From Longimicrobiales bacterium (GTDB taxonomy: Bacteria; Gemmatimonadota; Gemmatimonadetes; Longimicrobiales; Gaopeijiaceae), in the NCBI GenBank assembly GCA_028278645.1, contig JANQDZ010000057.1, positions 1-64,000 on the forward strand: a DNA stretch of 64,000 nt, in the 5' to 3' direction. The translations under genes and the position numbers were made by a program. Positions 1 through 64,000 of the stretch are shown in pieces. Under the pieces are notes generated by a model. The model did not search any database. It was not told the DNA's origin and saw nothing but the letters and a program-made list of their open reading frames with translations. Position 1 is the stretch's first letter. Every line of letters starts with the position of its first letter.

Positions 1-1
1 C

Positions 2-286
2 GACGGAGGGGAGACGAGTCTCAGGAACCTGGTCCTCTTGTGCCGACGGCATCACCGGGCAGTGCATGAGGGCGGGGTCAGGGTGTGCATCGATCGAGAT
101 CATCAGGTCGTGTTTTTCACACCCCGGGGTAACGTCGTGGCGGGGGCACCGCCGCGAGAACCCCAGTCTGGCAACACCCGGCCTCCCACCATCTCACCCC
201 ATGGCGGGGTCCCTCGCTTCAAGTTCGATCGGGACATCCCCTGGGAGGTCGAGGCGGAAGCATGGGAAGCTTTGGATCCGGGGTAG
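2..286 (+). CDS. HNH endonuclease domain protein, C-terminal part (truncated by window start)
   Basis: The open frame runs in from before the window and stops at a TAG at 284-286, leaving 94 visible residues. It opens with the end of an HNH nuclease motif: NLVLLCRRHHRAVHEGG near residues 10-26, with the Cys, the His-His pair and the following VHEGG typical of the metal-binding half of HNH domains in DUF222/HNH proteins. The rest (about residues 27-94) is a variable tail rich in Pro, Gly and acidic residues, as is usual after the HNH domain in this family. The family is a nucleic-acid nuclease, often of unknown cellular role. The N-terminal DUF222-like region, if present, lies outside the window. 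An internal TTG at 38 is not the start, because the nuclease motif extends upstream of it. Confidence 0.75.
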   Translation, partial: DGGETSLRNLVLLCRRHHRAVHEGGVRVCIDRDHQVVFFTPRGNVVAGAPPREPQSGNTRPPTISPHGGVPRFKFDRDIPWEVEAEAWEALDPG

Positions 287-606
287 ATCAAACGGCCAGG
301 GGCTCAGCGCCGGGGGACGGGGTCGGGGCTTCGGATTCGAGCGAGTCTCCATCCGAGCACAGAGCCGGGAACGGTCCCTGGATATCCCCGTCCGCGACTC
401 TCGCTCCCGGCGTCGCGCGGACAGGGCGGTCGTAGCGAAGCGGAGAAGCGAGGGGGATTCCAGGGGCCGATCGGGGCCGCCATGGACAGCGAAATAACCC
501 TCGACACTCAAAAAAACGGGGGGCCCTAGGCCCCCCGCATCCCCGACGCCCCAGCTGCCGCCGTCGAACGGTTCCGGGATGGCGTCAGGAGAATGTGCTG
601 TTGCAG
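287..606. other. Gene-free interval between convergent genes
   Basis: Open frames here lack recognisable protein character and look like high-GC noise. The only supported element is the minus-strand terminator at 511-536. No repeat or RNA gene was recognised. Confidence 0.5.
511..536 (-). terminator. Intrinsic terminator for the DUF4342 gene
   Basis: An 8-bp GC stem (518-525 pairs with 529-536, loop CTA) is followed on the minus strand by C and then six U (A-run at 511-516 on the plus strand). It lies about 70 nt beyond the stop of the minus-strand DUF4342 gene and points the same way. Confidence 0.8.
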
Positions 607-918
607 CTACTCGTTCCTTTCCACCTCGATGGAACAGTCCGTGACGAGGGCCGCGATGGCACCGACGGCAGCCCAAACCGGGAAGATGGCCGCACCCACG
701 ACCCCGAGGGTGAGCGGGATCTCGATCAGGGTCTTGTCTTCGTCATTTTTGATCGTGATGCGACGGACGTTCCCCTCCTGGAGGAGCTCTTTCACCTTCG
801 AAAGGAGCTTCTCGCCCGCGACTTTGTACCGCTCCCTCCCGCCGCTTTCATGCTCTTCTTCCTCGATTACTTCGGCTTCCTGGATCTCTTCCTCGGCAGG
901 ATCGAACTCTTCGGTCAT
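607..918 (-). CDS. DUF4342 domain protein
   Basis: A 103-residue protein. The first half is strongly acidic (runs of Glu, about residues 3-24). The second half matches the DUF4342 pattern: a YKVAGEKLLSKVKEL helix, GNVRRITIKN, then EIPLTLGVVGAAIFPVWAAV, a hydrophobic segment of about 25 residues that could be a membrane helix. The start at 918 is chosen because an AGGAGG lies just upstream on the minus strand; an in-frame upstream start at 1002 would add a tail that is not family-like. Function of the family is unknown. The gene is followed by its own intrinsic terminator, and it lies just downstream of an interrupted membrane-protein gene on the same strand. Confidence 0.85.
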   Translation of the reverse strand: MTEEFDPAEEEIQEAEVIEEEEHESGGRERYKVAGEKLLSKVKELLQEGNVRRITIKNDEDKTLIEIPLTLGVVGAAIFPVWAAVGAIAALVTDCSIEVERNE

Positions 919-961
919 GGTTCCTCCTCGTACGTTGGTCAGTGCTTCTTTCAATACGAAA

Positions 962-1711
962 TCATGACGGGAAAGGTTCGGCCGGCTCCCTTCGGGAGCC
1001 ATCGGAGGGGGTACCCTCCGACATCCTTCCGATTTCCGTCGTCAGTTTGCGAAGTACACGCTGCCACTTCCTCGTCGTCCTTGTCCAAATCGTGCGGGCC
1101 AAACTGTACCCGGAGGCCGCGCCTACAGCAAGGATCCCAGCTGTGGCCTGCCACGCCGCGGGATCGGTGACACCGATTACAATCCCGGCAATGCCCAACC
1201 CCCAAAGGATCGGAACGTAATGGCTGAGGAAAGCGGCTCCACCCCGGTCCACAGCCACGCTGAGGCGGGCGCCCTGCCCTTCCGGTGATATCCGTACGGA
1301 GACCGGTACCGCCCACGACCCATTCTTCCACTCCACACCCCCAAGCACCTCGTGGGATTCTCCTTCGGTGTCCAGCTCTTCTCGGACCACATCGAGCAAC
1401 GCCCCCATCTCTTCCGGTCTGGGGCATCTGCCGAGGGAACGTTGGGCGCTCATCTTCGCAGGGCCTCCGAAGAGTTTCGCCGGAAGGGTCCACTCGGATG
1501 CCGCCGGGGAGTCGGCCGCTTCGAGGACCCGGGCAGGATTCACCCCAACTTCTGCCGCAATCTCCTAGATCTCCGAGAGAGTCAGACCCTCCGGAGGGAG
1601 CACCGGTGCCGGCGGCGCTCGCTGCGGCAAAGACGGAGAGGACGTATCGAGCTCGATGGCCCGCCTGAGGATCAGGGCAAATTCCTGTTCCGTGTACAGC
1701 CGCTCACTCAT
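962..1711 (-). pseudogene. Putative two-TM protein of unknown function, interrupted by an in-frame amber codon
   Basis: Two open segments lie in one frame and are separated only by a TAG at 1565-1567. Segment one begins MSERLYTEQEFALILRRA and ends GLTLSEI; after the stop the frame continues EIAAEVGVNPARVLEAA. Read through, these make a smooth helical region in which the stop sits where a Glu codon (GAG) would be expected, so one G-to-T change explains it. The distal part (about residues 150-200 of the full frame) has two hydrophobic segments (HYVPILWGLGIAGIVIGV and a second around AGILAVGAASGY) and ends in a basic/helical tail. Full length would be 249 residues. I recognise no named function. 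Alternatives are a sequencing error or translation of the distal part from GTG at 1543. Confidence 0.6.
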
Positions 1712-1848
1712 GGCTTTCGGCATGGCAGAAGTGTCGGTAAAAGGGGACTCATGGGCAAGGAAATCCCCTTCTCCCTCGCCTGGATCGGCCCTCCGAGCTA
1801 TCCTGCTCCTTTGCTCCGGTCCACTCCTCAAACCCTCAGGAGATCACC

Positions 1849-3972
1849 ATGTCGGTGCGGGGTATCCACTCTCCAGAACGATCCGTCCGCCGAGGGCGTT
1901 TAACTGTCATCTTCTTCTTTGTCTACGGCCTCATTTGCCTGGCTCTTCAGGGCGCAACCCGGAACCTGGCGGCCCAGCCGACTCCCCTTCTCCTGGATAC
2001 CCAGACGCGGGATCTCCTCCATCAGGAATTGAGCGGAGAGATGGCCAAGGAATACGCCATCGCCATCTCGCGATTCCATCGGATCCAAGGGTCCCGGGGT
2101 TACCGGGCCGCGGGCGAGTACGTGATTCGAACCCTACTGGAGTCCGGCTTCGAACCGTCTGACGCTTTCGTGGAGTCTTTTCCGTCCGATGGGAAGGTCG
2201 TGTACCAGACGTGGCAATCCCCTTCCGGATGGGATATCGAGCGGGGGGAGCTGAGGATGGTGGAACCCTTCGAAGAGCGCCTCATCGGCTATCCCGAAAT
2301 CGCCATGAGCGTCATGACCTACTCCAACGCGGGCCACGCCAAGGGGGAGCTGGTGTGGGTGGGCCCCGGCACCGACCCGGAGCACTACCAGGGCAAGGAC
2401 GTCCAGGGGAAGATCGTGCTCTGCACGGGCTACGGGGGAGACGTTCATCGCCTGGCGGTCCTGGAGTACGGCGCATCGGCCATCGTCTGCTACCTGGACG
2501 ACGAGCGGGCGATGGAATTCCCTGACATGCTGGCGTACACCGGGATGTGGCCCCGCACCGAGGAGTTGGATCGGGTCCGCTTTGGCTTCAATATCACCCG
2601 GCGCATGGGAGAGCGGCTTAGAGGACTGTTGGAGGCCGGTCAGAGGGTCGTTCTGGACGCCACCGTGGAAGGGATCGGGCTGGAACCGTTCTGGATGGAC
2701 GTCCCGGTGGCTGTGATCCCCGGTAGCGATCCGGACGCCGGGGAACTGGTGTATTGCGCCCATTTGGATCACCCGAAAGAGTCTGCCAACGACAACGGAT
2801 CCGGCTCGGCCGCCATGATGGATATGGCGGTCACCTTGAAGCGGCTGATCGACCGGGGGCGCCTGCCCCAGCCCCGCCGCCCCCTGCGGTTCCTTTGGGT
2901 CCCGGAGTTCTATGGGATGATGGCTTACGTAGACGCCCATCCGGAGATGGTGGGACCAGCCCTTGGTGGGAAAACGTTGGGCAACATCAACCTCGACATG
3001 GTCGGGGAAAACCTTGAAATGATCCACACCAGGATGATCCTCACCCGCACCCCCGCGTCCATCCCGTCGGTAGTGAACGACGTGGTAGAGAACATGGCGG
3101 AGATGGTGACCCGGATGAACATCAGGACCCCCAGAGGGAGTCTCTCCTTCCCCAACATCGCCTTGACCCCGTATTCCGGCGGAAGCGATCACAACATTTT
3201 CATCGACCGGAAGGTCCCGGGGATGATGCTGGGGCACTCACCCGACTACACCCACCACACCTCCGAGGACACCCCGGACAAGGTGGATCCGGTGGAGTTG
3301 GAACGTACGGAGGTTCTGGCAACCGCCGCCTTTTGGTACCTGGCGAACCTTGACGACGAGCAAGGGGTGGAGCTGGCCTACCTTGCCGGGGCCAAGGCGG
3401 CGGAACGGCTGGGGGAGGCAACCCGAGAAGGCATGCGCCATCTGCTGACTGCTCCTCCGGAAGCACTGGACCACGCTTGGGCGGAGGTGGAAAACCGGAT
3501 CCAGCATCATTTGGAGTGGGGGGAGACGGCGGTCCGGGACGTCCTCCATTTCAACGATTCGCCCCCCGTCGAGGCGGCGGTCCAGGCTCAGCTGGCGATC
3601 CTGGAAGGCCAAGCCCGCACGCTCTCCAGAGGTGTTGCCACGGCGGCCCGGGGTGAGGGAGCGGAGGGAAGATCCGCGCCTCCCCTCTCTCGGCAGGAGG
3701 ACAACCGGGTGCCCCGGAGGCTCACCAGAGGCCCCTTGGCCGGCGGCCTCCCAGCCAATCGCCTGACTCCGGAGAGAGCCGCCTGGTACTCGTCTTCCCA
3801 GAACCCTCTCCGAGGGACCTATGCTTTTGAGCTGGTGAACTTCATTGACGGCCGAAGAGACATAACCGGAATCAGAGACGCATTGAGCGCCGAGTTCGCA
3901 CCCGTTCCGACTCAAGCCGTGGGCCGGTTTGTGGAAGACCTGGTTGCTGCCGGGTTGGCCGAGTGGAAGTAG
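1849..3972 (+). CDS. M28-family zinc aminopeptidase, secreted, with C-terminal helical domain
   Basis: Predicted exported metallopeptidase of 707 residues. An N-terminal signal/anchor (about residues 18-42) is followed by a PA-like insert (about 165-260, including GKDVQGKIVLCTGYGG) and an M28 core. Visible M28 features are AHLDHPKES near residue 304, NDNGSGSAAMMDMA near 314, VPEFYGMM near 350, NLDMVGE near 380 and GHSPDYTHHTSEDT near 462, matching the expected His/Asp/Glu zinc ligands and catalytic acid. The last 65 residues (FELVNFIDGRRDITGIRDAL onward) look like a small winged-helix or PqqD-like module. ATG at 1849 has an AGGAG upstream. It is followed after 12 nt by a HAD phosphatase gene, so the two are probably cotranscribed. 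The substrate is unknown. Confidence 0.88.
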   Translation: MSVRGIHSPERSVRRGRLTVIFFFVYGLICLALQGATRNLAAQPTPLLLDTQTRDLLHQELSGEMAKEYAIAISRFHRIQGSRGYRAAGEYVIRTLLESGFEPSDAFVESFPSDGKVVYQTWQSPSGWDIERGELRMVEPFEERLIGYPEIAMSVMTYSNAGHAKGELVWVGPGTDPEHYQGKDVQGKIVLCTGYGGDVHRLAVLEYGASAIVCYLDDERAMEFPDMLAYTGMWPRTEELDRVRFGFNITRRMGERLRGLLEAGQRVVLDATVEGIGLEPFWMDVPVAVIPGSDPDAGELVYCAHLDHPKESANDNGSGSAAMMDMAVTLKRLIDRGRLPQPRRPLRFLWVPEFYGMMAYVDAHPEMVGPALGGKTLGNINLDMVGENLEMIHTRMILTRTPASIPSVVNDVVENMAEMVTRMNIRTPRGSLSFPNIALTPYSGGSDHNIFIDRKVPGMMLGHSPDYTHHTSEDTPDKVDPVELERTEVLATAAFWYLANLDDEQGVELAYLAGAKAAERLGEATREGMRHLLTAPPEALDHAWAEVENRIQHHLEWGETAVRDVLHFNDSPPVEAAVQAQLAILEGQARTLSRGVATAARGEGAEGRSAPPLSRQEDNRVPRRLTRGPLAGGLPANRLTPERAAWYSSSQNPLRGTYAFELVNFIDGRRDITGIRDALSAEFAPVPTQAVGRFVEDLVAAGLAEWK

Positions 3973-3984
3973 GAGGAGACCCGG

Positions 3985-4449
3985 ATGAGTCCAGTCACCA
4001 TTGAGCTGCCGTCAGGACCGGTGACATTTCGGCGTTTGGTCCTGGATTTCACTGGCACGCTGTCTCACAGGGGGGAGCTGATACCCGGTGTGGCTGAGCG
4101 CCTGACGGCCCTGGCCGACGGCCTCTCCGTCACGGTTCTCACGGCCGACACGTTCGGTACGGCCCGTGAACAGCTGAGAGACCTCCCACTCTCCATCCAG
4201 CTCATCGGAGACGGAGAGGAAAAAGGCGAGGTTCTCTCCTCCTTGGACCCGGAGACTGTCATTGCCGTTGGGAATGGGAGAAACGACGTACTCATGGTTA
4301 GGATCGCCCGTGTCGGCATCGCCATCATGGGCCCCGAAGGGGCAGCGGGGGAGCTTCTTTCGGCCGCGGACGTGGTGGTCCACGATATCAACCACGCCCT
4401 GGACCTGGTCCTGGATCCTCTCCGGCTGAAAGCCACGCTGCGAGACTAA
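3985..4449 (+). CDS. HAD-family phosphatase, soluble P-type-ATPase-like
   Basis: A 154-residue minimal HAD hydrolase without a cap domain. Motif I is LDFTGTL with the nucleophile Asp21; the second Asp of the usual DxD is replaced by Thr, as happens in small HAD proteins resembling the P domain of P-type ATPases. Motif II is VTVLTADTFGT near 50-59. Motif III/IV is AVGNGRNDVLMV near 94-105, with the Asp pair reduced to a single Asp. It closes with ADVVVHDINHALDLVLDPLRL, typical of this subgroup. It has a good Shine-Dalgarno (GGAGGAG) and lies 12 nt after the M28 peptidase gene. Physiological substrate unknown. Confidence 0.85.
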   Translation: MSPVTIELPSGPVTFRRLVLDFTGTLSHRGELIPGVAERLTALADGLSVTVLTADTFGTAREQLRDLPLSIQLIGDGEEKGEVLSSLDPETVIAVGNGRNDVLMVRIARVGIAIMGPEGAAGELLSAADVVVHDINHALDLVLDPLRLKATLRD

Positions 4450-4484
4450 GGCCTGTTATTGGTAAGGAAGGAAGGAGACATCAA

Positions 4485-5393
4485 ATGGGTTATCGGCCGT
4501 GGTTTCCTGCCCTGTTGCTTGCCTTGTTCCTCCCCATGAAAGGCGAATCCCAAGCTACTCCGGGCACAGACATATGGGCCTTCAGGACCTCGGGGGACGG
4601 TGAAGCCATCATCCTCGAATCCGCCGTCCAGGTCACCGGGAGGCCCGGCTACGATAATCAACCTCATTTCCCCCCCGGGGAAAGGTTGGTTCTCTACACC
4701 CTGATCGACTCCCTGGGGCAAGCCGATATCTGGAGCTACGATCTCAGGACGGGGGACCGCTCGAATGTCACCCGGTCGGCCCCCGAGAGCGAATACTCTG
4801 CTACGGTCATGCCGTCTCTGGCTCGGTTCTCCGCAATCCGAGTCGAAGCCGACTCGACCCAGCGGCTATGGAGTTTCGAATCCGGCGGCACAAATCCAGC
4901 GCTGGTCCTGGAATCGATCCAACCTGTGGGTTACCACGCCTGGCTGAACGAGGACACGCTGGCGCTGTTTGTCCTGGGGAACCCCGCTTCGCTCCAGATT
5001 GCTTCGGTTTCGGAGGGCGAGGCCAACGTGGTGGCGGAGAACATCGGAAGGTCCATCCACAAAATCCCGAACCGGCCTGCTTTCTCCTTCGTTCAGCTTG
5101 ATGCCACCGGGAACGGAACGATCACCGAGTACGACCCGACAACCGGGGAAAGCACGCCCATCGCCCCCCTTCTTACCGGCAACGAGTTCTACGCCTGGAC
5201 CCCCGGAGGAGCCATCATCATGGGGCAAGGCTCGAAGCTGTTCCGTTGGGACCGGGGTGGACCCCAGGAGTGGTCCGAGGTGGTTGACCTGGAAACCGCG
5301 GGTATTCTGGGTATTTCCCGAATCGCCCTCAGTCCCGAGGGCAGGTGGATCGCGGTGGTGGGCCAGGATTCGGGGGAAGACGGCGGGATTTGA
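4485..5393 (+). CDS. Secreted TolB/PD40-like beta-propeller protein
   Basis: A 302-residue exported protein with a signal peptide (about 1-23) and repeating beta-propeller blades of the PD40/WD40 type, for example QPHFPPGERLVLYTLIDS followed by ADIWSYDLRTGDRSNVTRS, and later ISRIALSPEGRWIAVVGQDS. There is no enzymatic domain. Similar propellers act as protein-protein scaffolds in the periplasm. ATG at 4485 follows AAGGAAGGAGA with good spacing. It lies 35 nt behind the HAD gene on the same strand. The precise role is not recognisable. Confidence 0.75.
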   Translation: MGYRPWFPALLLALFLPMKGESQATPGTDIWAFRTSGDGEAIILESAVQVTGRPGYDNQPHFPPGERLVLYTLIDSLGQADIWSYDLRTGDRSNVTRSAPESEYSATVMPSLARFSAIRVEADSTQRLWSFESGGTNPALVLESIQPVGYHAWLNEDTLALFVLGNPASLQIASVSEGEANVVAENIGRSIHKIPNRPAFSFVQLDATGNGTITEYDPTTGESTPIAPLLTGNEFYAWTPGGAIIMGQGSKLFRWDRGGPQEWSEVVDLETAGILGISRIALSPEGRWIAVVGQDSGEDGGI

Positions 5394-5500
5394 TTCCAGA
5401 ATCCTCAACCAGGAAAAGCATAAGAGAACTGGACAAAGGAGCTATATCCGCCTACTCTTTCGGCAGTAGAATCCCTACAAACTCAAAGGAGTCGGAAGCC

Positions 5501-5935
5501 ATGACGGGAGAGGCAGGTCAGCGGATCCAGGTTGTACTCCGGTGGATCCAGATCTTGGACAAGATGGAGCCGTTTTATAAGGAGACGGGTGAGTTCGTTT
5601 TCCGGTCCAAGGTCGCCAGCGGCGGGAAGGTCGATGAAACCCGATTCCCGGAGGAGGGATATTACGCCATATCCGACAAGCCGGGATGGAATCGCCTGGA
5701 GAAGTTGAACAAGGTCCTGTTCGACGGCGTACCCGGTGAGGAGCTGGTGGTGGAGCTCATGGGTGAGGAGCTTGATCAGTTCTCGGCCAATGACCTTCTA
5801 GACCATTACCGCCGGGAATTCACTGGAGACCCGGGAACCTGGATCGGACACTACGAGCCCGTTGATGAGGGATCTACCGACCCCGAGAACATGTCGAAGT
5901 GGCGGATCTGCTTCGACATCCAGACCGTGGACTAG
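5501..5935 (+). CDS. Conserved protein of unknown function
   Basis: A 144-residue soluble, acidic protein with no signal peptide and no domain I can name. It begins MTGEAGQRIQVVLRWIQILD and ends KWRICFDIQTVD. The middle holds an EEGYYAISDKPGWNRLEKLN stretch and a helix-rich part (LVVELMGEELDQFSANDLLD). The ATG at 5501 is chosen over a longer upstream frame because AAAGGAG precedes it at good spacing and the upstream residues look like noise. A strong terminator follows 50 nt after the stop, so this gene closes a transcription unit. Confidence 0.75.
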   Translation: MTGEAGQRIQVVLRWIQILDKMEPFYKETGEFVFRSKVASGGKVDETRFPEEGYYAISDKPGWNRLEKLNKVLFDGVPGEELVVELMGEELDQFSANDLLDHYRREFTGDPGTWIGHYEPVDEGSTDPENMSKWRICFDIQTVD

Positions 5936-5985
5936 ACGGAAAGGACGAGGACTTCCCTCTCGTTCATACAGCTTTTCGCCGGGAA

Positions 5986-6026
5986 CGACCCCGGAGGCTT
6001 CCGCCCCCGGGGTCGATCTTTTTTTT
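5986..6026 (+). terminator. Intrinsic terminator after the 5501 gene
   Basis: A 9-bp perfect stem (CGACCCCGG at 5986-5994 with CCGGGGTCG at 6007-6015, 12-nt loop) followed by ATC and then eight T. It ends the 4.5-5.9 kb unit before the sigma-factor operon. Confidence 0.9.
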
Positions 6027-6068
6027 CCCTGCCCGACTAATTCCCGGAAGTCCTTTCTTCCCAAGGAG

Positions 6069-6130
6069 AGTAGGGGCGCTGTCTCAGAAAGTAGGGGCAC
6101 CTTCTCAGAAAGTAGGGGCGCCGTCTCAGA
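6069..6130. repeat. Three 21-bp tandem repeats upstream of the ECF sigma gene
   Basis: Three adjacent copies at 6069-6089, 6090-6110 and 6111-6130 share AGTAGGGGC, then 2-3 variable bases, then TCTCAGA. The unit is two helical turns, so the copies would face the same side of the DNA. They sit between a terminator and the sigma-factor start codon (6158). That position would suit binding sites for a regulator or repeated promoter elements. No spacer sequence separates them, so they are not CRISPR. Confidence 0.85.
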
Positions 6131-6157
6131 TGTCACATCGGTCCCTCTTCAACCGTT

Positions 6158-6727
6158 ATGTCTACAAAAGGCCTCGGAGCGGGGTGGGGTGGCCGGGGCA
6201 GATTCACAGTGACCCCCGATGGCCAGGTGAACTTCGAAGCTCTTTTTGACTCGGTATACCCCTCCCTGTTCCGGTACTGCAACCGGCTGACCGGGGACCC
6301 GGACCAGGCCGAGGATCTGGCCCAGGAGGCATTTTTCAGACTCCTGGACCGTGGTGCGGAGGGATCGGACGCAGGCCTTCGATCGTGGCTTTTTATGGTG
6401 GCCACAAATTTGGTGAGAGACCGGTCCCGGACTCGGGAAACACGGCGAAGGATCCTCTCTTCCGTCCCCCCCCCAGATAGCGGCCCGGGTCCGGAACAGG
6501 ACCTGGAGAGGGCCGAAGAGGTTGAAAGAGTTCGGAAAGCCCTCGAGGTCCTCTCCCAGAGGGACCGGGAAATGCTCCTTCTTCGGCAAGAGGGATTCAG
6601 CTATCGGGAAATCGCGGAGGTGGCAGGAGTATCCCATCGATCGGTGGGAACGATCCTCGCCAGAGCCCTGCAGCGGTTCGCCGCAGAACTGACCAAAAAG
6701 GAAAAAGGGAATGGGACATCCCGATAA
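6158..6727 (+). CDS. ECF-type RNA polymerase sigma factor
   Basis: A 189-residue sigma-70 family protein of extracytoplasmic-function type. Region 2 (about residues 27-92) contains LFRYCNRLTGDPDQAEDLAQ and the -10 recognition helix LRSWLFMVATNLVRDRSR. Region 4 (about 128-182) contains LSQRDREMLLLRQEGFSYRE and the HTH helix VAGVSHRSVGTILARAL. There is no region 1 or 3. The ATG at 6158 lacks an obvious Shine-Dalgarno; a start slightly downstream cannot be excluded. It overlaps the anti-sigma gene by 17 nt, which implies translational coupling. The 21-bp tandem repeats lie directly upstream and may be its control sites. Confidence 0.93.
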   Translation: MSTKGLGAGWGGRGRFTVTPDGQVNFEALFDSVYPSLFRYCNRLTGDPDQAEDLAQEAFFRLLDRGAEGSDAGLRSWLFMVATNLVRDRSRTRETRRRILSSVPPPDSGPGPEQDLERAEEVERVRKALEVLSQRDREMLLLRQEGFSYREIAEVAGVSHRSVGTILARALQRFAAELTKKEKGNGTSR

Positions 6728-7568
6728 AGGTCAAATCCTGGCTCTCCTCGACGGCGAGCTGCCGGACGCCACCGCGCTGGAGGTCAGGGTCCACATTGAT
6801 GGCTGCCAGCACTGCCGGGCTGAGTTGGATGGAATTCAGGCTGCTGCCCTGGACACGGCTCGGGCCTTGGACCTCCTGGATGTGGATGATCGAACCGAGT
6901 CCGCTCGACTCGGCTTCCTGCGGAGGGCCGACGGCCGTGAAGGCCAAATCCGTGGCCCAGGAGGCCAGCCCCTTGAGCAGCAGTCGAAACGACCGAGCAG
7001 GCCGGGCGGGTTCTGGACCCTGCCCAGAGCTGCATCAATCGCGATCCTCCTCACGGGCATCACAGCATCGGCCCTCCCCGGCTCGCCCGTCCGCCGGTGG
7101 TTGGTCCAGACTTGGCAGGACCTGACCCATCCCACCGATGCATCGACGGAGGGACTGGGCCCCGAGGAGACGCCCACCGACCCGGCCTTTTCCTCCACCG
7201 GCCAGGGTTCGCCGGAGACTGGCGCTGGAATCCCCGCCCACGGCGGAGGGGTGGAGATCTGGATCAACGGCTTGTCCGACGAGGCGGGCCTTCGCGTCCT
7301 CTGGACCGGGAACGAAGAAGCCTGGATCTACGCAGGGGAAGGGACCCGGTTCACCAGCACCGATGGGCGGCTCGAAGCTAATGATCCGCCGGGAGACGTC
7401 CGTGTTGAAATCCCCGAAGGGTTGGACGATGTCACCCTGGGCCTAGACGGCACCATACTCCTGAGGAAATCCAACGGTGAGCTGGAGATCCTGGCCCCGG
7501 TTGAGGAAAGAAGTCCTTCAGAGATTCGGTTCGAGGGCCGTGGGCCCACGAACGCCGGCGGGCCCTAG
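6711..7568 (+). CDS. Membrane anti-sigma factor with zinc-finger-type N-terminus
   Basis: A 285-residue cognate anti-sigma factor. The cytoplasmic N-terminus has an HC2-type zinc motif, VRVHIDGCQHCRAEL (about residues 26-40: His-x3-Cys-x2-Cys), as in ASD domains. A single hydrophobic segment (AASIAILLTGITASAL, about 104-119) would place the rest in the periplasm. The periplasmic part has a low-complexity linker rich in Thr/Pro/Gly and then a beta-rich domain (VEIWINGLSDEAGLRVLW to the end) that may receive the signal. It overlaps the sigma gene by 17 nt and is followed after 14 nt by a TonB-type receptor gene, an arrangement recalling cell-surface signalling systems. Confidence 0.85.
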   Translation: MGHPDKGQILALLDGELPDATALEVRVHIDGCQHCRAELDGIQAAALDTARALDLLDVDDRTESARLGFLRRADGREGQIRGPGGQPLEQQSKRPSRPGGFWTLPRAASIAILLTGITASALPGSPVRRWLVQTWQDLTHPTDASTEGLGPEETPTDPAFSSTGQGSPETGAGIPAHGGGVEIWINGLSDEAGLRVLWTGNEEAWIYAGEGTRFTSTDGRLEANDPPGDVRVEIPEGLDDVTLGLDGTILLRKSNGELEILAPVEERSPSEIRFEGRGPTNAGGP

Positions 7569-7582
7569 GGTGTATCCAAACC

Positions 7583-9940
7583 ATGGTCCATCCAAGCTCA
7601 GTTCCCGGTGTTCTCCTGAGCATCCTGCTCTTCTGGACCCTCGCATCTCCCTGTTCCGGCCAGGCCGGAACTCCGGATGATCCCCGGCAGGCCGCAGGAA
7701 CCATCCGAGGAACGGTGTCGGGGCGCCTCGGTTCGGCGGTCCGGCCGCTTCCGAACGCCATTCTCCACGTCTCTTCTGGCGCCCGGCACTTCACCCTGAG
7801 CACCGACACCGGGGGCCGGTACTCGCTCCCCGGCCTCACATCCGGATCCTGGCGTGTCCGGGCTCTCCATGTCGGGTACCGAACCATAGCCGCCAGCGCC
7901 CAGGTGCCGGTGGACGGGACCGTTACCCTGGACCTCACCCTTGCCAGGGAGCCGGTGGTCCTGCCTTCACTCCTTGTCGAAACCGATCGCCTTCTTCCCT
8001 TGGATCCGACCCAGTTTCCCAACCCAGCCGAGATGGGAGAGATAGCCCTGAGGGCGCTGGAGAGTACCTCCGGGATGGCTGAGGGGGGCCTGGCCCAACT
8101 TGTAAGGAGCATTCCAGGAAACGATCCTTCCGATCCCCAAGACGTCCTCCTGATGCGGGGGTCCGCCTCCGATCTCAAGCTGGTGCTCCTGGACGGGGCT
8201 CCGGTCTACACGCCGTTTCACATGGCAGGTTTGGTAGAGAGCTTCGAGCCGCAGGCCCTGGGCAGCGCTTCCCTTTTCCTGGGTGGAGCACCGGCCCGAT
8301 TCGATGGAGGGCTCTCCTACATTCTCGATCTCCAGGGCCGTACCCCACGGATGGACCGCCTTCGAGGCACGGCCTCCGCCGATCTCCTCACGGGGCGCCT
8401 CCTTCTTGAAGGACCCCTTAGCCCGTCTGCAGGCTTCATACTTGGAGCAAGGGGCCTCCATAACCTGGGCGCCCCTCTGTTCGGCCAAGGGCCGTCACCC
8501 TACGGGTTCGGTGATCTCCTCACCCGCCTCGAGTGGACCGGGGACGACGGACAGGCCGCCTACTTGACAGGGTTCTGGAACCAGGAGTCGGTCCTATTGG
8601 ACCTCTCGGAGGATGCCGAGGCGGCGTTGTCGGAAGAGATCGATTCCGGGAACCAGGGCATCCTGGGGGACCCTCCCCTGGGTGACGACGCAAGGTGGGG
8701 AAACCAAGCCGCGGCCGGGGGTTACCGTTTCCGGCTGGGACGTGCCTCCGTGGAGCTGGGAGGGGCGATCAGTCGATACGAGGCCGAGCTGCCCGTAGGT
8801 GACAGCCTGCCCCTCTTTGCCCAGAGCCGCTCGGACCGGACGCGGCTCACCGCCGACTTTTCCCACCCCCTTGGAGACGGAACCCTCCGATTTGGGGCCA
8901 GCTTTGATCGCGTGAATTCCACCTACTCGGCCATGTCTCTGGACTCTGCCCGGATCGGGCAGGTGAACCGAGTGGCGTTGGACGGGTCATTCGGCGGCGG
9001 TTACCTGGAGATAACCCGACCCCTGACGAAGTCGTTGACGCTCCGGGGTGGAGGCCGACTGGATCGGTTTCAAGGGGATGAAGGGGTGCGGGTGGCGCCT
9101 CGGCTATCGGTCACGTGGATGTTGACGGATCAAGCGGCTCTCACACTGGCCGGAGGCCGATACCACCAGTATTCCAGCCTGGCCGCCGAGGAGCTTGAAA
9201 GGAACCTCGGCTCAGACTCTCCCTGGCCGACATACGGGCAGTCGGTACCCCTGGAGCTCATCGTGGGAAAGGCCGACCATTTGGTCGTGGCCCTGGACCA
9301 GTCTTTGACCCCGGACCTTCGGTTGGGCCTCGAAGGGTTTGTGAAGAACTATACCGGAGTCGCCGGTACCGGAGACAACTCCCTCAACGCATCGGGAATC
9401 GATCTGAGGGTAGCCCGGGACGGTGAGCGAACCTCAGGGTGGCTGGGTTACACCCTGACCTGGTTTTGGGCCTCGGACGGGTTCCTCAGCAGTGGGGACT
9501 CTCCGTTCTCAGGCAGACACCTCCTCAGCGCTGGGCTGCTGACCTCTCTCACCAACCGGACCGGACTCCGGCTCAGAGCCAGCTATGGAGATGGACTCCC
9601 GTTCACGTCCGTACCTGTATTTGCTGATGGCATCAGTGCACCTTCTCAGGCCGAGAGGAACACTTTGAATTTGGCCGGGGACCAGGTCCTCAACTCGGCC
9701 CCCAACCTGACTGTGGGGCCGGACGATGGGTTCCTTCGCCTGGAGATCGAGCTATTCGGACGGTGGGCCCCCACCCTATCCGGGCGTACGATGGAGATAA
9801 GGCCCTACATCCGTGTCCTGAACGCTCTGAACCGCCGGGACGCCCTGTTCTACCACTTCGATCCATGGCGGACTGGAGGGCCCGTACCCCTGGCCGATCT
9901 CCCACTCCTGCCCCTGGTGGGCCTGGAGTGGCGTTTCTGA
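7583..9940 (+). CDS. TonB-dependent receptor-like outer membrane protein with carboxypeptidase-regulatory-like domain
   Basis: A 785-residue outer membrane protein. A signal peptide (about 1-26) is followed by a CarboxypepD-regulatory-like domain (about 40-122; GTIRGTVSGRLG and GGRYSLPGLTSGSWRVRAL). The plug-like region (about 140-260) has DPQDVLLMRGSASDLKLVLL and DGAPVYTPFHMAGLVESF. The remainder is rich in alternating beta-strands and aromatic girdle residues, ending in GLEWRF with the C-terminal Phe typical of outer membrane barrels. It lies in the sigma/anti-sigma operon, so it may be the signal receptor, a target, or both. The ligand is unknown; I see no TonB-box I can be sure of. Confidence 0.85.
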   Translation: MVHPSSVPGVLLSILLFWTLASPCSGQAGTPDDPRQAAGTIRGTVSGRLGSAVRPLPNAILHVSSGARHFTLSTDTGGRYSLPGLTSGSWRVRALHVGYRTIAASAQVPVDGTVTLDLTLAREPVVLPSLLVETDRLLPLDPTQFPNPAEMGEIALRALESTSGMAEGGLAQLVRSIPGNDPSDPQDVLLMRGSASDLKLVLLDGAPVYTPFHMAGLVESFEPQALGSASLFLGGAPARFDGGLSYILDLQGRTPRMDRLRGTASADLLTGRLLLEGPLSPSAGFILGARGLHNLGAPLFGQGPSPYGFGDLLTRLEWTGDDGQAAYLTGFWNQESVLLDLSEDAEAALSEEIDSGNQGILGDPPLGDDARWGNQAAAGGYRFRLGRASVELGGAISRYEAELPVGDSLPLFAQSRSDRTRLTADFSHPLGDGTLRFGASFDRVNSTYSAMSLDSARIGQVNRVALDGSFGGGYLEITRPLTKSLTLRGGGRLDRFQGDEGVRVAPRLSVTWMLTDQAALTLAGGRYHQYSSLAAEELERNLGSDSPWPTYGQSVPLELIVGKADHLVVALDQSLTPDLRLGLEGFVKNYTGVAGTGDNSLNASGIDLRVARDGERTSGWLGYTLTWFWASDGFLSSGDSPFSGRHLLSAGLLTSLTNRTGLRLRASYGDGLPFTSVPVFADGISAPSQAERNTLNLAGDQVLNSAPNLTVGPDDGFLRLEIELFGRWAPTLSGRTMEIRPYIRVLNALNRRDALFYHFDPWRTGGPVPLADLPLLPLVGLEWRF

Positions 9941-10049
9941 TTCCCACCCCGTCACACCTCCTCACCCCCGATCGTTCTCTGAGCAGAAAGGCCCTCGGAC
10001 CTGGTCCGAAACGCTGCCACAACCAATCAGAGATCGAAAGGAAAAACCC

Positions 10050-11624
10050 ATGATCCCTTCCCAGCGAGGGACCGTTGGGCGGTGGGTGGCCCGAATACTC
10101 GTGCCGTGCATCACCGCCATCTCCGTGCTGGCCGTGGCTTTCCCCGTTCAGGGACAGCTGATTTCCATCAAGACCGTGCCGGTAGCCTCGGGAGACCAAT
10201 TCCTCCTTTTCCCTTCGGAAAACCTGGCAATGGGAGGTGTTGGACTCGGCATGGCCGACCTCCTGGGCGACCCCTTCTCCAACCCGGCAACCGGGAGTCG
10301 AGTCACCGAGACTGTCTTCTTCGGGTCCCCCACTTTTTACGGGATCACCGACAGGAACGGGTCCGGAAAATCACTTCCTCTCGGGGCTCTCTTCACTTCC
10401 GGGCACTGGTTCGGTGCGGGGGCCGTGTCCCTTCAGGAGCTCGAGGGAGCGGACCGAGAGAGGGTCTGGCCTTTCTTCGCCGTCCGGGAGCCGTGGAACT
10501 CATTCGCAAGGCCAATGCCGGAGCCGGCCCAGGACCTTTCGGAACACTCCGGTAGGAACCTCTACGCGTTCGGAATGCTCGGATACCGCTTTCCTGAAAA
10601 GGGGCTGTCGGTAGGGATCAGTGGCAGCTATGCCGACCTGGGCGCCGTGGACGGGGTGGACCTCCTCTACGCGTTGAGTCAAGAAATCGACCAATCTGGG
10701 CACATGTCCGACCTCCGACTAGGCCTGTTGAAGGAGTGGGAATCGGGGCAATCCATGGAGCTGGTCCTGACCAGGAACAAGGTCCGGATGGAGCACGACG
10801 TCACCTATCTGAACATGGTTTGGGAGCCGATCCCGCCGGACACCGTGGTAATCCCCCAGTGGAGAACCCGAGTCGACAAGAACCTCGATTACACGGACAC
10901 CTGGGGGGCTCACCTGGCGTTCCGGCGCCCCATTGGCGAAAACGGCTGGCAGGTAGGGTGGTCCCTCACCGCAAACGGAAAAGACCACCCCAAGATCCCA
11001 AACTATGAGATCCAGAACATCCCCAGGGATCCCGGTGAAACCAAAGCGTACGCCCTGGGAGTCGGAGTAGCGAAGACCGAGGGCCCAGCCAGGTTCGCCG
11101 TGGACATGTACCTGGAGCCCATTCGAAGCGACACATGGGCCGACGCCGCGGCCGACACCACGGATGTGTTCGGAAACGTGATCAAGGCCGGCGAAAAGAC
11201 CATCGAGAACGAGTTCGTGTTCACGAACGCCCTCGTTAAGGCCGGGTTCGCGTGGGATTACAAGATCGCCACCCTCAAAGGCGGCCTGAACGTTCGATCG
11301 ATCTCCTACGAACTGGAACAGATCAACCACATCGAACCCTTCAGCGCCATGTCCCATAAGAGGAAACAGGACGAAAGCTGGATGGAATGGACGCCGAGCT
11401 TGGGAGTGAGCCTGGCCCTCCAGGGAGTCACTCTTCACTACACGGCCCGCATCACGACGGGAACCGGGCGCCCCGGGACCCGCTGGTCTCCTGCCAGGAT
11501 GGCTGAGTCCGGGTTGGACTCCACCTTTTCGAGCGACTTCATCCTGGCCCCCCAGGGCCCCCTGACGCTTCAGGACGCCCGGGTCACCACTCACCAACTC
11601 TCCGTGGTGATTCCCATGCGGTAA
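10050..11624 (+). CDS. Outer membrane beta-barrel protein of unknown function
   Basis: A 524-residue exported protein: signal peptide about 1-36, then alternating hydrophobic/polar strands throughout. The early LLFPSENLAMGGVGLGMADL followed by DPFSNPATGS recalls the N-terminus of PorV/FadL-type barrels, where a NPA-like turn is conserved. The C-terminus is HQLSVVIPMR. AAAGGAAA precedes the ATG. It follows the TonB-type receptor by 109 nt and is probably the last gene of the sigma-factor operon. No enzymatic motif is visible. Confidence 0.7.
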   Translation: MIPSQRGTVGRWVARILVPCITAISVLAVAFPVQGQLISIKTVPVASGDQFLLFPSENLAMGGVGLGMADLLGDPFSNPATGSRVTETVFFGSPTFYGITDRNGSGKSLPLGALFTSGHWFGAGAVSLQELEGADRERVWPFFAVREPWNSFARPMPEPAQDLSEHSGRNLYAFGMLGYRFPEKGLSVGISGSYADLGAVDGVDLLYALSQEIDQSGHMSDLRLGLLKEWESGQSMELVLTRNKVRMEHDVTYLNMVWEPIPPDTVVIPQWRTRVDKNLDYTDTWGAHLAFRRPIGENGWQVGWSLTANGKDHPKIPNYEIQNIPRDPGETKAYALGVGVAKTEGPARFAVDMYLEPIRSDTWADAAADTTDVFGNVIKAGEKTIENEFVFTNALVKAGFAWDYKIATLKGGLNVRSISYELEQINHIEPFSAMSHKRKQDESWMEWTPSLGVSLALQGVTLHYTARITTGTGRPGTRWSPARMAESGLDSTFSSDFILAPQGPLTLQDARVTTHQLSVVIPMR

Positions 11625-11694
11625 GGGGGAAAAAGGGCTAAGATCCGGGCCTACGCCCCAGGCGCACACTCCGATCGCGGACCACGGAGGTTTT

Positions 11695-13815
11695 ATGCGA
11701 CGCGTTGCCCGGATCTGGCCCGGTACCCTCCTGGCCATCCTCCTTTTCTCTCCAGCGACCCCGGCCGAGGCCCAGGAATTCACCTTCGAGGACATGCTGA
11801 GTCCAGCGTACCCGTCCGAGCTTGTTTCGGCTCGGAACGTGGATAGGATCGCCTGGATTTCTGTTGAAAGAGGGAGGCGGAACGTCTACACGGCGGTGGC
11901 CCCGGACTTCGCTCCGGTCAAGCTGACGAACTGGAACCTGGACAACGGCCACGACCTGACGTCCATCCGGATTTCGGACGACGGCCGTGTGGTGGTTTTT
12001 GTAAGGGGCCACACCCCGAATAGCCAGGGATGGGTGGCGAATCCCAACAACGATCCCAGAGGTGCAGAACGAGCCATATGGGCCATCGGCACGAATGGTG
12101 GGGAAGCATGGAGAGTCGTGGAGGGGAGCAACCCGGTCCTTTCCCCCGACGGTAGGTGGGTCCTCTTCGTGAAGGACGGGCAGATCTACCGGGCACCGGT
12201 GAACACCGGAACGGCCCTCACCGAACGGGCCGACGACCTACCGCCCTTGTTCCGCGCCTGGGGCCGGAACGGGAGTCCCAGATGGTCCCCTGACGGCCGG
12301 TTTGTCGCCTTCGTGAGCCAACGTGAAGACCACTCCTTCATCGGCGTATACGACACCGAACAGCCATCGGTCCGGTATATGGCCCCAGGAGTAGATCGGG
12401 ACACCCAACCGGTCTGGTCCCCCGACGGGACCCAGATCGCGTTCAGAAGGCAACCAGGCCTTCCCTTTGGTGCCCGGATCCGTCGACCTGAAGGTGTTCC
12501 GAGGGACTCCATACCACCCGGCCTCGAGGAAGCTCGTTTTGCCGGAGGTTACACCAACTCTTTGTGGATCGCCGATCTGGCAACGGGTCAGGGCCGGGAG
12601 ATTTGGCACAATCAAGCCCAGGACGACGGGTTCGAGAGCATCTCGAACCTGATGTGGGGCCACGACAACCTGGTGTTCCAGGCGGAGCCCGGGAACTGGC
12701 GGCACTACTGGTCGGTCCCGGTGGAAGGCCACGAAGGTGATCCGATGGAGCTGACCCCGGGGGACGGGTTGGTGGAGTACGTTTCGCTGTCGAAAGACGG
12801 TCGGACCCTCTACTACGCCGCCAACATGGGTGACATCCATCGCCGGGATCTTTTCTCTTCCAGGACCAACGGCGGGAGGAAACGTCGGATCACGCGAGGC
12901 GGAATGATCGAAACCAAACCCGCCTCCCTGGCCACGGACCAACAGGTAGCGATCCTCATGTCCGGAGCCTCCCTACCCCTCTCGGTGGGTCTGGTGGATT
13001 CAGGCGGAGGCGAGGCCCGGGCCATCACCGGTCTTCCGGCCCGGTTCCCAATGGACCGGCACGTTACCCCTGAAAACGTCACGCTGACGGCTGAAGACGG
13101 TTTCGAGTTCTACAATCAGCTGTTTCTCCCACCTGATCTGGGACCGGGGGAGAAACGACCCGCACTCATCTTTATCCACGGCGGTTCCCGTCGGCAGATG
13201 TTCCTGGGCTACCACGACCGGATCTTCTACCACTGGGCCTACGGCATCAATCAGTACTTCGCCAACAGAGGGTACGTGGTCCTGAGTGTGAACTACCGGA
13301 GCGGAATCGGCTACGGGAAGGAATTCAGGAATGCTCCGGGGAGGATGTCCCGGGGCAACACGGAATACCAGGACATTCTGGCTGCCGGCCGTTACCTGCA
13401 GGGCCGGGAGGACGTGGACCCGGAGAAGGTCGGCCTTTGGGGCCTTTCTTACGGAGGTATCCTCACTGCCCAGGGTCTGGCCAGGAACTCGGACGTGTTC
13501 GCCGCGGGAGTGGACATCGCCGGCGTACACCAGTACGGAAACACCCTGGACCCTTCCGACACCGCATATGCCTCTTCGTCGGTGAGCGAGGTGGACAACT
13601 GGACGTCACCTGTCCTGCTCGTACACGGAGACGACGACCGAAACGTTGCCTTCTCTCAGACCGTAGGTTTGGTGCAAGCCCTGCGAGCCAACGATGTTCA
13701 CTTTGAACTCATCGTATTCCCAGACGAGGTCCATGACTTTCTCGTCTTCGACAAATGGCTCCTGACCTGGGATGCCACCGAAGACTTTTTCAGGAGGTTC
13801 TTGATAGAGAAATGA
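11695..13815 (+). CDS. S9-family serine peptidase (prolyl-oligopeptidase type), secreted
   Basis: A 706-residue exported peptidase. After the signal peptide (about 1-25) an N-terminal beta-propeller of PD40 blades runs to about residue 430 (SPRWSPDGRFVAFVSQRED and TQPVWSPDGTQIAFRR are clear blades). The C-terminal alpha/beta-hydrolase domain carries the S9 triad: nucleophile Ser in GLSYGG (about residue 585), Asp in HGDDDRNV (about 644-651) and His in DEVHDF (about 680). The oxyanion loop region FIHGGSRRQM is visible near 490. ATG at 11695 has CGGAGG upstream. Probably a periplasmic dipeptidyl- or acylaminoacyl-peptidase; exact specificity unclear. Confidence 0.92.
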   Translation: MRRVARIWPGTLLAILLFSPATPAEAQEFTFEDMLSPAYPSELVSARNVDRIAWISVERGRRNVYTAVAPDFAPVKLTNWNLDNGHDLTSIRISDDGRVVVFVRGHTPNSQGWVANPNNDPRGAERAIWAIGTNGGEAWRVVEGSNPVLSPDGRWVLFVKDGQIYRAPVNTGTALTERADDLPPLFRAWGRNGSPRWSPDGRFVAFVSQREDHSFIGVYDTEQPSVRYMAPGVDRDTQPVWSPDGTQIAFRRQPGLPFGARIRRPEGVPRDSIPPGLEEARFAGGYTNSLWIADLATGQGREIWHNQAQDDGFESISNLMWGHDNLVFQAEPGNWRHYWSVPVEGHEGDPMELTPGDGLVEYVSLSKDGRTLYYAANMGDIHRRDLFSSRTNGGRKRRITRGGMIETKPASLATDQQVAILMSGASLPLSVGLVDSGGGEARAITGLPARFPMDRHVTPENVTLTAEDGFEFYNQLFLPPDLGPGEKRPALIFIHGGSRRQMFLGYHDRIFYHWAYGINQYFANRGYVVLSVNYRSGIGYGKEFRNAPGRMSRGNTEYQDILAAGRYLQGREDVDPEKVGLWGLSYGGILTAQGLARNSDVFAAGVDIAGVHQYGNTLDPSDTAYASSSVSEVDNWTSPVLLVHGDDDRNVAFSQTVGLVQALRANDVHFELIVFPDEVHDFLVFDKWLLTWDATEDFFRRFLIEK

Positions 13816-13876
13816 GAGGGACTCGATTCCGGGAACCGCGAACACCATGATCGGAGGCGGTGTAAGAAGGCTGAAA

Positions 13877-13927
13877 GAAACAGGATGCTGGGCTAGCTTT
13901 TGGGCGAAAGCCCACGCAAGCTGTTTC
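13877..13927 (+). ncRNA. Candidate structured leader RNA with GEMM-like features
   Basis: A perfect 7-bp helix (GAAACAG 13877-13883 with CTGTTTC 13921-13927), next to AGCTT/AAGCT pairing, encloses a 5-bp stem with a GAAA tetraloop (TGGGC 13901-13905, GCCCA 13910-13914) followed by ACGCAAGC. A GNRA-capped stem followed by an ACGCAA-type strand is also seen in class I cyclic-di-GMP (GEMM) aptamers, but the second GEMM hairpin was not found. It lies about 55 nt before the start of the 13984 gene. It could equally be an unnamed RNA motif. Confidence 0.3.
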
Positions 13928-13983
13928 AAGGAATAAGGTGTTCGTCCTTCCCAGGGCGGAAAAAACAGGGATAATTGTCGGTC

Positions 13984-14760
13984 ATGAGCAAATCCATGAA
14001 AGTCACCAACTCGAGATCTTTGGCGCTTCTCACCCTGACCTTGGCGCTTCTCTTCGGTCCGAGCCTCGTCCGCGCACAGCAGGTTCAAGGTGTCGTGATC
14101 GATAGGCTCACGCGAGAGCGGGTTGTTGGAGCCAGTGTCGTGCTCCTGGACACCACGTTTAGTGCGGTTTCCGCCACAGCCGCAAACCAGACCGGCGCTT
14201 TCCGTATCCAGGCCGCGGAACCAGGCTCGTTCTTCGTGCTCACCGAGGCTCTGGGCTACCGGCCCACGCTGGATGGAATCCTGGACATGCAGGAGGGCGG
14301 ATCGGTCACTGTCGAGATCTACCTCGATCCGAAACCGATCGAGCTCGATTCCCTGAAGGTGGCCGTGGAGAGAGCTGAAACATACCAGATCCTGGACATG
14401 GCCGGCTTTAATGAGAGGGTGGACGACGGGTTCGGGCATTTTATCACCCCTGAAGAGCTTCGGCGCAGGAATCCCCGGTATTTTTTCGAGGTTTTCAGGA
14501 ATATCCCAGGGGTCAGGGTGTTGGGTGCATCACTGGACGGCACGATGGTCGAGTTCACACTTGCCAGTACCCGAGGTCCGACTTGTAGTCCCAGGGTGTT
14601 CGTGGATGGTATCCAGTCGAATGTCTCCATGGGCCTCGAGTCGGTCGTGGACGTAGACCAGGTGGCCGGAGTGGAGGTATACTCCCGTCCCTCCCAGGTT
14701 CCCCTTCAATGGGGCGGCTCCGATTCAACTTGTGGAGTGCTCCTGATCTGGACCCGATAG
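13984..14760 (+). CDS. Secreted carboxypeptidase-regulatory-like plus plug-domain protein without a barrel
   Basis: A 258-residue protein. After a signal peptide (about 1-32) comes a CarboxypepD-regulatory-like beta-sandwich (about 34-115: QVQGVVIDRLTRERVVGASV, then QTGAFRIQAAEPGSFFV). This is followed by a TonB-receptor plug-like segment (FFEVFRNIPGVRVLG, CSPRVFVDGIQSNV, VAGVEVYSRPSQVPLQWGG) that ends at the strand GVLLIWTR. In full receptors the barrel would begin just after this strand; here the gene stops. The ATG at 13984 is preferred to TTG at 13975; 13996 is also possible. Two Cys (in PTCSPR and STCGV) could pair. Role unknown; possibly an accessory to the nearby SusC/D system. Confidence 0.75.
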   Translation: MSKSMKVTNSRSLALLTLTLALLFGPSLVRAQQVQGVVIDRLTRERVVGASVVLLDTTFSAVSATAANQTGAFRIQAAEPGSFFVLTEALGYRPTLDGILDMQEGGSVTVEIYLDPKPIELDSLKVAVERAETYQILDMAGFNERVDDGFGHFITPEELRRRNPRYFFEVFRNIPGVRVLGASLDGTMVEFTLASTRGPTCSPRVFVDGIQSNVSMGLESVVDVDQVAGVEVYSRPSQVPLQWGGSDSTCGVLLIWTR

Positions 14761-14897
14761 GGAGGGAATTGGTCACCGAGGAACCGTTGTTCCACTGGCA
14801 CGTGACCTTCCGGGCCGTTATCCTCCCCGAACCATGAACCAGGTGCGGCTCAGAGAAGGGCTGCCCAACTACTACTTCCAGAAGGAGTTGGCCCAAC

Positions 14898-15266
14898 ATG
14901 AGAGTACTACGATTTGCCGCCTTCGGATTGATCCTCCTGGCTGCCGCCTGTGCCAGTGGGGGCGGGGGTGGGGGTGGGGGCGGTGGCGCCAGCGATCGAT
15001 ATCTTCTCACCGCCGACGACCTGGCCCCGTACGCAACACTGACTCTCTACGAGGCGGTCAGTCGCCTTCGCCGCTTCTGGATCCAAGGGAGTGGCGGCCG
15101 GTCTCCCAGGGTTTTTATCAACAATCAGGAGTTGGGCGGAGCTCCCTCCCTAGAGGAGTACGGAGCCACCGACGCGGCTGAATTACGGTTCATCCAACCC
15201 AACATCGCCATGACCCAATACGGGCCCGATTATGTGGGAGGGGTAATCCAAGTCATCCTCAGATGA
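14898..15266 (+). CDS. Small lipoprotein with plug-like domain
   Basis: A 122-residue lipoprotein: lipobox LAAAC with the acylated Cys at residue 18, a glycine-only linker (about 21-30) and a globular part with LLTADDLAPY, LYEAVSRLRRFW and RVFINNQELG, ending YGPDYVGGVIQVILR. It is a paralog of the lipoprotein at 21373: both share LLT--DL-PY-----Y-AV-RLR--W, the VxI strand and a YG-D--GG-I-V end. The final part resembles the last strands of a TonB-receptor plug. AAGGAG precedes the ATG. Function unknown. The linker is encoded by four runs of five G. Confidence 0.75.
   Translation: MRVLRFAAFGLILLAAACASGGGGGGGGGGASDRYLLTADDLAPYATLTLYEAVSRLRRFWIQGSGGRSPRVFINNQELGGAPSLEEYGATDAAELRFIQPNIAMTQYGPDYVGGVIQVILR
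14958..14980 (+). repeat. Four G5 runs, G-quadruplex-type tract inside a lipoprotein gene
   Basis: G runs at 14958-14962, 14964-14968, 14970-14974 and 14976-14980 are separated by single C or T bases. They encode the poly-Gly linker after the lipobox. The pattern fits a very compact G-quadruplex and a replication-slippage hotspot whose length changes in steps of six would keep the frame. Confidence 0.8.
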
Positions 15267-15271
15267 CCTTG

Positions 15272-15301
15272 AGGGCAGGGGGTCAGCGGGCCCCCTGCCC
15301 T
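15272..15301 (+). terminator. Strong hairpin after the 14898 lipoprotein, terminator-like without U-tract
   Basis: An 11-bp perfect GC-rich stem (15272-15282 with 15291-15301, 8-nt loop) begins 5 nt after the lipoprotein stop. No U-run follows, so it may be an unusual terminator or an mRNA 3-prime stabiliser. Confidence 0.45.
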
Positions 15302-15471
15302 GAATCCCTCCAACCCTGAGGAACTCCGCGATCGGGGTGCGCTCGAACCGTCAGGAACCAGGTCTCGCCTGGCATTCCCCGGCTCCAACGATGGCCCAGT
15401 TGCGGACTCTTCCTTTGGGGCCAGCGCCCGAAGGTTTCGGACTCCAGAACGCTCCGGTACAAGCGACCTCC

Positions 15472-16038
15472 ATGAAGAAGATTACCATCGCTTTGGCATT
15501 TTTCGCCCTACTGGCGGGATGTGATCGTGGGTCCGGGGATTCCCACCGCTCGCCTGGTCGCCCCCCGGGCCCGGAAAAACTCGGCGAAATGGAGCTATGG
15601 AAGCTCGAGATCATGCTTCAGGATCGGACCTCCAGCTCTGTTATTCGGCAGGGCGGACCCTCGAGTTGGTCGGAGGCCTTCGCACCGGACGGGACAATGG
15701 TCCGGTCCGGCCTTGGGGAGATTCGGGGCCAGGAAGCCATCCACGAGGCCTTCATGGCCGATGTCTACTCAAATGCGCTGGTGGACCTGACTTGGATACC
15801 GGAACGGGCCGAGGTCTCCCAGACCGGGGATCTCGGCTACACGGTAGGCCAATACCTGGCTGTCGTGGCAGATACCACCGGAGCACGGTCCGAGGTCAGA
15901 GGAACGTACGTCCGACTCTGGAGACGGCAGGCCGACGACAGCTGGAAGGTGGAGTTGGATATCAGGAACCCCGTAACCAAAACTGAGCAAGGCGGTCCAA
16001 TGGCTCTTGGGAGCCAATCCGGGAACGGAGGGACCTAG
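15472..16038 (+). CDS. Lipoprotein with SnoaL/DUF4440-like (NTF2-fold) domain
   Basis: A 188-residue lipoprotein: MKKITIALAFFALLAGC gives a clear lipobox (Cys17). The mature part from about residue 45 has the pattern of small NTF2-fold proteins (SSWSEAFAPDGTMVR, IRGQEAIHEAFMAD, LGYTVGQYLAVV, GTYVRLWRRQADDSWKVEL), as in SnoaL/DUF4440 proteins that bind small ligands or act as isomerase-like enzymes. The start at 15472 is chosen because it gives a clean lipoprotein signal; the upstream frame is noise. It lies between the plug-like lipoprotein and the SusC gene. Ligand unknown. Confidence 0.8.
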   Translation: MKKITIALAFFALLAGCDRGSGDSHRSPGRPPGPEKLGEMELWKLEIMLQDRTSSSVIRQGGPSSWSEAFAPDGTMVRSGLGEIRGQEAIHEAFMADVYSNALVDLTWIPERAEVSQTGDLGYTVGQYLAVVADTTGARSEVRGTYVRLWRRQADDSWKVELDIRNPVTKTEQGGPMALGSQSGNGGT

Positions 16039-16533
16039 CGCAAGCCTGCCCGACCAGGAAGAACTTCGAACGCTCGTTCGAGTATTCGAAATCCCACCGC
16101 CAAAAAGGGCCTCTGCCACGCCCTGATTCCGCAGCTGCGACCGTCGAACGCCTGTTCGAAGCGAATGGCTATCTGTCACAGACATTTTTTCCGGTCAACA
16201 CTCTGGAATTCACGAAAAGCTTTGATTTTCGAATCGCAAGAAACCTATTGCGGGGTGCGTCATAGAGTGTTATTGAAACGTTCATATATTTGACTAGTTC
16301 ATATGTTCCGAGCCTTGGATACCTGCCCATGCAAGGACGCGGAAGAATTGATTGGTGTTGCCACCGGGTTCCCCCCGGCGTCGGTGGCTGCTGGCCTACC
16401 CGGGATCCGGCATCCCGGACGCCAGGGCGTCGTTGTTGTTTTTTCACATTTTTGAGAACTGACCTTTACCCCATTCGTTCATCCCTCGTGGGCGGTGGGG
16501 TTTTCGTGCATTCCAACTGAAGAGGGAGGTAAT
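16039..16533 (+). promoter_or_regulatory. Long structured leader and promoter region of the SusC/SusD operon
   Basis: This gene-free stretch has an AT-rich patch (about 16200-16310) unlike its surroundings, including TATATTTG at 16285-16292, which matches the -7 element of Bacteroidota promoters (TAnnTTTG), although no matching TTG is seen at the usual distance. Before it lie TTCGAACG/CTCGTTCGAG-type inverted repeats (about 16068-16082). Downstream come three successive hairpins (see 16361-16446). The susC start codon has AGAGGGAGG just upstream. Confidence 0.4.
16361..16446 (+). terminator. Triple hairpin with U-tract in the susC leader, candidate attenuator
   Basis: Hairpin 1 pairs CCACCG 16361-16366 with CGGTGG 16382-16387. 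Hairpin 2 pairs CGGGAT 16401-16406 with ATCCCG 16412-16417. Hairpin 3 pairs GACGC 16418-16422 with GCGTC 16427-16431 and is followed by GTTGTTGTTTTTT, a near-ideal U-tract. It lies 90 nt before the susC start and downstream of the AT-rich promoter-like patch, so it would stop or attenuate transcripts, or end a small leader RNA. Confidence 0.5.
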
Positions 16534-19500
16534 ATGTCAGTACCGAAGTTCTTGTTCAGATGGAGGTCTCCTCCAAAAAGGATGGGAAGTAGGTTGCATG
16601 GTGCCAGTGGCATCGCGCTGACCTTGGCACTCCTCACAGCCGGTCCCCTCCTGGCTCAACAAACGGGAACACTTACGGGGATCGTCACCAGCCGTGGAAC
16701 CGGCTCGCCCCTCCCCGATGTTCAGGTGTCCATCCAGGGTACCGGGCTTGGCGGTTTGTCGAACCAGGACGGCCGGTTCCTCATCATCAACGTCCCTGCC
16801 GGGGAGCAGACGATCACTGCTCAACTCATCGGCTACGGGACCATTTCTCAAACGGTCAACATCACGACGGGCGAGCCTGTTGTGTTCGATTTCACCCTTT
16901 CTGTCCGGGCTGTCCAGCTGGACGGGATGGTTGTGACGGGGACGGCAACCGGGGCGGAACGACGGGAGGTGGGAAACAGCATCGATCTCATCACCGCCGA
17001 ACAGATTGAAGCCTTACCGGTTACGAATGTCGAGGACATCCTCAGGGGCCGTACCCTGGGTGTGACCGTGAGCGGGCAGGCTTCTCAGCCTGGAGCCGGC
17101 CAGAGGGTGTTGCTCCGGGGTGTTAACTCGGTTGAAGGACGGAACGAGCCTCTCGTGTTTATCGACGGGGTTCGGATGATGTCCGACGCCTGGGAAGGTT
17201 CCGGCGGGTCAATGGGCGGCGCCGAATCCGCCACCGGACTTGCCGGGATCGACCCCCGAGACATCGAGAGGATCGAGGTCATCAAAGGGGCAGCGGCCTC
17301 AACGCTCTACGGCACCGAGGCGGCGGCAGGCGTAATTCAAATCTTCACCAAGCGGGGACGACCGGGCTCGGCTCGCTGGACAGCAAACGTAGACCAGACG
17401 GTCACACGGGTCGGCCACGTGGGGCCCGAAGAGGACCCGACCGGCCTTCACATGAACGACTGCACATTTGGCGGTCCACTTCGGCCCGACCAATCGGTCC
17501 CAGATCCCGACTGCCCTTCCAGCGGTACCTGGTTGAAAATGGGGCACGGACAGAAATACGACGTCAACGTCCGAGGAGGATCGGAGGACATCACCTACTT
17601 CCTTTCCACGGGGTGGAACAAGGAAGTGGGGAACATGAATGTCAACAACGACGGAGCCCAGAACTTCAACCTTCGTGGAAACTTTCAGTTCACCACATTC
17701 CAGGACCTGACGGTTCGGCTCAACACGTCCTACCGCCGGCAGCACGTCCAATGGATCCCTATGGGCGGCGGCCTTATGGAGGACAACAGTAACACGGCCC
17801 GGGAGAGCCTGATTCAGAACATCGCCTGGCTCGATGAAGGTGCCACACCCGACAACCGGGACCTGCTGGCCATGGACAAGGAGATGACCCAGACCGTTCA
17901 GCAGATGAACTTCTCTGCAAACATCAGCTGGCTCCCCATGGATAACTTCCGGCATCGGTTGAACGTGGGATTGGATCACTCCAACTCCCTCTACTACACG
18001 TCCCGGCCGTGGGGTTATTACGACAACCCCGAAGGGACCCGGACCAGGGACGAGGAGATCCGCCGGTTTCTCACCCTGGACTACGCCAGCAGCTTCTCCT
18101 CGGGAATCCCCGGCCTGAACCGGGACTTCACCTCGGTCCTCTCCGCAGGCGGGCAGTACAGCGCCATCGAGGATCAGGGCATGCGGGTCGACGTGAACAC
18201 TGCCGTGGGCCCAGGGAATTGGGAGACCGACGACTACGACAACATCACCAACTACAACGAGGACTACTCCGGCCGCCACCAGGGGGGGTTCTTCCTCCAG
18301 GGGCAATTCGGCTGGAAGAACCGGCTCTTCCTGACCGCGGGCCTCAGGGCGGACAGCCATAGCAACTTTGGTGATGAGCTGACCCACGACTACTACTTCC
18401 TCTGGTACCCCAAGATTCAGACCACCTATACCCTGTCGGATCATGCATGGTGGCCCGACCTATGGGAGACGGCCCGGATCCGAATGGCATACGGAGAATC
18501 GGGCGAGCCGCCACCGCCGGGTGAGTCGTTGATCACATGGAGAACCCAGCAAGGGGACGAGAATACACTGGTCTATCAGATCAACAACGGCGGGAACACG
18601 AAGATTGGACCGGAGATCACCAAAGAGTGGGAGGTCGGTCTCGACGGGTCCCTCTTCCTGGGCCGTGTGAACTACACAGCCACGGCATACCGTAGGAGGA
18701 CCGAGGATGGGTTGGTTTACGTCTGGCCGCCTTCCTCCAACGGCCTCGAAGAGCAGTACCTGAGGAACATAGGTAGCTGGAAAGCCAAAGGAATCGAGAC
18801 CGCCTTGGACGTCCTGGTCTTCGACAACATTGATGTCCAGGTGAACATGAACGGCCGCTACCAGTGGAACGAGACCCGGATGGGTGTTCTATCAAATGAT
18901 CCCACCGACGACTATTACGTGGGATGGGACCAACGGTTCAAACCTGGCGTGGTCATGCCCGCCTTCCTGGATTGGAAGCTCCAGAACGAAGATGCGGTCG
19001 GGGAGTTGCCTGTGTACTCCGACACCATGGAGGTGTACGGGCCCAGCTATCCCCCGCACGAGGCGTCTCTGGGCTTCGGCGTTACCCTCTGGAACCGGCT
19101 GACCTTCGATACTTTCTTCCTGGCCCAGTGGGGACACATTCTCACTGACCTCCAGGCCTCGTACATGATCCAGGACGATATCGGATGGCCCACGTCCGCC
19201 TGCATCGACGCTCGGGCGGCGAGGGACGCATACGATGGCGGCGACGATACAGCCTTGACGGGCATCAAGACCAAAGACTTGGCCATGTGCACCCGGGGGT
19301 ACAGGGAAGACTGGGCCTCGCCGGGTGATTTCATCCGGTTGGGCACGGTCACTTCTTCCTACCGGTTCCCCGAAGAGTGGATCTCGAGGCTGCCTGGCGG
19401 TTTCCAACAGGCCACCGTCCAACTCCAGGCCATGAATCTATGGCACTGGACAGACTTCCCGGGAATGCACCCCGACGCCCTGTACGGTTCGGCGGCCTGG

Positions 19501-19572
19501 GTCGATCGGGCGGCAGGCTTCGTGCTCCCGCCGCCAAAACGGTTCACTTTGAACGTGCGCCTCAACTTCTGA
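16534..19572 (+). CDS. SusC/RagA-family TonB-linked outer membrane transporter
   Basis: A 1012-residue receptor. A long signal region (about 1-45) is followed by a CarboxypepD-regulatory-like domain (about 48-130: GTLTGIVTSRGTGSPLPDVQ) and a plug (about 145-275: EQIEALPVTNVEDILRGR, RVLLRGVNSVEGRNEPLVFI, then the SusC signature LYGTEAAAGVIQIFTKRG). A 22-strand-type barrel fills the rest, ending NVRLNF with terminal Phe. The ATG at 16534 is used because AGGGAGG precedes it. It is paired with the SusD-like lipoprotein gene 29 nt downstream, so the two form an outer-membrane uptake complex for an oligomer. No glycoside hydrolase is adjacent, so the substrate is not evident; peptides are plausible given the peptidase genes nearby. 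Confidence 0.93.
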   Translation: MSVPKFLFRWRSPPKRMGSRLHGASGIALTLALLTAGPLLAQQTGTLTGIVTSRGTGSPLPDVQVSIQGTGLGGLSNQDGRFLIINVPAGEQTITAQLIGYGTISQTVNITTGEPVVFDFTLSVRAVQLDGMVVTGTATGAERREVGNSIDLITAEQIEALPVTNVEDILRGRTLGVTVSGQASQPGAGQRVLLRGVNSVEGRNEPLVFIDGVRMMSDAWEGSGGSMGGAESATGLAGIDPRDIERIEVIKGAAASTLYGTEAAAGVIQIFTKRGRPGSARWTANVDQTVTRVGHVGPEEDPTGLHMNDCTFGGPLRPDQSVPDPDCPSSGTWLKMGHGQKYDVNVRGGSEDITYFLSTGWNKEVGNMNVNNDGAQNFNLRGNFQFTTFQDLTVRLNTSYRRQHVQWIPMGGGLMEDNSNTARESLIQNIAWLDEGATPDNRDLLAMDKEMTQTVQQMNFSANISWLPMDNFRHRLNVGLDHSNSLYYTSRPWGYYDNPEGTRTRDEEIRRFLTLDYASSFSSGIPGLNRDFTSVLSAGGQYSAIEDQGMRVDVNTAVGPGNWETDDYDNITNYNEDYSGRHQGGFFLQGQFGWKNRLFLTAGLRADSHSNFGDELTHDYYFLWYPKIQTTYTLSDHAWWPDLWETARIRMAYGESGEPPPPGESLITWRTQQGDENTLVYQINNGGNTKIGPEITKEWEVGLDGSLFLGRVNYTATAYRRRTEDGLVYVWPPSSNGLEEQYLRNIGSWKAKGIETALDVLVFDNIDVQVNMNGRYQWNETRMGVLSNDPTDDYYVGWDQRFKPGVVMPAFLDWKLQNEDAVGELPVYSDTMEVYGPSYPPHEASLGFGVTLWNRLTFDTFFLAQWGHILTDLQASYMIQDDIGWPTSACIDARAARDAYDGGDDTALTGIKTKDLAMCTRGYREDWASPGDFIRLGTVTSSYRFPEEWISRLPGGFQQATVQLQAMNLWHWTDFPGMHPDALYGSAAWVDRAAGFVLPPPKRFTLNVRLNF

Positions 19573-19601
19573 CGCCACCCTGAACGAGAGCGAAGAGAAA
19601 A

Positions 19602-21158
19602 ATGAATATTAGGACTATTCTCAGACGACTCCCCGCTCTTGCCGTCACCGCTGCCATAGCGTGGACGACAGGGTGCGGAATCGAGACCGAAGTCACCGGC
19701 ATAACCGCCGACAAAGACATCTCCAGACCTGACCTCATGCATGTGCTGGCCCATGGTGCCAACCTGGAACTCTCCCACATGCACCTGATCAACTATGCCC
19801 ATTTCACAGCCGCTGCCACCGACGAAATCACCAACGGCTACAACAGTTCCGGTTCGTATCGGCGGCGGGCTGTCAACCAGTACCATAACCGACCGGACTG
19901 GGTCTACTCTCAGGCCAACGAATCGGGTTGGGTGGCAGCCTATGCCGCCGAACGCATGACGGACGTGAACGAGGCCAACGGTACGGACCCCAGCACCGAC
20001 CCTCTGATCGCACACATGCGCATCAACTCTGCTCTAGCCTATCAGTGGCTGGCTGAGGGCCAGTGCGTGGCCTGTGTCAACTGGGGCCCTGAAGGAGGGG
20101 AGCTCCTGAAGGGTTCCGGGGACATCTACGACCCTGGGAACGTGGTCGATTCCGACTCCATCATGACGATGGCCATCACCTGGGCCGAAATGGGGGGAAC
20201 AGTCGCCCAGGCCGCCATAAGTGCCGGGCGACTCAACGAATATGAGCCCGGCTTCGAGCACTTTATTCCTGAGAACTCCCTCTATGCGTCCTACGCCATC
20301 CAGGCGATGGGTTATCTCTGGTTGGAGGACTACGCCAAGGCCGATGAGTTCGCAGCCAAGGTTCCCGTCGACTGGGCGTGGCACATGTATTCCCACGAGG
20401 AGAACACCTGGCGGAACCGATGGGTCTACTACTCTAACCAGTGGGCCCTGACGACCGTTTGGGGATCCTCCATCGGCACCACCTTCCGGGACGTGGAAGA
20501 TCCTCGAATCCCCTGGACCGTTTGTGGTGAGTACAAAGAGGGTTTGACCGTGGGCGGCCGGAGACGGTCCAGCAGCGAGTATGACCGGTACACCACCAAC
20601 CCCGGATGTCAGACCTATAACTACTACGGGAGGTACCGGACCTACGACGGCGACCTGCCACACTATATCCAGCGGAAATACTCCAGTTGGGATGACGAGT
20701 TGGTGATGCTCAGCGGGCAGGAGATGAAACTCGTCCGAGCCGAGGTGGCCCTCAGGAACGGCAACCTCGGTGCGTTCACAGGGTACATCAACGACGTCCG
20801 GAGCTACCATGGTCTGGATCCCATCGACGTTCCGGCAACGGCGGGTGCCCTGGAGTATCCCAATGCCGAGGACGACGCCTGGTCCATCTTGGACAGGGAG
20901 TCGTTGTTCACCCTTTGGCTGGACTCGCGGCGGTACGCGAATTTCCGGCGCTGGGAACACCCCTTCTGGACCGGCGGGCATTACAAGACACCGGACGAGG
21001 CCCTCGACAACGCGGGGCAGCATCGCCCGAAATACATGCGGGCCGACGGTTCTCTGGATTGGTGCATGCCGCTACCGGACGGTGAGGAGTGCAATATCAA
21101 CCCTCTGGTCCGAGAAACCCAGTGGTGTCAAAGGCTCTACGAGCCAGGCGGGGGTTGA
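19602..21158 (+). CDS. SusD/RagB-like substrate-binding lipoprotein
   Basis: A 518-residue surface lipoprotein, partner of the upstream SusC. Lipobox WTTGC puts the acylated Cys at residue 25. The SusD-like helical (TPR-like) fold is suggested by SALAYQWLAEGQCVACVNWG, the EMKLVRAEVALRNGNLGAFTGYINDVRSYHGL motif region (only partly quoted here: EMKLVRAEVALRNG), and LDRESLFTLWLDSRRYANFR near the end; these match the C-terminal part of RagB/SusD proteins. It lies 29 nt behind susC. A 13-bp hairpin follows 46 nt after the stop. The ligand is not deducible. Confidence 0.9.
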   Translation: MNIRTILRRLPALAVTAAIAWTTGCGIETEVTGITADKDISRPDLMHVLAHGANLELSHMHLINYAHFTAAATDEITNGYNSSGSYRRRAVNQYHNRPDWVYSQANESGWVAAYAAERMTDVNEANGTDPSTDPLIAHMRINSALAYQWLAEGQCVACVNWGPEGGELLKGSGDIYDPGNVVDSDSIMTMAITWAEMGGTVAQAAISAGRLNEYEPGFEHFIPENSLYASYAIQAMGYLWLEDYAKADEFAAKVPVDWAWHMYSHEENTWRNRWVYYSNQWALTTVWGSSIGTTFRDVEDPRIPWTVCGEYKEGLTVGGRRRSSSEYDRYTTNPGCQTYNYYGRYRTYDGDLPHYIQRKYSSWDDELVMLSGQEMKLVRAEVALRNGNLGAFTGYINDVRSYHGLDPIDVPATAGALEYPNAEDDAWSILDRESLFTLWLDSRRYANFRRWEHPFWTGGHYKTPDEALDNAGQHRPKYMRADGSLDWCMPLPDGEECNINPLVRETQWCQRLYEPGGG

Positions 21159-21204
21159 GCGGCCCCAGCAGAACGTGGTTAGGCTCTGACTTTTTCCTTC
21201 AACG

Positions 21205-21235
21205 GGCGGGCGGCGACACCCAGTCGCCGCCCGCC
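21205..21235 (+). terminator. 13-bp hairpin after susD, terminator-like without U-tract
   Basis: A perfect 13-bp stem (21205-21217 with 21223-21235, loop ACCCA) starts 46 nt past the susD stop. No U-run follows it. It may stop transcription weakly, or protect the susCD mRNA while allowing readthrough into the lipoprotein at 21373. Confidence 0.45.
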
Positions 21236-21372
21236 ATCCGTTTCGACCTGTCGCAGGGGTCCAGGGGAACAACTCAGATCTGGATGGGGTCGGATACCCG
21301 TGTCAATGTTTGTGCGGATCACCATCCCTTGACATCTCGGATCGGTCCATTCGGACCCCAAAGGAGGGGAAG

Positions 21373-21813
21373 ATGAATCGGAGGACACTGTTGGCCTTAG
21401 CGATCGTACTCCTTCCGGCAGCTCTGGGAGCCTGTGCGTCCGGAGGTGGAGGAGCCGGAGGCGCGAACCGGGACCTGTTGACGGAGGCAGACCTGGAGCC
21501 GTACCTGGCACAGGACGTGTACCAGGCCGTCCGCCGGCTGAGGAGTACCTGGTTCAACGCGAGGGGAACCCAAGGCACCCCAACCGCCACGACCGATCCA
21601 GAACACGTGGGGGTGTCCCGGGCAGATGACGCGGGAGCTGCCCAGGTTCAAGTCTACATCGACGGCACCCGAGCCATGACCGGCCTAGACGCCCTCAGGG
21701 ACCTTTCAGTCCAATTGGTCCAGGAAATCAGGCACCTGAACTCCCGGGACGCCACCATGATGTACGGCATCGACCACGGTGCCGGAGCAATCATGGTCAC
21801 AACGAAGCACTGA
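21373..21813 (+). CDS. Small lipoprotein with plug-like domain, paralog of the 14898 gene
   Basis: A 146-residue lipoprotein: lipobox ALGAC (Cys20), Gly/Ala-rich linker, then LLTEADLEPYLAQDVYQAV, RRLRSTWFN, AQVQVYIDGTRAMTG and an end MMYGIDHGAGAIMVTTKH. That ending closely resembles the last strand of a SusC/TonB plug (YG---A-GVI-ITTK), yet no barrel follows. It shares its domain with the 14898 lipoprotein. AAGGAGG precedes the ATG at 21373. It is downstream of susCD and could belong to the same regulon; a role as an accessory of the outer-membrane complex is inference. Confidence 0.78.
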   Translation: MNRRTLLALAIVLLPAALGACASGGGGAGGANRDLLTEADLEPYLAQDVYQAVRRLRSTWFNARGTQGTPTATTDPEHVGVSRADDAGAAQVQVYIDGTRAMTGLDALRDLSVQLVQEIRHLNSRDATMMYGIDHGAGAIMVTTKH

Positions 21814-21873
21814 CCGAGCGGGTAGGGCGGAGACTCGGGCGCTCTTTTGAAGCGTGTTGCCCGCCCGTGAAAA

Positions 21874-21910
21874 GAGGAACCGACGGCCCTCCCAGGGCCG
21901 GCGGTTCCTC
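21874..21910. terminator. Bidirectional terminator-like hairpin between convergent genes
   Basis: A 17-bp stem with one mismatch (21874-21890 with 21894-21910, loop CCC) lies between the plus-strand lipoprotein and the minus-strand selenoprotein gene. Four U follow directly in the minus direction; in the plus direction a T5 run comes only 16 nt later. Confidence 0.65.
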
Positions 21911-21929
21911 CACTCTCCTAACTCCCTTT

Positions 21930-22544
21930 TTAGCCCCCTGCCAGCACCTTATCCAGGATGGCCGGCCAGCCATCGGCCTTGGCCCAAGATTCCTTGTGGG
22001 CGATTTCACCCCCTGGTTTGATGATGTAGGCGCTGTTGGGTAGGCCGCCATAGGCCTCCCTGGTGGCGTTGTCCATCCCGTCCACCACGATGGTCCGTTC
22101 CATGCCCAACTCACTCCGGCACCGACCTGCCAACTCGAGGCGTTCCTCCATGTCCACGGGTTGGTCGATGTCCTGGAAGCTCAGCTCGTTGGGGTGCGCT
22201 TCTCGTTGGTAGAGAACGACAAACTGGACCTTGCCGTCGTACTTCTTGAAGGTCTCATCCCCGACGGCAACCTGCCGCCTGAAGGGGGGTCAGGTGAATG
22301 AGCCGAACTCCACGACCACCGGCATGTCGGCGACAACGGACATCAGGTGGAAGGGTTCGTTATCCAGCGTCATCAGCGTGAAATCCGGAGCCATTTCCCC
22401 GGCCATGGGAGAGGTCTCGGCGAACTGTTCGAACCGGGCCGATTGGCCAAAAGCAGAGGTGGGGGTCAGCAGCAGAGCCAGGAGGCTGATCCCGAAAATC
22501 AGCGCCCGGCCAGCCTCCGACGGGGACAAGGGGTCAGATCTCAT
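21930..22544 (-). CDS. Probable selenoprotein: deiodinase-like thioredoxin-fold protein with in-frame UGA
   Basis: The frame is continuous over 204 codons except for one TGA at 22290-22292 (codon 85). Around it the protein reads VVVEFGSFT-U-PPFRRQVA, the iodothyronine-deiodinase signature (NFGSCTUPPF in animal enzymes), with Sec at the catalytic site. Upstream are a signal peptide (about 1-34) and APDFTLMTLDNEPFHL, a thioredoxin/AhpC-fold entry; downstream, VVLYQREAHPNELSF matches the conserved yireAHp strand of the family. The second half keeps normal coding character to the end (KVLAGG). ATG at 22544 has GGAGG upstream. A SECIS-like hairpin follows the UGA directly. The likely role is a periplasmic redox or dehalogenating enzyme. 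Reading it as two broken ORFs is less plausible. Confidence 0.85.
22259..22292 (-). promoter_or_regulatory. Candidate bacterial SECIS element
   Basis: Directly after the UGA the mRNA can fold GGCGGC (nt +11 to +16) with GCCGUC (+22 to +27), loop AGGUU, above an outer CCCC/GGGG helix (+3 to +6 with +28 to +31). Bacterial SECIS hairpins need an apical loop with a G-U about 16-37 nt after UGA, bound by SelB. The GC-AGGU-U-GC apex resembles the E. coli fdhF loop (GC-AGGUCU-GC). Confidence 0.65.
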
Positions 22545-22791
22545 GGGTCCCTCCATCCGAGGGTGATCACGTTGGACTGCGAGAATGTTCACCACGGAGG
22601 GCTTTACCGCAACGCCCCCGCCTTTCTTCCCCCTCCACCGGCACCTAGCCCTACCCGGTTTGCCATCACCTCTGGACGCGCGGGCCGGCAACCGTGAGAA
22701 TCATGTCCGCCATCAGAGGATCAGGTGGTCCCGCTCCGACCAGGTGTGGTCCGCCGTGGGCTCCGACACAAACATTGACCTGAGGAAAAGC

Positions 22792-24000
22792 ATGAAGCGC
22801 ATTCACCTCATATCCGGCTGGGGAGTGATGATCCCCCTCATCTTCGCTGTGTCCGGTTGCAGCGGGGGAGACGGCGGAAACGCCTCTGATTCGGGGGTCA
22901 TCGCATCGCTGCAGTTGGAGGCCGCGTATCCTGAGCCGTTCAGCTATCTGAACGGCGTCCGCGAGCTCCCTGACGGACGCCTTCTCGCCGCCGATCCACT
23001 CAGCCAGGTCCTCTTGAGGTTGGACATGGACGCCGGAACCGCCGACACCCTGGGCGGAGTCGGAGGCGGACCCGGCGAGTACGAGCAACCTGACCAGGTC
23101 TTCCCGCTCCCGGGCGACTCCACCCTCCTGGTGGACATCGGGCGTACCTACCTGACCATCATCGGACCGGACGGGCGCTTCCACGACGGCATGTCCATGG
23201 CCTTGCCCGCCGACGACGGTAGCCCCATGGCCATCGTCATGCCCGAGGCCGTGGACGCGTCGGGCCGGATCTACTTCCGCGGCATGGCCGGACTTGGCAG
23301 GAGGGGGCCCGCAGATTCGATAGGCGTCGCCCGCTACGAACGGTCCACCAACACCTCTGAGGTGGTGGCCATGGCCTGGCGAACCGAGCCCACCGTATCC
23401 CGATCCGGCGGGAACGTCCGGATGAGTCTCCCGCGTATGGTTCCCAACGACGACTGGGCCGTCTCGCCGGATGGCTGGATCGCCGTGGTCCGGGCCAACG
23501 GCTACAGGGTCGAATGGCATCTTCCTGACGGCCACGTGATCTCCGGACCAGATACACCATATGAGGCCATTCCGATCAGCTATGCCGATAAGGAAGCTGA
23601 CATGGAACGGTCATTCAGCGGCGGTCTTTCCATCTCCATCATGAGATCCGATGCCGGAGACACACAGATGCAAATGAGCCGCGGAGGGGGTGGAGGAGGG
23701 GACCGGGCCTCAGTGGAGGATCAGGAGTGGGGAGAGACCTTCCCGCCCTTTTTGAATAACCGTTCGATGGCAACGGCCGCCAACGACATCTGGGTTCAGC
23801 GCTGGCTCCCAGCCAGTGAAGAACCGAGGATGGACGTCTTCGGACCAGACGGCATCCTGAAAGGATCCGTGTTGATCCCTCGGGAATCTCAACTCATCGG
23901 CTTCGGGCAGTCTCTTGAAAGGGCCGACCTGGCGTACTTCGTCAGGACGGACGAGTTCGGCCTTCAATGGCTGGAGCGGTACCGGATCGTTTGGGAATAG
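22792..24000 (+). CDS. Lipoprotein with six-bladed beta-propeller (NHL-like)
   Basis: A 402-residue lipoprotein: MKRIHLISGWGVMIPLIFAV then SGC lipobox (Cys23). The mature part has propeller blades: YLNGVRELPDGRLLAADP, LLRLDMDAGTADTLGGVGGG with GEYEQPDQVFPLPGDSTLL, then RYLTIIGPDGRF-type strands (here TYLTIIGPDGRF), and the closing VRTDEFGLQWLERYRI. This is typical of 6-bladed NHL-like lipoproteins, often located beside SusC/D genes. ATG at 22792 follows GAGGAAA. A collapsed copy of the same gene lies just downstream. No catalytic residues recognised. Confidence 0.8.
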   Translation: MKRIHLISGWGVMIPLIFAVSGCSGGDGGNASDSGVIASLQLEAAYPEPFSYLNGVRELPDGRLLAADPLSQVLLRLDMDAGTADTLGGVGGGPGEYEQPDQVFPLPGDSTLLVDIGRTYLTIIGPDGRFHDGMSMALPADDGSPMAIVMPEAVDASGRIYFRGMAGLGRRGPADSIGVARYERSTNTSEVVAMAWRTEPTVSRSGGNVRMSLPRMVPNDDWAVSPDGWIAVVRANGYRVEWHLPDGHVISGPDTPYEAIPISYADKEADMERSFSGGLSISIMRSDAGDTQMQMSRGGGGGGDRASVEDQEWGETFPPFLNNRSMATAANDIWVQRWLPASEEPRMDVFGPDGILKGSVLIPRESQLIGFGQSLERADLAYFVRTDEFGLQWLERYRIVWE

Positions 24001-24007
24001 GGGAATA

Positions 24008-24217
24008 GTGACGGAGCGGCTCACCTTCCCCAACGGGGTCAGGGAGTTCCCAGAAGGGGCCCTACTCGCCGCTGATCCCATGGGAGAGGTGGAGCTCCCA
24101 CCCGTCCTCCGTTTGATCGGTTTTGGCGCCGGTCCTTCAGGGGCGGGCCGCGTCTACCTGGTTCGAACCGACGAGTTCGACCTCAAGTGGCTGGAGAGAT
24201 ACACAGTGGTTAGGTAG
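24008..24217 (+). pseudogene. Collapsed tandem copy of the upstream propeller lipoprotein
   Basis: The 69-residue frame joins two distant parts of the neighbouring propeller lipoprotein. FPNGVREFPEGALLAADP matches its N-terminal YLNGVRELPDGRLLAADP, and LIGFGAGPSGAGRVYLVRT with DEFDLKWLERYTVVR matches its C-terminal LIGFG---VRTDEFGLQWLERYRI. About 310 residues between are missing, and the signal peptide is absent. It therefore looks like a tandem duplicate that suffered a large internal deletion. It starts 7 nt after the intact gene stops. Confidence 0.75.
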
Positions 24218-24262
24218 CTTAGGGCAGTCGGCTTCAGAAACGTCTCGGACCCCGCTGCCCCT

Positions 24263-25573
24263 ATGCTCGCTACACTCCGGATTTTTCAGGAACAGATCCC
24301 TGACCCATCCCAGGCGCCCGATACCCTCCTGCCTTCCAGCCAAGGCGGGAGCGGAGTCACCGGCTTCTTCCAGGACTACTGGGTGGCAGAAACAGCCCTC
24401 TGGGTGGTCGGCATCGTCCTTGTGGCGTGGCTCGCGGACACCCTCACTCGGCGGTACATCCTGAAAGTGATCTCGAGGATCGTCACGCAGACGAAGTTCA
24501 CCTGGGACGACGTCATCTTCGAGAGGAAGGTGTTCCGACGCCTGGCCCATATCGCACCGGCCATCGTCATCTACTACGGAGCTCCCCTGGTCCCCGGAGT
24601 TCCACCGGACTTTTCTCAACTGGTCCAGCGCGTGGCCATGGGGTTCATGGTCCTGGTAGTGGTCCTGAGCGCCGACGGACTCCTCTCGGCCCTGAACGAC
24701 ATCTACAACACTCGCCCCGATGCGAAGAACCGCCCCATCAAGGGGTATCTCCAGATCGTCAAGATCGTTTTGTACATCGCGGCGGGGATCCTGGTAATCT
24801 CGGCCCTTATTGGCCAGAACCCCGTGGCGATCCTGACGGGCTTCGGCGCCATGACCGCCGTAGTCCTCCTGGTCTTCAAAGACACCATCCTCTCATTCGT
24901 GGCCAGCATCCAAATCACCCAGTACGACATGATCGCGGTAGGTGATTGGGTCGAGATGCCGAGATACGGTGCCGACGGCGACGTGATCGACATTGCCCTC
25001 CACACCATCACCATCCAGAACTGGGACAAAACCATCTCCACCATCCCGACCCACAAGTTCATCGAAGACTCCTTCAAGAACTGGCGGGGGATGAGCAAGT
25101 CCGGTGGAAGACGAATCAAGCGAGCCATCCACCTGGACGTGAATACCGTTCGGTTCCTCACGGAGGAGGAAATCGGCCGATTCGGGAAGTGGGAGCTCCT
25201 CCGGGGCTACATGCAGGAGAAGCTGGAAGAGGTCGGGATGCACAACGCCCTGAAAACCGAGGGTAATCCGGAGGTCATTCCGAACACACGGGCCCTGACC
25301 AACGTCGGTACCCTCCGGGCGTACATCGTCGCCTACCTCAGAGACCATCCGAAGATCCATCAGGAGATGACACTCATCGTAAGGCAGCTCCAGCCGGGGC
25401 CAGATGGGCTGCCCATGCAGATCTATGCGTTTTCCAACGACACCAACTGGGCGGTCTACGAGGCCCTCCAGTCGGACATCTTTGACCACATCTTCGCCAC
25501 CCTCCCCGAGTTCGGCTTGAGGGCGTTCCAGAAGCCGTCAGGAAAAGACCTGGAGGGCCTCGCAACGAGCTGA
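24263..25573 (+). CDS. MscS-family mechanosensitive channel, YbdG-like
   Basis: A 436-residue membrane protein. Hydrophobic segments are seen at about 42-62, 92-105, 118-140, 166-188 and 192-215; the last is the MscS pore helix region (NPVAILTGFGAMTAVVLLVF) followed by the conserved cytoplasmic beta-domain start FKDTILSFVASIQI and DMIAVGDWVEMP. The long C-terminal domain with NWDKTISTIPTHKFIEDSFK, NWRGMSKSGGRRIKRAIHLD and a late VYEALQSDIFDHIFA is characteristic of the longer YbdG/MscM-type channels rather than short MscS. It would open on membrane tension during hypo-osmotic shock. No clear Shine-Dalgarno; the start is the first ATG after the pseudogene. Confidence 0.9.
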   Translation: MLATLRIFQEQIPDPSQAPDTLLPSSQGGSGVTGFFQDYWVAETALWVVGIVLVAWLADTLTRRYILKVISRIVTQTKFTWDDVIFERKVFRRLAHIAPAIVIYYGAPLVPGVPPDFSQLVQRVAMGFMVLVVVLSADGLLSALNDIYNTRPDAKNRPIKGYLQIVKIVLYIAAGILVISALIGQNPVAILTGFGAMTAVVLLVFKDTILSFVASIQITQYDMIAVGDWVEMPRYGADGDVIDIALHTITIQNWDKTISTIPTHKFIEDSFKNWRGMSKSGGRRIKRAIHLDVNTVRFLTEEEIGRFGKWELLRGYMQEKLEEVGMHNALKTEGNPEVIPNTRALTNVGTLRAYIVAYLRDHPKIHQEMTLIVRQLQPGPDGLPMQIYAFSNDTNWAVYEALQSDIFDHIFATLPEFGLRAFQKPSGKDLEGLATS

Positions 25574-25601
25574 AAGGCCCGCAGCCCCAAGCTGGTTTAT
25601 C

Positions 25602-26120
25602 CTAGGGATCCATCGAGAGCATCTGACCGGTGGCCAGATAGTGCTCCAGCGCCCTGTTCAGGATCGTGGCTTTGGCTTCCATGCCGGCCATGACTCGCCC
25701 AACCTCAGCTACCCCCTCCCCCGTCAGGGAAGTCAGCACGTACGCCCATCGGGCCACCGTTCTTCCCTCCCCCTCCGGCGCCAGGTCGATGCTCAGCTGA
25801 AAGAGAACATCCGGGGTGAACCGGACGATCTCGGCACCATGAGGAGGGTCATGTCTCGAAAACACCCATACCCCTGGGCCCACCGAGCCCGAGCCGTCCG
25901 TTTGGAATACACACCCCACTTCCGCATACCCGGATTCGGTAAAGACTAGGTCCGCTTCCCATCCGGGGATCCAATCGGCCTCCCTGGCCGGGCAGAGCAG
26001 TGGAAACACATCCTCGGGCTTAGCCTCCAGGGTCCTGCTCCACTCATACTTCTCCCGAACCGGCGTCCACCCCATGGTTCGGAACCGTCCGACGATTTGG
26101 TCCGACTTTTGGATATTCAT
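25602..26120 (-). CDS. SRPBCC-fold (START/polyketide-cyclase-like) protein, MarR-controlled
   Basis: A 172-residue soluble protein of the SRPBCC superfamily: YEWSRTLEAKPEDVFPLLCP with AREADWIPGWEADLV opens the fold, GSVGPGVWVFSRHDP and FQLSIDLAPEGEGRTVARWA supply the sheet, and the long C-terminal helix (EVGRVMAGMEAKATILNRAL) closes the cavity. Such proteins bind hydrophobic ligands. AGGAGC precedes the ATG. A 15-bp palindrome identical to the one in front of the MarR gene overlaps its translation-initiation upstream region (26133-26147), so it is very likely repressed by that MarR protein, whose gene lies 52 nt upstream in the same direction. Confidence 0.82.
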   Translation of the reverse strand: MNIQKSDQIVGRFRTMGWTPVREKYEWSRTLEAKPEDVFPLLCPAREADWIPGWEADLVFTESGYAEVGCVFQTDGSGSVGPGVWVFSRHDPPHGAEIVRFTPDVLFQLSIDLAPEGEGRTVARWAYVLTSLTGEGVAEVGRVMAGMEAKATILNRALEHYLATGQMLSMDP

Positions 26121-26132
26121 GATGCTCCTTTT

Positions 26133-26147
26133 GTTTAGTATCTAAAC
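26133..26147. promoter_or_regulatory. MarR operator, site 1 (GTTTAGTATCTAAAC)
   Basis: A perfect inverted repeat GTTTAG-TAT-CTAAAC, 13 nt before the SRPBCC start codon. It is the exact reverse complement of the site at 26621-26635, and the two flank the MarR gene. Confidence 0.85.
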
Positions 26148-26172
26148 CTTATGCCCAAGAAAAAACGACCCC

Positions 26173-26613
26173 TCATGACTCCCCGTTGAAAAGCCGGAAG
26201 AAGCGGCCAACAGCCGCCCGATCAGCCTCCGTCAGTTCCGCCAAGAGGGCGTCAAAACGTCGTTCAGCCCTTTCCTTCAGCTGGAGGACATCTGCCATGA
26301 CTCGTGTGCCCTTCCCCGTCAGAACCAGGGTGAGCTCATTCTGGGATTCAGGGTTCCGACCCTTGGTCAGAACACCCTTGGACTCCAGCCGGGACAAGGT
26401 TTGGGAAACGGCCCCTTTCGTGATGGAGAACCGCTCCCCAATCTCCTTTGCATTTGCATCTGGCCGGGAGTGCAAGAACAAGAGGAGGTGGATCTCTGAA
26501 GGGTGGAGACTGACCCCTTCGGATTTCAGCACCCGGTCCTTTTCCACGTGGAGGATCTTGTCCACGGCGGAGAGGATCTCGGCTACCAGACCGGGGTGGT
26601 TGAGCTTGGCCAT
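26173..26613 (-). CDS. MarR-family transcriptional regulator
   Basis: A 146-residue winged-helix regulator. The HTH is PDANAKEIGERFSITKGAVS followed by QTLSRLESKGVLTK (about residues 50-83), with the wing SQNELTLVLTGKGTRVM and a final dimerisation helix (LTEADRAAVGRFFRLF). MarR proteins are dimeric repressors released by small ligands or oxidants. Only one Cys-free core is present, so a thiol switch is unlikely. A 15-bp palindrome lies 8 nt upstream of its ATG and an identical one before the SRPBCC gene, indicating autoregulation and control of that gene. ATG at 26613 has CTTGTC upstream but no strong Shine-Dalgarno. Confidence 0.9.
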   Translation of the reverse strand: MAKLNHPGLVAEILSAVDKILHVEKDRVLKSEGVSLHPSEIHLLLFLHSRPDANAKEIGERFSITKGAVSQTLSRLESKGVLTKGRNPESQNELTLVLTGKGTRVMADVLQLKERAERRFDALLAELTEADRAAVGRFFRLFNGES

Positions 26614-26620
26614 GACAAGA

Positions 26621-26635
26621 GTTTAGATACTAAAC
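26621..26635. promoter_or_regulatory. MarR operator, site 2 (GTTTAGATACTAAAC)
   Basis: A perfect inverted repeat GTTTAG-ATA-CTAAAC, 8 nt before the MarR start codon, so bound protein would block marR expression itself. Same site as 26133-26147 in the opposite orientation. Confidence 0.85.
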
Positions 26636-26751
26636 CACAAGATGTCAACCGCCCCATGAAGGCGGGTGAGCCTGGGGATGTAGACTAGGAGCGAAGGAAC
26701 CATAGAGGAGCGGACATTGGAGACCGGCCGGCACGCCCTTCCCCGGACTCT

Positions 26752-27516
26752 TCAGCGGGTGAAGATCAGGATGACCCCGTTGCTGGACCCCACTCCGTAC
26801 CGGGAAGCCGATGGACCTTTCAGGATTTCGATACGGGAAATAATGTCCGCCGGAATCATGTCCAGGACGTTGATAACGTAGGCCGCTTCAGCCCCTTGTG
26901 GACTGGAAACGTCGCCCATCCGGACCCCGTCCATGAAGACGAGGGGGTCACCGGGCGCTGTAAGGCTGTTGATGCCTCGAATGAGGATCCGGGAGCCTGA
27001 TCCGGCGGCTCCGGATCCCCGCGATACCTGGACACCCGAGAAGGAAGCAGCGATCAGGTCCACCGCACTCCCGCCCCCTGTGAGCGTGCTTGCTTCCCCA
27101 GGACGGAAAGTCCTGACCACGGCGTCATGGGCCGCAGGTCTCGCCGTCACCCGGAGCTCCTCGAGGATAAACGCCTCGGGCACCATCTCCAGGGTGACGC
27201 GGGTCGCCACCCCGGGGCGAACGGTAACCTGCTCGATGGATGCCACGAACTCCGGCGGAGATTCCAAACGAAGGTGGGCCTCGCCGGCAGGGACCCCCTC
27301 CAACGTGAACTGGCCCTCCGCTCCAGAACGAGTCTCCAGGTCCCCCCCCTCCAGGGAAATCTTCACACCGGAGAGGACTTCGCCGGTAATCGAAGACCTG
27401 ACGGTCCCCCTTATGACCCCGCTCTCCTGACCGGAGGCCGGGGCGTGGGGGAATGCCAGATGTAGGATCAGCCCGGTTAGGAGCAGCGAGACTGAACGAA
27501 AAGAGAGGGCTTTCAT
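26752..27516 (-). CDS. Secreted carboxypeptidase-regulatory-like plus plug protein without a barrel
   Basis: A 254-residue exported protein: signal peptide about 1-29, CarboxypepD-regulatory-like domain about 32-115 (GVIRGTVRSSITGEVLSGVK; GQFTLEGVPAGEAHLRLESP), then a canonical TonB-receptor plug: DLIAASFSGVQVSRGSGAAG, RILIRGINSLTAPGDPLVFM, IPADIISRIEILKGPSASRY. It stops exactly after GVILIFTR, where the barrel of a SusC-type receptor would start. The end is a clean stop (TGA) and no barrel-like frame continues downstream on the minus strand, so this is not a recent frameshift. ATG at 27516. It is the clearest of four such proteins here. Confidence 0.85.
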   Translation of the reverse strand: MKALSFRSVSLLLTGLILHLAFPHAPASGQESGVIRGTVRSSITGEVLSGVKISLEGGDLETRSGAEGQFTLEGVPAGEAHLRLESPPEFVASIEQVTVRPGVATRVTLEMVPEAFILEELRVTARPAAHDAVVRTFRPGEASTLTGGGSAVDLIAASFSGVQVSRGSGAAGSGSRILIRGINSLTAPGDPLVFMDGVRMGDVSSPQGAEAAYVINVLDMIPADIISRIEILKGPSASRYGVGSSNGVILIFTR

Positions 27517-27675
27517 GGTTTCGGCCGTCCTTTTGAGCCTGTTCCGGAGGTTAACAGTACGTACGCCGCGGGCCATCGGTTGTTTCGTCCGGCCCCCTTT
27601 GATCGGCCGTTTCATGGGGTCCCGGGCCTCCCCGCCCACCCCTCCGTCCGTCATCCAGGCGGTTGGATTCCTGCC

Positions 27676-27707
27676 AAAAAGCACGCGGGGCCCCTTGGGA
27701 CCCCGCG
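27676..27707 (-). terminator. Intrinsic terminator ending the C69/pgs operon
   Basis: On the minus strand a GC stem (CGCGGGG 27684-27690 with CCCCGCG 27701-27707, the inner CCC/GGG also pairing) is followed by TGC and five U (A-run 27676-27680 on the plus strand). It lies about 55 nt beyond the C69 dipeptidase stop. Confidence 0.85.
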
Positions 27708-27760
27708 GCCACAGTTCTCACCGGTCGTGTTCGCCGGAGGAAGCTACCTGAACGTTCCGC

Positions 27761-29494
27761 TCACCACCCTCTGGCGAAATAGGCCCAGAAGTAGTCTCCT
27801 AGCTCCTCCCATTTCTGCATGGTGGCGCCTGCCCAGTTGTGGGTGTACCGGGTCAGGAACGTCCGAAACTTCATGGGATCAGCTCCGCCTTCGACTTTCA
27901 TCAACTCGACGGCCTTTTGCTCGATAAGGGGCTGCTCCATGAACATCTGCTCCTCGAAGGCCATGACCGCCGGTTCCAGGTGCTGCCTGGCCCAACCCCA
28001 TTTGATCTGAGACAACCGGTTGGTCCTTCGGATCGACCAGCACGCCGAGTCCTCCCGGTAGCTGTGCTGACAGTCGATCTTGAAGCTTTCCGGTAAGCTC
28101 AAAGTCCCTGCGTAGATGGGCATCCGAGGGCTCTGGCCCGGGTTGTCGAAGGAGAAGTAAGCCACCGTACCAACTTCGGGCGGCAGCCAGTCCCTGGCCT
28201 GGATCACCTGCGAGTAAGAGCACTGTTGGACGGCGATGGTCCGCTGGGCCTCCACGATGCCGGGTTGGATGGCATTCATAAACTGGCTCCAGTCGGAGGT
28301 CGAACGGCCGAGGTTCCAGTTGTTCACCAGGGGGCTCTTCACCATCTCCGGATCGGCATCGGACTGCCGGTATCGGTTCGGGATCAGAAGGTTCTTCGAC
28401 GCGTCGAACTCGGTGCCCTCGTAGGTCTCACGGTAGTAAGCCAGAACGTCCTGGACCGAGACCTTCTCGTCCGGCACCACGCTGAAGGGTAGCTCGTCCA
28501 TCTCCATGGTCAGGCCCAGAGATGGAGCAAGAGTGCTTAGGATGAAATATTCCCGCGTGGAGTAGGGGCGGCGCCCGCTGTAAGCAGCCCACCACTTGAA
28601 CTCTTCCCCACTATCCGGGTCCCAAAAGCCCATCTCCTCGGCCAAGGTATGAACGTTGTCGCTGGCCATGTAGTGATCGGGATCGTCGAGGTCCAGAGTG
28701 TTGATTCGAGGGATATTGGCGCTCACCCCCACGTGCCCCTCGGGGATCCGAACCGCTGCCCAGACGCCTCCTACCTCAAAGGGGCCGGCCCCCATGATCT
28801 CGAAGTGCCAGACTTCTTTGGCGTCGGCGAAGGTGAGGCACTCCCCTGCGTCACCGTACCCGTACTCCTTCACCAGCTCGCCGATGAGCTTGATGGCGTC
28901 ACGGGCCGTGGTGGTCCGTTCCAGCACGATGGCCTGGAGGTTCTCGATGAGGAAGAGACCCTCGTCGTTCCGAAGCTCGCGCCGCCCACCGATGGTGGTC
29001 TCGCCGATGGCGAGACCTTTTTCGTTCATGGCGGGGTAGGCCACGTTGAAATACCGATAGGTGTTGGCCACCTCGGGGATCTCACCCTTGAGCCTCATCC
29101 GGCGCATGTCGTCCGGGGTCTCGGTGTGGAGCTTGCCCCAGTAGATGGGCCGCATGGTCCCGGGCGGATTCTCCCTCGCTTCTTCAATCTGGAGCCAGGT
29201 GCGGTAGTTACCGTCACAGGAATGGGCCGTCATCACGGAACCGTCGGTAGACGCCCCTTTGCTCACCTGGATGCTCGTGCAGCCACAGTCCTGAACCTCG
29301 GGATCACAGCCACAAGCCGGGTCGCCGGGCTCGCCGGAACAGAAGGGCCCCGGGAACTGCTGAAGCTGCTGAACCTGCGTGTTCGGCAGCATCTCTTCCC
29401 ACTGGGCCGCAGCGTCCTGGGGCGCGGCCGCCATGAGGACCGTAAGGGTCAGCAGGCCCCCTGCCACAAGGCTTATGCAACGTCGGAGTTTCAC
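27761..29494 (-). CDS. C69-family dipeptidase, secreted
   Basis: A 577-residue exported peptidase of family C69 (N-terminal-nucleophile cysteine peptidases related to PepD). GTG at 29494 is chosen because AAGGAG sits 7 nt upstream and it gives a good signal peptide (about 1-31). Mature-region motifs include CGCTSIQVSKGASTDGS with probable nucleophile Cys72, MTAHSCDGNYRTWLQIE, YPAMNEKGLAIGETTIGGR and LTFADAKEVWHFEIMG, all family hallmarks. It is the last gene of the minus-strand pgs operon. It lies beside an AstE/AspA-like metallohydrolase, so the pair could trim gamma-glutamyl or other peptide products outside the cytoplasm; that link is inference. Confidence 0.9.
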   Translation of the reverse strand: MKLRRCISLVAGGLLTLTVLMAAAPQDAAAQWEEMLPNTQVQQLQQFPGPFCSGEPGDPACGCDPEVQDCGCTSIQVSKGASTDGSVMTAHSCDGNYRTWLQIEEARENPPGTMRPIYWGKLHTETPDDMRRMRLKGEIPEVANTYRYFNVAYPAMNEKGLAIGETTIGGRRELRNDEGLFLIENLQAIVLERTTTARDAIKLIGELVKEYGYGDAGECLTFADAKEVWHFEIMGAGPFEVGGVWAAVRIPEGHVGVSANIPRINTLDLDDPDHYMASDNVHTLAEEMGFWDPDSGEEFKWWAAYSGRRPYSTREYFILSTLAPSLGLTMEMDELPFSVVPDEKVSVQDVLAYYRETYEGTEFDASKNLLIPNRYRQSDADPEMVKSPLVNNWNLGRSTSDWSQFMNAIQPGIVEAQRTIAVQQCSYSQVIQARDWLPPEVGTVAYFSFDNPGQSPRMPIYAGTLSLPESFKIDCQHSYREDSACWSIRRTNRLSQIKWGWARQHLEPAVMAFEEQMFMEQPLIEQKAVELMKVEGGADPMKFRTFLTRYTHNWAGATMQKWEELGDYFWAYFARGW

Positions 29495-29555
29495 GGGATC
29501 GCTCCTTCCTTCGGATTTATCACAAAGACCGAACTCTTCATTCACTCGATTGCAG

Positions 29556-30707
29556 TCACTCGATCACGACCCGGTCAGGTGGAGCGGCGGCGGGGTCGTG
29601 TAACCAGTGCCCCAAGCCCATCTCCAGAACCTCGCCGTACAGCGGGATCCCCCGGGCCCTCATGGGCCGATCAGGGTTCAACTCCGTCCACAGCTCCAGG
29701 GTCATGAGAACGGTGGATGTATGCCTTCCAACCCGTTTGTCCATGGGCCAACCGCTCTCGTCGATCTCCTCGTATAGAAGCCCCGCCTCCCCGGCCTTCA
29801 CGACAAACTCGTCCTTCCCCGTCAGCAACTGCTCCCGGGTAGTCTTACCGCGGGTGGCATCCAGGAAAGGTTCAGGGGCTTCGAATAGAAGAGAGACGGC
29901 GTCGGAATGGTCCCCAACTTCCCGATGGGAGAGCCCGTGAAGCGTGGGCGGGGAATACTCCATTCCGATGTTGAACTCCATGTCGCTGAGCATCATGGAG
30001 GTGAAGGCAGCCAGCTCCTCGCCAGTGTCATGAGCCACGATGGTGCTGATGACAGGGTACTGGAGCTCGGCCTCATGAAGGTCGATGAACAGATCGACCT
30101 CTTCCTGGCGAATCAGCTCCATAAAAGCGTGGGTGGTGCGCTCCGTCAGGCTTCCGTCGGGCCGGCCGGGCCAGGTACGGTTCAGATTCCGAATGTCCAC
30201 GTAGGCCAGGTACTGCCGGCTGGGGTAGTGGATGTAAACCTCCGGATCCGGCCACTGGTCCAACGGGTTGGCCCAACGGTCACCCAGGCGGAACGTCCGC
30301 TCGCCCCAATCGGTGGCGATGGTGAAGTCTGGGGGATAGGCCCCTCCGATTCGGGTCGCCGTGCTCGCGCTCCGGTTCGAGCTCAGCACCACGATCATCC
30401 GCCCCACGTCCATCTCGGCGTTTTCGGCGAGAAGCCATGCAGCCAGGCGGGCGGCCGGCTCTTCGGGGTGGGTCCCCCCCATCACGAAGACCGTCCCTCC
30501 CGGCTCCTCCCCCTCCATGATGTAGACGTAGCAGTCGTTGACCGTCCCTCGGATCCCGTCGAAGTAGTCGCCGAGGCGTTTGACTTCGGTGACTCCAGGA
30601 CTCAGGACCACCTGCTCCTCCAGATTCCGACTCTGGTAGAAGCTCCATCCGGAGGAGGCAAACAGGAGCAATCCGCACGCGGCGAACACGAACTTACGCC
30701 CAGTCAT
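29556..30707 (-). CDS. AstE/AspA-like zinc carboxypeptidase-type hydrolase (M14 superfamily)
   Basis: A 383-residue protein with an N-terminal hydrophobic segment (about 5-23) that may be a signal or anchor. The zinc site follows the M14/AstE-AspA pattern: GGTHPEEPAA with His80 and Glu83 (HxxE), then DLFIDLHEAELQYP with the third ligand His near 213. SSNRSASTATR and YVDIRNLNRTWPGR supply the usual Arg/Asn substrate-binding residues. Relatives remove acyl or glutamyl groups by amide hydrolysis. Its start is 1 nt after the stop of the 54-residue membrane protein, and the C69 dipeptidase follows. Within a poly-gamma-glutamate-like operon a role in cutting gamma-glutamyl chains is plausible but unproven. 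Confidence 0.8.
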   Translation of the reverse strand: MTGRKFVFAACGLLLFASSGWSFYQSRNLEEQVVLSPGVTEVKRLGDYFDGIRGTVNDCYVYIMEGEEPGGTVFVMGGTHPEEPAARLAAWLLAENAEMDVGRMIVVLSSNRSASTATRIGGAYPPDFTIATDWGERTFRLGDRWANPLDQWPDPEVYIHYPSRQYLAYVDIRNLNRTWPGRPDGSLTERTTHAFMELIRQEEVDLFIDLHEAELQYPVISTIVAHDTGEELAAFTSMMLSDMEFNIGMEYSPPTLHGLSHREVGDHSDAVSLLFEAPEPFLDATRGKTTREQLLTGKDEFVVKAGEAGLLYEEIDESGWPMDKRVGRHTSTVLMTLELWTELNPDRPMRARGIPLYGEVLEMGLGHWLHDPAAAPPDRVVIE

Positions 30708-30708
30708 G

Positions 30709-30873
30709 TCACTTCAACCTGAACAGGCGGAGGAGGAAGGGGATGAGGACGATGATGTATAGAACTTCCTCGTCCCACTTCCGGCTCCGTCGGAAATTCC
30801 AAACCAGGAGAACGACTACGTACGCAACAAGCAGGTAGTAGAGGACGGAGACAACGGATTGGAGAAAAGTCAT
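30709..30873 (-). CDS. 54-residue two-helix membrane protein of unknown function
   Basis: A short frame read directly from the minus strand. It begins MTFLQSVVSVLYYLLVAYVV, passes a basic turn NFRRSRKWDEEV, and ends LYIIVLIPFLLRLFRLK. Two hydrophobic helices flank the positively charged turn, so both ends probably face the same side. GGAAGGAGG lies just before the ATG. It fits tightly between the TRAP-like permease (13 nt upstream) and the AstE-like gene (1 nt downstream), which argues strongly for a real gene. Possible role: a small subunit of the permease, analogous to but much shorter than a TRAP DctQ subunit. I recognise no family. Confidence 0.8.
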   Translation of the reverse strand: MTFLQSVVSVLYYLLVAYVVVLLVWNFRRSRKWDEEVLYIIVLIPFLLRLFRLK

Positions 30874-30886
30874 GGCGTCCTCCTTC

Positions 30887-32179
30887 CTATAACCCGGTCA
30901 GGAAAGTCAGGTGAGACGAGTAGATGACCATGAGGGTACCCACCGCCATGATGAGGATCCCCGGCACAATGCAGGCCTTGAGGAACTGGGTGTACTTCTC
31001 TTTAAAGCCCACCACCTCTACGGTAAGTCGGCCGATGATTGCCGTTGGCGGCAGGGCATCCCCCAGCGGCCAGATGACGCTCATCCCCGCCAGAGCCACG
31101 ATGGGATCCAACCCGATGTTGTTGAAGAGAAGCACCAGTGGCACGCCGAGGACCGGTGCCGCCCCCCACATGAGGACTGCCTCCGATACCGGTAGCACGA
31201 TAAAGAGCGTGGCAAAAACGAGGGCCACCGGCAGGGTCACAGCCGTAACGGCCAAGAGACCACGGACCCCCGTCAACGTCATGATCTGAACCAGAACCCC
31301 CACGCATGTCAAAGTGCCGATTAGGGGCAAAAGCTGCTTGATGGTCTCCCGGGAGATTTTGAGGAAGTCCAGCTTCACCGGGGAAAGGAAAAACGATGTT
31401 CCCGCTGCGCAGGCAAACATGAGCGGAAGGCCCAGAACCGGAGTGTCATGGGGCCAATGTCGACCGATAAAGATGAGGAGGCCAAAAACGATAAGGGGAA
31501 GGAAAACCTTCCCCCAACCCATCCTGTCGGGTGGTTGAGGAAGTTCGCCTAGGGCCCTTTCTAGATCGATCCTCTCCCCTTTCCACCCCAGGAGGAAGAT
31601 CGTCACCAGTGATAGAAGTACGCAGGGGAGCAGGAGAGGCCAAAAAAAGCCGACGTAGGGCATATTCACGCCGGCGGCGGTCATCATGGCCCAAAGACTC
31701 ACCGGTGGAGCCGCCGCACTGAGACCTGCGATGATAAACACTATTGCGGCGGTCCGGACCCGGGATACGCCCATCGTCTCCAGCACCACGGCCACCATCC
31801 CACCGGTAATCAGCACGGTTACACTCCCAGCCCCCGTGAGAGCGCCCGGAAGGAGGAGAAGGACCGTGAGGAGTATTACCAGGAGCGTGCGGCTCCGGTA
31901 AAACCTCTTCAGGATCCCCCGGACAGCAAAAGCCACCCCTCCTGACTCCTTCAGGATGTTCATGAAAAGGGTGGCGGTAATAAAAATGAGGTTGATGTCG
32001 AGGTAGGTCATGGCCCCCTCGGCGATATGCCGAGTGGGGATCCAGAACCCGCCAGCAAGCGCCCCGCCCAGGGCCGCCGCGAACATCGACAGCTCGGTTG
32101 AGAGTTTGAAGACCTTCGCGACGATGTATACGACCACCATCACGCCGAGCACGAACCCGGCATAGGTGAACATGCTCAT
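30887..32179 (-). CDS. TRAP-type large permease-like transporter (DctM-like)
   Basis: A 430-residue integral membrane protein with about 11-12 hydrophobic segments. The size and pattern fit the ion-transporter superfamily that includes the DctM large subunits of TRAP transporters: paired repeats with PGALTGAGSVTVLITGG and a second half with VLPVSEAVLMWGAAPVLG and MSVIWPLGDALPPTAIIGR. Neither a periplasmic DctP protein nor a normal DctQ is adjacent. Instead a DUF6305 protein lies upstream and a 54-residue membrane protein downstream. GGGAGG precedes the ATG. It is part of the minus-strand pgs operon; the cargo may be glutamate-derived, which is inference. Confidence 0.75.
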   Translation of the reverse strand: MSMFTYAGFVLGVMVVVYIVAKVFKLSTELSMFAAALGGALAGGFWIPTRHIAEGAMTYLDINLIFITATLFMNILKESGGVAFAVRGILKRFYRSRTLLVILLTVLLLLPGALTGAGSVTVLITGGMVAVVLETMGVSRVRTAAIVFIIAGLSAAAPPVSLWAMMTAAGVNMPYVGFFWPLLLPCVLLSLVTIFLLGWKGERIDLERALGELPQPPDRMGWGKVFLPLIVFGLLIFIGRHWPHDTPVLGLPLMFACAAGTSFFLSPVKLDFLKISRETIKQLLPLIGTLTCVGVLVQIMTLTGVRGLLAVTAVTLPVALVFATLFIVLPVSEAVLMWGAAPVLGVPLVLLFNNIGLDPIVALAGMSVIWPLGDALPPTAIIGRLTVEVVGFKEKYTQFLKACIVPGILIMAVGTLMVIYSSHLTFLTGL

Positions 32180-32253
32180 GGGGAGGCCTCCCTACCTCTC
32201 CAACCTTCGTGGTGCCGAGGAAGTGACGATCCTGGAGCTTGGCTGGCCACAGG

Positions 32254-32868
32254 TCAGTTTTTGAGGACCTTCGCCAGCGCGTCCCCCATCTCCATGTTCT
32301 TTTCGAAAAGGACCAGGGGAACGCCTTCGGAATCGGACAGGATCGAAAAACGGCGGTCCTCATTTCCGTCCAACCGCACCACCATTACATCGGAATTCGG
32401 CATGACCGCATCGATGGACTGCTCATCGGAGTTGTCTCCCGGGGCCGCGCCCTGGGCCCTACGATCCATCCCCTCCACGTGGGCTCCGATGACCGTAAGC
32501 CCCTGCCGCCTGGCCTCAGCGATGAGAGCTTCTGTGCGGATGAGTTCTTCCCGCATGGACACCCCTGCGGCCCCCATACCTTTCAGGCTAGCTCCTGTGA
32601 CAATCATGACGGTCATGTAGGGAGTCCCCGCAGCCTGAGCATCCAGAAGGTCCTGGGCCGTGGCCGTTTCTTTCAACTCGTGGTCGTAGCCCAACCGTCC
32701 CAAAAAGAGCTTCACGAACGTGGGACCCGGGCTCTGACCACAGGACGTAAGAAGGACCGGGGTTTCTCCCATAACCCCTGGATCTTGAGCCTCCGCTGTC
32801 CCGTTTGACCCCACCAACATCACCACCAAAGCGACCAGCCCAAGCACAAAACGGGGTTGCCGCATCAT
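32254..32868 (-). CDS. DUF6305 family exported protein
   Basis: A 204-residue protein with a signal peptide (about 1-28). Mature motifs match DUF6305: PVLLTSCGQSPGPTFVKLFL at the start, PYMTVMIVTGASLKGMGAAG in the middle and VIGAHVEGMDRRAQG with DEQSIDAVMPNSDVMVV later. The fold looks like a Rossmann-like alternation of strands and helices. The start at 32868 (ATG-ATG) is used because GGAGG is 8 nt upstream. It lies between pgsW and the TRAP-like permease in one operon, so it may act as the extracytoplasmic partner of the permease or of the polymer. Function unproven. Confidence 0.8.
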   Translation of the reverse strand: MMRQPRFVLGLVALVVMLVGSNGTAEAQDPGVMGETPVLLTSCGQSPGPTFVKLFLGRLGYDHELKETATAQDLLDAQAAGTPYMTVMIVTGASLKGMGAAGVSMREELIRTEALIAEARRQGLTVIGAHVEGMDRRAQGAAPGDNSDEQSIDAVMPNSDVMVVRLDGNEDRRFSILSDSEGVPLVLFEKNMEMGDALAKVLKN

Positions 32869-32931
32869 AGTCACTACCTCCATCAAAACGCTTCTCTCAT
32901 CTGCCCCCGGGAAAGTAGGTCCTTAACCGGG

Positions 32932-34092
32932 TTACCGCACCGTATGGCCCCCTTCTTTTCTCCCCCCCAGCGTGAACACCGCCGCCAGACTGATCGCGTA
33001 CGTCACCGTCAGCAGCCAAAACCAGAGCCCCTTTCCTCTGTGTGAATCAAAAAAGGGAGTTGAGGCCGGGCCCGGGAGGGGGATAGGATCCCACGGAAGG
33101 CCGTAACGGAGGGAGAGACCCCTCAGGTGAAGCAGATGGATGATGGGGACACCGGCGGAGGCCATTTCAAAGAGTACTCCCCTCTGGTCTTCCGGAGGAA
33201 GCTCCAACTCCGTGGAGAGGCCTGGAGGCACATCCAGGATCCGTGGACTTACCCCAAGATTCGCTTCCGCGCCCCCGATGTTCACGAATGCTGAGACGCC
33301 GCCTCCCCCCTCCCGAACCAAACCGCCAGACACCCCGGGACCAGCCGGTATTCCGTACAGTGCCATACGCTCCGTAACGTTCGCCCGAAGTCCCGTGGCC
33401 TCGAGGAGGGAGGGCCCCAAGCCTGAGGAATCAGCCGAAAGGAGCTGCCGAACCAGTCCCGCCTTGAACTCGGGATCCAGATTCGCCCCAACGTCCCCCT
33501 CACCACCAACGGACACCCCTGCGGCCGGGAACGACACATATCCGCGATCCTCCAGGAACCGGTAAAGGTCCTCCAAATGGAAACCCGGGCGGGTGGCTCC
33601 GAACGACGACGCACCCAGGGAGAGGATGGTGACCGGTTCGGCCTCCATAGCCCCGACGGCCGAGAGAGTTGCCAGGAGGAGGGCCGGGAAGGAGCCAGAT
33701 GCGCCCACGGCAACCCGGTCGCCCTTTTCCACGCCCGCCTCTGTGAGGAAGTGCACAATCAGGCCGGCTACATCGGGCGTGGTCGACGTCCGCTTCGCCT
33801 CCAACTGGCCCAAGGAGGTCAAGAGGTCAGAGTGTTCGGGTCCGATGAGGCAGGTCTGGTTCGGATCGACGGCCCGGTCAACGGGGAAACCCGTACGGGC
33901 ACATTCCTCCGCCAACACCGCCATTGCATCTGCCATCCCAGAGGCGGCTGCTCTCATCTGGGGCGTCCAGGGAATCGCGGCTGGGGGAGCCAGAGCTTGG
34001 AGGAGCGCCCAGGCCAGGAGGCTCACCACCCCTGCTACGATGAACCGGTCCCTGAAACGAGACGGGGTTGGGGAGGAGGGAACTCGAAGCAC
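32932..34092 (-). CDS. pgsW: Poly-gamma-glutamate system protein PgsW-like
   Basis: A 386-residue membrane-anchored protein: one hydrophobic helix near the N-terminus (about 16-36) and one near the C-terminus (LWFWLLTVTYAISLAAVFTL, about 355-374), with a large extracytoplasmic domain between. That domain contains VAVGASGSFPALLLATLSA, ILSLGASSFGATRPGFHLED and VFVNIGG-type strands (here SAFVNIGGAEANLGVSPRIL). This matches proteins annotated as poly-gamma-glutamate system protein, found beside pgsB and pgsC in bacteria that lack a standard pgsA. The GTG start at 34092 follows GAAGAG. It is 13 nt after pgsC. Its exact role is not established. Confidence 0.78.
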   Translation of the reverse strand: MLRVPSSPTPSRFRDRFIVAGVVSLLAWALLQALAPPAAIPWTPQMRAAASGMADAMAVLAEECARTGFPVDRAVDPNQTCLIGPEHSDLLTSLGQLEAKRTSTTPDVAGLIVHFLTEAGVEKGDRVAVGASGSFPALLLATLSAVGAMEAEPVTILSLGASSFGATRPGFHLEDLYRFLEDRGYVSFPAAGVSVGGEGDVGANLDPEFKAGLVRQLLSADSSGLGPSLLEATGLRANVTERMALYGIPAGPGVSGGLVREGGGGVSAFVNIGGAEANLGVSPRILDVPPGLSTELELPPEDQRGVLFEMASAGVPIIHLLHLRGLSLRYGLPWDPIPLPGPASTPFFDSHRGKGLWFWLLTVTYAISLAAVFTLGGRKEGGHTVR

Positions 34093-34105
34093 GACTCTTC
34101 GGGAC

Positions 34106-34540
34106 CTAAACCAGATTCAGGATGCGGCCCAACCAGGCGATACTTACCGTGGCCGCCAACATGGATCCCAGGGTCACCAGCACCCCCTGCCGGTCAAAGT
34201 GGTGGGCGATGAGGCCGGGGATCACCCAACCAATGACGGTGAATTCCAGAGAGAGGGGAAAGAGCGTGGGGAAGAAGGTCCTCCAGAGGACGGCCCATAT
34301 TCCGCCAGCCAGGATCAGGAAGACGAACCGGCGGCGGCCAAAGAGGATGAGCCAACGGCTCACCACCAAAAAGACGAGGTAGGTCAGGAGGGCCGCAACC
34401 AGGGTCCCGACAATCCGCGCCGGATCGGCCACAAAAAGGACCAGGTAGCTTGGTACGATGATCCCCCCCGGGTAAACACCGGTGAGGCCGATGATGGCCA
34501 AAGAGATCAGAAGACCTACAAATGGCAGCTCAAATCCCAT
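34106..34540 (-). CDS. pgsC: PgsC/CapC, poly-gamma-glutamate synthase membrane subunit
   Basis: A 144-residue integral membrane protein with about four to five hydrophobic segments and the CapC hallmark near the N-terminus: LTGVYPGGIIVPSYLVLFV, followed by SRWLILFGRRRFVFLILAGG and GWVIPGLIAHHFDRQGVLVT. CapC/PgsC works with CapB/PgsB to polymerise glutamate at the membrane. The ATG at 34540 lies within the 3-prime end of pgsB (11-nt overlap), so the two are translationally coupled; the frame further upstream is out of family. Length matches the family (about 150). Confidence 0.9.
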   Translation of the reverse strand: MGFELPFVGLLISLAIIGLTGVYPGGIIVPSYLVLFVADPARIVGTLVAALLTYLVFLVVSRWLILFGRRRFVFLILAGGIWAVLWRTFFPTLFPLSLEFTVIGWVIPGLIAHHFDRQGVLVTLGSMLAATVSIAWLGRILNLV

Positions 34541-35774
34541 GGGGCTTCCCAACCTTCTGCCAATGGTCCACCATGGTCCGACCCAGCCCTTCCATATTCC
34601 CGAAACCGAATAGCACACGACCGCCCGATGGCGGGAGGTTGTTCTCGTTTGACGGAGTCTCACCCATCAGCTGAGCCATGATGTCCTTCGGCGGACCGGG
34701 GCGGAGAATCTGAATGTCCCTTGCCTGGGTGGTGTGCCTGAGGGCGTGCCGGACGGCATGGGCATGGCCGCCGGATATAAAAAGGCGCCCGAACCCCGAG
34801 AGAGCTCCTTCCCGGAGAGCCTCCACCCACTGGAGACTCCGGTCGCCCCGGTCATTTCGAAGGGAGAGGAGGCCCACGCAACCACGGGGTACCACACCAC
34901 GGTCGGCTACGGTTCGCCGGTAGATCCTGAGGGTGGACTCAGGGTCGTTGGCCGCAAAGGCGCTGACCAACACCCACTCGGGCGAGGAGGCCTTTTGGTC
35001 CCTGCTTCCATCGCCCTCCCCCCCACTCGGGGAAAACGACCAACACCGGAGAGCACCCACGTCGTCCTGAGTCTTTTTCAAACCCCTCTCGATCACCTCA
35101 TCCGCCACCCCCAGATGTCGGGCGGCGGCCCAAACCAGATCGAGGTTCGAAGCGAACTCGCCCCAGCTCTCGGGCGGCATACTCTCCCCCGATGAGACCT
35201 TCACCACGTCCCCTCCCCCTCCCGAAACCCGGGTCTGGAAGGCCTGGGTCCACTCTGTTTCCGGGACCAATGCCGTGGCCCCGGCCGGTACATCCAGGGC
35301 CAGGACCGAGGCTACCTCTTCCCTGGAGTTCCCCTGAGCCTCCACGTGGTCCACCCGGAAGTTCGTGACCAAGACCAGGGACGGCCGGAGGATCTCCTGC
35401 ACCTCGACCCGGTGGTTTTCCCGGTGGAGGCTCATGACTTCGGCCAACACCACGTCGGCACCCGCCCTGGCCGCCCGTCTCAAAAGTCCTTTCTGCTCGA
35501 TGATGGATGGGAAACCGAGCCGGTGGATCTCCTGAACTGTTCCGTCCGGGAGTAGATAGGCTGGCTCCGAGCCGGTGGTCTTGGCCATGACCTTCCGGCC
35601 GTCCTCCTTGAGGACAGCAGCCAGGCGCCGAGTCACCGTGGTCTTACCACGCGTCCCGGTGACGGCGACGTGGAGAGGAACGGCTTCCCGGTCCCGGTCC
35701 AGAACGACCCTCTCCACCACGAGATAGGCCACCCAGACCAACACCAGAATGCCGAGAAGCAGATGCGGTTCCAT
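34530..35774 (-). CDS. pgsB: PgsB/CapB, poly-gamma-glutamate synthase ATP-grasp/Mur-ligase-like subunit
   Basis: A 414-residue ligase related to Mur ligases. A short N-terminal membrane helix (about 3-25) is followed by the Walker A of the family, AVTGTRGKTTVTRRLA (Lys near residue 44), then TTGSEPAYLLPDG, VLAEVMSLHRENHRVE and SLVLVTNFRVDHVEAQG, all seen in CapB. It activates the growing chain gamma-carboxyl with ATP. The first Met of the open frame (35816) is less likely than 35774, because the family N-terminus starts with the membrane helix. It overlaps pgsC by 11 nt. It may be cotranscribed with the aminotransferase 69 nt upstream. Confidence 0.92.
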   Translation of the reverse strand: MEPHLLLGILVLVWVAYLVVERVVLDRDREAVPLHVAVTGTRGKTTVTRRLAAVLKEDGRKVMAKTTGSEPAYLLPDGTVQEIHRLGFPSIIEQKGLLRRAARAGADVVLAEVMSLHRENHRVEVQEILRPSLVLVTNFRVDHVEAQGNSREEVASVLALDVPAGATALVPETEWTQAFQTRVSGGGGDVVKVSSGESMPPESWGEFASNLDLVWAAARHLGVADEVIERGLKKTQDDVGALRCWSFSPSGGEGDGSRDQKASSPEWVLVSAFAANDPESTLRIYRRTVADRGVVPRGCVGLLSLRNDRGDRSLQWVEALREGALSGFGRLFISGGHAHAVRHALRHTTQARDIQILRPGPPKDIMAQLMGETPSNENNLPPSGGRVLFGFGNMEGLGRTMVDHWQKVGKPHGI

Positions 35775-35842
35775 ACGTCCAAAGGCAATGGGGCCGATCC
35801 AACCGGGGCAACCCATCCGGGCCGACCTCTTCCCTCTCTCTG

Positions 35843-36943
35843 CTACGCTCCCAGAATCTCTCGCAGGGCCGCCAACAGGTAATGCACGTTCCTTTCTGTG
35901 GCGCTGTACCCCATGAGCCCGATCCTCCAGGCCTTCCCTTTCAAGGGCCCGAACCCGCCCACGATCTCGATCCCAAAATCGTTCAGAAGACGACCGCGAA
36001 CGTCAGCGTCGTCCGCACCGTCTGGGATCATGACACAGGTGAGCATGGAAAGGCGGTTTTCAGGGTCCCCAAAGAGCTCCAGGCCCAGATCGGTCAAACC
36101 GTTCTTTAGGAGATCTCCGGCTTCTTTGTGCCGGGCTACCCGATTCTCCAAGCCCTCCTCCTGAATGATCTCGAGGGCTTCCTTCAAGGCGAAGACCATG
36201 GGGCCCGGGGCGGTATGGTGGTATACCCGGTCGGCGAACCAGTATTTCTTGATCAACATCAGGTCCAAATACCAGGTATCCACCGCATTGGATCGTGCCT
36301 GGAGTACTTCCTGCGCACGATCGTTCAGCGTAATGCAGGAGATCCCGGCGGGCCCGCCGATACACTTCTGGCCGCCGCTGTAGCAGATGTCGATGAGGAG
36401 ATCGCCGACGGGGATATCTGCTCCGCCCAGAGAACAAACGGTATCCACCAGGAACAGCTTCCCACGATCCCTCACCAGCTTCCCGATCTCAGCCAAGGGC
36501 TGGCCAATGCCCGAAGAGGTTTCGCCGTGGACGACGGCCACCATCTTGGCGTTGGGGTGGTCGTCCAGGGCCTGCCCGATCTGATCGGCTCCAATCACCT
36601 GCCCGAATCCCACCTCCACCTTTATCGCCGTCCCACCGTGTCGCTCCACGATTTCGGCCATCCTCTGCCCGAAAAAGCCGTGAATCCCCACGATGACTTC
36701 ATCGCCGGGTTCCACCACGTTGCAGATGGCCGCTTCCATGGCCGCCATCCCCGTACCGGGCAGGGTGACGGTCAGCTCGTTCTGGGTCTGGAAGAGGTAC
36801 CGTAGACGGCTCATGGTCTCGTCCATGGCGTCCAGAAAAACCGGATCCAGGTATCCGAGAATGGGGCTGATCATGGCTTGGAAAACCCTGGGGTGAACGT
36901 TGCTCGGTCCAGGGCCAAGCAAAACACGCGGTTCGTGAGACAC
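35843..36943 (-). CDS. Class V PLP aminotransferase (serine/alanine-glyoxylate type)
   Basis: A 366-residue fold-type I PLP enzyme. Family features: LLGPGPSNVHPRVFQAM at the N-terminus, TLPGTGMAAMEAAICNVVEP (phosphate region), VVHGETSSGIGQPLAEIG, LFLVDTVCSLGGADIPV and SGGQKCIGGPAGISCI, where Lys193 should bind PLP. The C-terminus RIGLMGYSATERNVHYLL is typical of alanine-glyoxylate or serine-pyruvate aminotransferases. It would interconvert glyoxylate/glycine or pyruvate/alanine with serine or alanine. GTG start at 36943 with AAGGAGG close upstream. It lies upstream of pgsB on the same strand with a 69-nt gap. Confidence 0.9.
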   Translation of the reverse strand: MSHEPRVLLGPGPSNVHPRVFQAMISPILGYLDPVFLDAMDETMSRLRYLFQTQNELTVTLPGTGMAAMEAAICNVVEPGDEVIVGIHGFFGQRMAEIVERHGGTAIKVEVGFGQVIGADQIGQALDDHPNAKMVAVVHGETSSGIGQPLAEIGKLVRDRGKLFLVDTVCSLGGADIPVGDLLIDICYSGGQKCIGGPAGISCITLNDRAQEVLQARSNAVDTWYLDLMLIKKYWFADRVYHHTAPGPMVFALKEALEIIQEEGLENRVARHKEAGDLLKNGLTDLGLELFGDPENRLSMLTCVMIPDGADDADVRGRLLNDFGIEIVGGFGPLKGKAWRIGLMGYSATERNVHYLLAALREILGA

Positions 36944-37131
36944 GCAGCCTCCTTGTTGGTTCGTTGATGGTCAAGCTCACGGATATTGCCGGGGTGGCCG
37001 GCCCCCGTCAAACCGCCCCGATGGTTACACGTTTGTTTCGATTGTCACGGCTTGGTAGGAGGAGTATTGTGGCGGATGCTTCATTCTCCGGAGATTCCAA
37101 AAATCGGGGAAAACGCAGACAAGAGGGGACG

Positions 37132-38382
37132 ATGCGTACATCATTTCGGATGGTAGCCCCGACGGTCCTGGCGATTCTCAGCCTCCAAGGCCCAGTTGCC
37201 GCCCAAACGCCTACCAGGTCAGAGCCCTACACCCTGAACGACCTGATCAGCATGGCCCGGGAACGGAACCCGGACCTCCTGGCTCTGAGGGCGGAAAGGG
37301 CATCCATGGACGCCGGGCGAAGAGACTCGGGGCGCTTCCATAACCCGGAGTTGGAGTTCGTTACAGGTGAGGGAGACCCCTTCGAGGGAACTGACAAGAA
37401 GACCCTGCGGGAATTCAGCGTCAGCCAGACCATCAACAACCCCATCTCCAGGCATTTCCGGCAAGGGGCTCTGAGCACCCTCGTAGGTGCCGCGGACGAA
37501 GGGGTAAGGTTCGGAGCCTTGGACGTGGACTCCGAGGTCCGACTTCGCTTTTTTGGGGTCCTGTTCCTGCAGGAGAGGCTTCGTTTGGCGAGGCTGAACG
37601 AGGAAGCCTTGGATGAGGTCCGGAGCCTGATCGAAACCCGGGCTCGTGTCGGAGAGGTGAATGAGCTCGAGGCCATACGCCTTCGCGTCGAGCACATGCG
37701 GGCCCTGAATGAAGTCACCGCGACCGAACTCGAGCTCTCCCAAGTCCGGCAACATCTGAACACCTACCTGGGGAATTCCCTGCCTGAGGCCTATGAGCTG
37801 GACGGAGAATTGACATCCGACCTGATCGTTCCAGGGTTCGATGAGCTGAAGGAGAACCTACTCCCACAGCATCCGCTCCTGGGGCAGGCCTCGATGCGGC
37901 GTGAAGCGGCACGCCAAAACCTGAAAGCCGCCCAATATCAATGGATCCCCGACCCGGTCGTATCTGCTACCTCGGCCAAGGAGATCGACGGGGAAATCTT
38001 CAAGTGGGGTTTCGGGTTCGAACTCCCGCTTTGGAACCAATCCCGGGCGGCAGTGGAGAGGGAGAGGCAAACCCTACGCCAAACCCAGCACCAGGAAGAA
38101 GGCCTTCTCTTGGAACTGGAGGCCCAACTCCTGATTCACCACAACCACCTCCTCGTGGGACGGCAAACCCTACAACTCTTTCAGGAGGGACTCCTGGAAG
38201 AGGCCGAGATGAGCATGGAGATCGCCGAAACAAGCTACAGGGAGGGAGAGATCTCCCTGGTGGAATACCTGGATGCCAGACGGACGTTTCAATCCATTCA
38301 ACTCGAATACCAACAGGCGCTCTACGACTGGAACCGGGAGCTGGCAGAGCTTAACCGGGCCGTTGGAGGGGGGATCTTGTGA
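37132..38382 (+). CDS. TolC-family outer membrane efflux protein (CzcC-like)
   Basis: A 416-residue outer membrane factor: signal peptide about 1-25, then the two long-helix repeats of the OEP family (YTLNDLISMARERNPDLLAL; RAERASMDAGRRDSGRFHNP; and the second half starting QHPLLGQASMRREAARQNLK, ending SLVEYLDARRTFQSIQLEYQ). Its order TolC-adaptor-RND permease matches HME-type pumps such as Czc/Cus. ATG at 37132 is chosen on the signal peptide; GAGGGGAC precedes it. Its stop overlaps the adaptor start by 4 nt. Confidence 0.88.
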   Translation: MRTSFRMVAPTVLAILSLQGPVAAQTPTRSEPYTLNDLISMARERNPDLLALRAERASMDAGRRDSGRFHNPELEFVTGEGDPFEGTDKKTLREFSVSQTINNPISRHFRQGALSTLVGAADEGVRFGALDVDSEVRLRFFGVLFLQERLRLARLNEEALDEVRSLIETRARVGEVNELEAIRLRVEHMRALNEVTATELELSQVRQHLNTYLGNSLPEAYELDGELTSDLIVPGFDELKENLLPQHPLLGQASMRREAARQNLKAAQYQWIPDPVVSATSAKEIDGEIFKWGFGFELPLWNQSRAAVERERQTLRQTQHQEEGLLLELEAQLLIHHNHLLVGRQTLQLFQEGLLEEAEMSMEIAETSYREGEISLVEYLDARRTFQSIQLEYQQALYDWNRELAELNRAVGGGIL

Positions 38383-39635
38383 GGAATATTCCAGTGAAAC
38401 CTGACCAGTGTGCGGGACGCACGATCCCGACGGCCCTCCTTGTGGGGGCCCTCTTCCTCCCGACCTGGGGGTGTGCGGGGCCAGATGACGGAGCCGGTGA
38501 CGCAGCGGCCGCCGCAGAACCCACCGACGAGCTCCACCTGGAGTCGCAGCAGATCCAAAACTGGGGGGTGAGGGTGGGACCCGTTGGACGGACGAGCATC
38601 TCGGCCGAGTTCACTCTTCCAGGGGCCCTCTCCCTGAACGAGAACCGGACAGCGTACATCGCGCCCCTGGTGGAGGGCCAGATCTCAGGAGTCCGGGTCG
38701 ACCTGGGAAGCAGAGTCCGGGCCGGGCAGGTCCTGGCCACCATGAATTCGCCTGAGTTCACCCGAGCCCAGACCGACTTCATCCAAGCCTTCGCCCAGGC
38801 CGAGTTGAGCCGGAAGGACTTCGAGCGAGCCGAAACCCTCCGTGATGCCCGCGCCATCGAAGAGCGCGAGTTCCTGAGGAGGCAAGCGGTGTACGAGCAG
38901 CACCTGGCCGCCCGTAGGGCCGCAGAGGTGGTCCTACATTCTCTCGGCCTGGGGGAAGAGCAGATGAGGGAGTTGGAAGCGGCGGTGGATGTGTCGGTAC
39001 CACCTCTGGATCACGCAGCGGTTGACTCTCCACTTCCGGTCAAAACACCCATCGGCGGGGTCATCATCGACCGCCACGCGGTCCTAGGCGAACACGCAGA
39101 GGCGGGGCACTCCCTGTTCACGGTTTCTGACCTCTCCTCTTTGTGGGCCCGTCTGGATGCCTACGAGGACCAGATGGCTTTCTTGAACCGGGACGCCGAG
39201 ATCGTGATCCGGACGCCCATCTTCCCGGACCAGGATTTCCCGGGACTGATCACTTTCATCGCCGATCAGGTCGATGACCAGCTCAGAACCGTCCGGGTAA
39301 GGGCCGAGGTCCCGAACCTGGAGGGGACCCTGAAGCCGAACATGTACGTCCAGGGGATCCTCAGGATCCAGTCGGACCTGGAGCGGATGGTGGTCCCCAC
39401 CGACGCGGTCCAACTCCTGGAAGGCCGACACGTGGTCTTCGTGCTCCTGCCGGAGGCCCCCGGGGAAAGCCACATCGTCATCAAGGCCGTGGACGTGGTG
39501 CCGGGAGCGACCCTCTCCGAGGGGCGGATCATCGAATCGGGGCTGAATGGGTCCGAAACCATCGTTACGGTGGGCGCCTTCAACCTGAAGGCGGAGCTCA
39601 CCAAGGGCGCCGGGGGGCACGGCCATGTCCACTAG
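38379..39635 (+). CDS. RND efflux periplasmic adaptor (CzcB/CusB-like)
   Basis: A 418-residue membrane-fusion protein. It is a probable lipoprotein (FLPTWGC, Cys near 32) with barrel-sandwich hybrid and hairpin features: IAPLVEGQISGVRVDLGSRV then RAGQVLATMNSPEFTRAQTD at the start of the coiled hairpin, and PIGGVIIDRHAVLGEHAEAG on the return. The beta-barrel and membrane-proximal domains follow (LWARLDAYEDQMAFLNRD; NMYVQGILRIQSDLERMVVP). A GTG start overlaps the TolC stop. The C-terminus ends in GHGHVH, a His-rich tail that could bind metal. Confidence 0.88.
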   Translation: MRNIPVKPDQCAGRTIPTALLVGALFLPTWGCAGPDDGAGDAAAAAEPTDELHLESQQIQNWGVRVGPVGRTSISAEFTLPGALSLNENRTAYIAPLVEGQISGVRVDLGSRVRAGQVLATMNSPEFTRAQTDFIQAFAQAELSRKDFERAETLRDARAIEEREFLRRQAVYEQHLAARRAAEVVLHSLGLGEEQMRELEAAVDVSVPPLDHAAVDSPLPVKTPIGGVIIDRHAVLGEHAEAGHSLFTVSDLSSLWARLDAYEDQMAFLNRDAEIVIRTPIFPDQDFPGLITFIADQVDDQLRTVRVRAEVPNLEGTLKPNMYVQGILRIQSDLERMVVPTDAVQLLEGRHVVFVLLPEAPGESHIVIKAVDVVPGATLSEGRIIESGLNGSETIVTVGAFNLKAELTKGAGGHGHVH

Positions 39636-39674
39636 CCCCGGCTTCCCTACCTGCGGCCGTCCAGGGGGTCTCCC

Positions 39675-42600
39675 ATGATCGGCCAGGTCATCCGGTTCCT
39701 GGTGCGGCAGCGCCTCCTGGTTGTGGCGGTGGCGGGGATCATCTCGGTGGGCGGGATCGTGGCATACCAGAACCTCATCATCGACGTTTTCCCGGATCCC
39801 TCCCCGGCCCTGGTCCAGGTCTACACCGAAGCCCACGGGCTGGCCCCTCAGGAAGTGGAACAGCTGGTCTCGGTTCCCGTGGAAGCTGCCATGTTCGGCC
39901 TCCCCAACGTGGAACGGATCCGGAGCAGCTCTACGTACGGCCTATCGGTGGTGAACGTCTATTTCGAGGAAGGCACCGACATCTACTGGGCTCGGCAGGC
40001 GTTGGCGCCAAAGCTCCACGAGATCGAAGCCGACCTCCCACCGCAGGTACATGAGCCGTATTTGGGCCCCATCGCCACGGGCCTGGGGATGGTCTACATG
40101 TACTACCTGGAGGGCGAGGGATATTCCGCCATGGAGCTCAGGACCCTCCAGGACTGGTTGATAAAATACGAGCTGAGGTCCGTCCCCCAGGTGTCCCATG
40201 TCCTCACCATCGGCGGCGACGTTCAGCAGTTCCAGGTCCTCGTGGACCCCAACGCCCTGTTGGAATTTGATATCACCCTGGCCGACATCATGGAGAGGAT
40301 CGAGGCCGGGAACCGGAATGCGGCCGCCGGTTTCATCACGCGCGGCCCGGAGGAGTTCATCGTCCGGAGCCTCGGCCTGGTGGAAACGGTGGAAGACCTT
40401 CGGAACATCGTGGTGGCACACCGGGGCGGGACCCCCGTCTTCCTTTCATCCGTGGCACAGGTTGAGCTCCTTCCCGGCATCAAACGCGGTGCAGCTTTGG
40501 CCGACGCCCGGGGGGAGCGGGTGGTTGGGCTGATCTTGAAGCTATTCGGCTCCAATACCGCCAACGTAATCGATCGGGTGGAGCGCCAGGTCGAGGCTGT
40601 GAATGCCAGCCTCCCGGAAGGCGTGGAGATCGTGCCTTTCTACAACCAGGCTGCCTTCGTGAAAGCCTGCTTCCGGACGGTGGCCACGAACCTCGGCCTC
40701 GGTGTGGTCCTGGTCATCGGTGTCCTCTTCCTCTTCATGGGGCACCTGCCGTCGGCTTTCCTCACCATGCTGACCCTCCCCTTCTCTGTCCTTTTTGCCT
40801 TCATCGTGATGGAGAGGGTGGGTCTTGCGGCCGACCTCATGTCGTTCGGTGGGCTGGCCATCGGCATCGGGCTGATCGCGGACGCCGCCATCATCTACGT
40901 GGAGAACACCTACAGGCACATCCAAGGAGGGCTGGACAAGATCTCGGCGCTTGTGAGGAGCGGTGAGGAGGTCACCAGGCCCATCTTTTTCGCTATCATC
41001 ATCATCGTCCTGGTTTTCCTCCCGATTTTCACCCTCCAGGGAACGGAAGGGATCATGTTCCGGCCCATGGGCTTCGCCATTTCGGCGGCCCTGATCGGAT
41101 CGTTGTTTTTCACACTGGTCGTGATCCCCGCACTTGGCTCGATCCTGTTGGGGAGGAAAGCGGAGGAACGAAGAGAAGATCCGGTTCTGATCCGTACCGT
41201 CCGACACCGCTACCTGAAGCTTTTTGAGTGGTGCCGAGCGAGGCGCCGGCGGGTCTTTGTGATCACCGGGGGTGTGCTGGCTCTGGGCCTCATTCTCCTC
41301 CCGTTCATGGGCCGGGAGTATCTGCCCACGCTCAACGAAGGAACCCTTCAACTCCAGGTGACCATGAACGCCAACGTGAGCATGGCCCAGTCCATCGCCC
41401 AGGGCGAGGAGCTGGAACGGCGACTCATGGCCATGCCCGGGGTCACGGGGGTGCTCACAAGAATCGGCCGAGGGGAAACGGGGAGCCACGGCCATTTCGT
41501 CAACGATCTCCACATCCTCATCCAGCTGGACCAGCGGCGTTCGGCCTGGCGATCCATGGATCTGGAGGAGGTCCAGCACGAGATCACCCATGAGCTGGAG
41601 GATATTCCCGGGATCACGGTGAACCTCTCCCAGCCCATCGCCCACAACCTGGACGAGCTCATCACCGGCGCTCGGGCCCAATTGGCAGTCCGGATTTTTG
41701 GTGAAGGCGCCGACACCCTCCAAGACCTCTCCACCCAGATGGAGGAGGTCCTCATGGGAATCGAGGGGGCCGTGGATGTCCAAACGGAGAAATTCACGGG
41801 TCAGAACAACCTGGTAGTCCGCCTGGATCGAGCGGCGCTGGCCCGTCATGGCATGGACATCGATCAGGTGCAGGGCACCGTAGAGGCCGCCATCGGTGGC
41901 GTCATCGTTGGCCAGGTGTACGAGGGCCGGCGGCGGTTCGACATCTTCTTGCGGTTCCAACCCCAATACCGGGCCGATATCGAGCAGATCCACAACCTGC
42001 TGATTCCGCTGCCTGACGGCGGCCGCATCCCGCTGAACCAACTGGCCACGGTTCGGGAGACGGAAGACGCTCGGGTGGTGAATAGGGAGGACAGCCGACG
42101 GTTCAGTACGGTCCAGGCAAACGTGCGAGGCCGTGACATGGGCCGGTTTGTGGAGGAGGCCCAGGCGGCTGTGGCTGAGCAGATCGACCTACCGTCGGGG
42201 TATTCGGTTCGGTGGGGTGGGCAGTTCGAGCTTCAGGAACGGTCCAGGCGGACCTTTATGATCGTGACCCCCCTGACGCTCCTCCTGGTGTCCATCCTTC
42301 TCTACGCCATTTTTGGGTCGTTCGTCGAAGCCGGGGTGATACTCTTGAACATCCCCCTGGCCCTCACGGGAGGCCTGGCAGCCCTCATGCTCTCAGGCCA
42401 ATACATGAGTGTTCCCGCCTCCATCGGATTCATCGCCATCTTCGGGATCGCGTTGGAGGACGGGCTGGTCCTACTCAACACGATTCGAAGCCGGTTCAGG
42501 GGGGGCGACCCGGTCTCCGAGGCGGTTCGGTACGGGGTTACGGCCAAGCTCAGACCCGTTTTGATGACCACCTTCACCACCATCTTCGGCATCTTGCCGC

Positions 42601-42773
42601 TTCTCCTCGCCTCCGGACCCGGAGCCGAGATCCAAAGGCCGTTGGGGACGGTTGTCCTCGGGGGCCTTCTCACCAGTACCATGGTGACCTTGGTAGTCCT
42701 CCCGTTGGTCTACCAGGCCGCTCTAGAGAAAGACCACACGGCCGGAAGGAGGGGCCATTCAACTCCCCATTAG
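39675..42773 (+). CDS. RND efflux permease, heavy-metal (HME) type (CusA/CzcA-like)
   Basis: A 1032-residue RND pump with 12 predicted TM helices and two large periplasmic loops (about 40-330 and 540-860). The TM4 motif AIGLIADAAIIYVEN (about residue 398) resembles the AIG--VDAA----EN signature given for Cu/Ag-type HME pumps, with Ala in place of the Val before the Asp. The first loop contains VFPDPSPALVQVYTEAHGLA (heavy-metal family NH2 end), and the last third includes NIPLALTGGLAALMLSGQYM and DGLVLLNTIRSRF. It exports metal ions using the proton gradient, with the adaptor and TolC genes just upstream. Substrate choice between Cu/Ag and divalent metals is uncertain. Confidence 0.92.
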   Translation: MIGQVIRFLVRQRLLVVAVAGIISVGGIVAYQNLIIDVFPDPSPALVQVYTEAHGLAPQEVEQLVSVPVEAAMFGLPNVERIRSSSTYGLSVVNVYFEEGTDIYWARQALAPKLHEIEADLPPQVHEPYLGPIATGLGMVYMYYLEGEGYSAMELRTLQDWLIKYELRSVPQVSHVLTIGGDVQQFQVLVDPNALLEFDITLADIMERIEAGNRNAAAGFITRGPEEFIVRSLGLVETVEDLRNIVVAHRGGTPVFLSSVAQVELLPGIKRGAALADARGERVVGLILKLFGSNTANVIDRVERQVEAVNASLPEGVEIVPFYNQAAFVKACFRTVATNLGLGVVLVIGVLFLFMGHLPSAFLTMLTLPFSVLFAFIVMERVGLAADLMSFGGLAIGIGLIADAAIIYVENTYRHIQGGLDKISALVRSGEEVTRPIFFAIIIIVLVFLPIFTLQGTEGIMFRPMGFAISAALIGSLFFTLVVIPALGSILLGRKAEERREDPVLIRTVRHRYLKLFEWCRARRRRVFVITGGVLALGLILLPFMGREYLPTLNEGTLQLQVTMNANVSMAQSIAQGEELERRLMAMPGVTGVLTRIGRGETGSHGHFVNDLHILIQLDQRRSAWRSMDLEEVQHEITHELEDIPGITVNLSQPIAHNLDELITGARAQLAVRIFGEGADTLQDLSTQMEEVLMGIEGAVDVQTEKFTGQNNLVVRLDRAALARHGMDIDQVQGTVEAAIGGVIVGQVYEGRRRFDIFLRFQPQYRADIEQIHNLLIPLPDGGRIPLNQLATVRETEDARVVNREDSRRFSTVQANVRGRDMGRFVEEAQAAVAEQIDLPSGYSVRWGGQFELQERSRRTFMIVTPLTLLLVSILLYAIFGSFVEAGVILLNIPLALTGGLAALMLSGQYMSVPASIGFIAIFGIALEDGLVLLNTIRSRFRGGDPVSEAVRYGVTAKLRPVLMTTFTTIFGILPLLLASGPGAEIQRPLGTVVLGGLLTSTMVTLVVLPLVYQAALEKDHTAGRRGHSTPH

Positions 42774-42788
42774 CCCAGGAGTTCCTGC

Positions 42789-43964
42789 GTGATCACTGAT
42801 CCCCTACCGATCTTTCTGATCCTTGCGGCGGTGGTGTTTTTGGCCGTCCAGCTCGAGGTCCGGACCAAGCTGTTCCGATCCCTGGGGGCGGCCCTCACGG
42901 GGATCCTCCTGGGCATGGTCCTCTCCAACACCGGCCTGATCCCCGGCGAATCCCCCACATACGACTTCCTCATGGGGGACGGGGTTTACTTCGGGATCGC
43001 CCTCATCCTCCTCAGTGTCGATCTTCGGTCGGTCCTGCAGGCGGGACCGGGAATGCTGGCGGCCTTCGGAATCGGGGCCGTGGGAACGGTGGTGGGGGCT
43101 ATCACTGGTGGGTTCCTACTGGCCGGGTTGGTGGGGCCGGAGACTTGGAAGCTGGCGGGGCAGTTCGCTGGCACCTACACGGGCGGCGGGGCCAACTTTG
43201 CGGCCGTGGGTCGGGAATTCGACACCAGCCCGGACCTCTTTTCGGCCGCAACGGCGGCTGACGTGATCATTACCGCCGTCTGGATGATGGTTTGTCTTGC
43301 AGTCCCGGTCCTCTTGGGACGGCCGGCGAAGGCAAACCCGGCGGACGCCAGTTCGGACGCTCCTTCCTCCGAGCGGGCCGATGACATCAGCTCCGCCCCG
43401 AAAACCGTCACCCTGGAACAAACCCTGAACAGCTCGGTGAAACCGGTCTTCCTAACCCACGCCGCGGCTCTGGTGCTGGTGGCGGTGGGTTCGGTCTGGG
43501 GGGCCAAGTTCTTGTCCGGGCTCATTCCGATTGTACCGGAGGTCCTCTGGCTCACCACCCTGGTCCTGGTGATGGCTCAGATCCCGGTGATCAAGCAACT
43601 CCCTGGAGCGGCCCTTTTCGGCAACTACATGGTGCTGCTATTCCTGGCGAGCAACGGCGCCCGTTCGGTCGTGGCCAACCTCGTGGCGATGGGTCCCCCG
43701 GTGTTCTACTATGCCATCATCACCGTGGCCCTCCATGGGTTGGTGATCTTCGGGATCGGCCGCTTAGCGAAATTGGATATGGCTACGTTGGCCGTGGCCT
43801 CTCAGGCGAACGTGGGGGGGGCGGCTTCGGCCATCGCCCTCGCCAGCGCCCGAGGCTATCACGACCGTCTTGTTCCGGGAGTGGCCGTCGGTCTGGTCGG
43901 CTACGCCGTCGGCAATTACATCGGGATCGCGGCCGGGGTATTCATGCGGGGCTTTATCGGATAG
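42789..43964 (+). CDS. DUF819 family membrane protein
   Basis: A 391-residue integral membrane protein with about 10-11 TM helices matching DUF819 (YjcL-like). Hallmarks: GDGVYFGIALILLSVDLRSV, LAGQFAGTYTGGGANFAAVG (a glycine-rich loop) and the second repeat ending ATLAVASQANVGGAASAIAL. The internal repeat pattern suggests a transporter of the CPA/BASS-like fold. A hydrophilic loop (about 180-210) separates the two halves. The GTG start at 42789 has CAGGAG upstream. It lies 15 nt after the RND pump, so it may be cotranscribed; the substrate is not known. Confidence 0.85.
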   Translation: MITDPLPIFLILAAVVFLAVQLEVRTKLFRSLGAALTGILLGMVLSNTGLIPGESPTYDFLMGDGVYFGIALILLSVDLRSVLQAGPGMLAAFGIGAVGTVVGAITGGFLLAGLVGPETWKLAGQFAGTYTGGGANFAAVGREFDTSPDLFSAATAADVIITAVWMMVCLAVPVLLGRPAKANPADASSDAPSSERADDISSAPKTVTLEQTLNSSVKPVFLTHAAALVLVAVGSVWGAKFLSGLIPIVPEVLWLTTLVLVMAQIPVIKQLPGAALFGNYMVLLFLASNGARSVVANLVAMGPPVFYYAIITVALHGLVIFGIGRLAKLDMATLAVASQANVGGAASAIALASARGYHDRLVPGVAVGLVGYAVGNYIGIAAGVFMRGFIG

Positions 43965-43994
43965 GCAACCTCACACCTCTAGGAGCGGTCATTT

Positions 43995-44630
43995 ATGCCT
44001 GGTTTTCCGAACCTGACAGTTCTGGACCATCCACTGATCCTCCACAAGCTCTCCTACCTCAGGCATCACGAGACGCCCAAGAAGCTCTTCAAAGAGCTGG
44101 TGGAGGAAATCGCCGGTTTTATGGCCTATGAGGTGACCCGTGACCTGGTCTTGAAGGAAGTGCCCATCGAAACGCCCTTGGAGAACATGACCGCCCAGCG
44201 TACCCGGCACGAGAACCCCGTCATCGTACCGATTCTACGAGCGGGGCTAGGGATGGTGGAAGGGATCGTCCGCTTGATCCCCGGTGCTCGCGTAGGGCAC
44301 ATCGGCCTCTACAGGAACGAAGAAACCCTCCAGCCGGTGGAATACTACTTCAAGATCCCCGCACCGGAGGGCCGGGACTTCATCCTGGTGGACCCAATGT
44401 TAGCCACGGGGGGATCGGCCTCTGCAGCCGTGCAGTTCCTGAAGAATCGTGGCGTGGAGAGCCTTCGGTTCATGTGCATCGTCGCGGCACCGGAAGGGAT
44501 CCAGAAAATGGACCGGGATCACCCGGACGTTCCCATCTTCACTGCCGCCCTGGACCGGGAGCTGGACGAGAACGGTTATATCCTGCCTGGTTTGGGAGAC
44601 GCGGGGGACCGGTTGTTTGGGACCAAGTAG
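43995..44630 (+). CDS. upp: Uracil phosphoribosyltransferase
   Basis: A 211-residue type I phosphoribosyltransferase that makes UMP from uracil and PRPP. Visible hallmarks: [19 protein letters not shown] at the N-terminus, RRAG-like [40 protein letters not shown] and the PRPP loop [20 protein letters not shown] (about residues 130-149). The C-terminus [16 protein letters not shown] is the uracil-binding region. Length is normal (about 208). AGGAGCGG precedes the ATG. It is convergent with gspE (18-nt gap). Confidence 0.96.
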
Positions 44631-44647
44631 GGGTGCCGCCCGGGAGC

Positions 44648-46159
44648 CTACGCGTTTGCCACCCGAAGGATCTCCTTGGGGGTGGTGACGCCCTCTCGGA
44701 TTGCCCGAATCCCGTCGTCTTTGAGAAGCCTCATCCCGGCAGCCAATCCCAGCTTCTCCAGATGCCCCGCGCTGGCGTTTTGCTGGACCGCACCCCGAAG
44801 TGCCTCGTCCACCACCAGGAGCTCATAGATCCCGGTACGCCCCCTGTACCCGGTGCCCCTGCATTCAGGGCACCCCTTCCCCGACCGGGCCGTGGACAGG
44901 TCCTCCACTACGGTGCCCAAAGCCGATCGCTCTTCCGGGGTGAGAGCTATCTCCTCACTGCAGTTTCCGCACACCCTTCTCACCAAGCGCTGGGCCAGAA
45001 CCGCTTCCACCGTGCTGGCCACCAGGTACGGCTCGATTCCCAGGTCCACCAACCGGGTGAGGGCCGTGGCGGCATCGTTCGTGTGGAGCGTGGAGAGAAC
45101 GAGGTGCCCTGTTAGAGCGGCGTGTGTGGCGATGTCGGCCGTCTCCTGGTCCCTGATCTCCCCCACGAGCATCACGTCGGGGTCCTGCCGGAGGAGGGCC
45201 CGCAAGGCATTCGCGAAGGTCAGGCCGACCTTCTCATTCACCGGAACCTGCGGAACGCCGGGGAGCTCGTACTCGACTGGGTCCTCTACGGTGATGATCT
45301 TCTCCGTTCCGGTCCGGATCTGGTCCACCGCTGCGTAAAGAGTTGTGGTCTTTCCCGACCCGGTGGGCCCGGTGGAGAGGACGATCCCATGGGGTTTCGA
45401 GATGATCCCTCCAAACTGTTCCAAGGTGTCCGGCGCCATCCCCAGATCCTGGAGGTCGATCCGACCCGCCTCTTTGTCCAGCAACCTCAAAACCACGCTT
45501 TCACCGTGTAGTGCCGGCAGAGTGGAGACCCGAACGTCCACTTGCCGATCGTGCATCCTGAGCCGAATGCGGCCATCCTGGGGAATACGGCGTTCAGCAA
45601 TGTCCAGCTCCGCCATAATCTTCAGCCGACTTACCACGGCGGCCGCCAACTGCTTCGGAGGGGCCACCGCGTCCTGCAGGACCCCATCGATCCGGTATCG
45701 GACCCTCAACCCACCGGGATATCCCTCCAGGTGGACGTCTGAGGCCCGAGCGTCCAGCGCCTCCAGGAGGAGGAGGTTCACGAGCTTCACAACGGGAGCC
45801 TCGTTGGCCAGCATGACCAGGTCGTCCAGGGCCGCGTCGAGCTCGCCGCCAGAGTGTTTTCCATCCTCCAAGCCGGCTACGACCCCTTCCGCCGTGAGAT
45901 CGTCCGAAGAGTAGACACGCCGGATGGCCGCACGAACCTCGGCCTCAGGGAGGTGAACCAGCTCCACCGGGACGCCCGCCAGCAGCCGGAGGTCGTCCAG
46001 CGCACGCTGGTCCACCGTCTCTGCCCACGTCGCCGTCAACAGCCGACCACCGTCCCGGACAATGGGCATGATGCCGTGGTGCTCGAGATACTCGACGGTC
46101 AGGCCTGTGGACAGCCTCTCGGAGCTCTGAAGAGCAGCGCTCGGATCGAGTGGGGACAT
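44648..46159 (-). CDS. gspE: Type II secretion ATPase GspE
   Basis: A 503-residue hexameric ATPase of the PilB/GspE family. The N1E domain (about 1-110) binds GspL. The ATPase core shows Walker A GPTGSGKTTTLYAA (about 268-281), the Asp box ITVEDPVEYELPGVPQV, Walker B DPDVMLVGEIRDQETAD, the His box LTGHLVLSTLHTNDA, and the zinc four-cysteine motif CGNC with CPEC in KGCPECRGTGYRGRTGIYEL. It powers pseudopilus assembly. It is the last gene of the G-F-H-I-J-K-L-M-C-D-E series and begins 2 nt after gspD. Confidence 0.96.
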   Translation of the reverse strand: MSPLDPSAALQSSERLSTGLTVEYLEHHGIMPIVRDGGRLLTATWAETVDQRALDDLRLLAGVPVELVHLPEAEVRAAIRRVYSSDDLTAEGVVAGLEDGKHSGGELDAALDDLVMLANEAPVVKLVNLLLLEALDARASDVHLEGYPGGLRVRYRIDGVLQDAVAPPKQLAAAVVSRLKIMAELDIAERRIPQDGRIRLRMHDRQVDVRVSTLPALHGESVVLRLLDKEAGRIDLQDLGMAPDTLEQFGGIISKPHGIVLSTGPTGSGKTTTLYAAVDQIRTGTEKIITVEDPVEYELPGVPQVPVNEKVGLTFANALRALLRQDPDVMLVGEIRDQETADIATHAALTGHLVLSTLHTNDAATALTRLVDLGIEPYLVASTVEAVLAQRLVRRVCGNCSEEIALTPEERSALGTVVEDLSTARSGKGCPECRGTGYRGRTGIYELLVVDEALRGAVQQNASAGHLEKLGLAAGMRLLKDDGIRAIREGVTTPKEILRVANA

Positions 46160-46161
46160 CC

Positions 46162-47850
46162 TCAGCCCCCTCCGGCCCTCAGGGTATCAGGACGGAGCCG
46201 GAACACCCGGGACGCAGCTGTATCGGGAAGGACCCTGATAGCCGTATCCGGAAGGAGAGTATCCGGGAGTAGGGAGTCCGATCGAGCGCTGTCGGGCAGC
46301 AGGATCTGAATCGACGGAGGCAGAAGGGACTTGATGGGAATCAGTTCCTGGAGAAGATCGGCGTTGGCCTCCAACTCCACTCTCAACCTCTCTTCGTCCT
46401 CGTCGGTGGCGATCACGAAGGGCGTCAGGAAGAGGAAGAGCTCGGCATTGGTCACGGTCTCACGGGTCGTTCCGAACAACCAACCCAGAACCGGGATGTC
46501 CTTGAGAAGGGGTATCCCACTCCGGGACTCTTCCGTCTGTTGATCCACCAAGCCACCAATCACCACCGTCTGGCCGGTCTGGGCCAGGATCTGGGTAGTG
46601 GCCTCCCGGGTGCTGATGACGGGTGCGCCGAACTGGGTTTCGGCCGTGGCGCTGCTGACCTCCTGGGTGAGGGTCAGGTTCACATAGCCGTCTTCGTTGA
46701 TGGTGGGGAGGATGGTCAGGGAGGTTCCTACGTCCCTGTATTGAACCACTTCCTGGGCGATTCCACCGGTGCTGACGCCGGTGAAGGAAGATTGTATGAA
46801 CGGCCGCTCGCTTCCCACCAGTATCCTGGCTTCCTGATTGTTCTGAGCCTGGATCAAAGGTCTGGATATGATTCTGACGTCCCCGGTGGCGGAAAGGGCC
46901 GAGAGCGTCACCCCCACGTCCACATCCCCCATCCTCAGAACATCGAGGGTGAATGCATCCGATGGCGGGGCCACCGGCAGGAGGCCTGTGGTTCCTTCCC
47001 CTCCCTCCTCATCCACATCTGAAGCGAACACGCCGACGCCCACGTTCAGGTCCCCGCTCCGCCTCACCTCGGCGATCACCACCTCGATAACCACCTGAAG
47101 GGGCCGGAGGTCCAATGCCGCAATGGCCTGCTGGAGGATGCCCCAGTCGGCCACCGTAGCTCGAATCAGGAGGGAGTTCGTGACCTCGTCGGGGACGATC
47201 TGCACGTCCCCCTCCAGTTCAGCGCTCCCGACCTGGAAGGTGACATTCCCCCCCTGAAGCTGGGCTCCTTGGTACACCTGCCCGGAGGCCTGTTCGATGG
47301 CCCGGAGCTGTTGAGACAGGGTTTCGGCCCGGGCCGAGCTCGGCGAGATCCGAGGCCCGGTGGCCCCAAAGAGAGCCTGGAGCGTGCTGGCAAGGACCAG
47401 GGCATTGCTGTGTTTCAGGCGGTGGATATAAAGCTGGCGGGGTTCCAGGAGTCCACCCTCCTGCACCAGTGGCCCCTCCAACAGGAGCATGCCCGGGAGC
47501 TCCGTCACCGTGACCCCGTTGCTCTGTGCAAGGTGGCGAATGAGCGCCTCCACCTCTGCGGCGGTCAGGGGATCAGACGTCCGGTGACTCACCGTCACTT
47601 CAGGCATGTTGGTGGAAAGAACGTTGATACCCGCCGCCTGCCCCATGGCCGTGATCACATAGGCCAGATCCAGGTCCTGGAAGTTGAAGGTGATGCCTTC
47701 CTGCTGGGCCGCCTGTTGTTGGAGCATTCGAGCACGCCCGGCCCCGGGATCCTGTCCGAGAAGCTCTGCCGGGCCGAGTGAGGACGCCACCAAGACCAGA
47801 ACCGCCGGGACCGTAAGATGACGCATAGTGTGCTTCCTTCCTCTGCTCAT
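46162..47850 (-). CDS. gspD: Type II secretion secretin GspD
   Basis: A 562-residue secretin that forms the outer membrane channel. A signal peptide (about 1-33), N-domains (about 45-270, including FNFQDLDLAYVITAMGQAAG) and the secretin core (about 270-505: VVIEVVIAEVRRSGDLNVGV, RIISRPLIQAQNNQEARILV, TVVIGGLVDQQTEESRSGIP, then DIPVLGWLFGT) are visible. It ends in a Pro/Leu/Asp-rich tail with repeated LLPD motifs (about 515-550). The start at 47850 overlaps the gspC stop (ATGA) and has AAGGAGG upstream; an inner ATG at 47826 is an alternative. Confidence 0.94.
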   Translation of the reverse strand: MSRGRKHTMRHLTVPAVLVLVASSLGPAELLGQDPGAGRARMLQQQAAQQEGITFNFQDLDLAYVITAMGQAAGINVLSTNMPEVTVSHRTSDPLTAAEVEALIRHLAQSNGVTVTELPGMLLLEGPLVQEGGLLEPRQLYIHRLKHSNALVLASTLQALFGATGPRISPSSARAETLSQQLRAIEQASGQVYQGAQLQGGNVTFQVGSAELEGDVQIVPDEVTNSLLIRATVADWGILQQAIAALDLRPLQVVIEVVIAEVRRSGDLNVGVGVFASDVDEEGGEGTTGLLPVAPPSDAFTLDVLRMGDVDVGVTLSALSATGDVRIISRPLIQAQNNQEARILVGSERPFIQSSFTGVSTGGIAQEVVQYRDVGTSLTILPTINEDGYVNLTLTQEVSSATAETQFGAPVISTREATTQILAQTGQTVVIGGLVDQQTEESRSGIPLLKDIPVLGWLFGTTRETVTNAELFLFLTPFVIATDEDEERLRVELEANADLLQELIPIKSLLPPSIQILLPDSARSDSLLPDTLLPDTAIRVLPDTAASRVFRLRPDTLRAGGG

Positions 47851-48770
47851 CGGATACCCCCTCCTTCTCCACCGCCACCACTCCCCGTGCCACCACTGGT
47901 TCCCCCTCCCCCGGACCCATCACCCCCCGGCCGACGGATGATGACGGGTCGGGCCACCAGTCCTCTCTCACCCCCGAATTGGAACGTGACCGCATCTGAG
48001 TAGGGGGTTTGGCCCCCACCCCCCCTCTGCCTTCCCTGCTGACCGCCTCGCGTCGCCTCTCGGAGCCTCTCCGTTAGCTGCCGCACCAGGTCCGCCTGGA
48101 CTTCCTGGCTCCGGGCGTTCCGTTCCCGGCTGTTGGAGCTCCGGCGACTCCGTGGCTCCGTGACGGGAAGAGTCCACTCCTGATCCTCCCTGACCAGTGT
48201 GACGAATTCCTCCATCACCGCCGCCAGGGTATAACCTTCCACTGTTTCCCCCATTAGGACGGCAAAAGGCAGCGAGTCGTCCGGTTGAACCAGCGCCAGG
48301 GCCAGATCTCCCGCGATGGCGGTTCCGACAATTCGGAGGTCCGGGTCTCTCCGGCGACGGTTGTCCCGTGACCTGGGTGCAGGGGCGGCTCTTTCGCTGG
48401 GCAGCAGATACCGATCGACCGAGGGCGTCCGGTCGGGTTGGAACAGATCCTGGTTCACCGCCCCGAGGATTTCGTCCGAAGTGACCTGAGGGTAGATCTG
48501 GCCCCGAGGGGACCGGAGAATCTCTCCCGCTCCCTCGCCCGAGGCCACAGAGGCTTCCTCACTACCGGCCTCCATCGCGGAGACGTTCCCATCCGCTCCT
48601 GCTTCGGCGTCACCGGTCCCGGCACCGGGCATGACCTGTTGGCCGGAGGTCCGTACCCCTGTCGCGTCCTCCACACGGACCGCATCCACAACCGCGGCCC
48701 CGAACAGGACAGCCGAAGTGCCAAACACCAGGGCCCCCGCCACCAAAAACAATCCGCCCATGTTCCTCAT
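47847..48770 (-). CDS. gspC: GspC-like type II secretion inner membrane protein
   Basis: A 307-residue bitopic protein: one N-terminal membrane helix (about 6-30), a low-complexity linker, and an HR-like domain (DLRIVGTAIAGDLALALVQP then FAVLMGETVEGYTLAAVMEE, about 145-195) as in GspC/PilP, which contacts the secretin N0 domain. The remaining C-terminal half is basic and then Gly-rich (RQRGGGGQTPY; GGTGSGGGGEGGGIR), with no PDZ domain seen. Its start overlaps gspM (4 nt) and its stop overlaps gspD (4 nt). Assignment rests on position, membrane topology and the HR-like strands. Confidence 0.8.
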   Translation of the reverse strand: MRNMGGLFLVAGALVFGTSAVLFGAAVVDAVRVEDATGVRTSGQQVMPGAGTGDAEAGADGNVSAMEAGSEEASVASGEGAGEILRSPRGQIYPQVTSDEILGAVNQDLFQPDRTPSVDRYLLPSERAAPAPRSRDNRRRRDPDLRIVGTAIAGDLALALVQPDDSLPFAVLMGETVEGYTLAAVMEEFVTLVREDQEWTLPVTEPRSRRSSNSRERNARSQEVQADLVRQLTERLREATRGGQQGRQRGGGGQTPYSDAVTFQFGGERGLVARPVIIRRPGGDGSGGGGTSGGTGSGGGGEGGGIR

Positions 48771-49417
48771 GAGCCGTACTCCTCTACTCTCGCAAACCCG
48801 TCTACGATCAGTTGGAATTCAACAACGCCGGTGGGTAGAGATGGGCCTCTCTCCCCGTCGCCGTCGGACTCGGCACGGGCCGTCTCAGGCTCCAAAGCCA
48901 ATCCTCTGATTCTCAGGAGGAGCGGGCTCTTCTCCAGCCGGTCCAGGAAATTCAGGACGCCTTCGAGGTCACTCTCGCCCCGGAGGTGGAGTCTCACCAC
49001 CGCCAAGCCCGGTGGAGCGGATTCTCCCCTGCCCAGTTCCCCCCCACGAATCTCCTCGAGGAGAACTCGGCTTTGAAGGGCAGAAGCCTCCAGAAGCCCG
49101 GTCAGGGCCGCCTCGGCCAAAACTCCACTGGCTGCCCTCACGAGCCGATCCTCGTGAACCTCGGCTTCCGCCTGGACCGCTCGCATCTTCTCCGGCATAT
49201 CGGGGCCGGCTTCGAGCAATTCCAGTTCCCTCGCCAGCAGCTCCCGTTCGGCCTGGACTCGGTCGCGAACATCCTCCAGGGCGGAACGGTAGGGCTTCAC
49301 ACCCAAGACATAGGCCCCGACCGGGAGCAGAATGCCCAAGCCCATAAGAAGTGCCCTTCGGTCCCGGGGAGCGAGGCGATTCAGGAGGAGGAAGCCACGT
49401 CGGTTGAGAAGGCTCAC
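48767..49417 (-). CDS. gspM: GspM-like type II secretion protein
   Basis: A 216-residue protein: a short cytoplasmic N-terminus, one membrane helix (ALLMGLGILLPVGAYVLGV, about 22-40), a coiled-coil helix rich in Glu/Arg (about 45-85) and a ferredoxin-like C-terminal domain (VVRLHLRGESDLEGVLNFLD; RIRGLALEPE). That is the layout of GspM/PilO, the partner of GspL. The GTG at 49417 overlaps the gspL stop (GTGA) and is preceded by GGGAAGGGGG, so it is preferred over ATG at 49456. Sequence identity in this family is low, so the call leans on gene order. Confidence 0.8.
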   Translation of the reverse strand: MSLLNRRGFLLLNRLAPRDRRALLMGLGILLPVGAYVLGVKPYRSALEDVRDRVQAERELLARELELLEAGPDMPEKMRAVQAEAEVHEDRLVRAASGVLAEAALTGLLEASALQSRVLLEEIRGGELGRGESAPPGLAVVRLHLRGESDLEGVLNFLDRLEKSPLLLRIRGLALEPETARAESDGDGERGPSLPTGVVEFQLIVDGFARVEEYGS

Positions 49418-50778
49418 GGCCCACCCCCTTCCCCACGCTCCGGTAGCCGAGCCCAAAGCCGGAAACGCTCCACCACCGTTTCACCATCCTCCAGTTCCCG
49501 TTCCACGAGGCCTTGGAGTCTGATCTCCTCGAAAAGGCCGGCTTCACTCAAGGCCTGAATGGCCTCGCCAGCCTTCGAGCCAGCCGCCTCCAGCTCCACC
49601 GTGTCTCCGCTGGCAAAAAACCCCGTCAGGTAGGTGTCGGCGGGGAGGAGGGCAGCCAGCTCCACCAAGGAGCGTGTCCATACGGGTGTCGTGGCCGACA
49701 GTTGGTCCATGGACTGAATTCGAGCAGTGAGTCCATTCAGTGAATCCCGGGTTGAAAGAAGCGGTCTGACCTCGCTCTCGATGGATGCCCGGTGGTCCCT
49801 CACGGCCCGGAGCTCCCGATGGGCACCCCATAGCTGAGTTCCCATGGCAGCTATCACCAGGACCGCGGCGGCCCCCGCCAAGCGGCCCGCCATCTTTCGA
49901 GCTTTCTTCCTCCGCTCCCCTGCAATGGTCGGCGGCACGATTTCCAGCTCGCCCGAAGCAGCCGAAGCGGCCGTCGCCTCCTCCGCATCAGACCAGGCGC
50001 CAGGATCTTTTACCACCCTCATGCCCAGGGAAGAGAGGCCTGCCTGCAAGCCGCCGAACGCTCCGGGACCGGCTAGAACCATGATCGAGCCCGGGGAAAC
50101 TCCCTCCAATGCCTCGCAGATCCCCGCCAGGTCATCCGACGGGAGCCGACGCACCGCCACCGGGTCTTTCCCTTCGAGTTGGAGGACGTGAGCCGTATCC
50201 CCCACGACTGCCACCAGCCCGTTTGATGGCGTTCCCTTTCCACTCCTGGCCAAGGAGACCCAAACCCCGTGAGCCGAGGCGAAAGACACACTTTTCCATC
50301 CGACACCGAGGATAGCGGCTCTGGTGGACTCGATCAGGTCCAGTGGGGCGGCGGCCGCCAGGACCGACATGGAGGGCCCGTCGGGTGGCTCCTTCCCGGT
50401 GCCATTCACTCGGGGTACCCTGATCCCAACCACGCGAGGCCGATTTGCGCCAAGGAAGTACCGGGCCACATCCCTCCCCACCACTGCCTCTACTTCGGCA
50501 GCCTTCATGGGAGGGAAAGGGATCATTCGAGCGTCGGCGTGGGGGGGTAGGAGGGCGACGTGGACCGCTGCCCCATCCGTCGCCCTTCCCGCCACTCTAT
50601 CCAGTTCGGTCTTCAGTACGCCAATTGCCTGAGACAGGGCTGAAGCGGTTTCCGCCCGATCCTCCCCTTTGGAGAACGATGTCCTGACGCTGGGGATCCC
50701 GTTCTTTCCAAGGACGACACCAACGATCTCACGCTCCCCCATCGCGATCCCGATCTTCACACCATTCCGTGCGGCCAT
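49414..50778 (-). CDS. gspL: GspL-like type II secretion protein (PilM/PilN-type fusion)
   Basis: A 454-residue protein. The N-terminal two thirds form an actin-like cytoplasmic domain (PilM-like: NGVKIGIAMGEREIVGVVLG at the start, VALLPPHADARMIPFPPM, LVAVVGDTAHVLQLEG). A membrane helix follows (AGAAAVLVIAAMGTQLWGA, about 303-321), then a PilN-like periplasmic part with coiled coil (HRELRAVRDHRASIESEVRP) and a ferredoxin-like end. This combined architecture is that of GspL, which recruits GspE. ATG at 50778 overlaps the gspK stop (TGATG) with GGGAG upstream; upstream Met codons are out of pattern. Confidence 0.85.
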   Translation of the reverse strand: MAARNGVKIGIAMGEREIVGVVLGKNGIPSVRTSFSKGEDRAETASALSQAIGVLKTELDRVAGRATDGAAVHVALLPPHADARMIPFPPMKAAEVEAVVGRDVARYFLGANRPRVVGIRVPRVNGTGKEPPDGPSMSVLAAAAPLDLIESTRAAILGVGWKSVSFASAHGVWVSLARSGKGTPSNGLVAVVGDTAHVLQLEGKDPVAVRRLPSDDLAGICEALEGVSPGSIMVLAGPGAFGGLQAGLSSLGMRVVKDPGAWSDAEEATAASAASGELEIVPPTIAGERRKKARKMAGRLAGAAAVLVIAAMGTQLWGAHRELRAVRDHRASIESEVRPLLSTRDSLNGLTARIQSMDQLSATTPVWTRSLVELAALLPADTYLTGFFASGDTVELEAAGSKAGEAIQALSEAGLFEEIRLQGLVERELEDGETVVERFRLWARLPERGEGGGP

Positions 50779-51836
50779 CAGAAGATCTCCCGCCATTCCA
50801 CTTCGGCCCCCAAACCGCTTCTCCGGACCACCACCCGTGAAGCGACCTGGACCACACCGCCGTCCACCCACCCTTGAGCAAGAATCTCCACTTGATCGGT
50901 GGTATAGGTGGTGGGACGGGTAAACGTCCGACCCTGCGCTTCCATGATGGCCCCCAAAGTCGGGAGCATGCCATACAGCTCTCTATCACTCCGGGGCAGG
51001 TACCCAGATTCCCGCAGTTGAACCAACAACCTGGCGGCAGCCGGATCCATCCCAGGCACGGACAACAATACCGGTTCCGGCGCCGAGTTCAGATTGATCT
51101 CACCGTCCCCCACCAAAGTCAGGTGGGGGGCGGCCTTTACATAAAGCTCAGGGGTCATCCCCCTCACGTGCCGGAGCTCATCGATTTCCACGAACTCCCG
51201 GTTGGGAGGAAGGACGAGTGCTCCTTCTTCCAGATATTCCTCACGCTCACCTCCGTTCAGCCGGGGAATATCGTCCTCGTCACGCCAATCCAGGATTGCC
51301 TGGGCCAGGTCATCTGCCAAGGCGTAATCCACCTCCAGCCCCTGAGAAAAGAACTGCCGCAACATTTCTTCGGACGCCTCGTTTAGATTCAGAGCCGCGC
51401 CAACATCCCTAAGCCTCAGGGCGTATCGGGCATCTCCGAAAACCATTTCAGGGACCATCAGGTCCTGAGGCTCCCGCCAGGGGTCCTCCAACGGATTGGA
51501 GCTCCGAAAGAGCCGGCTCACGCTGGAGCGCTCAGCGCTCCTCCGGCTTCGGCTGCTCCTGGCTGACGCCATGGCCTCCTCCCGGAGCTCCTGTGCCCTT
51601 CCGAGCATGGCAGCGCTGAGACGGGATCGAGCGTATTCGGTCCCGGCGATGGCGGCGGCCCGGGCCCTCACCTCGTCCAGGAGATTGGCGGCGGATTGCC
51701 TCCGAGCCTTGGATGCTAAAGCTGCTTGGAGGCCGACCGAACCCAACGCCACAAGGAGCCAGAGGGCCGCAACCAGTGCGAATCCGTCCCTCCCCCCCCG
51801 CATCTGGGGCGCCTTGAACAGCCGGCCGACGCCCAT
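50778..51836 (-). CDS. gspK: GspK-type minor pseudopilin
   Basis: A 352-residue prepilin-like protein. The prepilin segment is RGGRDGFALVAALWLLVALG, with cleavage expected after Gly and no Glu at position +5, as is normal for GspK. The large globular domain is the GspK type: VFGDARYALRLRDVGAALNL then EMLRQFFSQ, AQAILDWRDEDDIPRLNG, VEIDELRHVRGMTPELYVK and INLNSAPEPVLLSVPGMDP. It caps the pseudopilus with GspI and GspJ. The ATG at 51836 overlaps the gspJ stop (TGATG) with GGAGG upstream; this coupling decides the start. Confidence 0.9.
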   Translation of the reverse strand: MGVGRLFKAPQMRGGRDGFALVAALWLLVALGSVGLQAALASKARRQSAANLLDEVRARAAAIAGTEYARSRLSAAMLGRAQELREEAMASARSSRSRRSAERSSVSRLFRSSNPLEDPWREPQDLMVPEMVFGDARYALRLRDVGAALNLNEASEEMLRQFFSQGLEVDYALADDLAQAILDWRDEDDIPRLNGGEREEYLEEGALVLPPNREFVEIDELRHVRGMTPELYVKAAPHLTLVGDGEINLNSAPEPVLLSVPGMDPAAARLLVQLRESGYLPRSDRELYGMLPTLGAIMEAQGRTFTRPTTYTTDQVEILAQGWVDGGVVQVASRVVVRRSGLGAEVEWREIF

Positions 51837-52438
51837 CACCGCTCCACCTCCAAAGGGACGAGAAGGGGGTACCTGAGGAGGGGCGGGAGGGTGTCGTACC
51901 GAGTGGGCCCCAGGGTCACCTGGATCGCACGGGGAAGTTGGTTTGAAATCCAACCGTCCACCCATTCTCCCGTGGTGCCTTCAATGGGGAGGAGATATCG
52001 GACTTCCATGGAGCCTACCTCCGGGACCAACTCCACCAACCGAGGTTCGTCGAGGAGGGTTTCGCTCAGCTCGGCCACCAACCCGGTCTCGGGCGTGCCG
52101 GAGTCGTCATCCACGAAAAGACGGACGACGGTCATGCCCACCCCAAGAGGCGTGCTGGCCGTTGTGGGGAAAATGATCTCGTCGGTCTCGGTGCCATAGA
52201 CCTCGTCGTCCAGGCCTTGAAACGACACGCCCCTCCGTCCAGTCCGGTACTGTGTTTCCCCCAACCACTCGATGAGGAGGTTCCTGGAGGTGGCGCCCCG
52301 AAGCGCCAAAGCCGACGCCACCTCGACGGGCTCATCGGTGTCCATGATGAAGCCCAGGGTGGCGAAACCGGCCGTAAGGGCCAGGGAGGCTACCGTTAGG
52401 CCGATCAGGACCTCCATTAACGTGAACCCGCGGTTCAT
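51836..52438 (-). CDS. gspJ: GspJ-type minor pseudopilin
   Basis: A 200-residue pseudopilin with prepilin motif RGFTLMEVLIGLTVASLAL (cleavage after Gly4, Glu at +5). The globular part has the beta-rich layout of GspJ (RRGVSFQGLDDEVYGTETDE, IIFPTTASTPLGVGMTVVRL). It forms the tip complex with GspI and GspK. Start overlaps the gspI stop by 4 nt; it ends overlapping gspK. The long acidic, Thr-rich loops are not unusual for the family. Confidence 0.88.
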   Translation of the reverse strand: MNRGFTLMEVLIGLTVASLALTAGFATLGFIMDTDEPVEVASALALRGATSRNLLIEWLGETQYRTGRRGVSFQGLDDEVYGTETDEIIFPTTASTPLGVGMTVVRLFVDDDSGTPETGLVAELSETLLDEPRLVELVPEVGSMEVRYLLPIEGTTGEWVDGWISNQLPRAIQVTLGPTRYDTLPPLLRYPLLVPLEVER

Positions 52439-52899
52439 GAGCCACCCCCCCGACCGGCCTGATCTCCACCGCGACCACCCCCTGGACTGGCGGTCCCACC
52501 TACGCCTCCGCCGGCGATCAATGGCCTGGGCCGGTGGATAAGGGTCCGGAGCGGGAACCGTTCGTACGGTCCCAGGACTTCCACCTCAACCCCGAAAAGG
52601 TCGTACTCATCCTCCATTAGGGCGATGGAAACACTCCAGGAGAACTCTTCGAAGGGTGGTGGGAATACCCCGGACAGGAGCGAGTCGGGGGGCTCCTCCA
52701 GGAGGAGGAAATCCAGAACTCGGATGGCCGAGATCCGATCTTCGGCCAAGGCTTGTGCCGTCAGGAGTTCCCTCGCCTGGGTGGCCACCCTGATCTGTTG
52801 AGCCCGAACCTGCAGAAGGACGATGGAAGCCACCCCAAGGATGGCCAGGGCCACCACGGCTTCCAAGAGAACGAACCCTCTCTGGCGCGGCCTGGTCAT
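52435..52899 (-). CDS. gspI: GspI-type minor pseudopilin
   Basis: A 154-residue pseudopilin: RGFVLLEAVVALAILGVASI shows the class III prepilin motif with Glu at +5. The following helix and small beta domain (EEFSWSVSIALMEDEYDLFG; EVEVLGPYERFPLRTLIHR) fit GspI. The tail is Gly-rich (about 130-154), longer than in typical GspI. It overlaps gspJ by 4 nt and is 1 nt from gspH. A Gly-rich end is shared with the GspC-like protein in this operon. Confidence 0.85.
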   Translation of the reverse strand: MTRPRQRGFVLLEAVVALAILGVASIVLLQVRAQQIRVATQARELLTAQALAEDRISAIRVLDFLLLEEPPDSLLSGVFPPPFEEFSWSVSIALMEDEYDLFGVEVEVLGPYERFPLRTLIHRPRPLIAGGGVGGTASPGGGRGGDQAGRGGGS

Positions 52900-52900
52900 C

Positions 52901-53473
52901 TCAATAAACCCTCACGTCGCCGGTCCAAGCGTCGATGGTCACCGCTCTGACGCCGAAGGGACCGGTCAGGAGGAGGGTGTCCGCCAGGGCCGCGCCTGTG
53001 GGCTCAAAGGTGAATCGGGCTCTGGCCCTGGGTAACTCCATGCGTACACCCTCGGGTAGGCCGATTGGCTCCCCGGGGACCAATGCTTCCAAAACCTCAG
53101 CCCCCCCCAGCAGAGCAAGATCGGCGGCATCCGTCACCTCGTCGAAGAGAGAGGTAGGCGCTTCCACCTCGGCCTGAGACCCTAGCTGAATCCGCTTCGG
53201 CGTGTCGATCCAGACCAGCTCCGAAACGGAATCGATGACCACGGTGACAGGCAGTCCGCTGCTGATGGCCGAATCACGGGCGAGCCTGAAGAGGGTTTGG
53301 ACCCGAGTGCTGGCCCTGGTCAGCTCGTCCTGCTGGGCCAGCCTCAAGAAGGCCGGCACGGCGATGCCCACCGCTAGGGAAATGATGGTCAGGGCCATCA
53401 CAAGCTCCAACAGGGTGATCCCTGACTGTCGCCAAGCCCGTTTTTCCTCCCGACCCCCTCCACGGCACCTCAT
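52901..53473 (-). CDS. gspH: GspH-type minor pseudopilin
   Basis: A 190-residue pseudopilin with a long basic leader (about 17 residues) before the prepilin motif SGITLLELVMALTIISLAVG (cleavage after Gly, Glu at +5). The body matches GspH/FimT: TRVQTLFRLARDSAISSGLP, VTVVIDSVSELVWIDTPKR and a C-terminal RAVTIDAWTGDVRVY. ATG at 53473 overlaps the gspF stop (TGATG), supporting the long leader. It would sit between the major pseudopilin and the tip complex. Confidence 0.88.
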   Translation of the reverse strand: MRCRGGGREEKRAWRQSGITLLELVMALTIISLAVGIAVPAFLRLAQQDELTRASTRVQTLFRLARDSAISSGLPVTVVIDSVSELVWIDTPKRIQLGSQAEVEAPTSLFDEVTDAADLALLGGAEVLEALVPGEPIGLPEGVRMELPRARARFTFEPTGAALADTLLLTGPFGVRAVTIDAWTGDVRVY

Positions 53474-54669
53474 CAGAATGACCCCGCGTTTACGCCATAG
53501 ATGGCCTGAAGAAGGGCCAGCGCCACAACAGCCACGATTCCGCCGAATCCCACGATCATGGCCGGCTCTACAAGGGCAACCAGGCGCTCCAAGGCTCGCT
53601 CGGTCTTTTTCTCCAGGAGCTCGGCTGACTTCAATAGGAAGTCGGCCAACCGTCCCGCGTCTTCTCCCAGGGCCACCAGCTGCGTCAGGACCGGGGGGAA
53701 CAGCCCTCCCCGGGCAATCGCGTGGTTGAGGCTGCTCCCTTCTCTCACCAGGGTCCGGATTCGATCCGTTTCCCGCTGAGCCACGGGATCTGTCATGCAG
53801 TCACGGGCATCGTCCAGAGCAAGGAGGAGTGGGGCCCCACCGGCCACCAACTCGCCCACCATCCGGGCGAATGAAGCGGCCAAATGTTGCCGTCTCCAGG
53901 ATCCGATGAGGGGAAGGCGTACCAAGATCTCAGCACCGGCATTCCTCCCAGCGTCGGTGGTCCGGAGCCAGGCAATCACCACTGCAGCCAGGGGCGGTAG
54001 GATAGCCAGAATCCACCACTCCGACCGGACGGCCGCAGCCACGCCAACCACTGCCGCCGTGGTGCCGGGCAAGGCAGCCCCGGACGACAGGAGGAGGTCG
54101 GAGAAACGCGGCAAAACAAACAAGACCAGCACCAAAACCGCCGCGATACCCACTAAACCCAGGAGAACCGGATAAATGGACATGGACACCAACTTCGACC
54201 GAAGCTCGCTTTCCCGTTCCAGATGTTCGGTCAGTCGTTCGAAGGCGCTGTCCAGTGAGCCGCTCTTCTCCCCGGCCCTCACCATCCCGACATAGAGGGA
54301 TGAGAACAACCGAGGGTGCTCGGAGAGGGACGAGGCGAGATCGTCTCCCCGCTCCACTTTGGATCGAATAGTTTCAAGGGCCGGTCGGACCGACTCAGGT
54401 GCCGCGGTGGTGCCTGCCCCGAGGGCCCTCGCCAGGGGCATCCCGGCCGGAAGGAGGGACGCTACGGCTCGGGTGAATTCCAGGACGGCTCGCCGCCTAC
54501 CCAGCCCCAATCCGATCCCGTTCCCGCCCTTTTTTGCCTCCTCCACGTCCAAGGCCACCAGGCCTCGACCCTCCAGATCCCGAACGATCGCTTCCGGGCT
54601 GGAACCCGGTAGCCGGCCCTTCGTTCGTTGACCGTGAGTGTCAATGGCGCGGTAGGCGTAGAGCGGCAT
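53473..54669 (-). CDS. gspF: Type II secretion inner membrane platform GspF
   Basis: A 398-residue polytopic protein of the GspF/PilC family. The start MPLYAYRAIDTHGQRTKGRL and the repeated T2SSF cytoplasmic domains are clear: FTRAVASLLPAGMPLARALG with SSLYVGMVRAGEKSGSLDSA in the first copy, and FARMVGELVAGGAPLLLALD with LTQLVALGEDAGRLADFLLK in the second. Three TM helices are seen (about 165-190, 212-245 and 370-392). It is the platform for pseudopilus assembly. It lies 6 nt after gspG and overlaps gspH. Confidence 0.94.
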   Translation of the reverse strand: MPLYAYRAIDTHGQRTKGRLPGSSPEAIVRDLEGRGLVALDVEEAKKGGNGIGLGLGRRRAVLEFTRAVASLLPAGMPLARALGAGTTAAPESVRPALETIRSKVERGDDLASSLSEHPRLFSSLYVGMVRAGEKSGSLDSAFERLTEHLERESELRSKLVSMSIYPVLLGLVGIAAVLVLVLFVLPRFSDLLLSSGAALPGTTAAVVGVAAAVRSEWWILAILPPLAAVVIAWLRTTDAGRNAGAEILVRLPLIGSWRRQHLAASFARMVGELVAGGAPLLLALDDARDCMTDPVAQRETDRIRTLVREGSSLNHAIARGGLFPPVLTQLVALGEDAGRLADFLLKSAELLEKKTERALERLVALVEPAMIVGFGGIVAVVALALLQAIYGVNAGSF

Positions 54670-54675
54670 GGATCC

Positions 54676-55122
54676 CTACCAGCTCACGACGTCCGCGTCC
54701 TCACCCTCTCCCCCCAGCTCACCATCTGCCCCCAGCGAGAGGAGATCGTATCCTCTGGGATTCGCTTCGCCGGGGCTGAGGTAGATAAAAGGTGCACCCC
54801 AGGGATCCATCGGCACGTCCTTTCGGAGGTAGGGGCCACGCCAGTTGGAAGGAAGTGGTTCAAAGGTTGGCTCGACCTGGAGGGCCTCCAGGCCTTGTTC
54901 GGTTGTGGGGTATCGGCCGTTATCCAGCCGATAGGCGTCGAGCCCGGCCCCCAGGAGTTCGATCTGAGATCGAGCCGTGGCATCCTTCGCCGTTCCCACA
55001 TGCTGAAACACATTGGGAGCCACGAGGGCGGCCAACATGGCGAGGACGGCGATGACCACCAGGATCTCGATCAGCGTGAACCCGCGACGATTGCCCATTG
55101 GTCGTCCCTGTTCGGTAGACAT
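54676..55122 (-). CDS. gspG: Major pseudopilin GspG
   Basis: A 148-residue pseudopilin: prepilin motif RRGFTLIEILVVIAVLAML (Glu at +5), then ARSQIELLGAGLDAYRLDNG, RYPTTEQGLEALQVEP, NWRGPYLRKDVPMDPWGAPF and the calcium-loop region ending YDLLSLGADGELGGEGEDAD with VVSW. These are the classical GspG signatures. GGAGGC precedes the ATG. It is the first gene of the eleven-gene type II operon, so the operon promoter should lie in 55123-55358, shared with the divergent DUF1846 gene. No gspO (prepilin peptidase) is present in the window. Confidence 0.95.
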   Translation of the reverse strand: MSTEQGRPMGNRRGFTLIEILVVIAVLAMLAALVAPNVFQHVGTAKDATARSQIELLGAGLDAYRLDNGRYPTTEQGLEALQVEPTFEPLPSNWRGPYLRKDVPMDPWGAPFIYLSPGEANPRGYDLLSLGADGELGGEGEDADVVSW

Positions 55123-55358
55123 TCAGGCCAGCCTCCGGAAAGTATGCTTGATCACCCTATCAGACAGCTATGCCGGGAAAAACGTTAGGAAAAAGCTCGT
55201 AAGAAGTTGCCTTACTCGCCCCTAACATCTGACGGTGGTTGAGGGGTGTGCGGTTGGCCGGTGTGCCCGATGGCCAATCCGCCGGATACCCCTTATCCTA
55301 CCACCCGTCCGAGCCTTAGGTCCCGAGCCCACGAACCCAAAACCCTACCAGATTCTCC

Positions 55359-56876
55359 ATGCCCAACAACATCGGCTTCGACAACGAGAAATACCTGAGG
55401 GAGCAAACAGCAGCCATCAACGAGCGGGTAGACCGCTTCAGCGACAAACTCTATCTGGAATTTGGTGGAAAGCTCCTTTTTGATTTCCACGCGTCGAGAG
55501 TCCTACCTGGGTTTGATCCAAATGTGAAGATGCGGCTCCTCCAGGGGCTAAGCGAACGAGCCGAGGTCATTCTTTGCATCTACGCCGGGGATATCGAGAA
55601 GAAAAAGATGAGGGCGGATTTTGGCATCACCTACGATGCGGATGCCCTGAAGCTCATCGATGACCTGGAAGATCGGGGCGTCCCGGTGACGGCGGTTGTG
55701 ATCACCCGCTATGAGGAACAGCCGGCGGCAGCGGCATTCAAAGCACAGCTCGAAAACCGGGGTGTCCAGGTCCACACGCACCGGTTCACCAAGGGGTATC
55801 CCACCGACGTGGACACGGTGGTGAGCGATCAGGGATACGGCGCCAACACGTATGTGGAGACCACAAAACCAATCGTGGTGATCACGGGACCGGGACCGGG
55901 GAGCGGGAAGCTAGCCACCTGCCTCTCCCAACTCTACCACGATCATCAGCGAGGCCTGAATTCCGGTTACGCCAAGTTTGAGACCTTCCCGATCTGGAAC
56001 CTGCCGCTGAAACACCCGGTGAACTCCGCCTACGAGGCAGCCACGGCAGAGATGAAAGACGTGAACCAGATCGATCATTTCCATCTCGAGGCCTACAACG
56101 AAAGCACCGTCAACTACAACCGTGACATAGAGGCTTTTCCCCTTCTGAAGAGAATTATCCAGCGGATCACGGGAGGTGAGTCCTTCTACGAATCTCCTAC
56201 CGACATGGGTGTAAACCGGGCCGGTTTCGGGATCATCGACGACCAGGTCGTGAGGGAGGCAGGAAAGCAGGAGATCGTTCGGCGGTTCTTCCGGTACGGC
56301 TGCGAACACGCCATGGGCTTGGTAGACCGGGAGTCGGTGGAACGCATCGAGCTCCTCATGAATGACCTCGACCTGACCCCTGAGAGCCGAATCGTGGTTG
56401 GACCTGCCAGAGACGCGGCGAAACAGGCCAAGCTGGATGGGATGGGAAACGACGGGATTTTCTGCGGAGCGGCCATGGAACTGCCGGACGGGTCCATACT
56501 CACCGGGTACAACTCCCCCCGCCTCCACGCCGCCGCGAGCCTAATCCTCCATACCGCGAGTTATCTCGCCGGCGAGCCCAATGGCGAAGAGCTCCTCTCT
56601 CCGGAAGTCATTGACTCCATCAGCTATCTGAAAAAAGACGTTCTCGGGCGTAAGCGAATCAGCTTGGATGCGGAAGAAACCCTGATCGCTCTCGGGATCA
56701 GCGCCACCAACGATCCAAAGGTCAAATCGGCAGTGGCCCAACTCCATCAATTCCAAGGATGTGAGGTCCACATGACGCACATGCCTTCACCCGGCGATGA
56801 AGCCGGGCTGAGAAAGCTCGGCGTGAACCTGACGACCGAGCCGCGCTTTGCGTCGAAGCGGCTCTTCGTGAGCTGA
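55359..56876 (+). CDS. DUF1846 family protein
   Basis: A 505-residue cytoplasmic protein that matches DUF1846 over its whole length: IGFDNEKYLREQTAAINERV at the start, RVLPGFDPNVKMRLLQGLSE, EIILCIYAGDIE-like (here EVILCIYAGDIEKKKMR), YGANTYVETTKPIVVITGPG followed by PGSGKLATCLSQLYHDHQRG (a P-loop-like element), ETFPIWNLPLKHPVNSAYEA and EGCEVHMTHMPS-type end (here GCEVHMTHMPSPGDEAGLRK). The biochemical role is not established. It is divergent from gspG with a 236-nt intergenic region and has a strong terminator after it. Confidence 0.93.
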   Translation: MPNNIGFDNEKYLREQTAAINERVDRFSDKLYLEFGGKLLFDFHASRVLPGFDPNVKMRLLQGLSERAEVILCIYAGDIEKKKMRADFGITYDADALKLIDDLEDRGVPVTAVVITRYEEQPAAAAFKAQLENRGVQVHTHRFTKGYPTDVDTVVSDQGYGANTYVETTKPIVVITGPGPGSGKLATCLSQLYHDHQRGLNSGYAKFETFPIWNLPLKHPVNSAYEAATAEMKDVNQIDHFHLEAYNESTVNYNRDIEAFPLLKRIIQRITGGESFYESPTDMGVNRAGFGIIDDQVVREAGKQEIVRRFFRYGCEHAMGLVDRESVERIELLMNDLDLTPESRIVVGPARDAAKQAKLDGMGNDGIFCGAAMELPDGSILTGYNSPRLHAAASLILHTASYLAGEPNGEELLSPEVIDSISYLKKDVLGRKRISLDAEETLIALGISATNDPKVKSAVAQLHQFQGCEVHMTHMPSPGDEAGLRKLGVNLTTEPRFASKRLFVS

Positions 56877-56918
56877 GGGGGGCCACCGAACCCATCGGTC
56901 CATTCCGACAAGAAGAAG

Positions 56919-56952
56919 CGGCGGCCCTCATTGTGAGGACCGCCGTTTTTTT
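56919..56952 (+). terminator. Intrinsic terminator of the DUF1846 gene
   Basis: A 12-bp stem with one mismatch (56919-56930 with 56934-56945, loop TTG) followed at once by seven T. It separates the DUF1846 gene from the convergent DsrK-like gene. Confidence 0.92.
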
Positions 56953-56969
56953 GCCACGGAAGGCAGGCT

Positions 56970-58325
56970 TCAAGCCGTATAATCGACCCGATCCGCAGCC
57001 TTCCCATTGATGAGGATGGACCGGGAGAGCATGTCATGGACCCCCCCAACCTCGATCTGCTCCTCGTGGTGTTCCATGAGCTGAGTCAGCTGCCGTTTGC
57101 AGTTGGAGCAGGCGGTGGCGACGTAGACCGCACCGGTATCCCGGATTTGGTCCATTTTTTTCTTCCCGGACACTTCCATCCGGAATTCGATAATGTCATC
57201 CATGGCCGACAAGCCGCCACCTCCACCGCAGCACCAGTTCTCGCCTCGGTTCGGGTACATCTCCCGGAAGTCCTGACATGAGGCTTCGAGGATGGCCCGG
57301 GGCTCGTCTACGATGTTGCAGGACCGACCGAAGTTGCATGGATCGTGGTATGTGACGGGCTGCGGGTTCTTGGACTTGTCGAACTCGATCAGCCCTTCCT
57401 TGATCCGGTCCGCCGTCCACGGCATGCAGTTCTCGACCTTAAAGGGCAGGTCACCCCACCACCCTGACTTCTCCATCATCATCTTCATGATACGGTAGGC
57501 GTGCCCACACTCTCCCATGAGCATCACGTCGCACTCGAGCTCCTTCGCCGTATCCACGTATAGCTTGTTGTCGGTCTTCATGTCACCGTCGTTACCGGTG
57601 AACAGGCCGTAATTCGCTCCGTCGAAGCACTTGGAGCTCATGGTCCAGTCGTCGGCCATTCCCAGGACGTGGAAGACCTTTGCCACACCCATGGTCGCCT
57701 CCGGATTGACCAATACGTCGCCGGAGGGAGGCACGTAGAAGTACTTGGCTCCGACCTTGTCGATGGGGATTTTGATTGGGGTGCCGTGCTCTTCCTCCAT
57801 CTCCTCCTCGAGGAAGTCGATAGCGGCCCGGAAGGCCGACTCTCCCGCTCCGTCCGTATTCCCCGTCTCCAGAGAGATGGCAACAACCTTAGCCATGGTG
57901 TCGGGCGTCATGCCGAGCTTATCCAGAATCGCCCGACCCTTCCGTGTGATGACAGAGTGGTCGATCCCGAACGGACAGAAGGTGGCACACCGACGGCAAC
58001 CGGTGCACTCGTACCAGATCTTCTGCCAATCTTCGAGGTCGTCCGGATCAAAATCCTCGGCACCCGCTAGTTTGCCGAACAGCTTTCCGGATGTGGTGTT
58101 GTACTTGTTGTAGATCCGACGGATGATGTCTGTCCGTTCGGCCGGGTTGAACCGCTTCTCGCTCTTTCCGTAGTAAACCGGACAGACCGAAGCACAGGTC
58201 CCACACTTCGCGCACATTTCCATGTACATGCGCATGGACCTCGGGCCGTCTTTGATGGCGCTGATGGAATCGACGACGGTCTTTTTGATTTCTTCTCTGG
58301 TAAGTTCAGTGTCGGAATCAGACAT
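56970..58325 (-). CDS. DsrK/HdrD-like iron-sulfur protein
   Basis: A 451-residue cytoplasmic Fe-S protein. Two [4Fe-4S] motifs lie at Cys38/41/44/48 (CAKCGTCASVCPVYYG) and Cys107/110/113/117 (CTGCRRCATFCPFG). The C-terminal CCG region has HDPCNFGRSCN (about 332), NWCCGGGGG (about 374) and ATACSNCKRQ (about 408), the pattern that in DsrK/HdrD holds the special catalytic Fe-S cluster for disulfide reduction. DsrMK complexes pass electrons between membrane quinones and the DsrC disulfide. Its b-type cytochrome partner gene ends 19 nt upstream, and a DsrC-like gene precedes that. It is shorter than typical DsrK (about 540) and nearer HdrD in length. Confidence 0.9.
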   Translation of the reverse strand: MSDSDTELTREEIKKTVVDSISAIKDGPRSMRMYMEMCAKCGTCASVCPVYYGKSEKRFNPAERTDIIRRIYNKYNTTSGKLFGKLAGAEDFDPDDLEDWQKIWYECTGCRRCATFCPFGIDHSVITRKGRAILDKLGMTPDTMAKVVAISLETGNTDGAGESAFRAAIDFLEEEMEEEHGTPIKIPIDKVGAKYFYVPPSGDVLVNPEATMGVAKVFHVLGMADDWTMSSKCFDGANYGLFTGNDGDMKTDNKLYVDTAKELECDVMLMGECGHAYRIMKMMMEKSGWWGDLPFKVENCMPWTADRIKEGLIEFDKSKNPQPVTYHDPCNFGRSCNIVDEPRAILEASCQDFREMYPNRGENWCCGGGGGLSAMDDIIEFRMEVSGKKKMDQIRDTGAVYVATACSNCKRQLTQLMEHHEEQIEVGGVHDMLSRSILINGKAADRVDYTA

Positions 58326-58344
58326 GGTTATCTCCCCTCCCCCC

Positions 58345-59067
58345 TCATTGCTTCCGGATGAGTTGATGAGTGAAGAAGATCCCCCCGAAGTGGAGGATCT
58401 TGCTGAACGGGATGTACATGAGGAGCAAGAGGGCCAGGCACATGTGAGTCAGGAATACACCGTTTTGCAGAGCCGCGGCGTCGGCCACTCCGCCGAAGGT
58501 GGCGAGGTTCGCGAAGTACTCCCGGGTCAAGGCCAGGTCGAAGTGTTCAGGCGCAAACCTCATCATGTTCCCGGTGATGACGATGGCTCCGATCAGGGAT
58601 AGGGCCAGAATGTCACCCACGCTGGTGATTTCCCTCACCCGAGGGAGCAGCAATCGGCGGACCAAAAGAATCACCGCCGTGACCAGGATCAGGATCCCAG
58701 CCGCGCCACCGGCACCACTGGACATCCCTTGGATGCCGGCTTCGGTCATACCCAGGGTCATGAACACCTGGTCGATGTTCGAGACCACCCGAAGGTGGCC
58801 GAGAAAAATCAGAGCCAAAACGACGTGGAAGCCCCATGCAAAAACCCAGAGGGGCTTATCGCCTTTGTAGAGGCTCCTAAAAAACACCGCCTCCTTTGCG
58901 GTGTTGATGGCGTTGGCTTTTCCCTCGGGAGAAGGAGCTGGAAAGAGCGTCATGGCCGGGGCCGGGAGTTTCATCCAACTCCTTACCCGCCACACCATGG
59001 CCACCACGAAGACAAGGACCGCCACGTATGGCAGCACCCCGCCTATGAAGAACCTTAGAATATCCAT
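58345..59067 (-). CDS. DsrM/NarI-like cytochrome b subunit
   Basis: A 240-residue membrane protein with five to six hydrophobic segments. The NarI/DsrM pattern is seen in LWVFAWGFHVVLALIFLGHL (haem-ligand His candidates near 81 and 91), SLIGAIVITGNMMRFAPEHF and NGVFLTHMCLALLLLMYIPF (further His near 210), ending SKILHFGGIFFTHQLIRKQ. It should transfer electrons between quinol and the DsrK-like partner. AAGGA precedes the ATG. It lies between the DsrC-like gene (92-nt gap) and dsrK-like (19-nt gap) on the same strand. Confidence 0.85.
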   Translation of the reverse strand: MDILRFFIGGVLPYVAVLVFVVAMVWRVRSWMKLPAPAMTLFPAPSPEGKANAINTAKEAVFFRSLYKGDKPLWVFAWGFHVVLALIFLGHLRVVSNIDQVFMTLGMTEAGIQGMSSGAGGAAGILILVTAVILLVRRLLLPRVREITSVGDILALSLIGAIVITGNMMRFAPEHFDLALTREYFANLATFGGVADAAALQNGVFLTHMCLALLLLMYIPFSKILHFGGIFFTHQLIRKQ

Positions 59068-59159
59068 CAGCCCGTTCCTTTTTCGAGCCCCTGCTCGGGG
59101 GTTGGTGTTCTCAGCCTCTCAGTTTTTTGGGCGCCAAACGCGCCCGGTGCCGCTTGGCC

Positions 59160-59483
59160 TCAGGAGCATCCCGGGGGCCTGGGCAAGCCAGACAACCGGT
59201 AGGCCCCTTTCACCATTCCGCAGGGAAACAGCTCACAGATGTCCGCTGAGCTCAGCCCCGTCTCCTGGTGGACTTTGATCACCGGTGGACCGAGGCCGTA
59301 GGTCTTGTAGTAGCTCTGGACGAATTCGATGACCTTCCAGTGATCGTCGGTGAGGTCACCGACTCCGTGCTCGATGGCCAGCCTCTGGGCTTCGGCACGG
59401 TTCCAATCCTCCATGGTTTTGAGGAACCCGTTGGGTCCCAGATCGGGTACCGGGTGAGCTTCCTGGTTCTCCATCATGATCAT
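59160..59483 (-). CDS. DsrC/TusE-like sulfur carrier with only the penultimate cysteine
   Basis: A 107-residue DsrC-family protein: DLGPNGFLKTMEDWNRAEAQ, LTDDHWKVIEFVQSYYKTYG and the end ELFPCGMVKGAYRLSGLPRP then PGCS. The penultimate-position Cys (CysA) is kept. The second Cys of DsrC (CysB, normally in KGAC) is Tyr here (KGAY), while a new Cys is found seven residues earlier (FPCG). TusE-type homologues also carry only CysA. ATG at 59483 follows AAAGG. It is 45 nt downstream of an HTH regulator and 92 nt upstream of the DsrM-like gene, which suggests it serves that membrane complex. Confidence 0.88.
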   Translation of the reverse strand: MIMMENQEAHPVPDLGPNGFLKTMEDWNRAEAQRLAIEHGVGDLTDDHWKVIEFVQSYYKTYGLGPPVIKVHQETGLSSADICELFPCGMVKGAYRLSGLPRPPGCS

Positions 59484-59528
59484 TGCTCTCAACCTTTCGG
59501 GTTGGGCCGTGGATCGATGAGCCCGGTG

Positions 59529-60308
59529 TCAGACGCACTCCACCGGGAAGCTTTCTATGACCGCTTGGATTTGTGCCAGATCGAAGGGTTTCTCAATTCG
59601 TCCAGCGATGAAGGAGCTACCGTTCAGGGAGCCCTTTCTATTGGACCGCCCGCGGCGCACGGCCGCCACAGTCTTGAGGCCAGGTAGTCGAGGGTCGCGG
59701 GCAAGGCTTTCCAGGAGTCCGTTTTCCCGGGCCGCCGTGAACTCCAGGTCCACAACAGCAAAAGCGGGGAGGAAGGTCTCCACCGCTGCGGAGGCCTCGT
59801 AGGCGTTACGTGCGAAACGAAGGACGATGCCCTCATCTGCTTCTGCTTCGAGCCGTTCCCTCAGGTCCGGGTCGGATGAGACGATCAGTACGTTGGTGGG
59901 AAGCCCCACTACCCGCCGGTAGTATGCACAGTCGTCACAGGAGGTCGGGCAAAAGCGGCGGGCGTGACCGCTGTCGATTCCCAGGGTAGCGATCTGGAAA
60001 CACCAGGAGGCTCTCACGCGATAAACGACGCAGTTCACGCACTCGTCCCGGACGGCGCCACCCTCACTCAGGTATTCCCAACACCGGAGAGGTGCATCGC
60101 CTGGGGGCCGCTCGAGTTTGAGGTTTGGGGTCTTTTGCTGACTGAGGAGGGGGCGGAGCTTCTCCAGCTTGATCCGGTAGTGGCCTCCCGGGGTCCGGAT
60201 CCCTTCCAGCCGTCCGGTCCTGATCCAGTTCAAAACCGTGGCCGGGGTGACGGCGCACATCTGAGCCGCCTGTCCGGTAGTAAGCCATGTTCGACCTTGG
60301 TCTTCCAT
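59529..60308 (-). CDS. HTH / seven-cysteine CW-like / receiver-like regulator A
   Basis: A 259-residue regulator in three parts. Residues about 7-50 are an excisionase/MerR-type HTH (LTTGQAAQMCAVTPATVLNW, IRTGRLEGIRTPGGHYRI). Residues about 72-135 hold seven Cys with spacing C-x13-C-x2-C-x9-C-x16-C-x3-C-x2-C (RCWEYL, ECVNC, SWCFQ, FCPTSCDDCAYYR), resembling two-CW cysteine domains and suited to an Fe-S cluster or zinc. Residues about 138-259 resemble a receiver: VLIVSSDPDLRERL, AFAVVDLEF with a candidate phospho-Asp, and IEKPFD with the conserved Lys-Pro. ATG at 60308 is preferred to GTG at 60317. Paralog of the divergent gene at 60514. No kinase is nearby. Confidence 0.82.
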   Translation of the reverse strand: MEDQGRTWLTTGQAAQMCAVTPATVLNWIRTGRLEGIRTPGGHYRIKLEKLRPLLSQQKTPNLKLERPPGDAPLRCWEYLSEGGAVRDECVNCVVYRVRASWCFQIATLGIDSGHARRFCPTSCDDCAYYRRVVGLPTNVLIVSSDPDLRERLEAEADEGIVLRFARNAYEASAAVETFLPAFAVVDLEFTAARENGLLESLARDPRLPGLKTVAAVRRGRSNRKGSLNGSSFIAGRIEKPFDLAQIQAVIESFPVECV

Positions 60309-60322
60309 ACGAATCACCCATC

Positions 60323-60340
60323 GGGTTTTATGGATTCGCG
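60323..60340 (+). promoter_or_regulatory. Direct repeat copy 1, candidate operator (GGGTTTTATGGATTCGCG)
   Basis: It shares GGGTTT-TATGGATT with copy 2 at 60448-60465, in the same orientation, both inside the 200-nt divergent intergenic region. It lies in the predicted leader of regulator A. Confidence 0.55.
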
Positions 60341-60365
60341 CAGACCACTTGATTCATTTTTCGAG

Positions 60366-60394
60366 AAATTACATACTAAAACGCCGATTGTCAA
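60366..60394 (-). promoter_or_regulatory. Putative sigma-70-type promoter for regulator A
   Basis: On the minus strand TTGACA (60394-60389) is followed after 17 nt by TAATTT (60371-60366). The predicted start near 60359 leaves about a 50-nt leader that contains repeat copy 1 (60323-60340). The region is far more AT-rich than its surroundings. Confidence 0.5.
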
Positions 60395-60447
60395 CCACAT
60401 TGAACAGAAAAAACAATAAAAACGTATCGACTATTGACATTCGTCTT

Positions 60448-60465
60448 GGGTTTATGGATTTTGCG
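60448..60465 (+). promoter_or_regulatory. Direct repeat copy 2, candidate operator (GGGTTTATGGATTTTGCG)
   Basis: Copy 2 overlaps the region just downstream of a TTGACA (60434-60439), a candidate -35 for regulator B, whose -10 is weak. A protein bound here would meet RNA polymerase at the promoter, consistent with auto- or cross-regulation. Confidence 0.55.
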
Positions 60466-60513
60466 TTGTAGTGCTTTTCCGCGTTTAAACTCATCGAATG
60501 GAAAAAACACTTC

Positions 60514-61311
60514 ATGGCAGGGAACAAACCCGAGCTCCTTAGCACCGGCGAGGTTGCACGACTCTGTGGGGTCACCCGTGACGCGGTTCTGAAATGGATC
60601 AAGAAGGGGAAGCTCCCCGCCACGCAAACGCCTGGGGGCCACTTCCGCATTCCCAGGGAAGCGTGTCAGGGCATGGCCATGGAAGGGCCACACGAGAAAC
60701 CCGTGGTGACCCATGAAGGCGAGCCAGCCGAATCTGGACCTCTTCGCTGTTGGGAATATTTCGGGGACGATGGTTCTCCTCGGGAGGTCTGCGAGAGCTG
60801 CCTCGTCTATTTGGCTCGGGCCCAAAACTGCTTTCGACTGGCCGAATTGGGGGAAGAGTCTGGCCATCGACTCCACTTCTGTCGGCATGATTGCCGCACG
60901 TGCGCCTACTACCGTGCCTGCCAGGGCCTGGCCACTGAAGTCCTGCTGATCACCAGGGATGAAGGTCTCATTCGCCGTGTGGAGGCTGGAATCGATCCGG
61001 AGCTGGTATCGATGCGTTTTGCCAGGTCCGGGTACGAGGGATCAGCGATCATCTCCACCTTCAGTCCAGCCCTGATCATTATGGACAGTGATCTGACGGA
61101 GGTTCGAACCGGGCTTCTCCCCGAGTCGATCCTGGGCGATGAGCGAATCCCTGCCGTTCGTGTGGTCGTGGCATGCAGAAGAGGGCACGAAGACCTTTTC
61201 CAGGGAACCCCGGTTCATCGGATCCCTGCCCCCTTCACCTCCGATGAAGTAAGCGCGCTAGCTGAAGAGGTGGTCCAGAACCACTCCGGGGCCCCACGGG
61301 ATGTAGCCTGA
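60514..61311 (+). CDS. HTH / seven-cysteine CW-like / receiver-like regulator B
   Basis: A 265-residue paralog of regulator A. HTH: LLSTGEVARLCGVTRDAVLK with WIKKGKLPATQTPGGHFRI (about 8-47). The seven-cysteine domain has identical spacing (RCWEYF, VCESC, QNCFR, FCRHDCRTCAYYR; about 76-140). The receiver-like part begins LATEVLLITRDEGLIRRVEA and keeps an Asp in ALIIMDSDL, but the Lys of the receiver is replaced (IPAPF instead of EKPF), so phosphorylation-type switching is doubtful. Cys-based redox or metal sensing is more likely; this is inference. It is followed after 21 nt by the tandem DsrC-like gene, so the two form one arm of the divergent module. Confidence 0.82.
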   Translation: MAGNKPELLSTGEVARLCGVTRDAVLKWIKKGKLPATQTPGGHFRIPREACQGMAMEGPHEKPVVTHEGEPAESGPLRCWEYFGDDGSPREVCESCLVYLARAQNCFRLAELGEESGHRLHFCRHDCRTCAYYRACQGLATEVLLITRDEGLIRRVEAGIDPELVSMRFARSGYEGSAIISTFSPALIIMDSDLTEVRTGLLPESILGDERIPAVRVVVACRRGHEDLFQGTPVHRIPAPFTSDEVSALAEEVVQNHSGAPRDVA

Positions 61312-61332
61312 CTTCCATGAATGGAGGCTCGA

Positions 61333-61980
61333 ATGGGCCAGGTGAGCTTTAAGGGAGAGACCTACAGCCTGGACAAGCACGGGTTCCTCGATCCACCTGA
61401 GCAGTGGAATGAGGATTTCGCAGAGGGCATGGCCAAAATGGTCGGGATCACCAAGGGGCTGACCGATCGTCATTGGCATATCATCAACTACCTCAGGAAG
61501 AAATTCCTCGAAGAAGAGACGGTCCCGGTGGTGGTGATGGCGTGCAGTGAGAACAAGATGCGGCTGTCTGAGCTCAGATACCTCTTTCCAGCCGGATACC
61601 ATCGGGGGGCCTGCAAGATCGCCGGCATCAACCACCGTTTCATGTACGAGACCAACTATTGGCTCACGTACGAGACCTGGGCTCCCCTCAAACCCAGGTA
61701 TGACCTGGACCAGGTCGGCTTTCTGAAGGACTATCAACGGTGGGACGAAGACTTCGTAGAAACCCTCATGGGGCAGTTGGATCCACCGGCAACCCCGACG
61801 GAGAGACACCTTCAGGTGGTTCGATTCCTGAGAAACTACTTCGTTGTGAACGGAGTGATCCCGGCGGTCTTTGAGGCGTGCACCGCAAACGACCTGACCT
61901 TGGAGGAGTTGAAGGAACTCTTCCCCGCCGGATACCGTAGGGGAGCTTGCAGGATGGCCGGCCTCCCGTTTTACGGGTAA
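61333..61980 (+). CDS. Tandem DsrC-like protein keeping only CysB in both halves
   Basis: A 215-residue fusion of two DsrC-like domains. Half 1 (about 1-103): YSLDKHGFLDPPEQWNEDFA, LTDRHWHIINYLRKKFLEEE, YLFPAGYHRGACKIAGI. Half 2 (about 118-215): YDLDQVGFLKDYQRWDEDFV, TERHLQVVRFLRNYFVVNGV, ELFPAGYRRGACRMAGLPFY then Gly and stop. Each half keeps the inner cysteine (CysB, in RGAC). Neither has the penultimate CysA: half 1 runs on as INHRFMYETN and half 2 ends before it. The start at 61333 is used because GGAGG lies 6 nt upstream (ATG at 61321 is weaker). It follows regulator B by 21 nt. It may hold sulfur, pair with a CysA-only DsrC, or serve a regulatory role. Confidence 0.87.
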   Translation: MGQVSFKGETYSLDKHGFLDPPEQWNEDFAEGMAKMVGITKGLTDRHWHIINYLRKKFLEEETVPVVVMACSENKMRLSELRYLFPAGYHRGACKIAGINHRFMYETNYWLTYETWAPLKPRYDLDQVGFLKDYQRWDEDFVETLMGQLDPPATPTERHLQVVRFLRNYFVVNGVIPAVFEACTANDLTLEELKELFPAGYRRGACRMAGLPFYG

Positions 61981-61986
61981 CCGGCT

Positions 61987-63633
61987 CTAGGTTCTTTCCT
62001 CCAATTCTCGCTCGATTCTCTGGGAGGTCTCGGTCACCGAAAGCCCCCCCAACGCCGTGCACCGCAGCTCATGGGGCATGGCCTTACCGACGTCATCCAT
62101 GGTCTGGATGACCTCGTCCAACGGAATTACGGCGTCGAAGCCCGCCAGAGCCATGTTGGCCGAAGCCACGGCGTTGCTGGCAGCCAGCACGTTCCGTCCG
62201 AGGCAGGGCACCTCAACCCGGTTGGCAACGGGATCGCAAATCATGCCCAGGGTGTTTTGGAGGGCCATGGACGCGGCCGAGAGAGCCTGGTCGGTGGACC
62301 CGTCCTTCAAGGTGACCAAGGCCGCGGCGGCCATGGCGGACCCTGCGCCGCACTCCGCCTGACACCCGCAGACCTCCGCAGCGAACGTGGAGCCGGCTGT
62401 AATAAAAACCCCCACGAGTCCGGCGGCGAGCATGGCTTTCGCCATAGCCTCCTCGGAGGCTCCGGCGTCGTGACCCGCCCCCAAAACCGTGGCCGGTAGG
62501 GCCCCGCAGGACCCTGCGGTGGGAGCGGCCACCACCACACCCATGGAACTCTTTACCTCCATGATGGCCGAGGTGTAGAGGATGATCCGGTTCAACATCC
62601 CGAGGTCCAGGAGTGATCCGGCTTCCAAGCTGTTGTGGTAGTCGCCGGTCTGGGGAGGGAGAATCCGGTTATCGTACTCGGTCCCTGCCAAACCCTCCTC
62701 CACCGATCCTTCCATGATTCGGATGATCTCCACCATCCGGCTCAGGACGTCATCCTGGGGAATGTCCCCTCGGTCGCTCTCGTATCGGGCCGCCAGCTCC
62801 CAATACTCCCAGTTTCCACCTTCTGCGAACCGTTGCAGGCCGGAGGCGTCAATGAAGGGAACCTCCATTCCTTTCTTTGACTGAACGGGTAGGACCGGCG
62901 CGAGGAACCGGACTTCAGAGACGGGCCAGTCTCGGAGCGCGTCGTCCAGATTCTCCCTGGAGGGGAAGGCACGAGCCCGGACCTGAATAATCGCCGCGGA
63001 AGAGGAACCGTGCACCAGAACCTCGTCCGCCTCCAAGGTTCGCGCCAAATCTGCCGAGAAGGTGTCAAAGGCCTTGTCGTCGGAAAACGGACCCTTCTCA
63101 CCGGCCCAATCCCCTCCCAGGAAGATCAGAGTCTCGTGGTAGTCCCCCGCAAAGGTGACGGGCAGGCCATCGATCTGGTCGACCCGAATGATACCGCCGC
63201 CCGTGGACACCGCGACCATCCGGTGCTCCAAACCCGGACCTTGGAGTGTCAGTCGATAGGTGTTCGGGTGGTACGCGGGGAAGTCCGTGACCCTGACCGT
63301 GACACCGATGCCGGCCCGGGCTATGGCCTCGGCGGAGTCCACTAGTCGCTCGTCCGCTGCATCCCAGCCCAGGAGACCACCAAAGAGCCCCATATCGGAT
63401 CCCTGGCTCTCATGGGTGGTGGCCAGCGATCCGTCCGGATGAAACTCCATCAGGACGTTCTCGACCTCCCCACCCATCAGGTCACGAGCCAACCGACCGA
63501 TTCTGACGGCTGCTGCACAGTGGGAGCTGGAAGGGCCACGCATCACCGGCCCAATGACATCATTAAAGATGGAAGGAGGAAGCTGAGGAGCGTCTGCCGA
63601 GAGAATGGGCAGTCCGGTCTTTCGCTCCCTCAT
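61987..63633 (-). CDS. sdaA: L-serine ammonia-lyase (iron-sulfur serine dehydratase), single chain
   Basis: A 548-residue enzyme that deaminates L-serine to pyruvate. The beta domain comes first (VIGPVMRGPSSSHCAAAVRI with GRLARDLMGGEVENVLMEF; THESQGSDMGLFGGLLG). The alpha domain follows (IMEVKSSMGVVVAAPTAGSC; EVCGCQAECGAGSAMAAAAL; GMICDPVANRVEVPCLGRN) with the cysteines expected to ligate the [4Fe-4S] cluster. This is the fused one-chain layout. The start at 63633 overlaps the upstream BNR gene stop (ATGA), and upstream residues in the longer frame are not enzyme-like. It converges with the tandem DsrC gene. Confidence 0.93.
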   Translation of the reverse strand: MRERKTGLPILSADAPQLPPSIFNDVIGPVMRGPSSSHCAAAVRIGRLARDLMGGEVENVLMEFHPDGSLATTHESQGSDMGLFGGLLGWDAADERLVDSAEAIARAGIGVTVRVTDFPAYHPNTYRLTLQGPGLEHRMVAVSTGGGIIRVDQIDGLPVTFAGDYHETLIFLGGDWAGEKGPFSDDKAFDTFSADLARTLEADEVLVHGSSSAAIIQVRARAFPSRENLDDALRDWPVSEVRFLAPVLPVQSKKGMEVPFIDASGLQRFAEGGNWEYWELAARYESDRGDIPQDDVLSRMVEIIRIMEGSVEEGLAGTEYDNRILPPQTGDYHNSLEAGSLLDLGMLNRIILYTSAIMEVKSSMGVVVAAPTAGSCGALPATVLGAGHDAGASEEAMAKAMLAAGLVGVFITAGSTFAAEVCGCQAECGAGSAMAAAALVTLKDGSTDQALSAASMALQNTLGMICDPVANRVEVPCLGRNVLAASNAVASANMALAGFDAVIPLDEVIQTMDDVGKAMPHELRCTALGGLSVTETSQRIERELEERT

Positions 63634-64000
63634 GGGGTCCCCCCAAACAGTTGGCGGACCGGGTCCAGGTCCAGAACGAAGGCGCTTCGACCATGGGTTC
63701 CGATGACCAGTTCCCCTTCCCTCTCGTGAATATCCAGGTCGTGCACCGGCGTTGTGGGAAGGCGCGCCGAAAGCGCGTGCCACGTCGATCCCCCGTCGCC
63801 GGACACAAAAACCCCCAAGTCGGTGCCGACATAGAGGACGTCCGGATACGCGGGGTCTTCCTGAATCACATTTATGGATTCGTCCGGCAGGTTCCCGACG
63901 ATGGAGGTCCAGGTGGCACCACGGTCGTCGGACCGGAAAAGAAAGGAAGAAAAATCGTCCTCTCGAAAACCTGTTTGAGACAGGTACACTCGGCTCGGAT
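63630..64000 (-). CDS. BNR/VPS10-like repeat protein, C-terminal part (truncated by window end)
   Basis: The minus-strand frame is open to the window edge; 123 C-terminal residues are visible. Repeats of the BNR/sortilin (VPS10-like) type are evident: FLFRSDDRGATWTSIVGNLP, VLYVGTDLGVFVSGDGGSTW, RLPTTPVHDLDIHEREGELV and IGTHGRSAFVLDLDPVRQLF, the usual C-terminus of exported multi-blade propellers of this kind. They are beta-propellers of unclear, often extracellular, function. Its stop overlaps the serine dehydratase start by 4 nt. The N-terminus lies outside the window. Confidence 0.85.
   Translation of the reverse strand, partial: PSRVYLSQTGFREDDFSSFLFRSDDRGATWTSIVGNLPDESINVIQEDPAYPDVLYVGTDLGVFVSGDGGSTWHALSARLPTTPVHDLDIHEREGELVIGTHGRSAFVLDLDPVRQLFGGTP

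Follow-up and report, generated by a model that had tools for sequence, protein, structure and literature searches.

In dissimilatory sulfur metabolism, DsrC is seen as the redox hub, with two cysteines defining its mode of action; together with DsrMKJOP it serves dissimilatory sulfite reduction or the reverse of it. Two further branches of the DsrC superfamily, TusE and RspA, reportedly set out by Venceslau in 2014, are said to have fewer than two canonical cysteines, with TusE keeping CysA only, and RspA-type proteins are not known to need conserved cysteines. In methanogens, the membrane cytochrome b and the CCG protein of HdrDE act on a disulfide, CoM-S-S-CoB. With reference to additional dsrMK genes, dsrM2 and dsrK2 next to dsrAB have been reported as not uncommon, as in peat Acidobacteria (PMC6018796). 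Among regulators, BldC comprises 68 residues with no further domain, and its subunits bind 9-bp direct repeats (PMC5859096).

In this study, a locus at 56970-61980 was investigated in a window of 64,000 nucleotides (GCA_028278645.1, contig JANQDZ010000057.1, positions 1-64,000) from a Longimicrobiales bacterium of the Gemmatimonadota. The two divergent arms of six genes originally predicted there were confirmed in coordinates and family matches, with four ORFs on the minus arm and two on the plus arm (Table 1). Like DsrMKJOP with DsrC, this module encodes a DsrM-type cytochrome b, a DsrK-type CCG Fe-S protein and a DsrC partner together; it differs in its moved DsrC cysteines and its own regulators, as well as in its DsrK, DsrM and missing subunits, as described below. 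It shares with HdrDE the membrane cytochrome b and CCG protein, though its partner is probably a protein (the minus-arm DsrC, here DsrC-A), and with dsrM2K2 of peat Acidobacteria the character of an extra dsrMK in genomes with dsrAB. A search of open-access papers turned up no description of the module, in line with its prediction as an undescribed system, and an earlier mention in the subscription literature is possible.

Table 1. Features of the locus, with positions in the window.
Feature	Position	Strand	Evidence
DsrK-like Fe-S protein, 451 aa	56970..58325	-	Fer4/CCG Pfam matches; NF045796 346.5 bits
DsrM-like cytochrome b, NarI-type, 240 aa	58345..59067	-	PF02665 4.5e-21; NF038037 92.3 bits
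DsrC-A, DsrC paralogue	59160..59492	-	PF04358 8.7e-23; alignments
Regulator A, BldC/MerR-type wHTH + seven-Cys region + receiver-like domain	59529..60317	-	HTH_17/MerR match
Intergenic region, regulator A/regulator B	60318..60513	.	contains candidate operators
Candidate operator 1, CGAATCCATAAAACCCGA, 9-bp direct-repeat type	60321..60338	-	PWM 15.9
Candidate operator 2, AAAATCCATAAACCCAAG	60445..60462	-	PWM 21.8
Regulator B, same architecture as regulator A	60514..61311	+	HTH_17/MerR; AlphaFold2 pLDDT 86.9
Tandem DsrC, two DsrC domains	61321..61980	+	PF04358 5.4e-39, two stretches; alignment of 14

We observed that the module or its regulator is usually found in dsr-bearing genomes. The 64-kb window holds no sulfur enzymes, as had been stated, yet a search of the host draft genome disclosed sat, aprA, qmoABC, a canonical dsrC, dsrMKJOP and dsrAB on other contigs, the canonical DsrK and DsrM scoring 719 and 485 bits, respectively, on the equivalog models. 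An 82-aa ORF 3' of dsrB (contig C42, 221-469) has a DsrD-like look, without a confirming Pfam/NCBIfam model. Comparatively, dsrB occurs in 37 of the 48 regulator-carrying genomes against 5 of 200 genomes in a sample of the phylum Gemmatimonadota, where all three regulator-bearing genomes fall among the five with dsrB; in one relative (G166), the six-gene set is located at a distance of 4-7 kb from dsrB. Neither dsrA nor dsrB was seen in five of the 24 DsrC-A genomes (G202, G206, G210, G216 and G224), aprA being present in G202 and G206.

The module is a conserved unit and not a random neighbourhood. DsrC-A, DsrM and DsrK occur together in all 19 loci compared, which cover about ten phylum-level labels, while the regulator is present at 18 and the tandem DsrC at 12 of them, and no conserved neighbours beyond the core set were noticed among the 19. 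Since most loci were retrieved with the regulator as query, its neighbourhood is partly given by construction; in the loci retrieved via DsrC-A, without the regulator query, it adjoins in six of seven. The co-occurrence check therefore bore out the original prediction of one system with a conserved neighbourhood, and the random scatter of homologues that would have spoken against it was not seen.

A canonical redox DsrC is defined by CysB-x10-CysA in the C-terminal arm, and neither DsrC of the module is of this kind, as DsrC-A lacks CysB and the tandem DsrC lacks CysA. Both pass the PF04358 cut-off of 24.9 bits (81 bits for DsrC-A, 133 for the tandem DsrC), and neither reaches the cut-off of 191 of the NCBIfam TusE equivalog NF008562, on which the two genes score 38.9 and 64.2 bits. 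DsrC-A had been described as CysA-only, which is correct in that CysA (C109) is kept and the CysB position is Y98, but incomplete, as the motif I-C-x-L-F-P-C-G carries two new cysteines, C86 and C91, which like C109 are invariant in 22/22 homologues. In the alignment of 22 DsrC-A with 21 canonical DsrC sequences, without exception on either side, position 86 is Cys against Tyr, position 91 is Cys against Ser/Thr, and position 98 is Tyr/Phe against Cys. DsrC-A resembles TusE and RspA in having a DsrC fold with fewer than two canonical cysteines; it differs from both in the extra C86/C91, a dedicated DsrMK and the dsr context, and from RspA in the strict conservation of its cysteines. The start codon of DsrC-A may sit further in than 59492.

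The label CysB-only for the tandem DsrC likewise held in part: CysB is kept in both halves (C94 and C206) and CysA is missing, the C-terminus coming directly after the GLPF motif, but each half harbors a second invariant cysteine (C71 and C183). This protein is missing in 7 of 24 DsrC-A genomes and is therefore not an obligatory partner everywhere. Among 80 Latescibacterota genomes, DsrC-A and the tandem DsrC were found in the same four and in none of the others. The tandem DsrC may start at 61333.

The DsrK-like and DsrM-like proteins score below the cut-offs of the DsrK and DsrM models (400 bits for NF045796 and 300 bits for NF038037), and no J, O or P subunits are encoded at the module loci compared, which places the module outside DsrMKJOP. 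Module DsrK proteins form a single clade in the tree (support 1.0), separate from canonical DsrK. The DsrK-like protein combines a pair of [4Fe-4S] motifs with a catalytic CCG domain (C330-x34-CC-x39-CxxC); all eight ferredoxin cysteines are conserved in 17/17 module homologues and the CCG cysteines in 15-16 of 17. In the DsrM-like protein, His 81, 91, 175, 208 and 226 are invariant (19/19), four of them being common to canonical DsrM. The CCG catalytic cysteines and haem b histidines of DsrMK/HdrDE-type reductases are thus present, and judged by these residues the DsrMK-like parts look catalytically intact.

The two regulators share 39% identity. The best PDB sequence match of regulator B is BldC (6amk, 2e-9), and the two score 43.3 and 33 bits on the BldC family model NF033787, below its cut-off of 77 bits. 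They resemble BldC in the MerR-like wHTH and the 9-bp direct-repeat type of their candidate sites (PMC5859096), and differ from it in the seven-Cys region and receiver-like domain that follow the wHTH. The predicted structure of regulator B displays a receiver fold against the PDB (Z 15.2, rmsd 2.2, 115 aligned), this domain filling the matches, with the seven-Cys region barely covered. At the phosphorylation site, the Asp is kept in 52 of 54 regulators, a second acidic residue in 33 and the Lys in 18. None of the Pfam models searched matched the seven-Cys region in the 54 regulators. This region is conserved among them and could, by its cysteines, sense redox state, so the redox sensing ascribed to the regulators in the original prediction is possible in principle.

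The regulator promoters harbor 9-bp direct repeats, with z = 25.6 at lag 9 and at most 1.6 at all other tested lags; at the sequence level, these candidate sites have the arrangement known from BldC. In the held-out operator test, 36/59 were above the 99% null. The regulator intergenic region of the window contains no inverted repeats, direct repeats being present instead, and a sigma-70 scan gave a single weak match. In the PWM scan, no candidate operator above threshold was noticed upstream of the host's own dsr operon.

Taken as a whole, we consider it probable, at roughly 60%, that the module is an accessory, self-regulated quinone:thiol/disulfide relay of dsr organisms that acts on a rewired DsrC. 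The DsrM-like cytochrome b would trade electrons with the quinone pool of the membrane and hand them on to the DsrK-like Fe-S protein, whose CCG cluster would make or break a disulfide (or polysulfide) on the dedicated DsrC-A. There, the redox pair may be rewired, with CysA staying on the C-terminal arm and the role of CysB passing to upstream C86/C91, and the tandem DsrC, where present, probably serves as another partner or as an acceptor of sulfur or thiols. Regulators A and B would bind their own promoter region at the 9-bp direct repeats in the fashion of BldC, adjusting the operon to a signal for which the seven-Cys region, the receiver-like domain or both would presumably serve as sensor. 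We infer the reaction of the relay, its direction, its partners and its signal alike.

Four other explanations were weighed against this relay. The module might be a sensor, in which the regulators are informed of the quinone or sulfur redox state by the DsrMK-like complex together with the DsrC variants, with gene expression as output and DsrC-A or the tandem DsrC as a regulatory protein. The regulator is indeed the most constant neighbour outside DsrC-A, DsrM and DsrK; a paralogous module on host contig C19 has, next to a third regulator, response regulators, a PAS histidine kinase and a DsrK-receiver fusion, and the operator is also seen upstream of dsrD/dsrN- and aprA-side genes in a few Acidobacteriota. 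However, none of the catalytic Fe-S and haem ligands has been lost, which exceeds the needs of a pure sensor, and the window-type module has no fused or conserved kinase/receiver at the 19 loci, so we hold this possible though on the unlikely side. Distinctly doubtful is a split DsrC couple, in which CysA of DsrC-A and CysB of the tandem DsrC would join in an intermolecular heterodisulfide, reduced or formed by the DsrMK-like complex as HdrDE does with its own, its state being read by the cysteine-containing BldC-type regulators.

An ordinary-pathway dsrMK paralogue, passing electrons to or from canonical DsrC with the DsrC variants and regulators incidental, would suit the canonical pathway of the host and the reports of dsrM2/dsrK2 beside dsrAB. 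We find it improbable: the adjoining regulator genes and CbiA/DsrD-like genes suggest by position that dsrM2K2 of Acidobacteria belong to the C19 type (DsrK_c19a), in another clade than the window DsrK, with no DsrC variants reported alongside (PMC6018796), and DsrC-A, with its diagnostic cysteines invariant, stands in 19/19 module loci. As the DsrC variants and regulators fall outside the ordinary pathway, the host dsrAB only partly bears out the proviso that such genes would explain the set as ordinary sulfur oxidation. As to the stand-alone redox system independent of dsrAB that was first proposed, the whole dissimilatory pathway in the host led to its rejection there, and most other genomes also have dsrAB; the sole module genome without dsrB, aprA and canonical DsrC, the Phycisphaerales MAG G216, carries the complete module but is a draft, leaving this reading very improbable.

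DsrC-A is retained under about ten phylum labels, its cysteines are relocated in every case, and it is tied to a DsrMK and an operator-regulator pair of its own; this suggests a second thiol circuit, so far unrecognised, among sulfate/sulfite respirers beyond the cultured groups. The reading of dsrC, dsrM and dsrK matches in metagenomes would change with it. For genes associated with dsr, the regulator also offers a candidate transcription factor whose candidate site is a concrete one: the exact string AATCCATAAAMCC occurs twice in the 4.9 Mb genome, at candidate operator 1 and at 60448-60460, both between regA and regB.

All six genes of the original prediction are present in the window, with coordinates and families in agreement with the gene calls and family profile matches (see table), and its view of them as one conserved system was borne out. 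The regulator alignment was searched against 84,980 species genomes, giving 197 relatives with 79 loci kept; gene surroundings were surveyed at the regulator loci, and 19 module loci were clustered all-against-all. DsrC-A (the module's DsrC paralogue), DsrM and DsrK were found at 19/19 module loci, tandem DsrC at 12/19, and the regulator at 18/19, the last count being partly by construction, since the regulator itself had served to find these loci; among loci reached through DsrC-A, the regulator adjoins it in 6 of 7. The module is thus a conserved unit. Nothing else of note was conserved in the clustering or the surroundings survey, and the clustering did not pick out DUF1846 or serine dehydratase, which flank the module on its two sides in the window, as conserved elsewhere. 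Record labels of the module loci comprise Gemmatimonadota, Elusimicrobia, Planctomycetota, 'Deltaproteobacteria', Latescibacterota, Acidobacteriota, LCP-89, Zixiibacteriota, Calditrichaeota and Chitinivibrionia; among them, the Gemmatimonadota loci and the one from Elusimicrobia have two divergent regulators, and the rest a single one.

Genes of the module (window positions) and domains of regulator B (residues)
Feature	Position	Arm	Basis
DsrK-like	56970-58325	minus	family match
DsrM-like	58345-59067	minus	family match
DsrC-A	59160-59492	minus	family match
Regulator A	59529-60317	minus	family match
Regulator B	60514-61311	plus	family match
Tandem DsrC	61321-61980	plus	family match
Regulator B wHTH	8-55		predicted structure
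Regulator B Cys-rich region	79-137		predicted structure
Regulator B receiver fold	141-255		predicted structure, Z 15

Comparison of 22 DsrC-A with 21 canonical DsrC, the latter mostly from the same genome set, revealed a residue pattern without exceptions (DsrC-A numbering): position 86 is Cys in DsrC-A and Tyr in canonical DsrC, position 91 Cys versus Ser/Thr, position 98 Tyr/Phe versus Cys, and position 109 Cys in both. Cys and Tyr are therefore swapped between position 86 and the position of CysB, which with CysA forms the two redox cysteines of canonical DsrC. A further Cys lies ahead of the last helix. Together these residues form a diagnostic signature of DsrC-A, and the residue pattern hints at a relocated redox partner for CysA. 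The module DsrK sequences group in a separate clade (support 1.0); their eight ferredoxin cysteines are intact in 17/17 and their CCG cysteines in 15-16/17, the misses being mostly gaps or cut sequences. Module DsrM retains five histidines (19/19), four of which are common to the host's canonical DsrM.

The structure of regulator B is confidently predicted (pLDDT 86.9), and its wHTH is closest to BldC (6amk; NF033787). BldC subunits are known to line up head to tail on 9-bp direct repeats (PMC5859096). Six cysteines are invariant in 54/54 regulators and a seventh is found in 52/54, and no Pfam model covers this seven-Cys region in the 54. The receiver phospho-Asp position is retained in 52/54, with the acidic pair and Lys degenerate. 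The 260 bp 5' of 73 regulator genes harbor 9-bp direct repeats (consensus about AAAACCCAT), with 357 observed at lag 9 versus 45.8 +/- 12.2 in shuffles and other lags unremarkable. After similar promoters were removed, the lag-9 repeat was present in 39/58 versus 12.7 (maximum 20) in shuffles, and 36/59 held-out promoters were over the 99% null. Across the entire host genome, AATCCATAAAMCC has just two exact matches, 60324-60336 and 60448-60460, each located in the gap that separates the two regulators, and the site scan found no operator site upstream of the host's own dsr operon. At three Acidobacteriota loci, operator-like sites also lie 5' of dsrD/dsrN- or aprA-side genes (L069 12666, L071 6061, L070 10422), a candidate dsr regulon.

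The prediction's statement that dsrAB is lacking holds for the window, but its stand-alone system does not, as the host carries the whole dsr pathway on other contigs and in G166, a relative that belongs to a different family, dsrB is only 4-7 kb away from the same set of six (L035 9494-14563). The host genome (4.9 Mb, 103 contigs, the window being on C94), whose close relatives are Gemmatimonadota, harbors aprA, qmoABC, canonical DsrC, dsrMKJOP, dsrA and dsrB on contig C42, where DsrA, DsrB, DsrK and DsrM score far over curated cut-offs, and two sat genes elsewhere. On contig C19 are a third paralogue of the regulator, additional homologues of DsrK and a DsrN-like synthase, and the contig ends in a DsrL-like fragment; with dsrB and a DsrD-like ORF at the start of C42, gene order suggests that the two contigs adjoin on the chromosome. 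Also in G166, an HspR-like MerR regulator (L035 3828-4349) lies beside another DsrMK pair near dsrB and has a comparable cysteine-rich CWE stretch.

Across genomes, dsrB exceeded the cut-off in 37/48 regulator genomes and in 5/200 Gemmatimonadota genomes, and the three of these 200 with a full-length regulator (over 100 bits) are all among the five. DsrC-A, scoring at least 134 bits, apart from canonical DsrC (at most 117) and tandem halves (at most 78), was found in 24/51 genomes examined, 17 of which also carry tandem DsrC; in 80 Latescibacterota genomes, the same four harbor both. Neither dsrA nor dsrB was found in G202 and G206, where aprA is present, or in G210 and G224, which have canonical DsrC only; in G216, a Phycisphaerales MAG, dsrA, dsrB, aprA and canonical DsrC were all not found, and its module (L141, 7.8-12 kb) is the best place for testing independence from dsr.

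We infer the reaction, direction, partner, binding and signal of a relay whose components, ligands and repeat operator were observed. The quinone pool would exchange electrons with the DsrM haems, these with the DsrK Fe-S/CCG centers, and the latter with a DsrC-A disulfide between CysA and C86 or C91; tandem DsrC may be a second thiol partner, and the regulators would bind their own promoter and so adjust the operon. Such a self-tuning relay is probably the working mode of the module. The main rival, a sensory role, is plausible because a DsrK-receiver fusion, a PAS kinase and receivers adjoin the third regulator. That stretch (L037, on C19, 3423-11385) comprises the regulator paralogue, DsrK, a macrodomain protein, the DsrK-receiver fusion, the PAS histidine kinase and a response regulator; second modules of this type occur at about 15 loci in several phyla, usually with a regulator from this family on their 5' side. 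The parts of the six-gene module are variants of known families, and extra dsrMK pairs are already known (PMC6018796). The searched passages of large dsr surveys (PMC10504309, PMC10591310) do not mention module-type regulators or DsrC variants, and the gene combination, cysteine rewiring and operator appear undescribed, though earlier mention elsewhere is possible.

Tandem DsrC keeps CysB in both halves (C94, C206), has a second invariant Cys in each (C71, C183) and terminates ahead of the CysA position. In the Zixibacteria genome G223, three tandem DsrC genes stand in series beside Mvh-type hydrogenase subunits and an HdrA-like ORF (L135 7541-13485), their second halves having Val at CysB. 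In the Latescibacterota genome G240, tandem DsrC occurs alone, with an Rrf2-type regulator as its neighbor (L152 6210-7355). In G242 (L138 4906-7783), the gene immediately downstream of tandem DsrC encodes a fusion of cysteine desulfurase with a SelD-like (AIR synthase) domain, an arrangement that hints at a role in sulfur or selenium delivery.
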